Origin: Candidatus Aminicenantota bacterium
GTDB lineage: Bacteria > Acidobacteriota > Aminicenantia > Aminicenantales > Aminicenantaceae
Assembly (NCBI GenBank): GCA_030669305.1
Contig: DAOVDU010000005.1
Span: 1-50,316, forward strand
Length of the DNA: 50,316 nucleotides
Reading direction: 5' to 3'
Positions within the stretch are counted from its first letter, which is position 1, and every line of letters begins with the position of its first letter. The notes below the pieces were generated by a model, which worked only from the letters and a program-made list of their open reading frames with translations, was not told the origin of the DNA and searched no databases. A program made the position numbers and the translations under genes. This document shows positions 1 through 50,316 of this stretch, piece after piece.

Positions 1-2
1 GA

Positions 3-42
3 TTAACAGACAAACAGATTAACTGATTAACCGATTAACTGA
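3..42 (+). repeat. 8-bp-period array, five units
   Basis: TTAACAGA CAAACAGA TTAACTGA TTAACCGA TTAACTGA, downstream of the hppA stop; may extend beyond the window. Confidence 0.85.
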
Positions 43-68
43 AATTAGTTTTGAGTTTTTAGTTTCTT

Positions 69-2036
69 TTATATTATCAGTGGGGCAAAAACCAGGCTGA
101 CTACTGCCATAAGCTTAATCAGGATATTCATGGAAGGGCCAGCAGTATCTTTTAAGGGGTCGCCAACAGTATCTCCGATAACAGAAGCGGCATGGACTTC
201 TGTCCCCTTTCCTCCCAAGTTCCCTTCTTCGATCCATTTCTTAGCATTGTCCCAGGCAGCGCCAGCATTGGCCATAAATATTCCCATGAGAACGCCAGTA
301 GAGGTAGCTCCAGCGAGGAATCCACCCAATGCTTCTGGTCCCATAAAAAATCCAATGACAAGAGGCATGATAACGGCAAGAAGACCGGGAAGGATCATTT
401 CTGATAATGCGCCTTTAGTCACAATATCTATACATCGATCAGAGTCGGGCTTGGCTTTATTCTCCATTAACCCTTTTATCTCTTTGAATTGCCTTCTTAT
501 CTCGAGAACCATTTTGTCTGCTGTTCGGCCTACTGCTTTTAAAGTCAAAGATGCTAGAGCAAATGGCATGAGTGATCCGATGAGAAGACCGATAACTGTA
601 TCTACATGGGTCAGGCTTATTGAATGTAAATTTGGTATGGATTTCTGGTAGGCTGAGAATAAAGCTAATGCAGTCAGGGCCGCTGATCCTATTGCGAATC
701 CTTTGCCAATGGCAGCAGTTGTGTTGCCTGAGGCATCGAGTTTATCCGTTATTTTTCTTATGTTCGGATCCATCTTTGACATTTCAGCAATTCCTCCAGC
801 ATTATCTGCAATAGGACCATAAGAATCCGTAGACATGACAATGCCTATTGTTGCCAACATGCCTACTGCAGAGAGTGCTATACCATAAAGAGATGCAAAT
901 TTATGTGAAATGAAGATTGTGGCTGCAATAGTAAGAAGAGGAAGAATCGTGCTTTGGAATCCAATGGCCAAGCCGGTGATAATTGTTGGGGCGCTACCTG
1001 TCCGGGCGGTTTTGGCCAGAACTTTTATAGGAGGCCCTGATGTAAAATACTCACTTTCCAATCCGATCAGAACTCCTGCAATCATTCCGCTTAGTACTGC
1101 CCAGAAGACACTAAGATCACCCAAGACAGTATCTATCGCAAAAAAGGCTCCGATTAGAAATAAGAGACCACTGATGTAGGTGGAATTCCTTAAGGCCGAC
1201 TGGGGACTAAAATTCTTTAAAATATTTATAGAGAGAACTCCAATAACAGAACTTATCAATCCCATTACAATCAGAAGAAGCGGAAGAGACATATAGTTTA
1301 GAGAAGGGCTTAAAGTTGAGCCTATGGCAATTGAAGCGATGACCGAACCCACATAAGATTCAAAAAGATCGGCTCCCATTCCTGCCGTATCTCCAACATT
1401 GTCGCCAACGTTATCAGCGATGACGCCTGGATTTCGAGGATCGTCTTCTGGGATACCCGCTTCAATCTTTCCGACAAGATCTGCCCCAACGTCTGCACTT
1501 TTTGTGAAAATTCCACCTCCCACTCGGGCAAAAAGAGCAACTGAACTTGCACCCATAGCAAAACCGTTTATGATTATGGGATTTTTTGTAAAGAAATAAA
1601 AGATGCCAATTCCTGCTACACCCAATGCTGCCACAGACATTCCCATCACAGCACCGCCCTGGAAGGCAATAGTCAGCGCATGCGAAATTCCGCCTTTAAT
1701 AGCACCCTGAGTAGCCCTTACGGCAGCACGAGTCGATGCATTAAGCCCGATAAACCCGGCCAGCATTGAACAACTGGCTCCAGTGAGAAAAGCAAGGCTC
1801 GTATAGATAGAGAATAGCCTCCAGAGGATAATGAAAACGATCAGGATGAAAATTGATATATATGTGTATTCCCTTCTTAAAAAAACCATTGCACCGGAAT
1901 GAACTGCTTTTGCTATTTCTTGCATCACTTCATTTCCTTTGGGATATCTTTTGACCAAGGAATAGAGGACTAGGGCAAACACCAGACCCAATAGACCGAT
2001 AATAAAAGAGTAACGGGTTAAATATAATAAACTCAT
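69..2036 (-). CDS. hppA: Membrane-bound cation/proton-translocating pyrophosphatase (K+-dependent type)
   Basis: 655 aa polytopic protein with the mPPase signature [57 protein letters not shown] has Ala where K+-independent enzymes have Lys. Confidence 0.95.
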
Positions 2037-2137
2037 CTCCCTTCCTTTTTGAACTAAAATTTAGTTCTCGATGTATAGCACAATTAAATTGAAATTGCAA
2101 TACAAAATTCGGTTACAAAATTCGGATAATCTGGTAG

Positions 2138-2231
2138 TCGGTTAATCAGTTAATCTGTTTGTCTGTTAAATATATTAATCAAAATAACCGACTAACTGAT
2201 TAACCGACTAACTGATTAACCGACTAACAGA
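2138..2231. repeat. Inverted pair of 8-bp-period arrays
   Basis: 2138-2169 (TCGGTTAA TCAGTTAA TCTGTTTG TCTGTTAA), 14-bp spacer, 2184-2231 (ATAACCGA CTAACTGA TTAACCGA CTAACTGA TTAACCGA CTAACAGA). Confidence 0.88.
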
Positions 2232-2237
2232 TTATTT

Positions 2238-2265
2238 GCTGATACTTGATTGCTGATAGCTAAAT
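2238..2265. repeat. Short 7-bp-period element
   Basis: GCTGATA CTTGATT GCTGATA GCTAAAT. Confidence 0.45.
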
Positions 2266-2299
2266 TTGAAAGACAGTGTAGAATAGAAAACTGATGGAT

Positions 2300-3601
2300 T
2301 TACTGAGCGATTTGTCCAAAAAGGCTATAAGGACCGTATGAAGTGATATGTACATTGACAGACTGGCCAATGACATCATTTTTTGATTTAAAATTAACAA
2401 CCTGGTAGCCCTCATTCCGACCAGAATATACGTGAGGGTCCCTTTTGCTTTTTCCAAGGCAAAGAACCTTTATGATACGGCCCACAAAGGATTTATTTGT
2501 TTCCATCTGGATTTTTTTTTGAAGAGCTTGAAGTTCTATGAGCCTCCTTTTTTTATCCTCAAAAGATACTGAGTCCTTGTTCTTTGATGCTGAAGTTAAC
2601 GGGCGAGGGGAGTAGCGAAAGGAGAAAATATTGGTGAAGCGAACTTTTTTCAGAATGCTTAAGGTTTCCTGGAATTCGTGCTCTGTCTCTCCAGGGAAGC
2701 CAACGATAATATCGGTGCTAAGGCTGATGTCAGGCATTAAATTGCGAAGGGTTTCTATTTTTTTTAAGTATTCTTCTCTAGTATAGCCCCTGTTCATCCT
2801 TTCAAGGACAGATGTAGAGCCTGATTGAACAGGAAGATGAAGCTGATGGCATACTTTTTTCGTTTCTTTCATGGCTATACCAATATCTATCGTGAAGTTC
2901 TTCGGGTGAGAGGTGATAAATCGGATCCACTCGATTCCGTCGATAAGATCAGCTTCTTTTAAAAGAATTGAAATATCTTTCCCTGTCTTTGGATCCCTGT
3001 AGGAATTTACATTTTGCCCCAGAAGTTGAATTTCCTTATATCCTTTATTAGCTAAATCTTTGACTTCGCTTAGAATATTCTCTATCGCCCTGAATTTTTC
3101 CCTTCCTCTGGTAAAAGGCACTACACAATAAGAACAAAAATTGTTGCATCCCTCCATTATGCTGATATAACCGCTAATCCTGCTTTCTCGGATTGTCTGA
3201 GCATAGGAAATTTCATGCCAATCGCGACTCCAACTTGTGGAAATAAACTTCTCTTCATCCTGGGTTGGAATGATCCGGGGAATCTGCCAGTAATTATCTG
3301 GTCCTATAACGAAATCAATGAAAGGATTCTTGTCCAGAAGCTTTGAACGGTAGAGTTGAGCGACACAGCCCACAACTCCAATAAAGACATTCTTTTTTTT
3401 CCTTAGCGAGTCTAATCGTCCTAACAGAGAATAAAGCTTTTCCTCTGGTTTTTTCCTCACGGCACAAGTGTTGATAATGATAATATCGCATTCTTTTGGT
3501 GAATTTGAAGGTTGAATTCCAGCAGATAAAAGCAATCCTGCGATGTGTTCTGAATCGCACTTGTTCATCTGACATCCAAAGGTATGAATATAGAATTTCA
3601 T
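2300..3601 (-). CDS. miaB: tRNA-2-methylthio-N6-dimethylallyladenosine synthase MiaB
   Basis: MTTase N-terminal domain (HTFGCQMNKCDSE), radical SAM motif CNNFCSYC, and C-terminal TRAM-like region. Confidence 0.93.
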   Translation of the reverse strand: MKFYIHTFGCQMNKCDSEHIAGLLLSAGIQPSNSPKECDIIIINTCAVRKKPEEKLYSLLGRLDSLRKKKNVFIGVVGCVAQLYRSKLLDKNPFIDFVIGPDNYWQIPRIIPTQDEEKFISTSWSRDWHEISYAQTIRESRISGYISIMEGCNNFCSYCVVPFTRGREKFRAIENILSEVKDLANKGYKEIQLLGQNVNSYRDPKTGKDISILLKEADLIDGIEWIRFITSHPKNFTIDIGIAMKETKKVCHQLHLPVQSGSTSVLERMNRGYTREEYLKKIETLRNLMPDISLSTDIIVGFPGETEHEFQETLSILKKVRFTNIFSFRYSPRPLTSASKNKDSVSFEDKKRRLIELQALQKKIQMETNKSFVGRIIKVLCLGKSKRDPHVYSGRNEGYQVVNFKSKNDVIGQSVNVHITSYGPYSLFGQIAQ

Positions 3602-3610
3602 GTTTTTTAT

Positions 3611-3637
3611 TCAACCTTAAACTTTAAACCTTAAACC
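3611..3637 (-). repeat. 7-bp-period GTTTAAN array
   Basis: Reverse complement reads GGTTTAAGGTTTAAAGTTTAAGGTTGA; near-identical to 24917-24945. Confidence 0.75.
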
Positions 3638-3643
3638 ATTCTT

Positions 3644-5326
3644 TTACGTTCTACGAAGGTTGTGTATTAACATTTCTCTGGCATTTTGCAAGGCTGTCTC
3701 TGTAATACGACTTCCCGTTAAAAGCTGGGCAATTTCCTTTACTCTTTCTTCGAATGAGAGCTTTTTAACTCTTGTAAAAGTCCGTTCCTTTTCTATCTTT
3801 TTTTCAATTTTATAGTGGTGAGCGGCAAATGAGGCAATTTGTGGGAGGTGGGTTATACACATAACTTGATGTTGATTCGATAATACTTTGAGCTTTTGTG
3901 CGACGAATTCTGCGGTTTTTCCTCCTATCCCTGAGTCGATCTCGTCGAAAATCAGAGTTTTTAACTTTTCAGTTTCTTTTCCGATAGATTTTAGGGCTAG
4001 CATAATGCGTGAGAGTTCCCCTCCAGAGGCGATTTTTCGTAAAGGCTTCAGATTTTCCCCTGGGTTAGGGCTGATGAGAAATTCGACTTCTTCTGTACCG
4101 CTGCCTTTTATTTTTTCCATTGTATTTGGGTCTGGAGAGAGAGATTTAATGTTTATTTTGAACTGTGCCTTCTTTATTCCTAAAAAAACGATTTCTCTCT
4201 CAATCTGTTTTTCAAGTGCAAGAGCTTTTTTCTTTCTAAGTAAGGAAAGTTTTTCTGCTTTTGCCGTGTATTCTTTGAATTTTTTATCAAGCTCTGTGTT
4301 TAGCTCAACCAATTTTTCATGGCTTGTGCTCAGATCATTGTATTCTTTCTTTCTTTTTTCCAGATAAGAAAGAATTTCAGTGACAGTTGTCCCATATTTT
4401 CTCTTCAATTTTTCTATCTTGCTTAAACGTTCTTCTAGTGTTTCCAGTTTTTCAGGGGAAGAAGTCTGTTTTTCTTTAAATTTGATTATAAAATCTGAAA
4501 AGTCTCCAATTGTAATAGCAAATTCGCCAATCGCTTCATTTGCCTCTTTAAATGCTTTATCAAATCCTGATAGCTCACCCAGGACATTCTGGAGGCTAGC
4601 TAAAAGCGAAGAAATAGAATTCTCCTGTTTATAAGAGAAATTCATCGCTTCTTCAATAAGAATACTGATTCTTTCTGCGTTTTTGAGGATATTCCTTTCA
4701 TAGTGAATTTTCTCTTCATCTCCTGGACTAAGCTGAGCCTTTTCGATCTCATTTATCTGAAAATCTAGGAAGTCGAGGCGCTGTTCCCTCTCTTTTTCTT
4801 TAGCCTCGAGTTCCTTTTTTTCTCGTATGAGTTTTCTGAGTTCATAAGCAGTATGAGAGACCTCACGTCTTAAAGAGAAAGCGTTTGCATAATAATCGAG
4901 ATAATCGAGTTGGTTTTCTACTTGACGGAGAAAGACATGATCGTTCTGGCCATATATGTCGATCAAATCATCCTTTATTTCTTTGAGCTTTTTGATCGGA
5001 ACAAGGATTCCATTTATATATCCTTTTCCTGTTCCCTGCTCAGAAATGTTTCTTTGTATAAAAATTTCTTTTTCACCATCAGAAGAAAGATCGCTCAATT
5101 TACCCTTATCTTGAGCATGATAGAAAATAGCCTCTACAGAAGTTTCTTTTTTTCCTGTCCGGATCATTTCAGCCGAGCCTTTTTCACCCAAGATAAATCT
5201 TATTCCGTCGATGATGATGGATTTTCCAGCACCTGTTTCTCCTGTGAGTATGGAAAAGCCTTCTTTAAGGTCCAATGTGATATCTTCTATTGTAGCTAAG
5301 TTTTTGATCCGTAGAAATTTAATCAT
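3644..5326 (-). CDS. recN: DNA repair protein RecN
   Basis: Walker A GETGAGKSIIIDGI, signature ASGGELSRIMLALKS, Walker B TLIFDEIDSGIGG, central coiled coil. Confidence 0.95.
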   Translation of the reverse strand: MIKFLRIKNLATIEDITLDLKEGFSILTGETGAGKSIIIDGIRFILGEKGSAEMIRTGKKETSVEAIFYHAQDKGKLSDLSSDGEKEIFIQRNISEQGTGKGYINGILVPIKKLKEIKDDLIDIYGQNDHVFLRQVENQLDYLDYYANAFSLRREVSHTAYELRKLIREKKELEAKEKEREQRLDFLDFQINEIEKAQLSPGDEEKIHYERNILKNAERISILIEEAMNFSYKQENSISSLLASLQNVLGELSGFDKAFKEANEAIGEFAITIGDFSDFIIKFKEKQTSSPEKLETLEERLSKIEKLKRKYGTTVTEILSYLEKRKKEYNDLSTSHEKLVELNTELDKKFKEYTAKAEKLSLLRKKKALALEKQIEREIVFLGIKKAQFKINIKSLSPDPNTMEKIKGSGTEEVEFLISPNPGENLKPLRKIASGGELSRIMLALKSIGKETEKLKTLIFDEIDSGIGGKTAEFVAQKLKVLSNQHQVMCITHLPQIASFAAHHYKIEKKIEKERTFTRVKKLSFEERVKEIAQLLTGSRITETALQNAREMLIHNLRRT

Positions 5327-5345
5327 TTGATTAATTTATATTTTA

Positions 5346-5508
5346 TCTGGTTATTCTGTTCGTCTGTTACTCAGTTTATCTGTTATCTATTTTATGTGTC
5401 ATAGATAATGACATTATAGTTAATTTTTTCTCAATCGTATTGGCTAACTTGCTAGTCCTCTTGTTAATATAACAGACTAACTGATGAATAGACTAACTGA
5501 CTAACATA
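5346..5508. repeat. Inverted pair of degraded 8-bp-period arrays with about 80-bp interior
   Basis: TCTGTTCG TCTGTTAC TCAGTTTA TCTGTTAT on the left; ATAACAGA CTAACTGA TGAATAGA CTAACTGA CTAACATA at 5469-5508. Confidence 0.75.
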
Positions 5509-5523
5509 AATATTTTCATTATC

Positions 5524-6894
5524 TTATTTATGAGTAGTTATCTTTATAGGCACAAGCGCCTTTTCCATGTTTATGCGGCCGTACCCGATAAATTCATCAT
5601 TTCCTGGATAGTCCTCTTTGTTTGTATCATCTGCAGAATAGCGAATGATGTTCATTATTTCGGCTGCAGTAAGCCAGGGCTTGATACTTTTTATAAGAGC
5701 GGCAAAACCTGAGACATAGGGAGCCGCCATAGATGTTCCAAAGCCATAGCCATAAGGAGGTAGTTCAAAATCGTCCCATATACTCGATGGATACCAGGTA
5801 GGAACAAGGCTTATAATTCTTTCTCCCGGAGCTGCAACATCCACTTCAGGTCCAAAATTAGACCAATCAACTCTTATATCATCGTAATCTGTAGCAGCTA
5901 CTGCCAGGCAATAGTCATCGTAAGCCGCAGGGTAAAGAACAGCTCCACCTTCATTTCCTACAGCAGCAATGATTACAATATCTTTTTCATAGGCATATTT
6001 GAGAGCTTCTTCCAAAGCTTGAGCAGTAAACTCCCCGCCTATGCTTAGGTTAATCACATCTGCCCCATTATCTGCTGCATACGTTATTCCTTCAATCAGA
6101 GAATAGTAATCGCCATAGCCTTCCTCATCTACGATTTTTATGGGAAGAATCTTGCAGTTCCAGGCTACTCCAGCTATGCCCTCGTTGTTGTTGCTTTCGG
6201 CAGCTGCGATTCCAGCCACATGTGTACCGTGACCATGGTCATCGGTTGCATCAAAATCATCATTAACGAAATCGCGACCACTCGATAGAATTTTGGTTTC
6301 TATATCTGGGTGGAGGAGATCTACACCGGAATCAATCACTGCAATGATAACTTCTTCCTCTCCCTTTGTTTCTTCCCAAGCCGCGGTGGCTTTGATATCT
6401 GCTCTTTCAGTTCCATGAGGGCTTCCGGGAATTCCGATTGACTGGCCAGAATTATAAAGTGCATACTGGTACTTAAAATAGATATCGTTCGGAGTTTCAG
6501 TAATGTAAACAATGTAATTAAATTCAGCATATTCAACATCAGGGTTTTGGTTCATCACATATACCATCTCTTCCACTGTAATATCTCTTGGAATTTGAAG
6601 CTGATAAATGTTTAATCTGGGAATTCGGTTTATTTTTTTTGTTTGGTAAGCAGCGAGAGTTGTTTCTATTAATAGTTCAGAGAGAGTTGGTTTGAACTTT
6701 ATCAAGATTTGATCTGGAACATACTGCTTTTCTTTAAGCTGAAATGGAAGGCCTTTATTTATAGATTGAATTCTTGGGCGAAAAAAACGATAAAGCGGCT
6801 TTTTGTATCTGTCAAATCTATGATGTTGAAAGCTTGCTGAAAAAATGAAGATATAGATTATGAAAAACAGGAAAAATATTTTCTTTGTTTTCAT
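5524..6894 (-). CDS. Secreted S8-family subtilisin-like serine protease
   Basis: Signal-like N-terminus; catalytic motifs VIDSGVDLLHPD, DHGHGTHVAG and GTSMAAPYVSG; fervidolysin-like propeptide (PDQILIKFKP). Confidence 0.92.
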   Translation of the reverse strand: MKTKKIFFLFFIIYIFIFSASFQHHRFDRYKKPLYRFFRPRIQSINKGLPFQLKEKQYVPDQILIKFKPTLSELLIETTLAAYQTKKINRIPRLNIYQLQIPRDITVEEMVYVMNQNPDVEYAEFNYIVYITETPNDIYFKYQYALYNSGQSIGIPGSPHGTERADIKATAAWEETKGEEEVIIAVIDSGVDLLHPDIETKILSSGRDFVNDDFDATDDHGHGTHVAGIAAAESNNNEGIAGVAWNCKILPIKIVDEEGYGDYYSLIEGITYAADNGADVINLSIGGEFTAQALEEALKYAYEKDIVIIAAVGNEGGAVLYPAAYDDYCLAVAATDYDDIRVDWSNFGPEVDVAAPGERIISLVPTWYPSSIWDDFELPPYGYGFGTSMAAPYVSGFAALIKSIKPWLTAAEIMNIIRYSADDTNKEDYPGNDEFIGYGRINMEKALVPIKITTHK

Positions 6895-6909
6895 GATATC
6901 CTCCCCAAA

Positions 6910-7689
6910 TTAAAATGAATACATGGCCCTGAGCATAACTCCAAAATCCAGGCCTTTGTTGTAAGGCATAAAGCTTGCTTCTGCCTTAAGGGTTAATGCA
7001 TCAAAGACTTCGTAGATTGCACCCAATGAGGTGCTGAATACACTTTTTCCTGTGATTTTTTTATCTTCAGATCCACTTAATTCCTGAATAGTCTGCTCTA
7101 TCTTGAATTTTCCCCAGAGTTTATTGTAGCTGAGATAAATATAGGGATAAAAATAATCAAATCCTGTATAGGTGATAACTGGACCAGCAGAAGCTCTCAT
7201 CCACCAGGGCTTTCCTGTAACACTACCTTCTACATTTAAGTCTGGTATGTCCCATTCTTTTTTTGACCCAAGATAATAGACAAATTGCCCCAGGCCCTCG
7301 ACCTCAAAATCATTTGTGGAAAAGATGCTTTTTTTTATCTCTCCACCAAAAAGAAATCCACTCATGTCACCAACATCCAATTCTACTGAAAATGGCAGTT
7401 CCCTGAATATTAGCGAGTCAAAATTAGAAAAAGAATATCCAGCAAGGGCATTTAGGGAGAATCCTTCCTGGATTTCAAACTCAGCATTGAGGATGAAAAA
7501 ATATGATTTGAGATTAGAACTGTATTTATCATCGTCCCAGCTTATTGTTCGCGAAAAATATTCAAAACCTATTCCTGGTTTTATGCTGATTTTCGGGGAA
7601 TATTTTTCCTCATGAAATTGAGCATAAGAGAAGCTACAAAGACTTAAAATGAGTATAGCAGCTAGAGAAAAATAATTTATTTTTTTCAT
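6910..7689 (-). CDS. Outer-membrane beta-barrel protein
   Basis: Signal peptide MKKINYFSLAAILILSLCSFSYAQ begins at an internal Met of the 6910..7722 ORF; alternating beta strands ending in Phe (RAMYSF). Confidence 0.65.
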   Translation of the reverse strand: MKKINYFSLAAILILSLCSFSYAQFHEEKYSPKISIKPGIGFEYFSRTISWDDDKYSSNLKSYFFILNAEFEIQEGFSLNALAGYSFSNFDSLIFRELPFSVELDVGDMSGFLFGGEIKKSIFSTNDFEVEGLGQFVYYLGSKKEWDIPDLNVEGSVTGKPWWMRASAGPVITYTGFDYFYPYIYLSYNKLWGKFKIEQTIQELSGSEDKKITGKSVFSTSLGAIYEVFDALTLKAEASFMPYNKGLDFGVMLRAMYSF

Positions 7690-7736
7690 TAAAACCTCCA
7701 ACCTTGGATGATTTACCAACATTTGTTTTTAATTCT

Positions 7737-8525
7737 CTATTTTTTTTCCTTCTGTTTCTTTTCTATCTCCTCCATCTTGGCGGTGGCTTTTTTTGCTAAT
7801 TTGCTCTGAGGAAAATCAGTTATTAATTTTGTAAAATAAGGGATGCTCTGTTCAAGATTATTCTGATTATAATATGAATCTCCTAATAAGAAGTAGACTT
7901 TATCCATTTTTGAATAATCAGGATAATCGGTTAAGATTTCTGATAATCTGCTTACTGCTGCCTTAAAGGCATTCACTTTGTAATAATGTTTTCCTATGCT
8001 GAGCGTATGTTCTGCCAATCGTTCTTCGCATTCTTTTATTTTTTCTCTTGAAGATTTTGCTTCTTCACTCAGAGGATAATTAGTAACGACTTTTTTAAAT
8101 TCGGCCAGAGCCTGTAGTGTTTTAGTCTGGTCTCTTCCAGGCTTTAGAGCCTTTTTAAAAAATGTTATAGCAATTTGGTTTTGAGCATAAGGAGCTGAAG
8201 GGCTGTAAGGATAGAGCGAGATAAACTCTCTGTATTCAGAAGCAGCTATGATAAAGCTCCCTTCATCTCTTTGTTTAAAATAAGAGTCTGCTATAGCCAA
8301 TTTGGCTCTTTGCGCATAAAAACTCTTTGGAAAGGAGTCAATGATTTGTCGTAAATAGAGACGGGCTTTTTCTGGATCCTTTTTGAGAAATTTCTCACCA
8401 AGTCTATACATTTCTTCGTCTGAAGCAGCGATATCTGGAGAAATTTCTGTTTTCTTCCCTCCGCATCCGAAACAAATAAGGGTGAAGAGAAGAGTAGTGA
8501 TGAAAATATATGTATGTCTTTTCAT
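7737..8525 (-). CDS. BamD/YfiO-like outer membrane assembly lipoprotein with TPR repeats
   Basis: Lipobox ICFGC; repeated TPR-type units (FPKSFYAQRAKLAIADSYF, YPYSPSAPYAQNQIAITFF). Confidence 0.8.
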   Translation of the reverse strand: MKRHTYIFITTLLFTLICFGCGGKKTEISPDIAASDEEMYRLGEKFLKKDPEKARLYLRQIIDSFPKSFYAQRAKLAIADSYFKQRDEGSFIIAASEYREFISLYPYSPSAPYAQNQIAITFFKKALKPGRDQTKTLQALAEFKKVVTNYPLSEEAKSSREKIKECEERLAEHTLSIGKHYYKVNAFKAAVSRLSEILTDYPDYSKMDKVYFLLGDSYYNQNNLEQSIPYFTKLITDFPQSKLAKKATAKMEEIEKKQKEKK

Positions 8526-8560
8526 TTTATCTTACCTTTGCTCCAAAAGTATAATTTCCT

Positions 8561-9505
8561 TCAGGAAGAATAGAGTAATCGAAGCCATGTCCATTCTTCT
8601 TTGAGGCCATCTTCAATTTGAGTTTTAGGTGAATAGTTCAAGTCTTTACGTGCCTTTTCAATATTTGCGAATGTATGGAGCACATCTCCTTTTTGTTTTT
8701 CTTCCCAATTTATTTCAGCTTTTTTATCACAGATTTTCTCTATAATTGGGATAATATCCTCCAGTTTTTTTCGGGTGCCACCTCCAATATTATAAGTCTC
8801 TCCAGGTTTCCCATTTTCTAAAGATGCAAAATTGGCTTCAATGATGTCATCGATAAAAGTAAAGTCTCTTGTCTGCTTTCCATCTCCAAATATGGAAATC
8901 TGTTCGCCTTCAGCTATTGTTTTAAAGAATTTATGAAAGGCCATATCTGGACGTTGCCCAGGGCCGTAGACTGTGAAAAATCTTAGAGAAACCAATGGAA
9001 GCCCAAAATTTTTATAATAGAGATAGCAGAGATGTTCAGCAGCAAGTTTGGTGACCCCATAAGGGGAAAATGGATATAAAGGGCTTGTCTCTGATATAGG
9101 AAGTTCAGGGCATAACCCGTAAACAGAAGAGGAGGAGGCATAGATGAATTTTTTAATCTTAGTATCTTTTACTGCTTCCAAAAGTTTTTGGGTTGCCTCA
9201 ATGTTGTTTTTGGTGTAAACAGAAAAATTATGGCCCCAGCTTGTTCTCACTCCTGCTTGAGCTGCGAGGTGGAAAACATAGTCTGATCTATTCAACAATT
9301 TTGTTAATCCAACACTGTTTATATCTTCAGCGATAAACTCGAATTTCTTATCTCTCATTAATGGGAGTATGTTTTTATTTTTTATCCACTTAGGATAAAA
9401 ATCAGTAAAAGAATCTATACCAATCACTGAGAATCCTTTTTTAAGGAGTCTTCGGCACAGGTGAGAACCGATGAAACCCGCAGCTCCTGTAACTATACAA
9501 GTCAT
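8561..9505 (-). CDS. NAD-dependent nucleotide-sugar epimerase/dehydratase
   Basis: Extended SDR: GAAGFIGSHL, YGVTK, VYGPGQRPDMAFHKF. Confidence 0.9.
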   Translation of the reverse strand: MTCIVTGAAGFIGSHLCRRLLKKGFSVIGIDSFTDFYPKWIKNKNILPLMRDKKFEFIAEDINSVGLTKLLNRSDYVFHLAAQAGVRTSWGHNFSVYTKNNIEATQKLLEAVKDTKIKKFIYASSSSVYGLCPELPISETSPLYPFSPYGVTKLAAEHLCYLYYKNFGLPLVSLRFFTVYGPGQRPDMAFHKFFKTIAEGEQISIFGDGKQTRDFTFIDDIIEANFASLENGKPGETYNIGGGTRKKLEDIIPIIEKICDKKAEINWEEKQKGDVLHTFANIEKARKDLNYSPKTQIEDGLKEEWTWLRLLYSS

Positions 9506-10170
9506 GATGATGAATATTTTTCTGCCAATTGTTTCATTTTGATGATGGCATCAATGGGTTTTTTTTCGCTAAAGATGGCTGAGCCTGCTACGAAAATATC
9601 CACACCATCATTGATTAAATCTTCCATGTTTTCGAGTTTTACCCCTCCATCGACTTCAATGGGAATATCAAGCTTTTGACCTCTTATCCAGTTTTTGAGG
9701 TGTGATATTTTGGCATGACAGGATTCAATAAATTCCTGGCCGCCCCAACCTGGGTTGACTGTCATTATAAGCACGTAATCCAGCTCTTTGATGATTTCGT
9801 TTAACAGGTGGATAGGCGTAGCTGGGTTGAGGGCAAGACCTGCTTTTCTGTTGAATTCTTTGATTAGAGTAATATCTTTGTGAAGATGGGCTGAAGCTTC
9901 GAGGTGGATTGAAATCCAATCTGCCCCTGCTTCATGGAATAGAGGAATGAAGGACCGTGGATTTTCCACCATGAGATGAACATCTAAAGGTAAAGATGTC
10001 TTTTTCTTGAGAGAAGCCACAAGCTGTGGCCCAAAAGTAAGAGAAGGAACGAAATGTCCATCCATGATATCGATATGAATCAAGTCTGCTCCTGCTTCCT
10101 CCGCCATCTTAACAGCCTCTTCGATTTTCGTAAAATCTGCAGATAGAATTGAAGCAGCAATTTTAATCAT
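9502..10170 (-). CDS. rpe: Ribulose-phosphate 3-epimerase
   Basis: AASILSADF, HIDIMDGHFVPSLTFGP, MTVNPGWGGQEFI, EVDGGV. Confidence 0.96.
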   Translation of the reverse strand: MIKIAASILSADFTKIEEAVKMAEEAGADLIHIDIMDGHFVPSLTFGPQLVASLKKKTSLPLDVHLMVENPRSFIPLFHEAGADWISIHLEASAHLHKDITLIKEFNRKAGLALNPATPIHLLNEIIKELDYVLIMTVNPGWGGQEFIESCHAKISHLKNWIRGQKLDIPIEVDGGVKLENMEDLINDGVDIFVAGSAIFSEKKPIDAIIKMKQLAEKYSSS

Positions 10171-10886
10171 TATTTGCTTACCTCCATTGTGATTAGGTTC
10201 CTTTTTTGAATGCGGGAACCAGGAGAAGGAGATTGATTGATAATTATACCTGAATCAAGTCCAGGGTAATAGGAAGAACTCAACTCTCCAACGTTGAATT
10301 CCATTTGTTTTAACTTTGCAATAACCTTGGCAACATGTTTTCCGATTAGATCAGGCATAAGATATTTTTTTTCTTTTTGTCCCTGGCTTACAAGTAGGCT
10401 TACTCGAAAGTCTCTTCCTACTTCTTCCATAGGAAGAGGATGTTGGGCAATTATTTTGCCTGCAGCATATTTAGAAGTGTGAACGTGGGATATTTTCCCT
10501 TTCCTCAACCCTGCATCTTTTAGAATTTGGCTTATGTATTGGAGATTTTTTCCTACAAGTTGAGGAACAAAGACTTTTTCTTTTCCTGCGCTCAGAATAA
10601 CCTTTACAACCTTGTTAATTTTTATTTTTGAACCTGGAGGAGGATCTTGATGAATGATTTTTCCTCGCTCTAAGCTTTCATGTAGCAAAACGCCACTTTG
10701 GACAATGGATAGTTTTTTATCAAGCAGCTCAGCCTTTGCATCCTCTAAGGATTTGCCCACAAGATTGTGGAGGGTGACCATCTCGCCTTTAAGCGTTATT
10801 TGGAAAGATACTATAGCACTCAAAAAGAAAATGTTAAGGAAAAGGAGGGCGTAGAAGCTGTAATACAGAATATTCTTTATAGACAT
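10170..10886 (-). CDS. Stand-alone PASTA-domain membrane protein (no kinase domain)
   Basis: One N-terminal TM segment followed by three PASTA-like repeats (HNLVGKSLEDAKAELLDKKL; VPQLVGKNLQYISQILKDAGL; MPDLIGKHVAKVIAKLKQMEF), each with a PPGS/PSPGS-type turn. Confidence 0.85.
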   Translation of the reverse strand: MSIKNILYYSFYALLFLNIFFLSAIVSFQITLKGEMVTLHNLVGKSLEDAKAELLDKKLSIVQSGVLLHESLERGKIIHQDPPPGSKIKINKVVKVILSAGKEKVFVPQLVGKNLQYISQILKDAGLRKGKISHVHTSKYAAGKIIAQHPLPMEEVGRDFRVSLLVSQGQKEKKYLMPDLIGKHVAKVIAKLKQMEFNVGELSSSYYPGLDSGIIINQSPSPGSRIQKRNLITMEVSK

Positions 10887-10989
10887 AAGTCAAATTTAAT
10901 ATCGCGAATTTAAAACTATCTTTACCATAGATTAATAACCAAGTATAGCATAAAAAAGTTCCCTTTAAACAGAAAAATCAGGAAAAAGT

Positions 10990-11018
10990 TTGCTGCCTTA
11001 CTATCTTTTTTCTATAAT
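10990..11018 (+). promoter_or_regulatory. Probable sigma70-type promoter of the threonine aldolase gene
   Basis: TTGCTG, 17-bp spacer, TATAAT; followed by AAGGAGG at 11034-11040 and ATG at 11050. Confidence 0.6.
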
Positions 11019-11049
11019 AGTATTTTAGTGAGAAAGGAGGTCCTCGCAT

Positions 11050-12081
11050 ATGGCTGAATTCTCAGATTTTAGAAGTGATACTGTTACTCGACCTACAAAA
11101 AATATGAGAAAAGCAATGGCTGAGGCTGTGGTAGGAGATGATGTATTAGGTGATGATCCTACAGTAAATAAGCTTGAATCTATGGTGGCCAAAATAATGG
11201 GAAAAGAAGCTGCATTATACGTTCCTTCTGGAACCATGGCTAATTCCATTACAGTCAAAGTCTGGACAAACGAGTTAGATGAAGTCATCGTGGAAGCTAA
11301 ATCTCATATTTACAACATGGAATCTACACATATGACTTTTATTGCAAGGGTAACACCTCGCCCCATACATTCCGACCGTGGAGCGATGGATCCTGAGGAA
11401 GTGGAAAGAAACATTAGAATGCCATCAGTGTATATTCCTCGAACATCCCTTATATGTATTGAAAATACCCATAACGCTTGGAGTGGGGCTGTTGTTCCAA
11501 TAGAAAATATAAGGGCCATCAGGAAAATTGCTGATGAGCATGGTATAAGACTCCATATAGACGGAGCTCGCATTTTCAATGCCAGTCATGCCTCGGGAAT
11601 TCCTGTAAAAGAGTATGCTGCGCTTGCAGATTCTCTGATGTTTTGTCTTTCCAAAGGGCTCTCGGCCCCTGTAGGTTCAGTAATGGTGGGGCCACAGGAT
11701 TTTATCGATTATGCTAGAAGAGTAAGAAAGGTGCTGGGGGGAGGAATGAGGCAAGTGGGAATTCTCGCCGCAGCGGGAATAGTTGCTCTAGAAGAGATGG
11801 TAGACAGGCTAAAGGAGGATCATGAGAGAGCAAAACAGTTGGCTTTTGCTATTGCTGGGCTGCCTGGGATTGCCCTCAATCCTGAGTATATTCAGACGAA
11901 TATCATAATATTTGACTTTAATCACCCAAGGCTTTCTACTCCAGAATTTTTATCCAAGTTAAAAGAAGAAGGAATCCTAGCCTTGGCCTCCACTGGCCCG
12001 ATTCGTTTTGTTGTCCATAAGGATATTGGTGATAAAGACATTGATAGGGCTATTTCAGCCTTCAATAAGATATTAGCCTAA
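11050..12081 (+). CDS. ltaE: Low-specificity L-threonine aldolase
   Basis: [33 protein letters not shown] Lys in [12 protein letters not shown]-like context ([13 protein letters not shown]). Confidence 0.93.
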
Positions 12082-12123
12082 CTCCAGACTCGTAAGCCTT
12101 AAGCTGAGAAAAAATCACTAATG

Positions 12124-12151
12124 GTTTAAGGTTTAATGTTTAATGTTTAAG
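12124..12151 (+). repeat. 7-bp-period GTTTAAN array
   Basis: GTTTAAG GTTTAAT GTTTAAT GTTTAAG. Confidence 0.85.
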
Positions 12152-12223
12152 GCAAGAGAATAAACTGGTTTAAGGTTGAAGGTTAAATGTTTAAGGCAAG
12201 AGGAGAAACTGGTTTAAGGTTGA
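12144..12223 (+). repeat. 36-bp direct repeat pair (TGTTTAAGGCAAGAGRAKAAACTGGTTTAAGGTTGA)
   Basis: Copies at 12144-12179 and 12188-12223 differ at 2 positions; a reverse-complement relative lies at 24991-25040. Confidence 0.85.
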
Positions 12224-12247
12224 CTGACTAACAGACAAACTGACTAA
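12222..12247 (+). repeat. 8-bp-period array fused to the end of the GTTTAAN array
   Basis: CTGA CTAACAGA CAAACTGA CTAAAAT; ends 2 nt from the stop codon of the HdrD-like gene (12250). Confidence 0.7.
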
Positions 12248-12249
12248 AA

Positions 12250-14223
12250 TTATTTTATTCCAAACATAGCCTGTTCTACTAATTCTGCAATGTCCCAGAT
12301 TTTTAAATCTTTCTCCATATTTTTGTCCTTTATTGCGTCATCAAACATGGTAACACAAAAAGGACACGCGGTGGCGATCCACTCAGGGTTTACTGTCAAG
12401 GCATCCTCCAGACGCTGGATGTTCATTCTTTTGCCAATCTTCTCATCCATCCACATCCAGCCTCCTCCTGCTCCACAGCAGAGAGAGTCAATTCTGGAGC
12501 GTTTCATTTCTCTGAGGTTCAAGGCCGGTATGGACTTAAGCACTTCTCTTGGAGGCTCATATATACCACTGTATCGGCCGAGGTAGCAAGGGTCGTGAAA
12601 GGTGAGCCTTTTAGCCAGAGCATGGTTCAGTTTCAATCGTCCATTTCGTATATTTTCTTGGATGAATACAGAATGGTGGACCACTTCGCAGCTGAAGCCG
12701 AGCTGTGGGTATTCATTTTTAAGAGTATTGTAACAGTGGGGACAAGTGGTAAGAATCATTTTTATATTATATCGGTTAAAAGTTTCAATATTAGTCTGTG
12801 CTAGTATCTGGTACAGATATTCGTTGCCTACCCGTCTGGCAGGATCACCACAACAGCCCTCTTCCGTTCCTAATATCGCAAATTTTATTCCAAGGTGATT
12901 AAGGATTCTTGTCATGGCTACTGCGACTTTTTTGTTGCGGTCGTCGTATGAACGGATGCAGCCTACAAAAAATAGACAATCAATTTCCTTTTCCCCAGTT
13001 TCCGACATAATAGGGACATCCAGTTCCCCAGCCCAGTCTGCTCGGGAGTCGTAGCCAAGGCCCCAGGGGTTTGAATTTTTCTCGAGCCCTCTGAAGGCAG
13101 CTGTCAGTTCCTCAGGAAATTTACTCTCCATGAGCACCTGATAGCGTCTCATATCAAGAATTTTGTCTACATGTTCGACAAAGACAGGACAGTGATCTAT
13201 GCAGGAACGGCAAGTTGTACAGGCCCATAGAATATCTTCGGCAATGACACTATTAATAAGAGGTGAGACCTCTTCAGGATTGGTCCCTTTGATCCTAGCA
13301 TCAAGAATCTGTGGGCCCCTTCTGTGCATATGGTCTTTTAGGTCATTAATAATATCCTTTGGAGAAAGTGGCTTTTCAGTCAAATATGCTGGACAGTGGT
13401 CCTGGCACCGGCCACAACGAGTACAAGCATCCAGATCCATGAGCTGTTTCCAAGTAAACTCCTCAATCTTGGCGACCCCAAAAGTTTCTGCTTCCTCATC
13501 CTCAAGATTTAAATAAGAAAGAGTTCCTTTAGGCGAAAGGGAGCGAAAAATCATATTTATCGGAGAGCTGATTATATGGAATAGCTTGGCGTATGGGACA
13601 TAAGCGATTATACCTAGAACGAGAAAAAAGTGGACCCGGAAAATAATCATTGATAGGAGGCCCTTGGCATTGTTATCCCAACCTGTTATGTTTATCAATG
13701 CAGCAAGGGTGTTCCCTACGGGAGCCCATGTTTGTACATCCTTTCCGATCACGGATATTCTTAAGCCTTCAAGAATAATCCCGGTCAAAACGATAAGCAG
13801 GATGAGTATAAGAGATAATAAGTCATCGGTCCGGTTGTCCAGCCTCGATGGACGGGTTATATAACGGCGGTATATTGCAAGGATTAAGGACACAATCGCG
13901 GCCAATGCGATAATATCCAGTATAAGGGAAATGAGGCGGGCTAATGCAATAGGTAAAGTAAATATGAATTGCGTTATCACAATGACCGTAAACGGCACAA
14001 TAAAGCCCAGGAAAATGAGGAGATGTATAACGCCTGGATAGAGATCTTGTAGAACCCTCCGATGGGCTATTCCGTCCAATAAAAAAGATTTTATCCTGTG
14101 CCACATTTTGTCGGATCGCTTATCCTTTTTTCCTATGTGCCACAGCCGGATGCGTTTATGTATTCCCCATGAAAAGATAGCAAGAGCTAGGAAGATGAGG
14201 AATATGTCGACTGATTTGATCAT
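12250..14223 (-). CDS. Fused NarI-like cytochrome b / HdrD-like iron-sulfur oxidoreductase (EMO- or DsrMK-like)
   Basis: N-terminal TM helices with His residues; two 4Fe-4S motifs (CTRCGRCQDHCP, CTTCRSCIDHCP); two CCG domains (GCCGDPARR; HDPCYLG...CCGAGGGWMW). Confidence 0.85.
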   Translation of the reverse strand: MIKSVDIFLIFLALAIFSWGIHKRIRLWHIGKKDKRSDKMWHRIKSFLLDGIAHRRVLQDLYPGVIHLLIFLGFIVPFTVIVITQFIFTLPIALARLISLILDIIALAAIVSLILAIYRRYITRPSRLDNRTDDLLSLILILLIVLTGIILEGLRISVIGKDVQTWAPVGNTLAALINITGWDNNAKGLLSMIIFRVHFFLVLGIIAYVPYAKLFHIISSPINMIFRSLSPKGTLSYLNLEDEEAETFGVAKIEEFTWKQLMDLDACTRCGRCQDHCPAYLTEKPLSPKDIINDLKDHMHRRGPQILDARIKGTNPEEVSPLINSVIAEDILWACTTCRSCIDHCPVFVEHVDKILDMRRYQVLMESKFPEELTAAFRGLEKNSNPWGLGYDSRADWAGELDVPIMSETGEKEIDCLFFVGCIRSYDDRNKKVAVAMTRILNHLGIKFAILGTEEGCCGDPARRVGNEYLYQILAQTNIETFNRYNIKMILTTCPHCYNTLKNEYPQLGFSCEVVHHSVFIQENIRNGRLKLNHALAKRLTFHDPCYLGRYSGIYEPPREVLKSIPALNLREMKRSRIDSLCCGAGGGWMWMDEKIGKRMNIQRLEDALTVNPEWIATACPFCVTMFDDAIKDKNMEKDLKIWDIAELVEQAMFGIK

Positions 14224-14237
14224 AATATTAATCCAAA

Positions 14238-14828
14238 CTATCGGGTTTTACCAGGTGCAAGCATTACTTTGTGGCAGTTAAGACACTTCTGGTTTTTTGG
14301 TGGGCCCTCGAATTCCTTACGGTGACACTCGAGGCATTCCAAAACTGTGGGCCGGTTTGAACTGCCTGTCATGTATTCATGGGCTGCTGTGCGATGACAG
14401 TCCACGCAATCCAGCCCTTCTTCGAAGTGATACCGGTGTGTAAATTTTATTACCTCCTTTTTAATCTCATAACCTAAATCGAGGACATCTTCATGGCACT
14501 CTAAGCACCTCTGAGATGTTAATTCGTCGTCTGCATAGTATTCAGAGGGTATGAACTGATCGCGTAAATGTTTGAAAATGTTCAGATTCTTGGGAACTAT
14601 CTTAAGGCCTCGCGAGTGACATTCAAAACATTTCGTTATTTCTGCTGGATGTCCATTAGAATTTATCCACATCTCAATGTGTTCAGGATGACACTGTGCG
14701 CATACTTGCTCGTTTGTCGCCGAGTAGCGTACAAAGTAAGCTGCAACACTTCCTAATCCGATCAGGATCACGATAAAAATAAGCCCCAATAGTATGCGGA
14801 ATTGCTTTTTATATTTTGAAAAAAGCAT
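14238..14828 (-). CDS. Membrane-anchored NapC/NirT-like cytochrome c, 6 CXXCH motifs
   Basis: N-terminal TM anchor then CAQCH, CFECH, CLECH, CVDCH, CLECH, CLNCH. Confidence 0.88.
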   Translation of the reverse strand: MLFSKYKKQFRILLGLIFIVILIGLGSVAAYFVRYSATNEQVCAQCHPEHIEMWINSNGHPAEITKCFECHSRGLKIVPKNLNIFKHLRDQFIPSEYYADDELTSQRCLECHEDVLDLGYEIKKEVIKFTHRYHFEEGLDCVDCHRTAAHEYMTGSSNRPTVLECLECHRKEFEGPPKNQKCLNCHKVMLAPGKTR

Positions 14829-14845
14829 GTTATCCTTTCATCTCG

Positions 14846-16129
14846 TTATTTAACTTCAATACTTAGCATGAATATTTCAGGAGTCTCTTTGCCTTGGGGA
14901 GGGCCCACAAGTAGAATCCTGTCTCCTTTAAAACTCATAATCTTTGGTCCCCAGAAGGCAGGAATACCAGGAAAGTCCATGGGTATTAAACCTGTGACAT
15001 ATCCAGGAGTGTCCTCGTCGAATGCCACTATTTCTAGGCCTGTATTGAGATCAAGTATCATTCCTTTGTAAATATGCTTAAAAAGGATGTACTTGCCGTT
15101 TCCTGACATGTCGAAAAGCTCAACTCTGGGAATCTCCTGGCATTCAAGATGTTTTAGTCCTGACCCGTCTGAGTTGACGGTATATGTCCCTATGCCTTGT
15201 TTTTTACTTCCGTTATAAAAGAAAACAACCTTTTCTCCATCGTGGCTTATATCAGCCATACTAAACCAACGATCGTGAAAATCAGTTGTTTTCTTTATAT
15301 CTTTTCCATCCCAATTTAAGACATAAAGGTCGTAGTCAAATTTATTTGTAGAAGACTGAGCCCCAAAAACCACCTTTTGCCCATTTCCACTCATAGCAAA
15401 TGCCCACCCGCCTCCAGTAAGCGGACTACGCGGCAGTGATGGCCAGATCCATTCGCTCCCATTAAAATCCGGAGCGAGAATAGTTCTTTGTTTTTTGTTT
15501 AAAGGATCTAGAAAGACTATTCCACTAGGGTTGCCATATCTCCTTGGTCCCAGATGCCCTTTTAATACACATGCGATACGATTTCCCTCTTTGTTTGTCG
15601 CATAATTGGATACGCGTTCCCAATCTTTACTTGTAAATTCTAGCGATTTTAAGTTTTTTCCTTCTAGCGCATCGATCGGAAAATGGATCACCTGAAAGTT
15701 AGAGCCATCAGTATTAACTACAGCCATGTAATGATCGAGTATGTTAACAGGCTTCCCGAGGCTCAATGAAAATATTGCAACCTGTCCGTTTCCACTTAAA
15801 ATAGGTGGTTTTGAGCCAACATTGAGATAAATATCTTGAAATGGGACCGGTGCCTTTCTCTTTCCGCTGCGGAACAGTTCTTTTTCTTTACCATCTTCGA
15901 CATTCATTATCTTGACTGCCTTTGTTGTTTCTTCGCCATTTTTTATTTCTATAATATAAAGCATCCATCGTCCGTCATCGCTTAGGGAGGGATAAAACAC
16001 TTCGTTATTTCCAGAATAGGTCAGCCTTCTTATATCACTGCGAGAGTGTATATTATCAGTATTGATAGGCCATGAGGTTACATATAAGAGAGCGATAGCA
16101 ATAGCGATTGAAGTGAATTTCTTTTTCAT
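14846..16129 (-). CDS. TolB/PD40-type beta-propeller exported protein
   Basis: Signal-like N-terminus; repeated propeller motifs (YPSLSDDGRWMLYI, MADISHDGEKVVFF, FDMSGNGKYILF). Confidence 0.75.
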   Translation of the reverse strand: MKKKFTSIAIAIALLYVTSWPINTDNIHSRSDIRRLTYSGNNEVFYPSLSDDGRWMLYIIEIKNGEETTKAVKIMNVEDGKEKELFRSGKRKAPVPFQDIYLNVGSKPPILSGNGQVAIFSLSLGKPVNILDHYMAVVNTDGSNFQVIHFPIDALEGKNLKSLEFTSKDWERVSNYATNKEGNRIACVLKGHLGPRRYGNPSGIVFLDPLNKKQRTILAPDFNGSEWIWPSLPRSPLTGGGWAFAMSGNGQKVVFGAQSSTNKFDYDLYVLNWDGKDIKKTTDFHDRWFSMADISHDGEKVVFFYNGSKKQGIGTYTVNSDGSGLKHLECQEIPRVELFDMSGNGKYILFKHIYKGMILDLNTGLEIVAFDEDTPGYVTGLIPMDFPGIPAFWGPKIMSFKGDRILLVGPPQGKETPEIFMLSIEVK

Positions 16130-16180
16130 GCCTTTTTTGCCTCCATTACTATTTTAACTTTTTAATCTTAGTAAAAAATT

Positions 16181-16201
16181 TTACTCCTCACTCCTAACTT
16201 C
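16181..16201 (-). repeat. 7-bp-period AGTAAGG-type element
   Basis: TTACTCC TCACTCC TAACTTC; reverse complement matches the 50067-50101 family. Confidence 0.5.
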
Positions 16202-16238
16202 ATCATTTCATTATTTGGATATTTAATTTTTAATGTTG

Positions 16239-18560
16239 TTATATTTTCTCTATAAGCACCTTTGTATCCTTTAAAGCTTGGCCTCCACTGATGGGGTCTA
16301 TCCGTCTTTCTATGATTTTATTAGGATTCACACCATTTCCTTCTTTACTCCACCAAATGAGGTTTGTATCCTGGTCTTTGCTTTTGAATCGCCTGGCTTT
16401 TGCGACGTTTCCTATTGCAGTATGACCTAATCCTTCAGCCATGGCTACAGACCTGGGGTGGATTCTGCTGGTAGTTAACACACGGGTGATCAATGTGCCA
16501 ACTGGAGATATAACACGGACCTTGTCTCCATTCTTTATACCTAATCTATCCGCCTTTTTTTTGTTTACCCACAGACGGTTTTCATGGAGTATCTCCCTTG
16601 CCCATTTACTGTTAGAGGCTCCTCTAGCCGTGAGATTGGATTTGAATGTAGTGAAGATAAACTCATTACTATTCATCTCCTTGTGAGAAGCTACAGGTTG
16701 ATACTCTGGTAGAGGAGGATGACCATTATGCTTTAAGGTGTCAGAATAGATTTTAACCTTTTGGGTCATGTTTGAAGTGCTCTTCTTGCCGCTATTCAGG
16801 TAATATCCTTTTTTTAGGGTTTTATCGGTCCAAAAGCCCTGTCTCTTTAAAGTTTTAAAACCACCTTGTTTTTTAAGACCGGGAATTGAAGAGGTTATTT
16901 TGGTGACATAATCTTGTGTGTTCTCAAAAGGGAGACTTGCTAATACAGATCCCCCTATCCTTCGGGCCAGCTCCAGACATAGATTTCCTATTTCTCTGGA
17001 CTCCCCCAGGGGTTGGAAAGTAGGTTCAAGGAGCTTCCCTGAATCGAAGGTAGGGAATCTTAAAACTTTAGCAGTGCTTAAAATGGATACAACTGGTTGT
17101 CTGAGATTAAGGATGGGAACTTTATCCAGAGATGGGGCACTGCTTATGCTCCATCCTTCCAGATAAGTAGCAGCAGGAAGAACCATATCAGCCATCATGG
17201 CGGTCTCAGTTAGATGGGTATCCATTACCACAAGGAAGGGTACTGATTTTTCGTCTTTAAGGAAACGGGCGCTCGATTCACAATCAGGATCATTGTAAGC
17301 AGGATTGGAGAGATAGGCGAAATAGGTGTCAATTTGTGTATCAATCTCTTGTAATTCCATGGCTCCTTTTACAGCATGACTCAATTCTAACCTTGAGTCA
17401 GACAGAAGAGATGGTTTTCCTTGATGATTGAGGGGAAATCGCGGAAAGAAAAGTCCCCCTTCTTTTTCAAGGTTTCCAACTAGCCAGTTCAGGAGGGCTA
17501 TACACCTTATGTTTTGGAGTCCATTCTCGTGATCGCTGACTCCGCCCCCGATTATAGCCACAGATGGTTTCCGTGTGGCAAACTCAATTGCCAGGCGTTC
17601 TATGTCTACTGCCTTTACACCGCTCTCCCTTTCTGCAAGTTCAGGAGTGTATGGTGAAAGATGATGCTTTATTTTTGAGATCGGACAATTAGTGTTGTGA
17701 TCCAGGAAATTCTTGTCTGCCAGCTCTTTTTCCACAATCACCTTGGCCATGGCAAGGGCAACGATACCGTCAGTTCTTGCCTTGATGGGATGCCATGAAT
17801 CGCTCTTCGCTGCAGTCTCGGACATCCGGACATCAAATGTTATGAGTCTCGCCCCTTTCTCTATGCGGGCACGGACAAGCCGGCGGGCAATGCCTATGAA
17901 CTGATCGTGGTTCGAATAGGGATTGGCGCCAAAATTTAAAATAGTTCGGCTTCTTCCAACATCCTCAAAGAGCAATGGAGATTTTATCATTGCTGTGAAG
18001 GCAGTATCGCGGGTGAGGTTCTTCAAGGCAGGTCTATTGATGATGTGAATCGATCCGATAGCGGTAATAAATCGGTCAAGTAAGGAATCATTCTGGCCTT
18101 TATCTACTACAAGTTCACTTATCCTGCCATCCCTTATCATCTCCTTGATACGCGTGCCCAGTGTAAAATACACTTCGTCCCAGGTGATCCTGGTCCAGCT
18201 ATCACTGCCCCTTGGGCCTATCCTTTTCATAGGATACAATAATCTTTCGGGGTCATTGACCAAGTTTATTCCTGCAAGACCCTTGGTACATATACCTCCC
18301 TGGTTATTAGGATGGCTCGGGTTCCCGAGAATCTGGACGAGTCGTTCCCCATCCAAGTAAGCAATTATGCCGCAGCCTGCTGGACACTGTTCACACGTTG
18401 TCGGGATGGCATAAAGAGACTTGAGTGAAGTCCGAGATACTCCCATAGTTTTTTTGTCTGCTGCTGGTATCTGAGCTGTGCCAATGCTTGTGGCCGCCGC
18501 GGCAACACAGCCCAGTCCTGTTTTAATAAATCTTCGTCTTGAGATACCTATCTTTGACAT
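16239..18560 (-). CDS. Tat-exported molybdopterin-oxidoreductase-family catalytic-type subunit (PsrA/QrcB-like)
   Basis: Tat signal ISRRRFIKTGL; 4Fe-4S site CEQCPAGCG...GGICTKG; ITFDVRMSETAAKSD; C-terminal molydop-binding-like domain (ADRLGIKNGDKVRVISPVG). Confidence 0.88.
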   Translation of the reverse strand: MSKIGISRRRFIKTGLGCVAAAATSIGTAQIPAADKKTMGVSRTSLKSLYAIPTTCEQCPAGCGIIAYLDGERLVQILGNPSHPNNQGGICTKGLAGINLVNDPERLLYPMKRIGPRGSDSWTRITWDEVYFTLGTRIKEMIRDGRISELVVDKGQNDSLLDRFITAIGSIHIINRPALKNLTRDTAFTAMIKSPLLFEDVGRSRTILNFGANPYSNHDQFIGIARRLVRARIEKGARLITFDVRMSETAAKSDSWHPIKARTDGIVALAMAKVIVEKELADKNFLDHNTNCPISKIKHHLSPYTPELAERESGVKAVDIERLAIEFATRKPSVAIIGGGVSDHENGLQNIRCIALLNWLVGNLEKEGGLFFPRFPLNHQGKPSLLSDSRLELSHAVKGAMELQEIDTQIDTYFAYLSNPAYNDPDCESSARFLKDEKSVPFLVVMDTHLTETAMMADMVLPAATYLEGWSISSAPSLDKVPILNLRQPVVSILSTAKVLRFPTFDSGKLLEPTFQPLGESREIGNLCLELARRIGGSVLASLPFENTQDYVTKITSSIPGLKKQGGFKTLKRQGFWTDKTLKKGYYLNSGKKSTSNMTQKVKIYSDTLKHNGHPPLPEYQPVASHKEMNSNEFIFTTFKSNLTARGASNSKWAREILHENRLWVNKKKADRLGIKNGDKVRVISPVGTLITRVLTTSRIHPRSVAMAEGLGHTAIGNVAKARRFKSKDQDTNLIWWSKEGNGVNPNKIIERRIDPISGGQALKDTKVLIEKI

Positions 18561-18574
18561 ACCATAAAATCCTT

Positions 18575-19471
18575 TTATATCAACGGGATGAATTCTCCAC
18601 CCACAACAACTACATATCTCATGAAGAATATTCCAATGACCACAAGGATTGAGGCTACTACTATAGTGGTCAATCTCCTGAACTTTGGGACTACAAGGAG
18701 AATGAATGGCACGATTTTCCCAAGCAGATTTTCCACAATGAGAAACAAGGGACTAAATTTACCGAGGAGAAGCAAATGCGCTACTGCCTGAGCGTCTGAG
18801 TGAGAAATAGACAGGACAATAAGGTCACTGCCTACAAGGAACAGGTCAAATATGATCATCCATGCTAGTAATTTTCCAAGATTGAAGATCAACGTAAGGT
18901 CGATTTTCTTTTCTTTTGAGAAGAAACGATCCTTAATAATACAAACTAAGATCATGAGCGCTATACCCGAAACAATGGCCGAGACGAGGAAAAGAATAGG
19001 CATAAGGGCTGTATTCCAGAGAGCCCTTGCTTTTCCAAAAGCCAGGATAAATCCAGTATACCCATGAACCGATATTGCGAGGGGAATACCGATAAATCCA
19101 AAGATCCGGGTGAGCCTCATGTTTCCTTTAAACATGAAATAGCCGTATATTAAGCAATTTATCGGATACAGGACCAGCAGAAAAGTACCCCAGGTGATTG
19201 GAGAGGCAAAATTGAGATAAACAAAAAGGTTCCAAGCACGGTAGGGCATTCCTATGTGGATAAGAAGGAAAAAAGGGGCTATAATTAAAAGCATTGTAGC
19301 CAAGACTACACCAACCTTACCAAGGGGTTTGTACTGTTTCATCCCGAATCCGAATGCTAATGTGGATAGGATAAACGATCCTGCGCTTAAGCCAGTAAGG
19401 TAGAAATATATAGCAATATTTAAGCCGAATGCTTCCTGATGTATGATGTTGTATATGACTTGAGTATCCAC
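18575..19471 (-). CDS. NrfD/PsrC-family polytopic membrane subunit
   Basis: About 8 predicted TM segments; lies between the Mo-type and FeS-type subunits; NrfD-like features (TGLSAGSFILS, HGYTGFILAFGKARALW). Confidence 0.85.
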   Translation of the reverse strand: MDTQVIYNIIHQEAFGLNIAIYFYLTGLSAGSFILSTLAFGFGMKQYKPLGKVGVVLATMLLIIAPFFLLIHIGMPYRAWNLFVYLNFASPITWGTFLLVLYPINCLIYGYFMFKGNMRLTRIFGFIGIPLAISVHGYTGFILAFGKARALWNTALMPILFLVSAIVSGIALMILVCIIKDRFFSKEKKIDLTLIFNLGKLLAWMIIFDLFLVGSDLIVLSISHSDAQAVAHLLLLGKFSPLFLIVENLLGKIVPFILLVVPKFRRLTTIVVASILVVIGIFFMRYVVVVGGEFIPLI

Positions 19472-19479
19472 AATGCTCC

Positions 19480-20073
19480 TTATTCCTCTTCCATCTGTTT
19501 TGCTTCGACAGTATCTATATCCAGGTCGATGTAAAACGTATGAGGCTTTGTTCCCATCTCAGGTTTGATAACCTGGACTGCATTCTTGGCCATTGTCTTT
19601 GATATATCGCTTTCAGGATCATTCAAGTCACCAAACATAATTGCTCCAGTGGGACAAGCCAGGACACATGCGGGTTTGAGACCTGCATCTACTCTATGAT
19701 GGCACCAGTAACATTTCTCCGCAATGTTTAATTTTGGGTTGATATATCTTACGCCATATGGGCATGCAGCCATACAGTAACGGCAACCAATACATCTGTG
19801 TGGGTCAATATAGATAATCCCGTCAGAACGCTTGATGGAAGCTCCGACCGGACAGACCGTAACACAGATGGGATTTTCGCAGTTATTGCATACGATAGGC
19901 AGGAAGAACTCTTTTGAATGTGGATAATGTCCTTTCTCCACTTTTTTTACCCAACTTCTCCAAACGCCGAGTGGCACATTGTTTTCACTTTTACATGCCA
20001 CAGCACAGGCATTGCAACCGATACACTTCCTTAAGTCGAACAACATAGCGTATCGTTTTACCTTGTTCCTCAT
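19480..20073 (-). CDS. 4Fe-4S ferredoxin-type electron transfer subunit (PsrB/QrcC-like)
   Basis: Four cluster motifs: CIGCNACAVAC, CNNCENPICVTVCP, CIGCRYCMAACP, CYWCHHRVDAGLKPACVLACP. Start taken at internal MRNKVKRYAM of the 19480..20139 ORF because the longer ORF overlaps the upstream gene. Confidence 0.88.
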   Translation of the reverse strand: MRNKVKRYAMLFDLRKCIGCNACAVACKSENNVPLGVWRSWVKKVEKGHYPHSKEFFLPIVCNNCENPICVTVCPVGASIKRSDGIIYIDPHRCIGCRYCMAACPYGVRYINPKLNIAEKCYWCHHRVDAGLKPACVLACPTGAIMFGDLNDPESDISKTMAKNAVQVIKPEMGTKPHTFYIDLDIDTVEAKQMEEE

Positions 20074-20086
20074 GGTATTGTTCCCT

Positions 20087-20983
20087 TTATTCTTTATCCC
20101 CGTTATCTTGGTCTGTTTTTTCCTTGTTCTGTGCATCACTTTCTTTTATTTTCATGCTATCAAGCCAAATCTTAATTCTATTCATGGTTACTTTCCGCGA
20201 TTTATAACCTACAAAGAAAAATGTTCCAATGAAGAGAAGAATAACAAAGCCTCCTCCCATATAATTGAGTCCTATCCATCTTTTCGAGTCAAGGTGAGTC
20301 GGTCCCATCATAAGATCTCCTTTTGAGCGAATATCATGGCAGCGGGAGCAAAAATCCTTGTAGATGCGCTTGGTGCCGTGTGCAGAGTCATCATAATGGC
20401 AATTAATACATACCATCATATCAAAGCTTTCAGAGAGGTCTCCCTTACGATGTCCGGATATCTTTCCAAGAGAGCTTCCCTTCAGGATTCCTTTGACCAT
20501 TATCTCAGGATGACATTCTATGCAGGTATTTCCCACATTATCTTCGTGTATTGATGATGATGGATCATCGTGGAGAAGGATATAGTGTTTAGTATGGCAG
20601 TGATAACATAGGGGAAGCTCTTTTCCAGGTGTAATAGTAGTAAAGGTTAAATGGATGTTTTTCTGGTATTCTTCTTCCTCCTCAGGATGACAGCGGGCAC
20701 AATCTACATCGGTGAAACCTTCCCTGAAATGCAGATAGGGATTTGAATTAATATGGCAATCCACACATACCATCTTGCTCTTGTGATGTATATCTTGAGA
20801 CCATTCATCTGGATTAACAAAAAGAGAGCGCACTTTGCCGGAACTTGTGATTTGTGAGATATTGGGTTTTCCATGACAGAAGAGACACTCCTGATCTGTA
20901 TAAGAGTAAGTTTGAGAGTGAGAGTGATTAGAAAAGAAGATTAAAAGTACAAATAAGATTGATATATATTTTTTTAAATACAT
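20087..20983 (-). CDS. Multiheme cytochrome c, 7 CXXCH motifs, C-terminal TM anchor
   Basis: Signal peptide; CLFCH, CVDCH, CARCH, CYHCH, CIECH, CINCH, CSRCH; hydrophobic segment GGGFVILLFIGTFFFVGY. Confidence 0.88.
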   Translation of the reverse strand: MYLKKYISILFVLLIFFSNHSHSQTYSYTDQECLFCHGKPNISQITSSGKVRSLFVNPDEWSQDIHHKSKMVCVDCHINSNPYLHFREGFTDVDCARCHPEEEEEYQKNIHLTFTTITPGKELPLCYHCHTKHYILLHDDPSSSIHEDNVGNTCIECHPEIMVKGILKGSSLGKISGHRKGDLSESFDMMVCINCHYDDSAHGTKRIYKDFCSRCHDIRSKGDLMMGPTHLDSKRWIGLNYMGGGFVILLFIGTFFFVGYKSRKVTMNRIKIWLDSMKIKESDAQNKEKTDQDNGDKE

Positions 20984-21196
20984 GCCTAATAAAGGCCATA
21001 CTTAAGCATTATTCCGACTATTGTTATGTTTTGAATTGTTTGCATATTTCTTAAGGATGTATTTGTCCGATCATCCTAATAATATCAATCACTCAGGGGA
21101 CAGAACTTGGTAACATAATGAGTCAATCATGTCAAGAAAAAACAGGCTTTGGATATTTTAGAAACATTAAAAAAGCGAAGCCATTTCTTTATTTTC

Positions 21197-22012
21197 TTAA
21201 AATGGGATGGCTATACCCCAGATAAATTTATAAAATTTATTTTTATTTCCAAGGTGGCTTTTTTGTATGTCTTTCCAAAGGGTTGTGCCTAGAGATAATT
21301 CAAAGAAGTCTATAAGCTTTATCCTGATGATTAAATCTGCTAAAAAAGCCTGACCAAGAGAAAAGTATGCTTCAGTTTGAGAAAACATTTGAAAATTGAA
21401 CCCTACTCGTTCTTTGAGCCACAGCCCGACTCTTATGCCGTATTCCTGGCATAATTTATCTCCCGAAAAGTCGAGATGTCCTCTTTGGTTTGAATGGTGG
21501 AAAAACCACGTGAAAGGTTCTATATAAAAGGAGCCTGTTTTAAAGGGAAGGCCAAAGCCAATATAATTTCGATTGACATAATAGGGTTTTCCCATAAGTG
21601 TACTCTGATAGTCAGAATCATGATTGCTGTCATGACCAATAATCAAGACGAGATTTTCGAACAGAGAGTGTCGGAGCGAGAAGTGCCAGTCAAACTTAGT
21701 TCTTTTATGTCCATCGTCATGGGTGATGAGTTGGGCGAGGAGAGTGGTGTTTTCTGTAAGAAAGATGATATTTTGAAACCCGTAATTCCATCTGTCGTCT
21801 GGTCCACATAGGTCATTGTAGCTGGGAAAGGTGCTCGGGAGTTGAAGCTGGCCAAAGAACTCTCCGTGGATAGTAATTTTGTTTTCTCGAATAAGAGGCT
21901 TTTTATCTAGATAAGGGCGGTAGATAAAAATTTCATGAGAATAAATTGATTTGTTATAGAATACAAAGAGAAAAAAAACAATGATTATAGTTATTGGCTT
22001 CTTAAAATTCAT
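21197..22012 (-). CDS. Putative outer-membrane beta-barrel protein of unknown function
   Basis: Signal-like N-terminus, alternating hydrophobic/polar strands, C-terminal aromatic (IWGIAIPF); 11-bp overlap with the upstream TonB-dependent receptor. Confidence 0.5.
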   Translation of the reverse strand: MNFKKPITIIIVFFLFVFYNKSIYSHEIFIYRPYLDKKPLIRENKITIHGEFFGQLQLPSTFPSYNDLCGPDDRWNYGFQNIIFLTENTTLLAQLITHDDGHKRTKFDWHFSLRHSLFENLVLIIGHDSNHDSDYQSTLMGKPYYVNRNYIGFGLPFKTGSFYIEPFTWFFHHSNQRGHLDFSGDKLCQEYGIRVGLWLKERVGFNFQMFSQTEAYFSLGQAFLADLIIRIKLIDFFELSLGTTLWKDIQKSHLGNKNKFYKFIWGIAIPF

Positions 22013-24770
22013 ATGCCAATCCTAGACGGAAGACTCTTGGAGACTGAATTTCAGTAGCAAAGCGAAGTGGATATTCAGGACCTGTCCATTCATTCTCTTT
22101 GGTGGCCAGCGCTCGATTTAAAATATTGAATCCGTCTAAAATAATCCTTATTCTTTTTTTTCCAAAATTTATTATTTTTTCCACCCTGATGTCTACTGTT
22201 CTGTTATATTCATATCTTGAAACTCCCCGAGGATGTGCCTGGATGTAGAAGGGTCCCTGATTCAATCCCGGTACAATTATCTTCCGTGCAAAAGGTTGTC
22301 CGTCATAATATTTAACAATACACCCAATTCTTATATCAAAGGGTGCCAAATAATTAAACCCAATTCTTCCTGTGTATGCTCTATCAAAGCTCACCCTTCC
22401 TCTGGCATTAATGAGATTATTAGGATTATCATACAGTTCTCCTATAACTCCGTCGTCGTTTTCCCATTGAGTGTTGCCAGGATTTGTCGTTCCGATGGCT
22501 GAGGTTGCAGTCAAGGTAAGGAAAAAAAAGAATTTTTCACTGAATTTTTTAACAAGAGTAAGGTCGGCTCCGTAATATTTCGATATCCTTTTTTCTCCGA
22601 CATTATTGGTAAGGAGGAAAAAATCCTGTCCAAGTGTTTCATTCTTCTGATCGTAGACTATGAAAGAGAGGTCATCGTGGGTGTTGGGTTTTCTGTCATC
22701 TCCGATATCGAAAATTTCAACTGGATCATATACAGAAGAAGGAACGCCGATGTTTATGGTTTCTACGAGGTTTCTGGTCTCTCTGAGAAATATGCCAAGA
22801 GAAAAGAGCCATTTAGAGCTGAACTTACAGTTATAAGACACGGCTAGTTCGTCAATGTAGGGTCTTTTTAGTTCTGGGTCAATTTTAGAAAAAAATGGGC
22901 CTTCTCTCCTCAGGATTAAATTTGCTTCGCCTTCTTGATATTGTCTGTCGTTATTTAAGTCATTCCAGGCATATACTTGGCCTCCGAGGGCATTGGGGTT
23001 TCCGTATGAGAGGTAATGAAGTGGAAGAGTGAAATAGTACCGGGCGGCAGAAATTTTTATAGCTGATTTTTTCGAACTAGATATAGGGAAAATGAGTCCC
23101 AAACGAGGAGAGAGATTAAGCCAGCTGATTTCGTTTTTTTCTTTACTGGATGGATAATCGGGAATCCAGCCTTTGCTGGAGGCGAGATGCAGACCAAAAT
23201 AAATAGAAACAAAATTGGAAAAAGTCACAGTATCCTGAACAAAGACATTAAAGTGCAAAGCGGCTTCTTTATGTTGGATAGGGGTATTGTATTTGATGAT
23301 TTCAAGAGGATCTTGCTCGAAAAAATGAAGATGAACGTTATCTTTTATCTCTTGTTGGGATGAAGAGAAAGAATGCTGGAGTTGAAATCCATATTGAAAT
23401 CTATGTCTGACATTGAGGAAGTTTGCTGATAACGACTCTGCTTTGACGAGAAGGATTAAAGAGTTCCGTGTGTCTCGATGGGTAAAAGGAGCAGTTCCGG
23501 AAGGGATTTTGCGAAAAATTTCGAGTCCATGTTGAAGGTCCGAATTTTTCTGAAAATCAGAGTGAATTTCCCCTCGAGAAAAACTAAAGCCTACTTTAAT
23601 AAAATGGCTATCTCGAATCCTTGTATCCCAGATGGTTTGGAACACATTATGAAAATCACGGCGGTCAAGAGTTGAGTAGAAGGGAATATTCCTTTCTGCA
23701 CCGAAAGAAGGATAAGAAACGATTTGTCCTGTCCAGAGGAAATGTAAGGTACTTTCAGAATAGCGATATTTTAGGCTAAAAAGTCCAGATAAGACTGAAG
23801 ATTTATCATCGTCATCATACTCGGCTAAATCCCTGGAGACATGAAAGCCTGACAAAGAAGTAAAGAAGGAGAGTTTTTCAGGGATAAGCGGACCAGAAAG
23901 ATGAAAATTTCCATCTATTAAATGATTAAAGGAGTGGCTTTCAAAGATGCCTTCTTCTTCTAAAGCAGGGGATATGTTTGTGCTTTGAAGTTTTTTATTA
24001 ATGAAGAATACAGATGTTCCGCCGTGATATTGATCCGTCCCCTCGCGTGTAACAAGATTAAAATACGCTCCAGGGGAAAGGGCTTGCGGAGGAAGACCAG
24101 CATTGACCAACTGAGTGTATTGCAGAGCAAAGAAGTCAGGGAAAAAAAGAGGCATTCCAGTCCAATAGGGGTCGGTCACGTCCATGCCGTTAAGTAAATA
24201 GATGTTTTGTGTCCATGAACAGCCTCCTCTTGCACTGAAGAGGGCAGGGATGTTTCCCCAAAGGCCTCCAACATCGATACGATTAGTAGTAGCAGATAAA
24301 TCCATGTTTTCCACAAGCGACCAGACATTATGAGCTGAGGGAGACTCATGGATCTGAGATTCATCAAGAATAGTTTGATAGAGGCAGTTAGAATAGTCTT
24401 GGCGCAGAAGTTGGGAAGAGGATATTGCTTTTTTCTCTACAGGGCTAAGAATAACTTTTAGATAAAGAGTTTGTGAAGGTTCCAAAAAGATGTTTTCTCG
24501 AATATGAATTTGGAAACTCTCTGCTTCAAACTGTGCTGTGAATTTGCCAAGGGGAAGCCCTAAAATCTGGAATAATCCGGCTCTATCAGTAACAAGGATT
24601 TTGTTGAAATCTCTCTCTTTTTTTGATATCAGGATTCTGACATTATGTAAAGGCTTATGATCAGCATTTACTACATGTCCCCAGAGTGTTCCGTACTCAT
24701 AAGCATAAAGCTTTTGACTGAATGCAAAAACTAAAAGAATGAAAAATACGAGATAAAAGAACTTCCTCAT
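22002..24770 (-). CDS. TonB-dependent receptor-like protein with N-terminal carboxypeptidase-regulatory domain
   Basis: CarboxypepD_reg-like GTLWGHVVNADHKPLHNVRILIS; plug-like region; long C-terminal barrel ending RLGLAYEF. Confidence 0.82.
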   Translation of the reverse strand: MRKFFYLVFFILLVFAFSQKLYAYEYGTLWGHVVNADHKPLHNVRILISKKERDFNKILVTDRAGLFQILGLPLGKFTAQFEAESFQIHIRENIFLEPSQTLYLKVILSPVEKKAISSSQLLRQDYSNCLYQTILDESQIHESPSAHNVWSLVENMDLSATTNRIDVGGLWGNIPALFSARGGCSWTQNIYLLNGMDVTDPYWTGMPLFFPDFFALQYTQLVNAGLPPQALSPGAYFNLVTREGTDQYHGGTSVFFINKKLQSTNISPALEEEGIFESHSFNHLIDGNFHLSGPLIPEKLSFFTSLSGFHVSRDLAEYDDDDKSSVLSGLFSLKYRYSESTLHFLWTGQIVSYPSFGAERNIPFYSTLDRRDFHNVFQTIWDTRIRDSHFIKVGFSFSRGEIHSDFQKNSDLQHGLEIFRKIPSGTAPFTHRDTRNSLILLVKAESLSANFLNVRHRFQYGFQLQHSFSSSQQEIKDNVHLHFFEQDPLEIIKYNTPIQHKEAALHFNVFVQDTVTFSNFVSIYFGLHLASSKGWIPDYPSSKEKNEISWLNLSPRLGLIFPISSSKKSAIKISAARYYFTLPLHYLSYGNPNALGGQVYAWNDLNNDRQYQEGEANLILRREGPFFSKIDPELKRPYIDELAVSYNCKFSSKWLFSLGIFLRETRNLVETINIGVPSSVYDPVEIFDIGDDRKPNTHDDLSFIVYDQKNETLGQDFFLLTNNVGEKRISKYYGADLTLVKKFSEKFFFFLTLTATSAIGTTNPGNTQWENDDGVIGELYDNPNNLINARGRVSFDRAYTGRIGFNYLAPFDIRIGCIVKYYDGQPFARKIIVPGLNQGPFYIQAHPRGVSRYEYNRTVDIRVEKIINFGKKRIRIILDGFNILNRALATKENEWTGPEYPLRFATEIQSPRVFRLGLAYEF

Positions 24771-24916
24771 AAATTTTTTTTCAGTGAGATTATCATGTTT
24801 AAGCTCAAATTCTCACTATTTATGACTTTTTTAATTTGCGCTGTCAAGATAAAGTTGTGACTAGTCCTATTTGTGTGTATGAACGCGCTATTGCTCCAAA
24901 GTCACAAAACAAATTA

Positions 24917-25040
24917 GTTTAAGGTTTAAAGTTTAAGGTTCAAGGTATTCATATTTTTCATACAGTTCCATAAACATTAAACACTCAATCTTAAACCAGT
25001 TCTACTCTTGCCTTAAACATTTAACATTCAACCTTAAACC
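24917..25040. repeat. Inverted arrangement of GTTTAAN arrays upstream of lpdA
   Basis: 24917-24945 GTTTAAG GTTTAAA GTTTAAG GTTCAAG G; 24991-25040 is the reverse complement of a roughly 50-bp sequence nearly identical to 12167-12217. Confidence 0.82.
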
Positions 25041-25163
25041 AAAACAGATTTCAGTCATTGGTATTTGGGTTATAAAGATATAATTCGGTTTATCTCAGCG
25101 AAAAACTTAAAATGGATACAAAGAAAAGGTATAATGCTTTCAAATTCAAAAGAGAAGGAAAAA

Positions 25164-26585
25164 ATGGAAAAAAAATATGATATGGCAATTATAGGAGCAG
25201 GACCAGGAGGATATGTAGCTGCTATAAGAGGAGCCCAGCTAGGAGAGAGAGTGGTCCTGATAGAAAGGGATAAGCTAGGAGGAACATGTATGAATTGGGG
25301 ATGTATCCCCACTAAATATCTCCTCCATCAAACAAAAATTTATAAGGAATTAAAGGATAATAAAAATATTGAAGGGCCGGTAAAAGTTTTGAAATGTAAC
25401 TGGAAAAAAGTTCAAGAAGAAAAAAGCAGAATAATAGATAGATTTGTGAAAGGCATAGAATTCCTATTGAGAAAAAACAAAATAGAGGTTATTAAAGGAA
25501 CAGCTTCAGTTAAAAATAATCATCAAGTTGCAGTCTATGCTGAGGGGAATGAGACATTCTTAGAAGCAGATAAGATTATCCTTGCTACAGGCTCAAAGCC
25601 GGCAGATCTTCCTTTCCTCATGCCAGATGGGAAGGAAATTATTACAAGCCGGGAAGCACTTGAATTAGAAAGCATCCCTCAAAGAATGCTGATTGTTGGT
25701 GCAGGTGCTATCGGACTCGAGATGGGAACTATTTTTCAGAGGCTTGGTTCTGAAGTTTCTATACTGGAAATCATGCCCACAATTCTTCCTGGATATGATA
25801 AGGAAATAGTGACTCGGTTGGAAAGATATCTCAAAGGGCAAGGCCTTAAAATCTATACACAGATGAAAATAGAGAAAAGTCTGAACAGAGGAGGCAAGGT
25901 TTTTCTAAAAGGTACCTGCCTGAAGAATAAGATTCCATTTGAATTTGAGGCAGAAAAGGTTCTTTTAGCTAAAGGACGAAGGCCGAATTCAGAGGATTTG
26001 GGAGAGGTAGGCTCAAGATTCTCTTTTGATAAAAATGGATTTGTTAAGGTAAATTCTCAGCTCGAAACAGTAGTTCCTGGAGTTTATGCTGTAGGGGATA
26101 TTATTGGAGGTAATCTCCTTGCCCATAAAGCATCACATGAAGGTATCATCGCAGCTGAAAACGCCTCAGGTTTAAAGAAAGCAACTCGTTATGATGCTTT
26201 GCCCATGGCTGTTTTTACTGAGCCAGAGTTTGCATCTGTAGGGATGACAGAACAGGGAGCATTGGAGAAGGGCATAAACTTGCAGGTAGGTAAGTTTTCA
26301 CTTCAAGCAAACAGCAGAGCTCTTGCTATTGGGAAAGTTGAGGGTATAGTAAAGATCATAGCTAATGAGAAAGATAGGATTATTGGGGCTCATATCATTG
26401 CGCCAAACGCAAGCGAGCTCATTGCCGAGCTGACCTTAGCCGTAAATAAGGGAATGTCACTTAGTGATATTTCCTCATCAATTCACATCCATCCTACACT
26501 GTCTGAAGCCGTAATGGAAGCAGCGATGAATGCGAAGAACAAAGCGATTCACGTATTGAATTGGCAAGACAGGCAGGACAAATAA
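25164..26585 (+). CDS. lpdA: Dihydrolipoyl dehydrogenase
   Basis: MEKKYDMAIIGAGPGGYVAAIRGAQLG, redox disulfide GGTCMNWGCIPTK, C-terminal HIHPTLSEAVMEAA. Start moved to 25164 from ORF start 25065 because of SD-like AGAGAAGG. Confidence 0.93.
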   Translation: MEKKYDMAIIGAGPGGYVAAIRGAQLGERVVLIERDKLGGTCMNWGCIPTKYLLHQTKIYKELKDNKNIEGPVKVLKCNWKKVQEEKSRIIDRFVKGIEFLLRKNKIEVIKGTASVKNNHQVAVYAEGNETFLEADKIILATGSKPADLPFLMPDGKEIITSREALELESIPQRMLIVGAGAIGLEMGTIFQRLGSEVSILEIMPTILPGYDKEIVTRLERYLKGQGLKIYTQMKIEKSLNRGGKVFLKGTCLKNKIPFEFEAEKVLLAKGRRPNSEDLGEVGSRFSFDKNGFVKVNSQLETVVPGVYAVGDIIGGNLLAHKASHEGIIAAENASGLKKATRYDALPMAVFTEPEFASVGMTEQGALEKGINLQVGKFSLQANSRALAIGKVEGIVKIIANEKDRIIGAHIIAPNASELIAELTLAVNKGMSLSDISSSIHIHPTLSEAVMEAAMNAKNKAIHVLNWQDRQDK

Positions 26586-26608
26586 TATGCGAGAAAAGAA
26601 ACTGTTAG

Positions 26609-26680
26609 TCGGTTAGTCAGTTAATCTGTTAATCTGTTAGTCAGTTAGTCGGTTAGTCTGTTAATCTGTTAGTCGGTTAT
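26609..26680 (-). repeat. 8-bp-period tandem array, nine TC[AGT]GTTA[AGT] units
   Basis: TCGGTTAG TCAGTTAA TCTGTTAA TCTGTTAG TCAGTTAG TCGGTTAG TCTGTTAA TCTGTTAG TCGGTTAT, between convergent lpdA and the sulfatase-like gene. Confidence 0.9.
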
Positions 26681-26720
26681 TTTAATTAAAATATTTAAAG
26701 GAATATACCTGCTAGATTTT

Positions 26721-29336
26721 TTATTTAAGATATCCAAGGGCTTTTAGTTTTTCTTTTAGTTTTTCGTCTAGAATGACTAGTTCCTTTTTTCTTTGGATTC
26801 GCAGCTTATTTCTGTAATAATCATTAATTGATTTGATAATTTCCTGTCCCAATTTTCTTTGTTTTCGAAAAATATTATTTTTTTCTTTGGGATCTTTTGA
26901 TAGATCGAAAATTTCAATATTTTTTATTCCCTGCGCCGATTTTTCTAAGATTAATTTTATGTCCTTTCTATTTGTTGCCACCATGCCAGGGAGCGGGTTA
27001 TGGACATTTTTAAAAGAGAGATCACTGATAAAAATTCTATCTTCTATTTCTTTCTCAAGTATGAGATCTATAAGATTTTTTCCATCCAAGTTGCTTTTCT
27101 TATATTTTGCAGAGACTGTCTCAAGGACTGTTGGCATGATATCGATTAAACGGCATTTTGTTTTAATTTTTTTTCCTTTGAACTCTGAGCGTGGAAATTT
27201 TATCAAAAGAGGGACCCGAATCAGTTCATCATATAAATTATGTCCATGAAGCCAGCCTTTGTGATCGAAGAATTCTTCGCCGTGATCAGAAGTTATGATT
27301 ATCAGAGAATCATTATAAATCCCGGTTTCTTTCAGAAGGGAAAGCAAAGGCTTAATTAACATTTCATCCGTATATCGTATTTCGCCATCATAGAGGTCAA
27401 TGATGTTTTGGATTTCCTCTGGAGTAAAAGATTCATCATTCCCTTTTGTTTCTAAAAGGGCTTTTAAGTTAAGTTTTTTCCACGTTGAATTGTTGTCGAG
27501 AAACATTTCGTTCCAAGGAGATGGGCAGTTATAAGGTCCATGGGTTTGGTAAGTATGGAGGAAGAGAAAAAACTGCTTATTTTGATTGTTTTTAAGCCAA
27601 CCTGAAGTGTTATTAAAAAGTTTTTCTGCTTCATTTATATCTAGAGGTGCATATTTACCGCCTACAGGTTCATCATACCAGTCAAAACCTTTTGAAAATC
27701 CATACAGGCTGCTGACATAGCCTCCTCCTGTAAATGCATATGTTAAGTATCCATGATTCTTGAGGTGTGAAGCCAAAGAAGGGAGGGAGCTGTCTATTTT
27801 TTGGTTGTCATAGTAAACCTGATGATTTGCGGAATTGAGAGAGAATAGCATTGAGATGTGCGATGGAAGTGTCCATGGGCTCTGAGCATAGACATTTTCA
27901 AACAAGACGCTATCATTAGCAAAATCATCGATATTTGGAGATGTTGCCCGATTGTAGCCATAACAACCTAGATGATCGGCTCTTAGTGTATCTAGAGAGA
28001 TCAGTATTATTTTTGAGCTTTCACTAATAGATTGATAAATTACAGGATTAGACCAGAATGATAGGGCTATACTTTCTGAACCTTCGGGTTTTTCAGTGAT
28101 AAATGTTAACTTAATTTTTTTCTTTGCGAAAGGAGTCAGATCTATCTTCTTAAAAATAAGTTGTTCTTTTTTATTTCCAGGATTAAGATGGAAAATTTTT
28201 TCATAAAGAACGGTTTTAATTTTATCTTTTTCTATAACAATTTTAAATTTGGCGAGAAGGGAGGTACTGATCTTTTGATAGCTGAAAATTCCAATGCCAA
28301 ATTCTAGAAAGCTTTTTGGAGGAATGTTTAATTTGAATTCAAATTCAGTTTTCGGAGGGGCCATGAGAACGTCAAGAGAGAGATTGTCAAGAACAATATT
28401 TTTCTTGATGTTTTCTGGGTTTACTCTTTGATCGAACTTATCCAGAATAAAATCGTGTTTCATATTATAAAGATGCAGATATTTGTTTTCATCGATTGGC
28501 TTGGTCTTACCTGAATGATATTGGGTTTTTACAGCATTGCTTAAAAAGTCAGATTGTAGATTTGAAGGGACAAAGAAAAGGATAAGGTCGTTTTGAGTTT
28601 TAACTTGAATTCTGTAGATCAACAATCTTGGAGGAGTTGGCTTTTTTTTCTCTTCTATCCTTTCAGAAACACTTGACTTAATAGTAATTCTATACATTCC
28701 TGCAGGAGGATTTTGAGAGATATTAAATAACTCTTGAGTTTTTTTTACTTTTTCTTTTGCAACAAGCTTATCGTTAAAGTAAATCTGCATATCAACTGGA
28801 TGCCAGTTTCTGCGGGCTGAGATTTCAAGTTCAACTTGAGCACCGGGAAAAAACGTATCAAAAGAATATGAGTCTTCCTCATCGATAATCAAGCAATTAT
28901 AGATCCTTCTGAATTTTTCGTCATCTCGGAAATCTACATCCCTAGCTGTTTCTATCCATTTCCATCTCACAGAATTCATATCAGATTCTTCAAGATGATT
29001 TATCTTATTACTATTTATAAAAACTTCCATACCATGAGGCTTTGCATTTTTTTCACCGCCGAGGATGGGATTACTGGTTGTAGATGCCCACACTTTTTGT
29101 TTGCTCGTGGATAGTTCATGAAGGCAGTCTAATTTTCCAGATAAGTCTTCTTTGATGAGCTCAAAATTCTTTATTACATCTGTAAAAGGAGTGGATATAA
29201 CATTAGATGATTTTAAGCGGTCAATAAGTCTTATTAGACCTTCATTTTTAGTTTTAAAGTTATTGCAATGGACAACGGGAAAGACTGAGAGCAGTAAGAA
29301 AAGAACTAAAAACTTAATAATAAATTTTTTGTCCAT
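26721..29336 (-). CDS. Sulfatase/alkaline-phosphatase-superfamily protein with long N-terminal region
   Basis: ILISLDTLRADHLGCYGYNRATSPNIDDFA, SPWTLPSHISM, TSDHGEEFFDHKGWLHG. No CxPxR formylglycine motif. Confidence 0.85.
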   Translation of the reverse strand: MDKKFIIKFLVLFLLLSVFPVVHCNNFKTKNEGLIRLIDRLKSSNVISTPFTDVIKNFELIKEDLSGKLDCLHELSTSKQKVWASTTSNPILGGEKNAKPHGMEVFINSNKINHLEESDMNSVRWKWIETARDVDFRDDEKFRRIYNCLIIDEEDSYSFDTFFPGAQVELEISARRNWHPVDMQIYFNDKLVAKEKVKKTQELFNISQNPPAGMYRITIKSSVSERIEEKKKPTPPRLLIYRIQVKTQNDLILFFVPSNLQSDFLSNAVKTQYHSGKTKPIDENKYLHLYNMKHDFILDKFDQRVNPENIKKNIVLDNLSLDVLMAPPKTEFEFKLNIPPKSFLEFGIGIFSYQKISTSLLAKFKIVIEKDKIKTVLYEKIFHLNPGNKKEQLIFKKIDLTPFAKKKIKLTFITEKPEGSESIALSFWSNPVIYQSISESSKIILISLDTLRADHLGCYGYNRATSPNIDDFANDSVLFENVYAQSPWTLPSHISMLFSLNSANHQVYYDNQKIDSSLPSLASHLKNHGYLTYAFTGGGYVSSLYGFSKGFDWYDEPVGGKYAPLDINEAEKLFNNTSGWLKNNQNKQFFLFLHTYQTHGPYNCPSPWNEMFLDNNSTWKKLNLKALLETKGNDESFTPEEIQNIIDLYDGEIRYTDEMLIKPLLSLLKETGIYNDSLIIITSDHGEEFFDHKGWLHGHNLYDELIRVPLLIKFPRSEFKGKKIKTKCRLIDIMPTVLETVSAKYKKSNLDGKNLIDLILEKEIEDRIFISDLSFKNVHNPLPGMVATNRKDIKLILEKSAQGIKNIEIFDLSKDPKEKNNIFRKQRKLGQEIIKSINDYYRNKLRIQRKKELVILDEKLKEKLKALGYLK

Positions 29337-29579
29337 AAGAAATGATTATTTCTTGATTTTTATCAATTGTCAACAAGTACACATCTCTCACAAGGAAGTT
29401 TGAATGATTATGAAGGCGACTATTAATTTTTATGCAGTCTTTTTGAATAGATAAATCTGGGATTGAATTGAAACAATTTTTTTAAATTTTAGCTGGTCTA
29501 ATTTTGTATAAAAAAATTTGTCAAAATGTTTGCATCTTTCAATTTATTTTTATAAAATCTATGCCTTTATTAATAACCA

Positions 29580-29927
29580 ATGATTGAATTATTTTTAGTT
29601 TTTGTCATTTTTGGATTCCTGGGAGTCCTGCTTGTTGTAATGAATAAGCTCTTAGGACCCAAGAGGAGCAATCCAACAAAAGAGAGTCCTTTTGAGTGTG
29701 GAAGTCCTTATCTCCAGGATGGAATAAATCCTTTTCCCTTAAAGTATTCTCTTGTCGCTTTTCTCTTTTTGCTTTTTGACATCGAAGTAGTCTTTTTCTT
29801 CCCGTGGGCTCTCGTTTTTAAAGAGATTGGAATAACGGCCTTGATTGTCATGTTTGCCTATATCTTTATCCTTTTAATAGGATTCATCTACGCCTGGAAA
29901 AAAGGAGCATTTCAGTGGGAACGGTGA
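29580..29927 (+). CDS. nuoA: NADH-quinone oxidoreductase subunit A
   Basis: FECGSPYLQDG..., FLLFDIEVVFFFPWA. Confidence 0.93.
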   Translation: MIELFLVFVIFGFLGVLLVVMNKLLGPKRSNPTKESPFECGSPYLQDGINPFPLKYSLVAFLFLLFDIEVVFFFPWALVFKEIGITALIVMFAYIFILLIGFIYAWKKGAFQWER

Positions 29928-29958
29928 GTGCTAAGATAATTAAAAAAGAAAAGGTATC

Positions 29959-30432
29959 ATGAAAGGCGGTTTTATTACTACAACTCTGAACTCCATGTTA
30001 GGGTGGGGACGTAAGTTTTCCCTGTTTCAGTACCCCTTCATAACAGCCTGCTGTGGGATGGAATATATGTCTGTAGCCTGCGCTCATTATGACCTTGATA
30101 GGTTCGGCATGGGATGGACGAGATTTTCACCCCGTCAGGCAGATATGCTGTTGGTTGTAGGAACTATTACCCAGAAAGAAGCCCCGATATTGAAAACAGT
30201 TTATGATCAAATGACTGAGCCAAAGTGGGTTGTTGCCTTTGGAGCTTGTGCGGTAAGTGGAGGAATCTATGACAATTATGCGGTTGTCCAGGGAATTGAT
30301 AATATTATTCCTGTGGATGTTTATATCCCAGGATGTCCTCCGCGGCCGGAGACTATACTCAATGCTCTAATTAAACTACAAGAAAAGATACAAAAAGAGG
30401 GACACGATTGGCGATGGAAAAAGAAGAAATAA
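29959..30432 (+). CDS. nuoB: NADH-quinone oxidoreductase subunit B
   Basis: [43 protein letters not shown]. Confidence 0.94.
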
Positions 30433-30893
30433 TAGACGCTCTAAAACAAAATTTTTCAGAAAAGATTAGAGACATTTCTGTTCAATTTGGTGATGAAATT
30501 ATTGTCATCGATAGAAATTCCTTACTTGATATTGTTAAATTTCTAAAAGCAGAACCTTATGCCTTCACCATGCTTCTTGATTTAACATGTGTAGATTATA
30601 AAGGCGAAGAATTACGTTTCGAGATGGTTTATCACCTTTTTTCTCTCTCGACTAATATCCGCTTAAGAATTAAGACTCGTCTGCCGGAAAAAGACCCAAG
30701 TATTGATTCCCTGACTTCTGTGTGGAAGAATGCGAACTGGCTGGAGAGAGAGGCATATGATATGTTTGGCATTCGCTTTGATGGACATCCCTATTTAAGA
30801 CGGCTTTTCATGTATGACGGGTTTGAAGGGCATCCTTTGCGCAAGGATTATCCTTTGAGAAAGCGTCAGCCAAGAATTCGAATGAGAAAATAA
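30408..30893 (+). CDS. nuoC: NADH-quinone oxidoreductase subunit C
   Basis: 30 kDa-subunit motif [41 protein letters not shown]. Confidence 0.94.
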
Positions 30894-30894
30894 G

Positions 30895-32226
30895 ATGACT
30901 TACAGAATTCAAAAAGAAGCCAGGAAAGAAAGCCTTATGTTAAACATGGGGCCTTCTCATCCTGCTACGCATGGGACCACCAGGATTATGCTCGAGTTGG
31001 ATGGCGAAAAGATTCTCAATGCTGAATTGGAAATGGGGTACTTGCATAGAGGCTTCGAAAAAACTTGCGAAAATAAGACATATTTCAATTTACTTCCATA
31101 CACAGATAGGCTGAATTATGTTTCTCCTTTGATCAATAATCTCGCCTATGTCATGACATTGGAGAAAATGTTGGGAATTGAAAGCCCTGAGCGAGCTCAG
31201 TATATCCGGGTTATCATGTGTGAGCTCTCAAGAGTCTGTGACCATCTTACTGCACTTGCTGCCATGTGTATGGAGTGTGGTGCTTTTACTGTATTTCTCT
31301 ACAAGATGAAGGCCCGTGAGTTTATATGGGATGTTATGGAACAGACAACAGGAGCCCGTATGACAACATCCTATATCCGGATAGGCGGAGTGAAAGCAGA
31401 TCTTCATCAAGATTGGAGAACAACATTAAAAAAGGCAATAAATGAAACTCGTAAAGTCTTAAAAGATATCCATGGTCTTATGAGTAAGAACAAGATTTTT
31501 CTCAACCGGACAAGAGATATTGCAGTTGTATCTCCTGAATTTGCTATCAATTATGGTTGGACAGGGCCATGCCTCCGTTCCACAGGCGTGAATTATGATG
31601 TAAGGAAAGCCCATCCATATTTAGTTTATGATAAATTAGATTTTGAGATTCCTCTTGGTGAGAGAGGAGACAACTATGACAGGTATATGGTCCGAATGAA
31701 AGAGATGGAACAGAGCCTGCGGATTGTAGAACAGTGCATGGAAAAATTAGACAAGGATTCGTCTCCTGGAAAGCTAATGGCCAAAGGCATCGAACCGGCT
31801 GAAGCAATAAGAACTTCGAGAGTAAAAAAAGCTGAAGAGAGAATTAAGCTTTCGCCAAATCTAGAAGGTGCAGAAAAGGATAAATATAAAGATATTCTAT
31901 TCGATGGCAAGAAATACATTGTTCCTCCTAAGGAGGATACATATACAAATATCGAAGGTCTTATCAGCCACTTCAAATTTTTTATGAAGGGTCATGGAAT
32001 TAGACCTCCTAAAGGGGGAGTTTATTTTTCAGTGGAAGGCGGAAGCGGAGAGTTAGGTTTTTATATTGTGTCAGACGGAACCGATAAGCCGTATCGTCTC
32101 CATCTCAGAGCTCCTTGCTTTCATATTGTTTCTTCTCTGGAAGAGATAATCCGAGGGCATTATATTGCTGACGTTATACCAACCTTTGGGTCCATGAATA
32201 TGATAGGTGGAGAATTAGATAGATGA
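30895..32226 (+). CDS. nuoD: NADH-quinone oxidoreductase subunit D
   Basis: NMGPSHPATHGTTRIMLELDGE, GYLHRGFEK, and C-terminal IPTFGSMNMIGGELDR. Confidence 0.95.
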   Translation: MTYRIQKEARKESLMLNMGPSHPATHGTTRIMLELDGEKILNAELEMGYLHRGFEKTCENKTYFNLLPYTDRLNYVSPLINNLAYVMTLEKMLGIESPERAQYIRVIMCELSRVCDHLTALAAMCMECGAFTVFLYKMKAREFIWDVMEQTTGARMTTSYIRIGGVKADLHQDWRTTLKKAINETRKVLKDIHGLMSKNKIFLNRTRDIAVVSPEFAINYGWTGPCLRSTGVNYDVRKAHPYLVYDKLDFEIPLGERGDNYDRYMVRMKEMEQSLRIVEQCMEKLDKDSSPGKLMAKGIEPAEAIRTSRVKKAEERIKLSPNLEGAEKDKYKDILFDGKKYIVPPKEDTYTNIEGLISHFKFFMKGHGIRPPKGGVYFSVEGGSGELGFYIVSDGTDKPYRLHLRAPCFHIVSSLEEIIRGHYIADVIPTFGSMNMIGGELDR

Positions 32227-32696
32227 GTCCTGAGTTTTCTGACAGAACAAAGAAGAGAATCGATAAAATTGTAGCACGCTACCCACGAAAAGAAGCAGCT
32301 ATTCTTCCTGTATTGCATTTGACCCAGCAAGAATTCGGTCATATATCAGACGAGGAAGAAAAGCTGGTTGCTGAGCTTTTAGGAATTAAGCCCATAGAAG
32401 TGAGAGAGGTTGTGACTTTTTATACCATGCTTAATCAGAGACCTGTAGGGAAGTATCATATTCAAATTTGTTCCAACTTAAGCTGTTCTCTTTTGGGAGC
32501 AGAAAGCTTGATTGATTATTTAAAGGAAAAATTAGGCATTGAATTGGGAGAGACAACTGAGGATAAAAAATTCACCCTCTCCACGGTTGAGTGTTTGGGT
32601 GCGTGTGAACAGGCTCCATGCATGATGATCAATTTTGATTATTACGGCCATTTAGATAAGAAAAAAATCGATGAAATTTTAGATAATTTAAAATAG
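32223..32696 (+). CDS. nuoE: NADH-quinone oxidoreductase subunit E
   Basis: 2Fe-2S thioredoxin-like motifs CSNLSCSLLGA and CLGACEQAPCM. Confidence 0.93.
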   Translation: MSPEFSDRTKKRIDKIVARYPRKEAAILPVLHLTQQEFGHISDEEEKLVAELLGIKPIEVREVVTFYTMLNQRPVGKYHIQICSNLSCSLLGAESLIDYLKEKLGIELGETTEDKKFTLSTVECLGACEQAPCMMINFDYYGHLDKKKIDEILDNLK

Positions 32697-32701
32697 ATAA
32701 A

Positions 32702-33949
32702 GTGGAAGAAAAACTATTAACTCAACATTTTGGAATCGAAAATCTATTTAAGATCGATGTCTATTTGAAGCATTCTGGATACCAAGCCGTCAAAAAAGCC
32801 CTGAAGGAAATGAAGCCGAGTGAGATTATGGATGAAGTGAAAGCAGCTAATTTGAGAGGTAGGGGAGGAGCAGGTTTTCCGGCTGGAGTCAAGTGGGGTT
32901 TTGTCCCTCAAGACATAGATAAGCCAAAATATTTATGTGTCAATGCGGATGAAGGAGAACCGGGTACTTTCAAAGACCGCTACATTATGAGCCACAATCC
33001 TCATCTCTTACTGGAGGGAATTATCATCGCGTCTTTCGCTGTAGGAATTCACAAAGGTTTTGTTTATATTCGAGGGGAATATGAAACTATCGCCTTGAGA
33101 TTCGAACAGGCAATTTCTGAAGCAAATAAAGAAGGGTTTTTAGGAAAAAACATCTTAGGCACTGGCTTTGATTTAAATGTTTTTGTGCATCGAGGGGCAG
33201 GTTCTTACATATGCGGGGAGGAGACAGCGCTTTTAGAATCTATTGAAGGCAAGCGAGGTAATCCTAGGCTGAAGCCTCCTTTTCCTGCTTCTGTAGGTCT
33301 TTTTGGATGCCCAACAGTTATCAACAACGTTGAGACTCTTTCGAATGTCCCTCAAATAATATTGAATGGAGCGAAATGGTTCTGTCAAAAAGGCCTTCCT
33401 AAGGACGGCGGAACCAGGATTTTCGGAGTCAGTGGAATGGTGAAAAATCCCGGGATCTATGAACTTCCCATGGGGACAAACCTGAAAGATATAATTTTCA
33501 AACATGCTGGTGGAATGAAGGATGGCAAAAAGCTAAAAGCTGTCATTCCCGGTGGAATGTCTGCTCCAATATTGACTGCAGATGAAATAGATATCAAGAT
33601 GGATTTTGATTCTTTGATGGATGCAAAGTCTATGCTCGGATCAGCCGCTATTATTGTCATTGATGAGGATACATCTATTCTGGATGTGTTAAAGGTGATT
33701 ACGAAATTCTACTCCCATGAATCATGCGGTCAGTGTACGCCTTGCCGTGTAGGTAATTCATGGATTAATAAGATAGTAAAAAGGATAGCAGGAGGAAAAG
33801 GGAAGAAGGAAGACATAGATAATATTATTCGATTAGCTTCTAACATGCTGGGCAAAACTCTCTGTCCATTAGGGGATGCTGCAGCCATGCCTATTCTTTC
33901 TATTACCCAAAAATTTAGAAAAGAGATTGAATCTTATATAGGAAACTGA
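32702..33949 (+). CDS. nuoF: NADH-quinone oxidoreductase subunit F (GTG start)
   Basis: LRGRGGAGFPAGVKWGF, NADEGEPGTFKDR, GAGSYICGEETALLESIEG, SCGQCTPCRVG. Confidence 0.95.
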   Translation: MEEKLLTQHFGIENLFKIDVYLKHSGYQAVKKALKEMKPSEIMDEVKAANLRGRGGAGFPAGVKWGFVPQDIDKPKYLCVNADEGEPGTFKDRYIMSHNPHLLLEGIIIASFAVGIHKGFVYIRGEYETIALRFEQAISEANKEGFLGKNILGTGFDLNVFVHRGAGSYICGEETALLESIEGKRGNPRLKPPFPASVGLFGCPTVINNVETLSNVPQIILNGAKWFCQKGLPKDGGTRIFGVSGMVKNPGIYELPMGTNLKDIIFKHAGGMKDGKKLKAVIPGGMSAPILTADEIDIKMDFDSLMDAKSMLGSAAIIVIDEDTSILDVLKVITKFYSHESCGQCTPCRVGNSWINKIVKRIAGGKGKKEDIDNIIRLASNMLGKTLCPLGDAAAMPILSITQKFRKEIESYIGN

Positions 33950-33970
33950 AGGCGTAAGAAACGGAAGATA

Positions 33971-35530
33971 ATGATAAAAATTTTTATAGATGAAAAGGCC
34001 ATAGAAGTTGAAAAAAGTACAACTATCTTAAAAGCAGCAGAACAGGCAGGTATTGATATTCCCCATCTCTGTTATCACCCTGCCTTTCCTCCTGAAGGCA
34101 CCTGCCGTATGTGTTTGGTAGAGATTGAGGGCCTTCCGAGCTTAGAGCTGGCCTGCTCGACTCAGGTAAAGGATGGAATGAAAGTGTCGACAAAAAGCGA
34201 GAGAGTTATTGAGGCCCGGAAAGGAGTGCTCGAATTTTTACTAGCTGAACATCCTCCTGATTGCCCGATCTGTGATAAAGCAGGGGAGTGCAGCCTTCAG
34301 GATTACTATGAAGAATACGGACAATTCGAAAACCAGTTTAATGAGTTTAAAGAAAAAAGAGAGAAGAAAGTAAAAATCGGAAAGAATCTTATCCGCGACA
34401 TGGAAAGATGTATTCTTTGCAGACGGTGTGTGAGGTTTTTAAAAGAGGTGACAAAGACCCAGGAACTTGGTGTTTTTGAACGTGGGATCCATTCTGAGAT
34501 AAATATTCTTGATGGCGTACTAGTGGATAATAATTATTCAGGTAATTTAGCAGAAATCTGTCCTGTTGGCGCAATGACTGATTCTGATTTCAGGTTTAAA
34601 ACACGGACATGGTTTCTGAAAAAAGGAGAATCAATTTGTCCGCTCTGCAGTCGAGGATGCAGTATTTTTATCGAATATCATGAAGGTTTCTCACGTTTTA
34701 CATTACCAAAAAGGGTTTACCGTATTAGATCTCGTGAAAATCATAAGGTTAACGGCTTCTGGATTTGTGATATAGGACGCTACGGCTATTCTTATATTGA
34801 CGAGAATAGGATTGATAAGATTATTGTTAACAATAAGGAAGGGGGAGAAACCATTACCTGGGAAAAGATGGTGATTCTTCTTGCCGAAAAAATAAAAAGA
34901 TTGTACTACATAAAAAAAACCTCACGAATTGCCCTCATTTTAAACACTTGGCTCTCCAACGAAGAGCTTTTTCTTATTAACAAGATTTTTAGGAATGACC
35001 TGAGTGTGGAAAATATATATTTTACTGATCCGCCTGAGGGAGAAGAAGATGATTTACTGTTGACATCAGAGCGTAGTCCGAACAAAAGAGGAGCTCGAGA
35101 AATCGGGCTTGATTTGAAGCCAATAAATTTGGAAACGTTGGCTGATAAAACAGATCTGCTTCTGATTTTTGGCTCTTTTATGTTTGATCAATTTAATCTT
35201 GCAGAGATAAAATCTGCTCTGGATAATATCAAGATGAAGATTATTTTTGCCACACACTCGAATGAAATGAACTCTCTTGTCGACATAGTATTACCGATGT
35301 CTTTGATCGCTGAAAAAGAAGGATCTCTGACCAATGTGGATGGGATTGTACAAAGGTTTTCGCCGGTATTAATGGCGCAGGGAGAATGTCAGCCTGAATG
35401 GAAAGTTCTTGTTAATTTGGCCAAAGAATTAGAAATAAATTTCAGGTATTACAGTCAATTTTCATCTCCTGAAGCCATTTTGGATGAGATGGGAAAAAAA
35501 ATTTCTTTTTTCGAGAAAAAAAGTGAGTGA
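33971..35530 (+). CDS. nuoG: NADH-quinone oxidoreductase subunit G (short, 519 aa)
   Basis: 2Fe-2S HLCYHPAF...CRMCLVEI; HPPDCPICDKAGECSLQD; CILCRRCVRF; CPLCSRGC. Confidence 0.92.
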   Translation: MIKIFIDEKAIEVEKSTTILKAAEQAGIDIPHLCYHPAFPPEGTCRMCLVEIEGLPSLELACSTQVKDGMKVSTKSERVIEARKGVLEFLLAEHPPDCPICDKAGECSLQDYYEEYGQFENQFNEFKEKREKKVKIGKNLIRDMERCILCRRCVRFLKEVTKTQELGVFERGIHSEINILDGVLVDNNYSGNLAEICPVGAMTDSDFRFKTRTWFLKKGESICPLCSRGCSIFIEYHEGFSRFTLPKRVYRIRSRENHKVNGFWICDIGRYGYSYIDENRIDKIIVNNKEGGETITWEKMVILLAEKIKRLYYIKKTSRIALILNTWLSNEELFLINKIFRNDLSVENIYFTDPPEGEEDDLLLTSERSPNKRGAREIGLDLKPINLETLADKTDLLLIFGSFMFDQFNLAEIKSALDNIKMKIIFATHSNEMNSLVDIVLPMSLIAEKEGSLTNVDGIVQRFSPVLMAQGECQPEWKVLVNLAKELEINFRYYSQFSSPEAILDEMGKKISFFEKKSE

Positions 35531-36596
35531 GACGATAATCATATTGATCAAAGTTGTTTGTGCTTTGGTGTGGTTTCTCCTCATAACACTCTATTTGACA
35601 TGGGTAGAGAGAAAAGAGAGTGCTGTTATACAGGATAGAATTGGCGCCAATAGAGCATCGATATTAGGAATTCGTATTATTGGTCTTTTCCAACCATTTG
35701 CTGATGCCATAAAAATGATTTTTAAGGAAGATTTTACGCCTCGCTTCTCCAGAAGATTTCTCCATAATCTAGCTCCTTTTATTTCATTCTTTTTTGTGGC
35801 CATAACAATTTCAGCTATTCCTTTCGGGGATGTTCTCCGGATAGGAGGACAGGAGATAAAGCTTCAGGTAATGGATATAAACGTAGGCCTCCTTTTTGTT
35901 TTAGCTATGCTGTCTCTAGGAATTTACGGTATCATTCTCAGTGGTTGGTCTTCAAATAATAGATATGCTCTCATCGGAGGGATGAGAGGTGCTGCTCAGC
36001 TCATTTCATATGAAGTTGCCCTGGGATTGTCACTCATAGGCCTGATCATGGTTTACCCGTCTCTAAATCTTTCCACAATTGTACATTATCAGGGAGAATT
36101 ACTGTTTGGATGGCTGCCGAAGTGGGGAGTTTTTCTCCAGCCGCTGGGATTATTGATATTCTTCTTTGCTGCTCTAGCTGAAACAAAAAGAATTCCCTTT
36201 GATCTTCCCGAAGGGGAAAATGAAATCGTTGGATTTTTCACAGAATACAGCGGTCTCAAGTGGGGCCTGTTCATGATGACTGATTTTATGGAAGTCCTCA
36301 TAGTTTCAACTCTGTTGACAACTCTGTTTTTTGGCGGATGGCAGGTTCCATGGCTTGCTGCTGATGGTTTTCATTTTCCCTGGGGGAGCGAGTGGTTGCT
36401 TCCACATGGGATCGTTGTGATCTTTCAGGTAGCTGCCTTCAATATAAAAGTATTCTTTTTCTGCTGGCTGCAGATCTTAATACGGTGGACCTACCCACGA
36501 TTCCGTTATGATCAGGTGATGGATTTAGGCTGGAAGCTGCTTATTCCTTTAAGCTTGGCTAACATAGTTGCAACAGCCATTTTATTGAGTATTTAA
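35523..36596 (+). CDS. nuoH: NADH-quinone oxidoreductase subunit H
   Basis: WVERKESAVIQDRIGANRA, ETKRIPFDLPEGENEIVGFFTEYSGLKWGLF. GTG at 35523 chosen as start; the listed ORF begins at 35484 inside nuoG. Confidence 0.92.
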   Translation: MSETIIILIKVVCALVWFLLITLYLTWVERKESAVIQDRIGANRASILGIRIIGLFQPFADAIKMIFKEDFTPRFSRRFLHNLAPFISFFFVAITISAIPFGDVLRIGGQEIKLQVMDINVGLLFVLAMLSLGIYGIILSGWSSNNRYALIGGMRGAAQLISYEVALGLSLIGLIMVYPSLNLSTIVHYQGELLFGWLPKWGVFLQPLGLLIFFFAALAETKRIPFDLPEGENEIVGFFTEYSGLKWGLFMMTDFMEVLIVSTLLTTLFFGGWQVPWLAADGFHFPWGSEWLLPHGIVVIFQVAAFNIKVFFFCWLQILIRWTYPRFRYDQVMDLGWKLLIPLSLANIVATAILLSI

Positions 36597-36608
36597 TGAG
36601 TATTTAAA

Positions 36609-37082
36609 ATGATTAAAGCATTAGGATATTTTCTCGAGATAATCAGAGGAAGTATAATCACGACTCGCCATTTTGTTGTGAATATGCATTTTCATTTTAT
36701 GAAGCTTTTTAGAATCAAGACAAAAAGAAAAGGGGCTGTAACGATTCAATATCCTGAGGAAAAAAGAGAAATTGCCACTAGACACCGAAGTTTGCATCGG
36801 CTCATGACGAACAAAGATGGAAAACCCCGCTGTGTGGCCTGCATGTTGTGTGTAACAGTCTGCCCCTCTGAATGCATCTATGTGGAGGCAGCCGAGGATC
36901 CTGATCTTGAAGTCCAGAAATATCCTTCCACTTTTATCATCGATTTAAGCCGGTGTTGCTTCTGTGGATTCTGCGTTGAGGCATGTCCTGAGGATGCTAT
37001 CCGTATGGATACTGGGCAAATCGAGTTTGCCGAATATTCCCGCGAAGATTTGATTTATAATCTTGAAAAACTTATCGGATGA
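36609..37082 (+). CDS. nuoI: NADH-quinone oxidoreductase subunit I
   Basis: Two 4Fe-4S motifs: CVACMLCVTVCP and CCFCGFCVEACP. Confidence 0.93.
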   Translation: MIKALGYFLEIIRGSIITTRHFVVNMHFHFMKLFRIKTKRKGAVTIQYPEEKREIATRHRSLHRLMTNKDGKPRCVACMLCVTVCPSECIYVEAAEDPDLEVQKYPSTFIIDLSRCCFCGFCVEACPEDAIRMDTGQIEFAEYSREDLIYNLEKLIG

Positions 37083-37936
37083 TCATCGACAAAATTTCTT
37101 TAGGTCAGTTTAAAATCTATGGTCTTAGAGATGGTTATTTCTATCTGGACGGGGGGGCTATGTTCGGCGTGGTTCCAAAAACTTTGTGGGAAAAGAAATC
37201 CCCTGCAGATCAACACAATAGAATAAAGCTTGGATTAAACTCCATTCTCATCAAGACTGGTAAGGGTTTGATTCTTGTTGAAACTGGAATTGGGACTGAA
37301 TTAGACAAGAAGTTTGTGGATTATTATTCTGTAGATAGAAAACCCGGCCTTGTAGGAGCACTCAAGGAACTCGGGGTTGAAGTTGAAGACATAGATTTTG
37401 TCATTAATACCCACCTTCATTTTGATCATTGTGGAGGAAATACTTATAAGAATGCAGAAGGTGAAATTGTTCCCACTTTCCCAAAGGCACAATATATCAT
37501 ACAGGAAGGAGAATGGGAGAATGCTCTTCATCCAAGCTATAGGGAGAGACAAAGTTATTTAACTCATAATTTTCTTCCCCTGGAAAAATATAGATGTTTC
37601 CAGCTTATCAATGGGGATACGGAAATCACAGAAGGAGTTGAGGTACTCTTAGCACCAGGACATACCTCCCATCATCAGTGTGTGAAAGTGCACTCAGAAG
37701 GGAAGCGGCTTTTTTTCCTTGGAGACTTAGTTCCAACATCAGCACATGTAGGATTGTCCTACATTATGAGCTATGACCTTTATCCTTTAGAGACATTGGA
37801 AAATAGAGAGAGATTCTACGAAAAGGCCATCGAGGAAGATTGGATCGTTGCTTTTAACCACGATCCTGAACATTTTTTTGGGAAGATACGAAAAATAAAG
37901 AATAAATACACATTTGAACCTCTCTCTGAACAGTAA
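37079..37936 (+). CDS. Metallo-beta-lactamase-fold hydrolase
   Basis: HLHFDHCGGN, APGHTSHHQC, FLGDLVPT; ATGA overlap with the nuoI stop. Confidence 0.9.
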   Translation: MIIDKISLGQFKIYGLRDGYFYLDGGAMFGVVPKTLWEKKSPADQHNRIKLGLNSILIKTGKGLILVETGIGTELDKKFVDYYSVDRKPGLVGALKELGVEVEDIDFVINTHLHFDHCGGNTYKNAEGEIVPTFPKAQYIIQEGEWENALHPSYRERQSYLTHNFLPLEKYRCFQLINGDTEITEGVEVLLAPGHTSHHQCVKVHSEGKRLFFLGDLVPTSAHVGLSYIMSYDLYPLETLENRERFYEKAIEEDWIVAFNHDPEHFFGKIRKIKNKYTFEPLSEQ

Positions 37937-37946
37937 TTTGTTTTAT

Positions 37947-37983
37947 TGTTTACCATTAACTATTTACTCTTTACTCTTAACAC
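37947..37983. repeat. 7-bp-period element (TTTACTC/TTAACTA type)
   Basis: TGTTTACCATTAACTATTTACTCTTTACTCTTAACAC immediately downstream of the MBL gene stop. Confidence 0.5.
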
Positions 37984-38030
37984 AAACATATTTAGCGTCA
38001 ACAGTAACAATTATCATACGAGAAATTAAT

Positions 38031-38717
38031 GTGAAGAAAGACAGGAAATTCCAACGCCGTTTTATTAGTAAACTCTATACTGCTAGTGATCTATTCAAGG
38101 AACATGGATGGAAGCGGTTTGTCGGAGAAATTATTCCCTGGTTGTTATATAGGCGTTATATTTTTTATTCCCAGCCTATTGATGATCCTGTTCTCCTTTA
38201 TTCTTGTCAGATCCCTTTCCGATTGGAGCAAGTTAAAGAAAAAGATTTTCCCCACTTGATAAAATTGCGCCCTGGTTTTTATGATCTTTCTCTAATTCGG
38301 AAAAGGATAAAAGAGGGGCACATATGCTTTTTGGGATGGAGCGGACAGAAACCGATTCATATCCGGTGGATTTTTGTCCGTTCCTTCTATCTGCCGTATT
38401 TGCATCGAACTATCATCCTGTATCCAGGGGAAATCTATATAGATGAAGCCTTTACATTAGCTGACTATCGACGAAAAGGTGTTTATTCTTATTCAGGATA
38501 TCTCATGCGGTATGCTTTGAAAGAGTTGGGTTATTATCGTCTTATCTGTATGTTCGCGTCCTGGAATTTGTCTCCCCAGAGCCAGGCTGAAAGAATGGGG
38601 TTAGAAAAACTTGGAGAAGGAGGATATTGGAATATTTTAGGGTATAAAAAATACTTCTGGAAAGGTATGATTAAAGACAATGGTGATGGAAAAATATCAG
38701 TCAGAACAGAAGAATAA
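38031..38717 (+). CDS. GNAT-like acetyltransferase domain protein
   Basis: GEIYIDEAFTLADYRRKGVYSYSGYLMRYALKELGYYRLICMFASWNLSPQSQAERMGLEKLGEGGYW. In-frame GTG 38031 preferred; the ORF from 37914 reads through an intergenic repeat. Confidence 0.6.
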   Translation: MKKDRKFQRRFISKLYTASDLFKEHGWKRFVGEIIPWLLYRRYIFYSQPIDDPVLLYSCQIPFRLEQVKEKDFPHLIKLRPGFYDLSLIRKRIKEGHICFLGWSGQKPIHIRWIFVRSFYLPYLHRTIILYPGEIYIDEAFTLADYRRKGVYSYSGYLMRYALKELGYYRLICMFASWNLSPQSQAERMGLEKLGEGGYWNILGYKKYFWKGMIKDNGDGKISVRTEE

Positions 38718-39498
38718 ATCTTCTTATTCGAATTTCCGCTCTTTTTGGGATTGGACAGGCCAATCCATGCCTTCATTTTTTGATGCTCCTTCTACCCGAT
38801 ACTATTTTGAGTGCGAGCGGATTCTCTTAGATAAGTATTTCCCCAATCTTCGTGGGAAAAAACTTTTTAAGACAGATCTTTGGGATGAGGCAAAAAGTAC
38901 ACAAATCTTGAAATGGGCAGCAGATCAAGGAGCTGAAGTCTATGGACTCGATATTTCCTTTCCTATTGTCCAGGAGACGAAAAAACTTTTTAGGCATTCA
39001 AAAGAAAAGTACGGCATTATTGTTTCTGACTTACGTTGTATAGCTTTTACAGATGAGTCTTTTGACTGCATATACAGTATGGGGACAATCGAGCATTTTC
39101 GTGAATCTTTTCATGCCCTAAAGGAATGTTTTCGTGTCCTGCGAAAAGGTGGTATTGCAATAATAGGTGTACCGAATAAGTATGACCCGTTCCTCCGGCC
39201 TGCGATGGTCTCTTTTCTCTACCGGCTCGGCCTCTATGCTTATGGATATGAAAAGTCTTTCAGTATGAGGATGTTAGAGCGTATGTTAAGGGAGGTTGGC
39301 TTTCGGATTCTTGACAGAACTGGGATACTTTTTATGCCAGGAGTACTCCGCATGGCAGATCTGTTCATCCATGTAAACTGGCCGAAAGCAACTGTTCTTA
39401 CAGCCCCTCTTATTTCGCCTTTTTCTTATTTATATAAAAAATATCCTTTTTTAAGGCGTCATGGCTATCTGATTGCTTGTGTGGTTCAAAAGCCTTAA
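38680..39498 (+). CDS. Class I SAM-dependent methyltransferase
   Basis: AEVYGLDIS, FDCIYSMGTIEHF, FRVLRKGGIAIIGVPN. Confidence 0.85.
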   Translation: MVMEKYQSEQKNKSSYSNFRSFWDWTGQSMPSFFDAPSTRYYFECERILLDKYFPNLRGKKLFKTDLWDEAKSTQILKWAADQGAEVYGLDISFPIVQETKKLFRHSKEKYGIIVSDLRCIAFTDESFDCIYSMGTIEHFRESFHALKECFRVLRKGGIAIIGVPNKYDPFLRPAMVSFLYRLGLYAYGYEKSFSMRMLERMLREVGFRILDRTGILFMPGVLRMADLFIHVNWPKATVLTAPLISPFSYLYKKYPFLRRHGYLIACVVQKP

Positions 39499-39514
39499 GG
39501 AATGAAGTTGGATG

Positions 39515-41956
39515 TCAATTGACTTCTGTCTGAATAAATACTCCAAGGAACCGGTTGTCTTTTGTTCTGCTGTCAAGTTTATTCGGGATAAAACCTTTAT
39601 CTTCTTTAATCTTAATATGATACAGATACTCTCCTTTCCAGGGAAACCCTACAGGAGAAGCAAAAGCAACTGTTTTTTTAAACCTATTGCCTTTATTTAG
39701 GTTGATAGTTCTTTTTAATCTTCCAACTTGAATTATTGTTTTTCCTCCAACGCGACTTGATAGACTCAAGCTGATCTCGGAAGCCTTTCCAGGACTTTTC
39801 ACCAATACTTCTGTTGTGCTTTTCCCTTTTGTCCAGAACCCGTCTAATTCTTTCCCATAGTTATTTTCATCCTGAAAGTAAAGCTGATAGGTTCTGTTTT
39901 TATAAAAATGTTTATCATCAAGATGAATATTAAAGAACATATATGTAATTACAGACATGGATAATATTAGTACATAGGTCAGATGAGTATTTATCTTTAC
40001 AACTGACTTTATCTGACCTCTTGTTTTTTTCTTATTCAGAAAGATGAATGTGATTGAAATAGCCGCAAAAATCCAGAGGATTAGAGGAATCCAAGAAAAA
40101 TTTTCTTTACTAGCTAAGGTAGGAACAACTTTTTTAAAGTCTATGAAGAAATTGCTTATCGATGTTAAAAAATTGCTGAATATACCGTTTTGGCTCCAGG
40201 AAAAAGAAAGGTTTTCGTGATAAAGAAGCTTTGGATTGTTGACGAAAATAAGAGTCATTAGAAAGCTTAATAAAATAAGGATTTTTGTAATGATGATAGA
40301 TTTTCTGTTTCTGTTTTTGGCAAAAGCATATGCCATAAGCAGTGCCATAATCCAAAGAACCGGAAGCAAAGTTCTACCAGGAGGGCAATAGCCGCCCCAA
40401 TAATAACCCAACGAACAAAAAGCCCAATAGAGTGAAAAAATGAAAAGAAGAGAGAACGTCTCTTTCTTCATTTTTTTTAACATTAAAAGAAAGCCCGGAA
40501 TGAAAAAAATATAAACAGGTGTATAAGCAAGAATGCCGGCTCTTTGGTCAAAAAGATAGCCTAAGCCGCATCGGAAAAATTCAACAAGGTTTAGATGAAA
40601 AAATTTTGAAAGCATAAAACCATTGTTTTCCGCTGTTCCTTCATAGATTGATAAAGGAGAGAGCGTGCCGTATATTGATTGGAGATAAAAGAGAAAAAGT
40701 AAAAATGAGAGTATTAGAGGAGAGATAGTGCAAAGAATGTTTGTTAGTTTTACCTTCTTAGATTTTATGTAGGAAAAGAGAAATAGACAAAGGATGCCCA
40801 GGGCAAGTACGCTATATTTTACTCCGAGCCATGGCAAGAGAGCGATACCTGCTCCAATCATTCCTGAACTAAGAGAGGTAAATTCCTGTTTTTTTATTAT
40901 CCGCCAAAAGATTAAAATCACTATCAAAGCTGCAGGCACTTCGGGATAAATCATGTGAGAGTAGAATAGGAGGGGTGTGGAAAAGCTGAAGATTAGCCAT
41001 GATAATAGAGAGGACTTTCGATTTTTTAAAAGATCCTGAACCAATAAAAAAAAGATCCAACTCAATAGAGCTGTAAATATGCACATAAAGAGCCGAACCA
41101 TGAATATTAATGTTTCCTTCTCATGAACATGATTTTTTGTAAGGGAAGAAATAAATTTTCCTATGTTTGTACCAATAAAATATGAAGGGAGAAGTAATAC
41201 GGGAAGACCAGGCATGTGCCTGGAATATTGATGTTTAAGGCTTTTTCTCCCGGGACGGGCATGCGAATCTAATTCGCCAGGATAAAATTCAAGATAATCT
41301 TTGTTTTGGTAATTGTTCCAGAGGTTGATATCTCCATCAGAGAGCATGCTTTTGGTTATGATGAGATAATGAGGTTCATCTCCTGTTATTGGAAATGGCG
41401 AAAATAGAAAGCCTGAGGCAAAAAACCAATATATAAAGATGGATACAACAAACACAAAGATTGAGGTCTGTCTTTGATTAAGGCCGTCTATTCTGAATAC
41501 TCCCCAGGTTTTGCTTGCAAAAATCTTAGAAGGATATTGCCTCTTTAATTGAAATAAGAATAGAAAATGCAGGTAAAAGAATCCCAAGTAGGATATAACT
41601 GAAAGAGCAGAACGGATATCCTTTAAAAAAACTACATACTGGAGCAGACTGAGATAGAGAAGAAGAAATGGAGAAAGAGTGATAATTATAGATTTGCCTA
41701 ATACTAAGGGATTCTCATGCGTTTTTGATGTTAAAAAACGGGTATAAAAAATCAAAATCCAGTAGATTATAGTTCCAAGAGATATTGTCAGAAGCACAAA
41801 GCTTAAAATGAAAAGATAAAGAGGTTTATGGCTATTGATCAGCACAGTGAGAATGATTTGCTGCCAGATATATAAAGATAAAGCAATAACTTCAAGCAAA
41901 AACAAGAAAATAGAAAACTTGTTTTTAAACATATCTGTGAGAATAATTATAAACAA
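39515..41956 (-). CDS. Polytopic membrane glycosyltransferase-like protein (GT39/ArnT-like)
   Basis: Many TM helices; acidic GDEPHYLIITKSML loop after the first helices; HMPGLPVLLLPSYFIG. Confidence 0.65.
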   Translation of the reverse strand: MFIIILTDMFKNKFSIFLFLLEVIALSLYIWQQIILTVLINSHKPLYLFILSFVLLTISLGTIIYWILIFYTRFLTSKTHENPLVLGKSIIITLSPFLLLYLSLLQYVVFLKDIRSALSVISYLGFFYLHFLFLFQLKRQYPSKIFASKTWGVFRIDGLNQRQTSIFVFVVSIFIYWFFASGFLFSPFPITGDEPHYLIITKSMLSDGDINLWNNYQNKDYLEFYPGELDSHARPGRKSLKHQYSRHMPGLPVLLLPSYFIGTNIGKFISSLTKNHVHEKETLIFMVRLFMCIFTALLSWIFFLLVQDLLKNRKSSLLSWLIFSFSTPLLFYSHMIYPEVPAALIVILIFWRIIKKQEFTSLSSGMIGAGIALLPWLGVKYSVLALGILCLFLFSYIKSKKVKLTNILCTISPLILSFLLFLFYLQSIYGTLSPLSIYEGTAENNGFMLSKFFHLNLVEFFRCGLGYLFDQRAGILAYTPVYIFFIPGFLLMLKKMKKETFSLLFIFSLYWAFCSLGYYWGGYCPPGRTLLPVLWIMALLMAYAFAKNRNRKSIIITKILILLSFLMTLIFVNNPKLLYHENLSFSWSQNGIFSNFLTSISNFFIDFKKVVPTLASKENFSWIPLILWIFAAISITFIFLNKKKTRGQIKSVVKINTHLTYVLILSMSVITYMFFNIHLDDKHFYKNRTYQLYFQDENNYGKELDGFWTKGKSTTEVLVKSPGKASEISLSLSSRVGGKTIIQVGRLKRTINLNKGNRFKKTVAFASPVGFPWKGEYLYHIKIKEDKGFIPNKLDSRTKDNRFLGVFIQTEVN

Positions 41957-42183
41957 CTATCAGTTTGATATATAGAAGAATTTCACGGATTGCAACTAAT
42001 TAAGGCTTTTATCTAAATTATGTATGGAATGTTTTTCAATCGAACCCCAATCTTTACATTTGCTTTTCTTACTAAAACCTTAATGTAAATACGGTCTCTA
42101 AATTTGGCTTTGAATGAGCGCTTATTGTCCCTCTATGCACCTTAATCAAGGCTGTTTTTTGTCCAAACAATGGGGAGAGGCTC

Positions 42184-42211
42184 ACACTAAGTGTAATATT
42201 AGCGAACACTT
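42184..42211 (+). promoter_or_regulatory. Possible operator/enhancer: ACACT-A-AGTGT palindrome plus third half-site
   Basis: ACACTAAGTGT at 42184-42194 and ACACTT at 42206-42211, about 70 bp upstream of the sigma54-like element. Confidence 0.4.
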
Positions 42212-42262
42212 TTTTTTAAGTATTGTGGAACATTTTTCAGTCTGACTCGTATATATTTATAA

Positions 42263-42278
42263 TGGCACAATTATTGCT
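42263..42278 (+). promoter_or_regulatory. Sigma54 (-24/-12) promoter of the efflux operon
   Basis: TGGCACAATTATTGCT: GG and GC separated by exactly 10 nt, close to TGGCAC-N5-TTGCW; intergenic, 95 bp upstream of ATG. Confidence 0.78.
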
Positions 42279-42372
42279 GGATATTTAACTTATTGAAGTT
42301 GTTTTAAAAAGATTATAGACTTTCACTGAAAAAAAGAGATATAACGCTAAACATCATACTCGGAGGACAAAA

Positions 42373-43629
42373 ATGGGAATGGATCGTAAAATCAAAAAAA
42401 AGAAATGGCCTCCAAAAAAGATAGCAATGGTTGCTTCAGTGGTGATATTTATTGGACTGGTTGTCTATGTTTTTATTTTTAAAATGGGCAAATCAACCCT
42501 TAATGTGAAAAAAGAAAGGATAACAATTTCTACTGTAACAAAAGGGCCTTTTCGTGAATTTATTCCTATAATGGGAAACGTCCTTCCTATTAAAACATTC
42601 TATTTAGATGCTGTTGAGGGAGGAAGAATAGAGGATATCTATGTAGAAGCAGGATCCATGCTAAAGAAGGGCGATAAAATTTTAAGATTAACCAATACCG
42701 ATCTTATACTAACTATCATGTGGAGAGAGGCTGAATTATTCCAGCAGAGCAACAATTTGCGAAACACGCGGCTTCAATTGGAGCAATACCGTTTAAGCTT
42801 GAGCATGGAACTTGCTAGAATTGAAAATAACCTTCAGCAGCAAAGGCGCAAATACGAACGTTACAAAGAGTTAGTGAAAGATAGTTTGATATCAAAACAT
42901 GAATTTGAACTAGTCAAGGATCAGTATGAGTATTTAATTAGAAGTAAAGAACTAGCAATAGAAAGCCAGAAAAATGAGTTAGAATTCAGACAGTCCCAAG
43001 TTGATGCCTTGGAAGCTGGGTTAAAGCGAATGCAGGACAATCTCGAAATTGTTAAGAGGAAACAGGATGATCTGACGATTAAAGCTCCTATTTCCGGCCA
43101 TCTGACAGCTCTAAATGCGGAAATCGGTCAATCCAAATCTCCAGGGGAACGCTTAGGGCACATTGACGTTTTAGAAGGATTTAGAGTAAGGGCTGCTATA
43201 GATGAGCATTATCTTGCTCGTATAGAAATAGATAGAACTGGAGAATTTGATTGGGCTGGAGGCTCTTACGAGTTAATCATCAAGAAAATTTACCCAGAAG
43301 TCCGCGAAGGAAGATTTGAAGTTGACATGGAGTTTAAAAGTAAAGTTCCTGAAGGGATAACACGTGGGCTAACCCTCCATATCAGGTTAGAATTAGGAGA
43401 TGTTTCTGAGGCAGTACTTCTGGCGAGGGGTGGATTTTATCAGACAACAGGAGGAAATTGGGTCTATGTAGTGGATGGTGATGAAAAGCTTGCCACTAAA
43501 AGAAAAATTTCAATAGGGATGCAAAATCCGCAGTTTTTTACAGTGCTACAAGGGTTAGAGCCAGGTGAGAAAGTTATCACATCATCTTATGAAAGCTTTG
43601 GCAATATGGAGAGATTAATTTTAAAATAA
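42373..43629 (+). CDS. HlyD/MacA-type periplasmic adaptor (membrane fusion) protein
   Basis: N-terminal TM, lipoyl-like GGRIEDIYVEAGSMLKKGDKIL, long coiled coil, KAPISGHLTALNAEIGQ. Confidence 0.88.
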   Translation: MGMDRKIKKKKWPPKKIAMVASVVIFIGLVVYVFIFKMGKSTLNVKKERITISTVTKGPFREFIPIMGNVLPIKTFYLDAVEGGRIEDIYVEAGSMLKKGDKILRLTNTDLILTIMWREAELFQQSNNLRNTRLQLEQYRLSLSMELARIENNLQQQRRKYERYKELVKDSLISKHEFELVKDQYEYLIRSKELAIESQKNELEFRQSQVDALEAGLKRMQDNLEIVKRKQDDLTIKAPISGHLTALNAEIGQSKSPGERLGHIDVLEGFRVRAAIDEHYLARIEIDRTGEFDWAGGSYELIIKKIYPEVREGRFEVDMEFKSKVPEGITRGLTLHIRLELGDVSEAVLLARGGFYQTTGGNWVYVVDGDEKLATKRKISIGMQNPQFFTVLQGLEPGEKVITSSYESFGNMERLILK

Positions 43630-43723
43630 AGCTGAAGACTATAAACTGGGAGCCAGATGTATTAATAATAAAAAATAAAAAGCTGTAATCAAACAGCTGA
43701 ACGCTTAATCAAGGAGGAAAATA

Positions 43724-44413
43724 ATGATAAAAACCAAAGATCTGAAAAAGATCTACACCACAGAAGAAGTGGAAACAACAGCTTTAAATAATATCAATCT
43801 GGAAGTTAAGGAAGGAGAATATGTTGCTATCATGGGACCTTCAGGCTGTGGCAAATCAACTCTATTAAATGTCTTAGGCATGATCGATAAGGCAAGCAGT
43901 GGGGAGTACAGTTTTCTCGGAGAAGAAATTTCTAAATACTCAGAAAGACAAAGAGCGAACCTTCGAAAATCAAACATTGGATTTGTATTCCAGAGCTTCA
44001 ATCTTATTGATGAATTGACAGTCTACGAAAATGTAGAGCTTCCTCTCTTGTATCTTGGTTTTTCTTCTTCAGAACGAAAGGAGAGAGTAAAACAAGTTCT
44101 TGAACAGATGGAAATTTTAGCCCGTGAGAATCACTTTCCACAGCAGTTGTCGGGCGGTCAGCAGCAGCGTGTTGCTGTAGCAAGGGCCGTTGTCGCAAAG
44201 CCAAAATTGATCCTGGCTGATGAGCCTACAGGTAACCTGGATTCTGCCCACGGCGAAGAAGTGATGAAAATATTGGGTGAACTACATGAATCAGGTACTA
44301 CTATTGTCATGGTTACTCATTCCCCAGCCTATGCAGAATACAGTCACCGGGTCATCCATCTCTTTGACGGCCATATCGTTTCTGAAAACATCCAGAAAGA
44401 ATTTAAGATATAA
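43724..44413 (+). CDS. ABC transporter ATP-binding protein (MacB/LolD type)
   Basis: GPSGCGKST, LSGGQQQRVAVARA, LILADEPTGNLDS. Confidence 0.94.
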   Translation: MIKTKDLKKIYTTEEVETTALNNINLEVKEGEYVAIMGPSGCGKSTLLNVLGMIDKASSGEYSFLGEEISKYSERQRANLRKSNIGFVFQSFNLIDELTVYENVELPLLYLGFSSSERKERVKQVLEQMEILARENHFPQQLSGGQQQRVAVARAVVAKPKLILADEPTGNLDSAHGEEVMKILGELHESGTTIVMVTHSPAYAEYSHRVIHLFDGHIVSENIQKEFKI

Positions 44414-44535
44414 GATTTACGCAGCTGTTGATTACAGAGCTTCTGTTCTTAAAACAGCATCGCCAAGTTTAGTGGAGATGTAATAATACGAATAAATGGA
44501 GATCAGTTTTCTGGTTTCAATGTAGAGGGAGTTAA

Positions 44536-45201
44536 TTGATGATCAAACTAAGAAATATCACGAAATATTACTCATCAGGTTTTGTGAAAACTTTTGTTTT
44601 GCGGGATATAAGCTTTGATGTAGAGGAGGGCGACTTTGTGACTATCATGGGACCCTCTGGTGCGGGAAAGTCAACACTGCTATACATTCTTGGAATGCTT
44701 GACACTCCTTCGAGCGGTGAATACTTATTTTATGATAAAAAAGTACACAAAATGAACGAAAGAATGTTATCAGAGCTTCACAAGAACCATATTGGTTTTG
44801 TTTTTCAAAGTTATCACCTTATTGACGATTTGACAGTTTATGAGAACTTAGAAACACCACTTCTCTATAAAAAAATAAAAGGTTCGGAAAGAAAAGGTTT
44901 AGTATGTGATGCTCTTGATAAGTTTCGTATTGTAGGAAAAAAGGCTCTTTTCCCCAATCAATTATCAGGAGGACAGCAGCAGAGGGTTGCGGTAGCAAGA
45001 GCAATAATCACCAACCCAAAGCTCATCCTTGCTGATGAACCCACCGGCAATTTGAATTCCAAAGAGGGAGAAGAAATCATGGAGATGTTCAAGGAGTTAA
45101 ACGAGAATGGAACAACTATCATACAGGTCACACATTCCGAAAAAAATGCATCCTATGGAAGAAGAATCATTAATCTTTTGGATGGATGGATAATAGACTA
45201 G
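44536..45201 (+). CDS. ABC transporter ATP-binding protein (MacB/LolD type), second copy
   Basis: GPSGAGKST, LSGGQQQRVAVARA, LILADEPTGNLNS. Confidence 0.93.
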   Translation: MMIKLRNITKYYSSGFVKTFVLRDISFDVEEGDFVTIMGPSGAGKSTLLYILGMLDTPSSGEYLFYDKKVHKMNERMLSELHKNHIGFVFQSYHLIDDLTVYENLETPLLYKKIKGSERKGLVCDALDKFRIVGKKALFPNQLSGGQQQRVAVARAIITNPKLILADEPTGNLNSKEGEEIMEMFKELNENGTTIIQVTHSEKNASYGRRIINLLDGWIID

Positions 45202-45290
45202 TCATTGGTCACTGGTCATTAAGAACGGATCACTAGTTTACAATTATTGATTTCCAGTTACTAGTTACCAGTTACTGGTTAGTTGGTTGG
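45199..45290. repeat. 7-bp-period degenerate repeats (GTCATTG-type and CAGTTAC-type)
   Basis: GTCATTG GTCACTG GTCATTA followed by CAGTTAC TAGTTAC CAGTTAC TGGTTAG, starting at the stop of the second ABC ATPase. Confidence 0.65.
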
Positions 45291-45299
45291 AGGTTTGAT

Positions 45300-46862
45300 A
45301 TGAAGAGGATAAAAATAATTTATCTGTTTTCAATTTTATTTTTAATTACAGGAGTGCTGGGGCAGCAAAAAGAGAAGGCGCTCTCTCTAGAAGACTGCAT
45401 TGTGGGCGCATTGAAGAACAACCTTGGGGTAGCTGTTGAAGTTTTGAAACCTGAACTTGCGGATATTTCTGTCTCTCTTGCTCGTGAGCAGTTCCTGCCA
45501 AGCATTTCCTTTGGATACAACACACAGAACACCATCTCGCCCTCCTTCTCCTGGATTGATGCTGTAGGTCAAGTTGAAACCCAGTTTAACGATTATTCCG
45601 CCCAAATCAGCCAGCTTATTCCTACAGGAGGAACTTTTGCTGTCTCACTCTATTCTTATAAAAACGATACAAACAGAAAATTCCAGACCATTAATCCTCG
45701 CTATGGGAGCAATCTTTATTTCAGTTTTTCCCAGCCGCTCCTTAAAAATTTTGGATTTAAAGTTACGAGAAAAGAAATTATTTTAGCTAGGAACAATATG
45801 GAAATTTCAGAAAACCAGCTCAAAATTATCCTCTTGGATACGATTTATAATGTTGAGGAAGCTTACTGGAATCTGGTTTACAGCATAGAAAACCTCAAGG
45901 TCAAGAAGCAATCTTTAAGATTGGCCCAAGATTTGTTAACCAAGAATAGAAGAGAGGTGGAAGTGGGAACACTAGCCCCTATAGAAATCTTGAGTGCTCA
46001 GTCCGAAGTGGCAACCAGGGAGGCAGATATTCTTCAAGCAGAGGTTTTGGTCAGAAACAACGAGGACAGTCTGAAGACGATAATAAACCTTGCTGCTGAA
46101 GAAAAAGTAGATCTTGTCAAGATTATCCCGACTGAGAAACCGTCTTATGAAGAAAGAAAAATCAGTCTTGAAGATGCACTATTCACTGGTATGAAGAATC
46201 GGCCGGATTTACAGGCGACGAGGATAGATATAAAAAACAAAGATTTGGACTTAAGCGTTGCTAAGAATCAGCTCTTTCCGGACTTGAGCTTTCAGGCAGC
46301 TTACTGGAGTCCAGGAATATCAGGGAGTCAGATTTTGTATCTTGACAATAACCCTCTGTCAGGAAAGGTAGTAGGTATTATTCCAGGCGTGGCCTCTAAT
46401 GCACTAAAAGATGCTTTTAACTTTAAGTACAGAAATTGGTCTGTGGGCTTAACGTTTTCCATCCCTATTAACACAATATTTTCTCGTGCCCAGTTTGCCC
46501 AGGCGAAAGTTAGTTTGGAACAAACGATATTAGGCTTAAAGAACAAAGAACAGCAGGCGTTTCTGGAAATAAGAAATGCAGTACGGGCGGTTCAAACAAA
46601 TTATAAGCGGGTTAATGCATACAAAGTTGCCGGAGAACTTGCCGAGGAGAAACTAGAAGCTGAGGAGAAAAAATTAAAGGTTGGGCTAACCACAAACTAT
46701 CTTGTTCTTCAACATCAAAGGGATTTAGGTGATGCGCGGGGTGCTGAGCTTAGGGCGATTGTGGATTATAATCTTTCCCTAGCTGCATTGGATAACGCCT
46801 TAGGCATAAGCTTGAATAAGAAAAACATCAAATTTTCTGAGATCAATTTGAAAATACGTTAA
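45300..46862 (+). CDS. TolC-family outer membrane efflux protein
   Basis: Signal peptide, two OEP-type halves (ARNNMEISENQLKIILLDTIYNVEEAYWNL; LTTNYLVLQHQRDLGDARGAELRAIVDYNLSLAALDNALG). Confidence 0.9.
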   Translation: MKRIKIIYLFSILFLITGVLGQQKEKALSLEDCIVGALKNNLGVAVEVLKPELADISVSLAREQFLPSISFGYNTQNTISPSFSWIDAVGQVETQFNDYSAQISQLIPTGGTFAVSLYSYKNDTNRKFQTINPRYGSNLYFSFSQPLLKNFGFKVTRKEIILARNNMEISENQLKIILLDTIYNVEEAYWNLVYSIENLKVKKQSLRLAQDLLTKNRREVEVGTLAPIEILSAQSEVATREADILQAEVLVRNNEDSLKTIINLAAEEKVDLVKIIPTEKPSYEERKISLEDALFTGMKNRPDLQATRIDIKNKDLDLSVAKNQLFPDLSFQAAYWSPGISGSQILYLDNNPLSGKVVGIIPGVASNALKDAFNFKYRNWSVGLTFSIPINTIFSRAQFAQAKVSLEQTILGLKNKEQQAFLEIRNAVRAVQTNYKRVNAYKVAGELAEEKLEAEEKKLKVGLTTNYLVLQHQRDLGDARGAELRAIVDYNLSLAALDNALGISLNKKNIKFSEINLKIR

Positions 46863-46894
46863 TCAGTTAGTCAGTTAATCAGTTAGTCGGTTAT
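46863..46894 (-). repeat. 8-bp-period array, left arm (four TC[AG]GTTA[AGT] units)
   Basis: TCAGTTAG TCAGTTAA TCAGTTAG TCGGTTAT, beginning at the tolC-like gene stop codon. Confidence 0.85.
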
Positions 46895-46936
46895 TTTGCT
46901 ATAAAAAAAGCAGGAACATGAGATACTTAATGCATG

Positions 46937-46990
46937 GAAATCAAGGGACACGTTACCGATTTCAGAAAATCGGTACATGTCCCTGATTTC
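46937..46990. repeat. REP-like long imperfect palindrome/hairpin
   Basis: GAAATCAAGGGACACGTTACCGATTT-CAGA-AAATCGGTACATGTCCCTGATTTC; the arms pair over about 25 bp with two bulges and one mismatch. Confidence 0.85.
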
Positions 46991-47021
46991 AAAGCCTATT
47001 CATGTTTATGAATAATTCAGG

Positions 47022-47085
47022 TTAACTGACTAACAGATTAACAGACTAACCGACTAACTGACTAACTGACTAACAGATGAACTGG
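47022..47085 (+). repeat. 8-bp-period array, right arm (eight units)
   Basis: TTAACTGA CTAACAGA TTAACAGA CTAACCGA CTAACTGA CTAACTGA CTAACAGA TGAACTGG. Confidence 0.9.
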
Positions 47086-47153
47086 ATGTTTTTTTTTGCT
47101 TAAATCTTATTAGTATCATATAATTACAAAAAATTCATAATAAGAGGTATAAT

Positions 47154-48695
47154 ATGAAACTCAAAGGTTATTTTGTCGAGGATATTCCTCGTCGAAAGTT
47201 TCTTGAGATGAGCCTCAAAGGAGGGATAGCTGTTGCGGCAACTCCCTCTCTGATGATGCAGCTTTTATCATGTAAGAGTTCAAAGCAAGCGAGTGCAAAG
47301 CTGGAATTAGATCCTCAAATTTTAAACAACACAATCCGTAAAGCCCTCGAAAAAGGAGGCGAATTTGCCGATGTTTATGTGGAAAATAGAATTTCCCGCA
47401 GGATATTGATGGAGGAATCCAAATTCAAGAGTGCAGTGTTTGGAATAAGTCAAGGTGCAGGCATAAGGGTTATATCCGGGGATAAAACTGGATTCGCTTA
47501 CACAGATGATATAACTGAAGAGAACCTTTTAAGAGCTGCAGAGGTAGCATCTTATGTGGCTAGAGAGGCAAAAGCTGTGGAACCTATAGATATAAAGCAA
47601 GGGGAAAGAGAATCTTATATCACTGTGAAGCTTCCTCTTGAGGAAGTGGTAGATGAAAAACGTCTCGAGGTTATGAAACGGGCAAACCAGGCTGCTCTTG
47701 ATTATGACCCTAGAATAAAGATGGCCTCCATCAGCTATTATGATGAAATCAGAGGTAGAACCGTTTCCAACAGCGAAGGCCTTTTATTGAGTGATGAGCT
47801 GCCATTACTTTTCTTTATTGTTCAGACCTTAGGTGTTGGAAAGAATACGCGGCACATGGGACGAGAAAGGCTAAGCAAGCATTCAGGTTTTGAGATGTTT
47901 GATATGGTTACTCCTGAAGAGGTGGCGCGGACATGCGCCCGGGAGTCTATTGTTATGCTTGAAGCAAAAGATTGCCCTGCGGGAAAGATGGATATAGTCA
48001 TGCAGAATGGATGGGGAGGTGTACTTGTCCATGAGGCAGTTGGCCATCCTCTCGAAGCTGATAATATTGCAAAAAAGATTGGTGCCTTTACTGGAAAGTT
48101 AGGGAAAAAGGTTGCCAGTGATGTTTTTACAATGGTAGATGATGGATCTTTACCAAACTTCAGGGGGACGACGAATTTTGATGATGAAGGGACACAGATG
48201 AAGCGAAATGTCTTGATAAAAGAGGGAGTGCTTGAGAAATACATGACTGATATTCTCTCAGCCAAGCAAATTAACATGGAGCGTACAGGAAATGGCCGCC
48301 GTGAAAGCTTCCGTTACATTCCAATTCCTCGTATGACTAATACTTTTATCGAGAAAGGAAAGGATAAACCTGAAGACATCCTTTCCTCAACTAAGAGCGG
48401 CATTTACGTTCAGAGCCTTAGTGGAGGGAGCGTTAACCCTATCACCGGGATGTTTAATTTCACTTGCCGTGAAGTTTATATGATTGAAAATGGCAAAAAA
48501 ACGACTCCGCTTAAAGGAGCAACTCTGATCGGAAGCTGTATGGATATCATAAAAAATATAGATGCAGTTGGGGATGACCTGGCTTTTGGCCCAGGGATTT
48601 GCGGCAAGGGTCAGGCTGCAGAAGTATCAGCCGGACAGCCTACTGTAAGAATCCGTGGAATAAATGTAGGTGGAAGCAGAGCAAGAAGATCATGA
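47154..48695 (+). CDS. tldD: TldD-type metalloprotease with Tat/lipobox-like N-terminus
   Basis: HEAVGHPLEAD (HExxxH), GSCMDIIKNIDAVGDDLAFGPGICGKGQ; N-terminus PRRKFLEMSLKGGIAVAATPSLMMQLLSC. Confidence 0.9.
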   Translation: MKLKGYFVEDIPRRKFLEMSLKGGIAVAATPSLMMQLLSCKSSKQASAKLELDPQILNNTIRKALEKGGEFADVYVENRISRRILMEESKFKSAVFGISQGAGIRVISGDKTGFAYTDDITEENLLRAAEVASYVAREAKAVEPIDIKQGERESYITVKLPLEEVVDEKRLEVMKRANQAALDYDPRIKMASISYYDEIRGRTVSNSEGLLLSDELPLLFFIVQTLGVGKNTRHMGRERLSKHSGFEMFDMVTPEEVARTCARESIVMLEAKDCPAGKMDIVMQNGWGGVLVHEAVGHPLEADNIAKKIGAFTGKLGKKVASDVFTMVDDGSLPNFRGTTNFDDEGTQMKRNVLIKEGVLEKYMTDILSAKQINMERTGNGRRESFRYIPIPRMTNTFIEKGKDKPEDILSSTKSGIYVQSLSGGSVNPITGMFNFTCREVYMIENGKKTTPLKGATLIGSCMDIIKNIDAVGDDLAFGPGICGKGQAAEVSAGQPTVRIRGINVGGSRARRS

Positions 48696-48705
48696 AGATG
48701 AGTAA

Positions 48706-50061
48706 ATGGGTAAAAAGGAGATAACAATGGACTATAAAATATTAGCAGAACAACTCGTTAAAAAGTGTTTGAAAAAAGGTGCCGATCAGGCTGAGGTTTA
48801 TATAGAATCCGGTCGCAACCTCAGCATTCGGGTACGTAATGGGGAGGTGGAGACTGTTCAGGATGCCTCTTCCCACGGCGTTGGTTTCAGAGTTTTTGTA
48901 AAAGGAAAAATGGCTTTTTCTAGCTGCAATGATTTTTCAGAAAAAGTTCTGGAAAATGCTATTGACAGTGCAGTCAGGTTTGCTCAAAATACGACTCCTG
49001 ATGAAAATAATATTCTTCCTACGGATAAAGGCATTACAATTGTTGAAGGCCTCAATGACCCCCAAATAAGTCAAATCCCCATGGTAAAGAAAATTAATCT
49101 GGTGAAAAAAGTCGAGAAACTGGCCATGAAAGATCCTCGAATCACCAAGAGTGCTGGCGCGGGATATAGAGAAGGGGAAGGAGAAGTCTTTCTTGCCAAT
49201 TCCAACGGGCTTTCAAAGACTTCTAGAATGACTGCGTGTTCCTACGGAGTTTCTGTTGTGGCAGAAAAAGGAGAACAGAAATCCTCAGGAGGGGAGTCTT
49301 GTTCAAGGCGCTTTTTTGCAGACCTGAAGCCTCCTGAAGAGATTGCTGAAAAGGCGGCAAAAGATGCCTATGAAATGATCGACCCAAAGATGGTTAAAAC
49401 ACAGAAAGCTTCGGTCATTTTTGACCCTGATGTTGCGCGGGGAATTTTGGGCGGAATATTGGGTGCCATAAACGGCGAGCGTGTTCTCCAAGGGGCCAGC
49501 TTCCTCGCCCGTAAGATGAATCAGAAAATAGCCTCAGATTTAGTGACAATCATCGATGACGGTACAAGACCTAAAGGACTGGGAAGTAAACCCTTTGATG
49601 GGGAAGGAGTGCCGACTCAAAAGAGAATAATTGTTGATAAAGGTGTGCTAAAGGGTTTTATGTACAATACAATCGTTGCTAATAGAGCGGGTATTAAAAG
49701 TACGGGGAATGCCTCTCGAGGCAGCTTCACAAGCCTGCCAGGAATAAGTGCCCATAATTTCTACATAGAAGCCGGAGAAGGCTCTCCTGAAGATATTATT
49801 AAAGCGACAAAAAAAGGGCTTCTCCTTAAAGGAGTGACTGGCTACGGAATAAACCCTGTCAACGGAAATTTCAGTGGAGGTGCTTCAGGTTTCTGGATTG
49901 AGAACGGAAAGATCGCATTTCCTGTAAAAGGATTGACCATAGCAGGAACCGCGTTTGAGATGCTGAATGCAATTGATATGGTCGGAAGCGACCTCGACTT
50001 GAACCGAACCTTCACAGCCCCTACATTCAGAATCAAGTTAATGCAAATTGGTGGAGAATAG
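48706..50061 (+). CDS. TldE/PmbA-type protein
   Basis: TldD/PmbA family fold motifs (RVRNGEVETVQDASSHGVGFRVFVKGKMAFSS; FDGEGVPTQKRIIVDKGVLKGFMYN); lacks HExxxH. Start more likely at 48727 (MDYKILAEQ). Confidence 0.9.
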   Translation: MGKKEITMDYKILAEQLVKKCLKKGADQAEVYIESGRNLSIRVRNGEVETVQDASSHGVGFRVFVKGKMAFSSCNDFSEKVLENAIDSAVRFAQNTTPDENNILPTDKGITIVEGLNDPQISQIPMVKKINLVKKVEKLAMKDPRITKSAGAGYREGEGEVFLANSNGLSKTSRMTACSYGVSVVAEKGEQKSSGGESCSRRFFADLKPPEEIAEKAAKDAYEMIDPKMVKTQKASVIFDPDVARGILGGILGAINGERVLQGASFLARKMNQKIASDLVTIIDDGTRPKGLGSKPFDGEGVPTQKRIIVDKGVLKGFMYNTIVANRAGIKSTGNASRGSFTSLPGISAHNFYIEAGEGSPEDIIKATKKGLLLKGVTGYGINPVNGNFSGGASGFWIENGKIAFPVKGLTIAGTAFEMLNAIDMVGSDLDLNRTFTAPTFRIKLMQIGGE

Positions 50062-50066
50062 AAATT

Positions 50067-50101
50067 AGTAAGGAGTAAGGAGTGAGGAATTAGGAGTAAG
50101 A
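50067..50101 (+). repeat. 7-bp-period AGTAAGG array
   Basis: AGTAAGG AGTAAGG AGTGAGG AATTAGG AGTAAGA, 5 nt after the TldE/PmbA stop. Confidence 0.75.
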
Positions 50102-50149
50102 AGCAGTGCAAGCTAATTGGCAATAAATTGGGATAGGGCTGCGTTTTTT

Positions 50150-50316
50150 ATGAAAAAAATTAGCGACAATCATAAAACAACCAATATCAGCATAATAAAA
50201 GTTCTAGGATGGTTTTTTGTTGTTTGTATTATGTTGAGCACAGCTTTTTTGTTTACCTCCTATCAAGTAGGACCTGTTAAAAAAATGCGCGGAATAGTAT
50301 TACTTGAATATGTTGG
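50150..50316 (+). CDS. Partial ORF running off the window end; single TM segment
   Basis: MKKISDNHKTTNISIIKVLGWFFVVCIMLSTAFLFTSYQVGPVKKMRGIVLLEYVG..., no stop before 50316. Confidence 0.5.
   Translation, partial: MKKISDNHKTTNISIIKVLGWFFVVCIMLSTAFLFTSYQVGPVKKMRGIVLLEYV

Follow-up and report, generated by a model that had tools for sequence, protein, structure and literature searches.

The stretch of DNA analysed here (the window; 50,316 nucleotides) contains a gene gap in which two kinds of repeat meet, a short hairpin and a pair of inverted octamer arrays. On its upstream side, the TolC-type outer membrane efflux protein gene (45300-46862, + strand; Pfam OEP, E=5.8e-46) ends in a TAA stop codon (46860-46862) that falls within the first octamer of the left array. 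This array (46858-46893, - strand) is placed immediately at the TolC stop; its + strand sequence is GTTARTCN, and it comprises 4.5 units, GTTAATCA GTTAGTCA GTTAATCA GTTAGTCG GTTA. It is followed by a left interior spacer (46894-46936), which occurs once in the genome and in which the 16-nt core of other elements is unrecognisable, and by a REP-like hairpin (46937-46990) with a bulged stem and a CAGA loop, formed by head-to-head GGGACAYGT(T)ACCGATTT inverted repeats. The right interior spacer (46991-47021) is unique except for its first few bases, which are common to one other hairpin copy. The right array (47022-47085, + strand) consists of eight YTAACNGA units, inverted with respect to the left array, the last of which (TGAACTGG) is degenerate. 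The two focal arms are 84-86% complementary across 44 nt. A T run 3' of the right arm (47089-47097, + strand) is no general feature of the array family. The downstream neighbour is a tldD-type metallopeptidase gene (47154-48695, + strand) with Pfam PmbA_TldD domains, and PmbA/TldD domains are present in both genes downstream of the focal locus.

All described parts of the focal locus are present, far beyond chance. The four left units placed at 46863-46894 by the first-pass annotation agree with the 4.5-copy array, its eight right units at 47022-47085 were all recovered, including the degenerate one, and its palindrome with a CAGA loop at 46937-46990 folds as single-strand DNA with a minimum free energy of -17.5 kcal/mol (z = -8.1 against dinucleotide shuffles). 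As RNA, the entire focal region folds at -92.6 kcal/mol (z = -11.5). No match to an Rfam family of structured RNA was found anywhere in the window.

Hairpin family and Y1 transposase genes

The hairpin is an extragenic imperfect palindrome of the RAYT/TIRYT-associated kind and occurs in several near-identical copies, with eight at at least 93% identity in the genome (2.06 Mb, 122 contigs). It had earlier been taken for a REP-like hairpin of the Y1-transposase type, a single-copy hairpin being named as the observation that would speak against this. The assignment is supported by the eight copies, and by two Y1_Tnp genes with inverted-repeat ends, one of which is similar to the hairpin; both genes lie elsewhere in the genome, in keeping with the earlier remark that the window holds no transposase. 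A 31-bp inverted repeat (GGGGTCGCGTCTCAACATTTGACA...) borders the Y1 gene of L031 on both sides, and the second gene has a 34-bp inverted repeat (GGGGACATGATACCTATTTCC...) that resembles, and does not equal, the focal half site. The 17-nt half site itself (GGGACATGTACCGATTT, at most one mismatch) is present in 11 of 60 genomes including the present one, i.e. in 10 of 59 relatives. Neither this genome nor 13 relatives yielded a Y1 gene bordered by the focal hairpin sequence, so the mover of the hairpin is a putative one. A past insertion is suggested by the hairpin copy at L003:1501-1561, which lies within another inverted-repeat element (GGGGTCGCGTCTCAACATTTGACA...) whose repeats are those flanking the L031 Y1 gene. 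The 320-aa Y1 transposase encoded at L031:904-1863 also matches a DnaA-type C-terminal DNA-binding domain (PF08299, E=8e-7, just below the cut-off).

Two published classes of repeat are relevant. The TIRYT described by Di Nocera 2013 (PMC3733652) are Y1 genes bordered by long inverted repeats that carry a GGGGWSAS motif, and the repeats are also dispersed as dimers. Like these TIR repeats, the hairpin is a palindromic dimer of a long inverted repeat with a GGGGWSAS-like motif, is moderately abundant, and shares its genome with Y1 genes so flanked; unlike them, it carries GGGACAYG rather than the exact motif, and the focal sequence was not found flanking a Y1 gene. With the GTAG-tagged REP/REPIN/BIME sequences (PMC3116915, PMC8266576) it has in common that it is short, extragenic and multi-copy, with a bulged stem and a Y1 transposase in the genome, but it lacks GTAG at its foot and numbers 8 copies, not hundreds. 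Since no GTAG tetranucleotide at the hairpin foot is common to the flanks of the eight copies, the hairpin belongs at most to the TIR class of PMC3733652. It is of an already known kind, and is best read as a dimer of TIRYT-type TIR repeats that, by analogy, may have been moved by such an enzyme.

The octamer array family

Arrays of the TAACNGAY unit were surveyed in the window and a further 0.97 Mb of the genome (together 1.02 Mb, about half of the genome), giving 133 arrays in 85 clusters; the array finder returned zero arrays on shuffled sequence. A close inverted pair is present in 47 clusters, in the order GTTA...TAAC in all 47 and never in the opposite order, and the arms are exactly 16 nt apart in 31 of them. 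The 16-nt core is TTTTAATTAAAATATT, in either orientation and with few changes. A spaced pattern for the core junction gave 47 matches genome-wide, versus 2 for the reversed control, and the genome-wide number of palindromic octamer arrays is about a hundred. The other 38 of the 85 clusters are single arrays, some of which have probably lost a partner arm by decay. In several pairs with longer interiors the core is interrupted by another element, flanked by an 8-bp target duplication (TTTTAATT, TAAAATAT); the focal locus is a long-interior pair whose core is no longer recognisable. Within the window, octamer arrays are also present at five other places: an array of the same family at the window start (4-43, + strand), a complete inverted pair with the 16-nt core aatatattaatcaaaa (2129-2232), an inverted pair with an 84-nt interior (5362-5501), a short array at a stop codon (12221-12244, + strand), and a ten-unit array 14 nt past a stop codon (26600-26679, - strand). 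A non-autonomous element of 150-340 bp (ends GGCTCATCTCC... / GGTTCTTCTCCC...), with 8-bp AT-rich target duplications, was observed at L052:2846-3068, L064:7992-8148, L087:4791-5041, L051 near 2940 and L078:9582-9812, and several of its copies occupy the 16-nt core of octamer palindromes.

The position of the arrays relative to genes was assessed with mechanically called ORFs (longest-ORF selection), in which single gene assignments can be wrong. ORFs of 100 codons or more contain only 2.7% of array bases; arrays are over-represented in convergent gene gaps (p = 0.001) and under-represented in divergent ones (p = 0.02). Arrays start at, or a few nt from, stop codons, with the gene strand reading GTTARTCN in 47 cases and the opposite polarity in 6 (p = 6e-9), and only 7 arrays lie near start codons. 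Where arrays overlap the stop, the distances are -25, -17, -9 and -1, in steps of one octamer, so the stop codon is itself part of a unit. The stop precedes the array in 32 of the 47 cases, making the polarity count independent of stops supplied by the arrays themselves. Heptamer arrays near stops divide 8 versus 11 by orientation and so have no stop polarity.

The array family is confined almost entirely to the present genome among its relatives. A strict three-unit pattern matches this genome 388 times, whereas 246 other genomes from the phylum lack it and 59 close relatives together have a single match (G052), and no 7-8-nt arrays were found in ~377 kb from six relatives, versus hundreds per Mb in this genome. 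The G052 match (L129:1301-1324), apparently at a gene end, adjoins a CCTACAAATGGAAGAGG stretch, a sequence that lies next to octamer arrays in L040 and L053 too. The first-pass annotation had asked for presence/absence of the focal insertion in relatives. Absence was indeed found, the TolC-tldD gaps of four relatives with the same gene order (L099, L100, L101 and L104) containing neither arrays nor hairpin; all four relatives belong to other genera and their gaps are diverged, so they indicate lineage restriction and not the clean empty site that had been sought.

Further afield, 84,980 named species genomes contain at least 96 array stretches in many phyla, where ~1 would be expected by chance in the whole collection (by arithmetic), and reversed-pattern controls gave zero or nearly zero. 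Among the matches listed, some are perfect tandem arrays (Tatumella, Pseudoalteromonas, Methanocellaceae), and others, mainly from rumen Bacteroidales, are heterogeneous arrays of the same octamer that resemble the present ones and include a few inverted pairs. In two rumen Bacteroidales MAGs, RGIG7852 (loci L186-L259; 123 three-unit matches) and RGIG2740 (loci L205-L261), heterogeneous arrays lie at stop codons and share the polarity seen here. Across the Bacteroidota loci listed, stop polarity is 25:7, mainly from the rumen genomes; the loci listed from other phyla have none (6:9). The core-plus-octamer pattern had no match in public genomes, a set from which the present genome was possibly left out, and viral contigs contained no octamers.

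The closest published case is that of the TAACTGA heptamers of Beggiatoaceae (PMC4679880). MacGregor 2015 reported these direct repeats from marine Beggiatoaceae, some Cyanobacteria and five Bacteroidetes, in 169 sets, mostly just upstream of start codons and in forward orientation, with one inverted case. The present arrays resemble them in having a near-identical word (TAAC-GA), in being intergenic, patchy across phyla and present in tens to hundreds of sets per genome, and in containing stops in all three forward-strand frames. By contrast with the nearly invariant 7-nt TAACTGA, the present unit has 8 nt and two variable positions (TAACNGAY); the arrays lie at stop codons in the opposite orientation, not on the start-codon side in the forward one; and there are 47 inverted pairs in half of the genome, many with the 16-nt core, instead of a single inverted case. 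The arrays therefore share neither the 7-nt unit nor the forward placement upstream of starts that define the heptamer class. Prokaryotic LSSR (Mrazek 2007), as far as they are described in PMC4679880, are likewise intergenic tandem arrays with 7-8-nt units, but the present arrays differ from that description in their inverted pairing, fixed core, stop polarity and heterogeneous adjacent units. No description of stop-codon-anchored inverted octamer arrays was found in the open-access papers searched. Compared with known bacterial repeats, the array family is an unusual variant that has received little study. That stop-anchored GTTARTCN fold-back arrays of fixed polarity form a recurrent bacterial 3'-end element, having arisen or arrived independently in the present genome and in rumen Bacteroidales under selection at the level of the octamer, and spreading by recombination rather than by a transposase, is a doubtful proposition at this stage.

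Origin of the arrays and their meeting with the hairpin

The focal locus is likely to represent the chance meeting of a Y1-type hairpin dimer with a genome-wide array family of 3'-end palindromes. The hairpin would be a non-autonomous dimer built from the inverted-repeat ends of a Y1 transposase (RAYT/TIRYT) and would have entered the TolC-tldD gap in a single insertion. The array element consists of GTTARTCN units running from the stop codon, a short AT-rich core, and then the units inverted. Six of the eight unit positions hardly vary in either arm, from which we infer that the transcript can pair in any 8-nt register, so that a long stem-loop would form at the mRNA 3' end however many units each arm has. 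Such palindromes may act like REP/BIME sequences at the mRNA 3' end, in 3'-end protection or insulation, and recombination between arrays at different gene ends might spread and homogenise them, carrying along the interior and any inserts. This reading of the arrays as 3'-end palindromes spread by recombination is a tentative one, in which the function is something that we infer. What calls for explanation is that one 8-nt word, in one polarity and in inverted pairs around a fixed core, marks gene 3' ends genome-wide, while nearly all relatives are without it. Either a shared machinery recognises the octamer, or mutation produces it at gene ends time and again; both would be new.

The clearest whole-unit copying in the surveyed half of the genome is provided by two loci whose 243-bp array-interior-array units are 92.6% identical; the similarity stops in the arrays, and the flanks are unrelated. 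This copying fits recombination between arrays, and is no proof of a transposase-like process. As to the features of a MITE, the octamer element has dispersed copies bounded by inverted arms and lacks defined ends and target-site duplication: no fixed ends or target duplications of octamer elements were seen, arm lengths vary and flanks differ.

Among the alternatives, it is rather unlikely, although the best of them, that the arrays are non-functional simple-sequence repeats produced by slippage and tolerated only in intergenic DNA. Tolerance there would be expected since stop codons in every frame are harmless between genes, in line with the low share of array bases in ORFs; the arrays are also patchy in unrelated genomes, some of which have perfect tandem arrays, and other 7- and 9-nt arrays occur in the same genome. 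Against slippage, adjacent units are identical in 8.2% of cases, no more than the ~8% predicted from unit frequencies (by arithmetic), so that the arrays are not fresh slippage products, and neither the inverted order found in 47 of 47 pairs, with its fixed 16-nt core, nor the 47:6 stop-codon polarity is accounted for. Given how abundant 7- and 9-nt arrays are in this genome as well, a purely mutational origin of the octamer arrays is possible.

It is unlikely, if less so than the readings considered below, that the octamer is a protein-binding site, with the polar arrays and AT-rich core forming a nucleoid- or supercoil-managing site at convergent ends, like gyrase-binding BIMEs. This would agree with the fixed polarity toward the core and with conservation per unit: among 596 interior units, A2, A3, C4 and G6 are at least 99% conserved and T1 and A7 ~90% (six positions at 90-99.8% overall), 97% have a pyrimidine at position 8, and position 5 takes A, T or C, with G in just 1.3%. 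It would also agree with the absence of unit-by-unit covariation between the arms, which match in full in 3% of cases versus 9% with swapped partners, if anything less than by chance. On the other side, no candidate protein has been identified and single arrays are common. For the 3'-end palindromes proposed above, the lack of covariation leaves selection for pairing unsupported, but a stem still forms in every 8-nt register, since pairing between the fixed positions does not depend on the variable ones.

Bidirectional intrinsic transcription terminators are an improbable reading. The 3'-end location, the enrichment in convergent gaps and the T run 3' of the focal right arm would suit them, but T6 occurs within 40 nt of palindrome ends in 10 of 92 cases versus 52 of 739 after ordinary stops, which is not clearly enriched, so the combination of stem and U tract expected of an intrinsic terminator is unsupported. 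More improbable still is a translational fail-safe supplying stop codons in all six frames per 24 nt: the sense strand of GTTAR does hold TAR and its antisense strand TAA, the 8-nt period is not divisible by 3, and the arrays start at stop codons, but of the positions forming the sense stop T1 falls below A2, A3, C4 and G6 in conservation and position 8 does so to some extent, the highly conserved C4 and G6 play no part in the sense stop, and the inverted second arm and core are left unexplained. A six-frame stop cassette was rejected as the driver, the best conserved positions including ones that form no stop.

Least probable of all, and rejected, is the composite mobile element of the first-pass annotation, a small non-autonomous transposon with the arrays as terminal inverted repeats and the hairpin as internal signal: the focal layout is symmetrical, and the array-interior-array unit copied whole elsewhere implies that arms and interior can travel together, but 7 of the 8 hairpin copies lie outside octamer arrays (the focal one being the exception), 46 of 47 inverted array pairs in the surveyed half of the genome lack the focal hairpin, and, with array pairs making up 5.6% of non-coding DNA, the probability that at least one of eight hairpins falls inside a pair by chance is ~0.37. 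Hairpin and arrays are two independent repeat families, nested by chance.

Other repeats accompany the octamers. Intergenic 7-nt arrays of the GGTTTAA/TTAAACC type are present in the window at 12122-12223 and 24915-25041, and elsewhere in the genome; 7-nt arrays with the unit AAACCTT number 43 in half of the genome, and AGTAAGG and ACTCAAA units occur too. The genome also contains 9-nt arrays (AAACCAGAT), and both the 7- and the 9-nt arrays often adjoin octamer arrays. Dispersed GTCATTGCGAG...GAAGGAAGCGYGGCAATCTC repeats border several octamer pairs (flanks in L066, L075 and L096).
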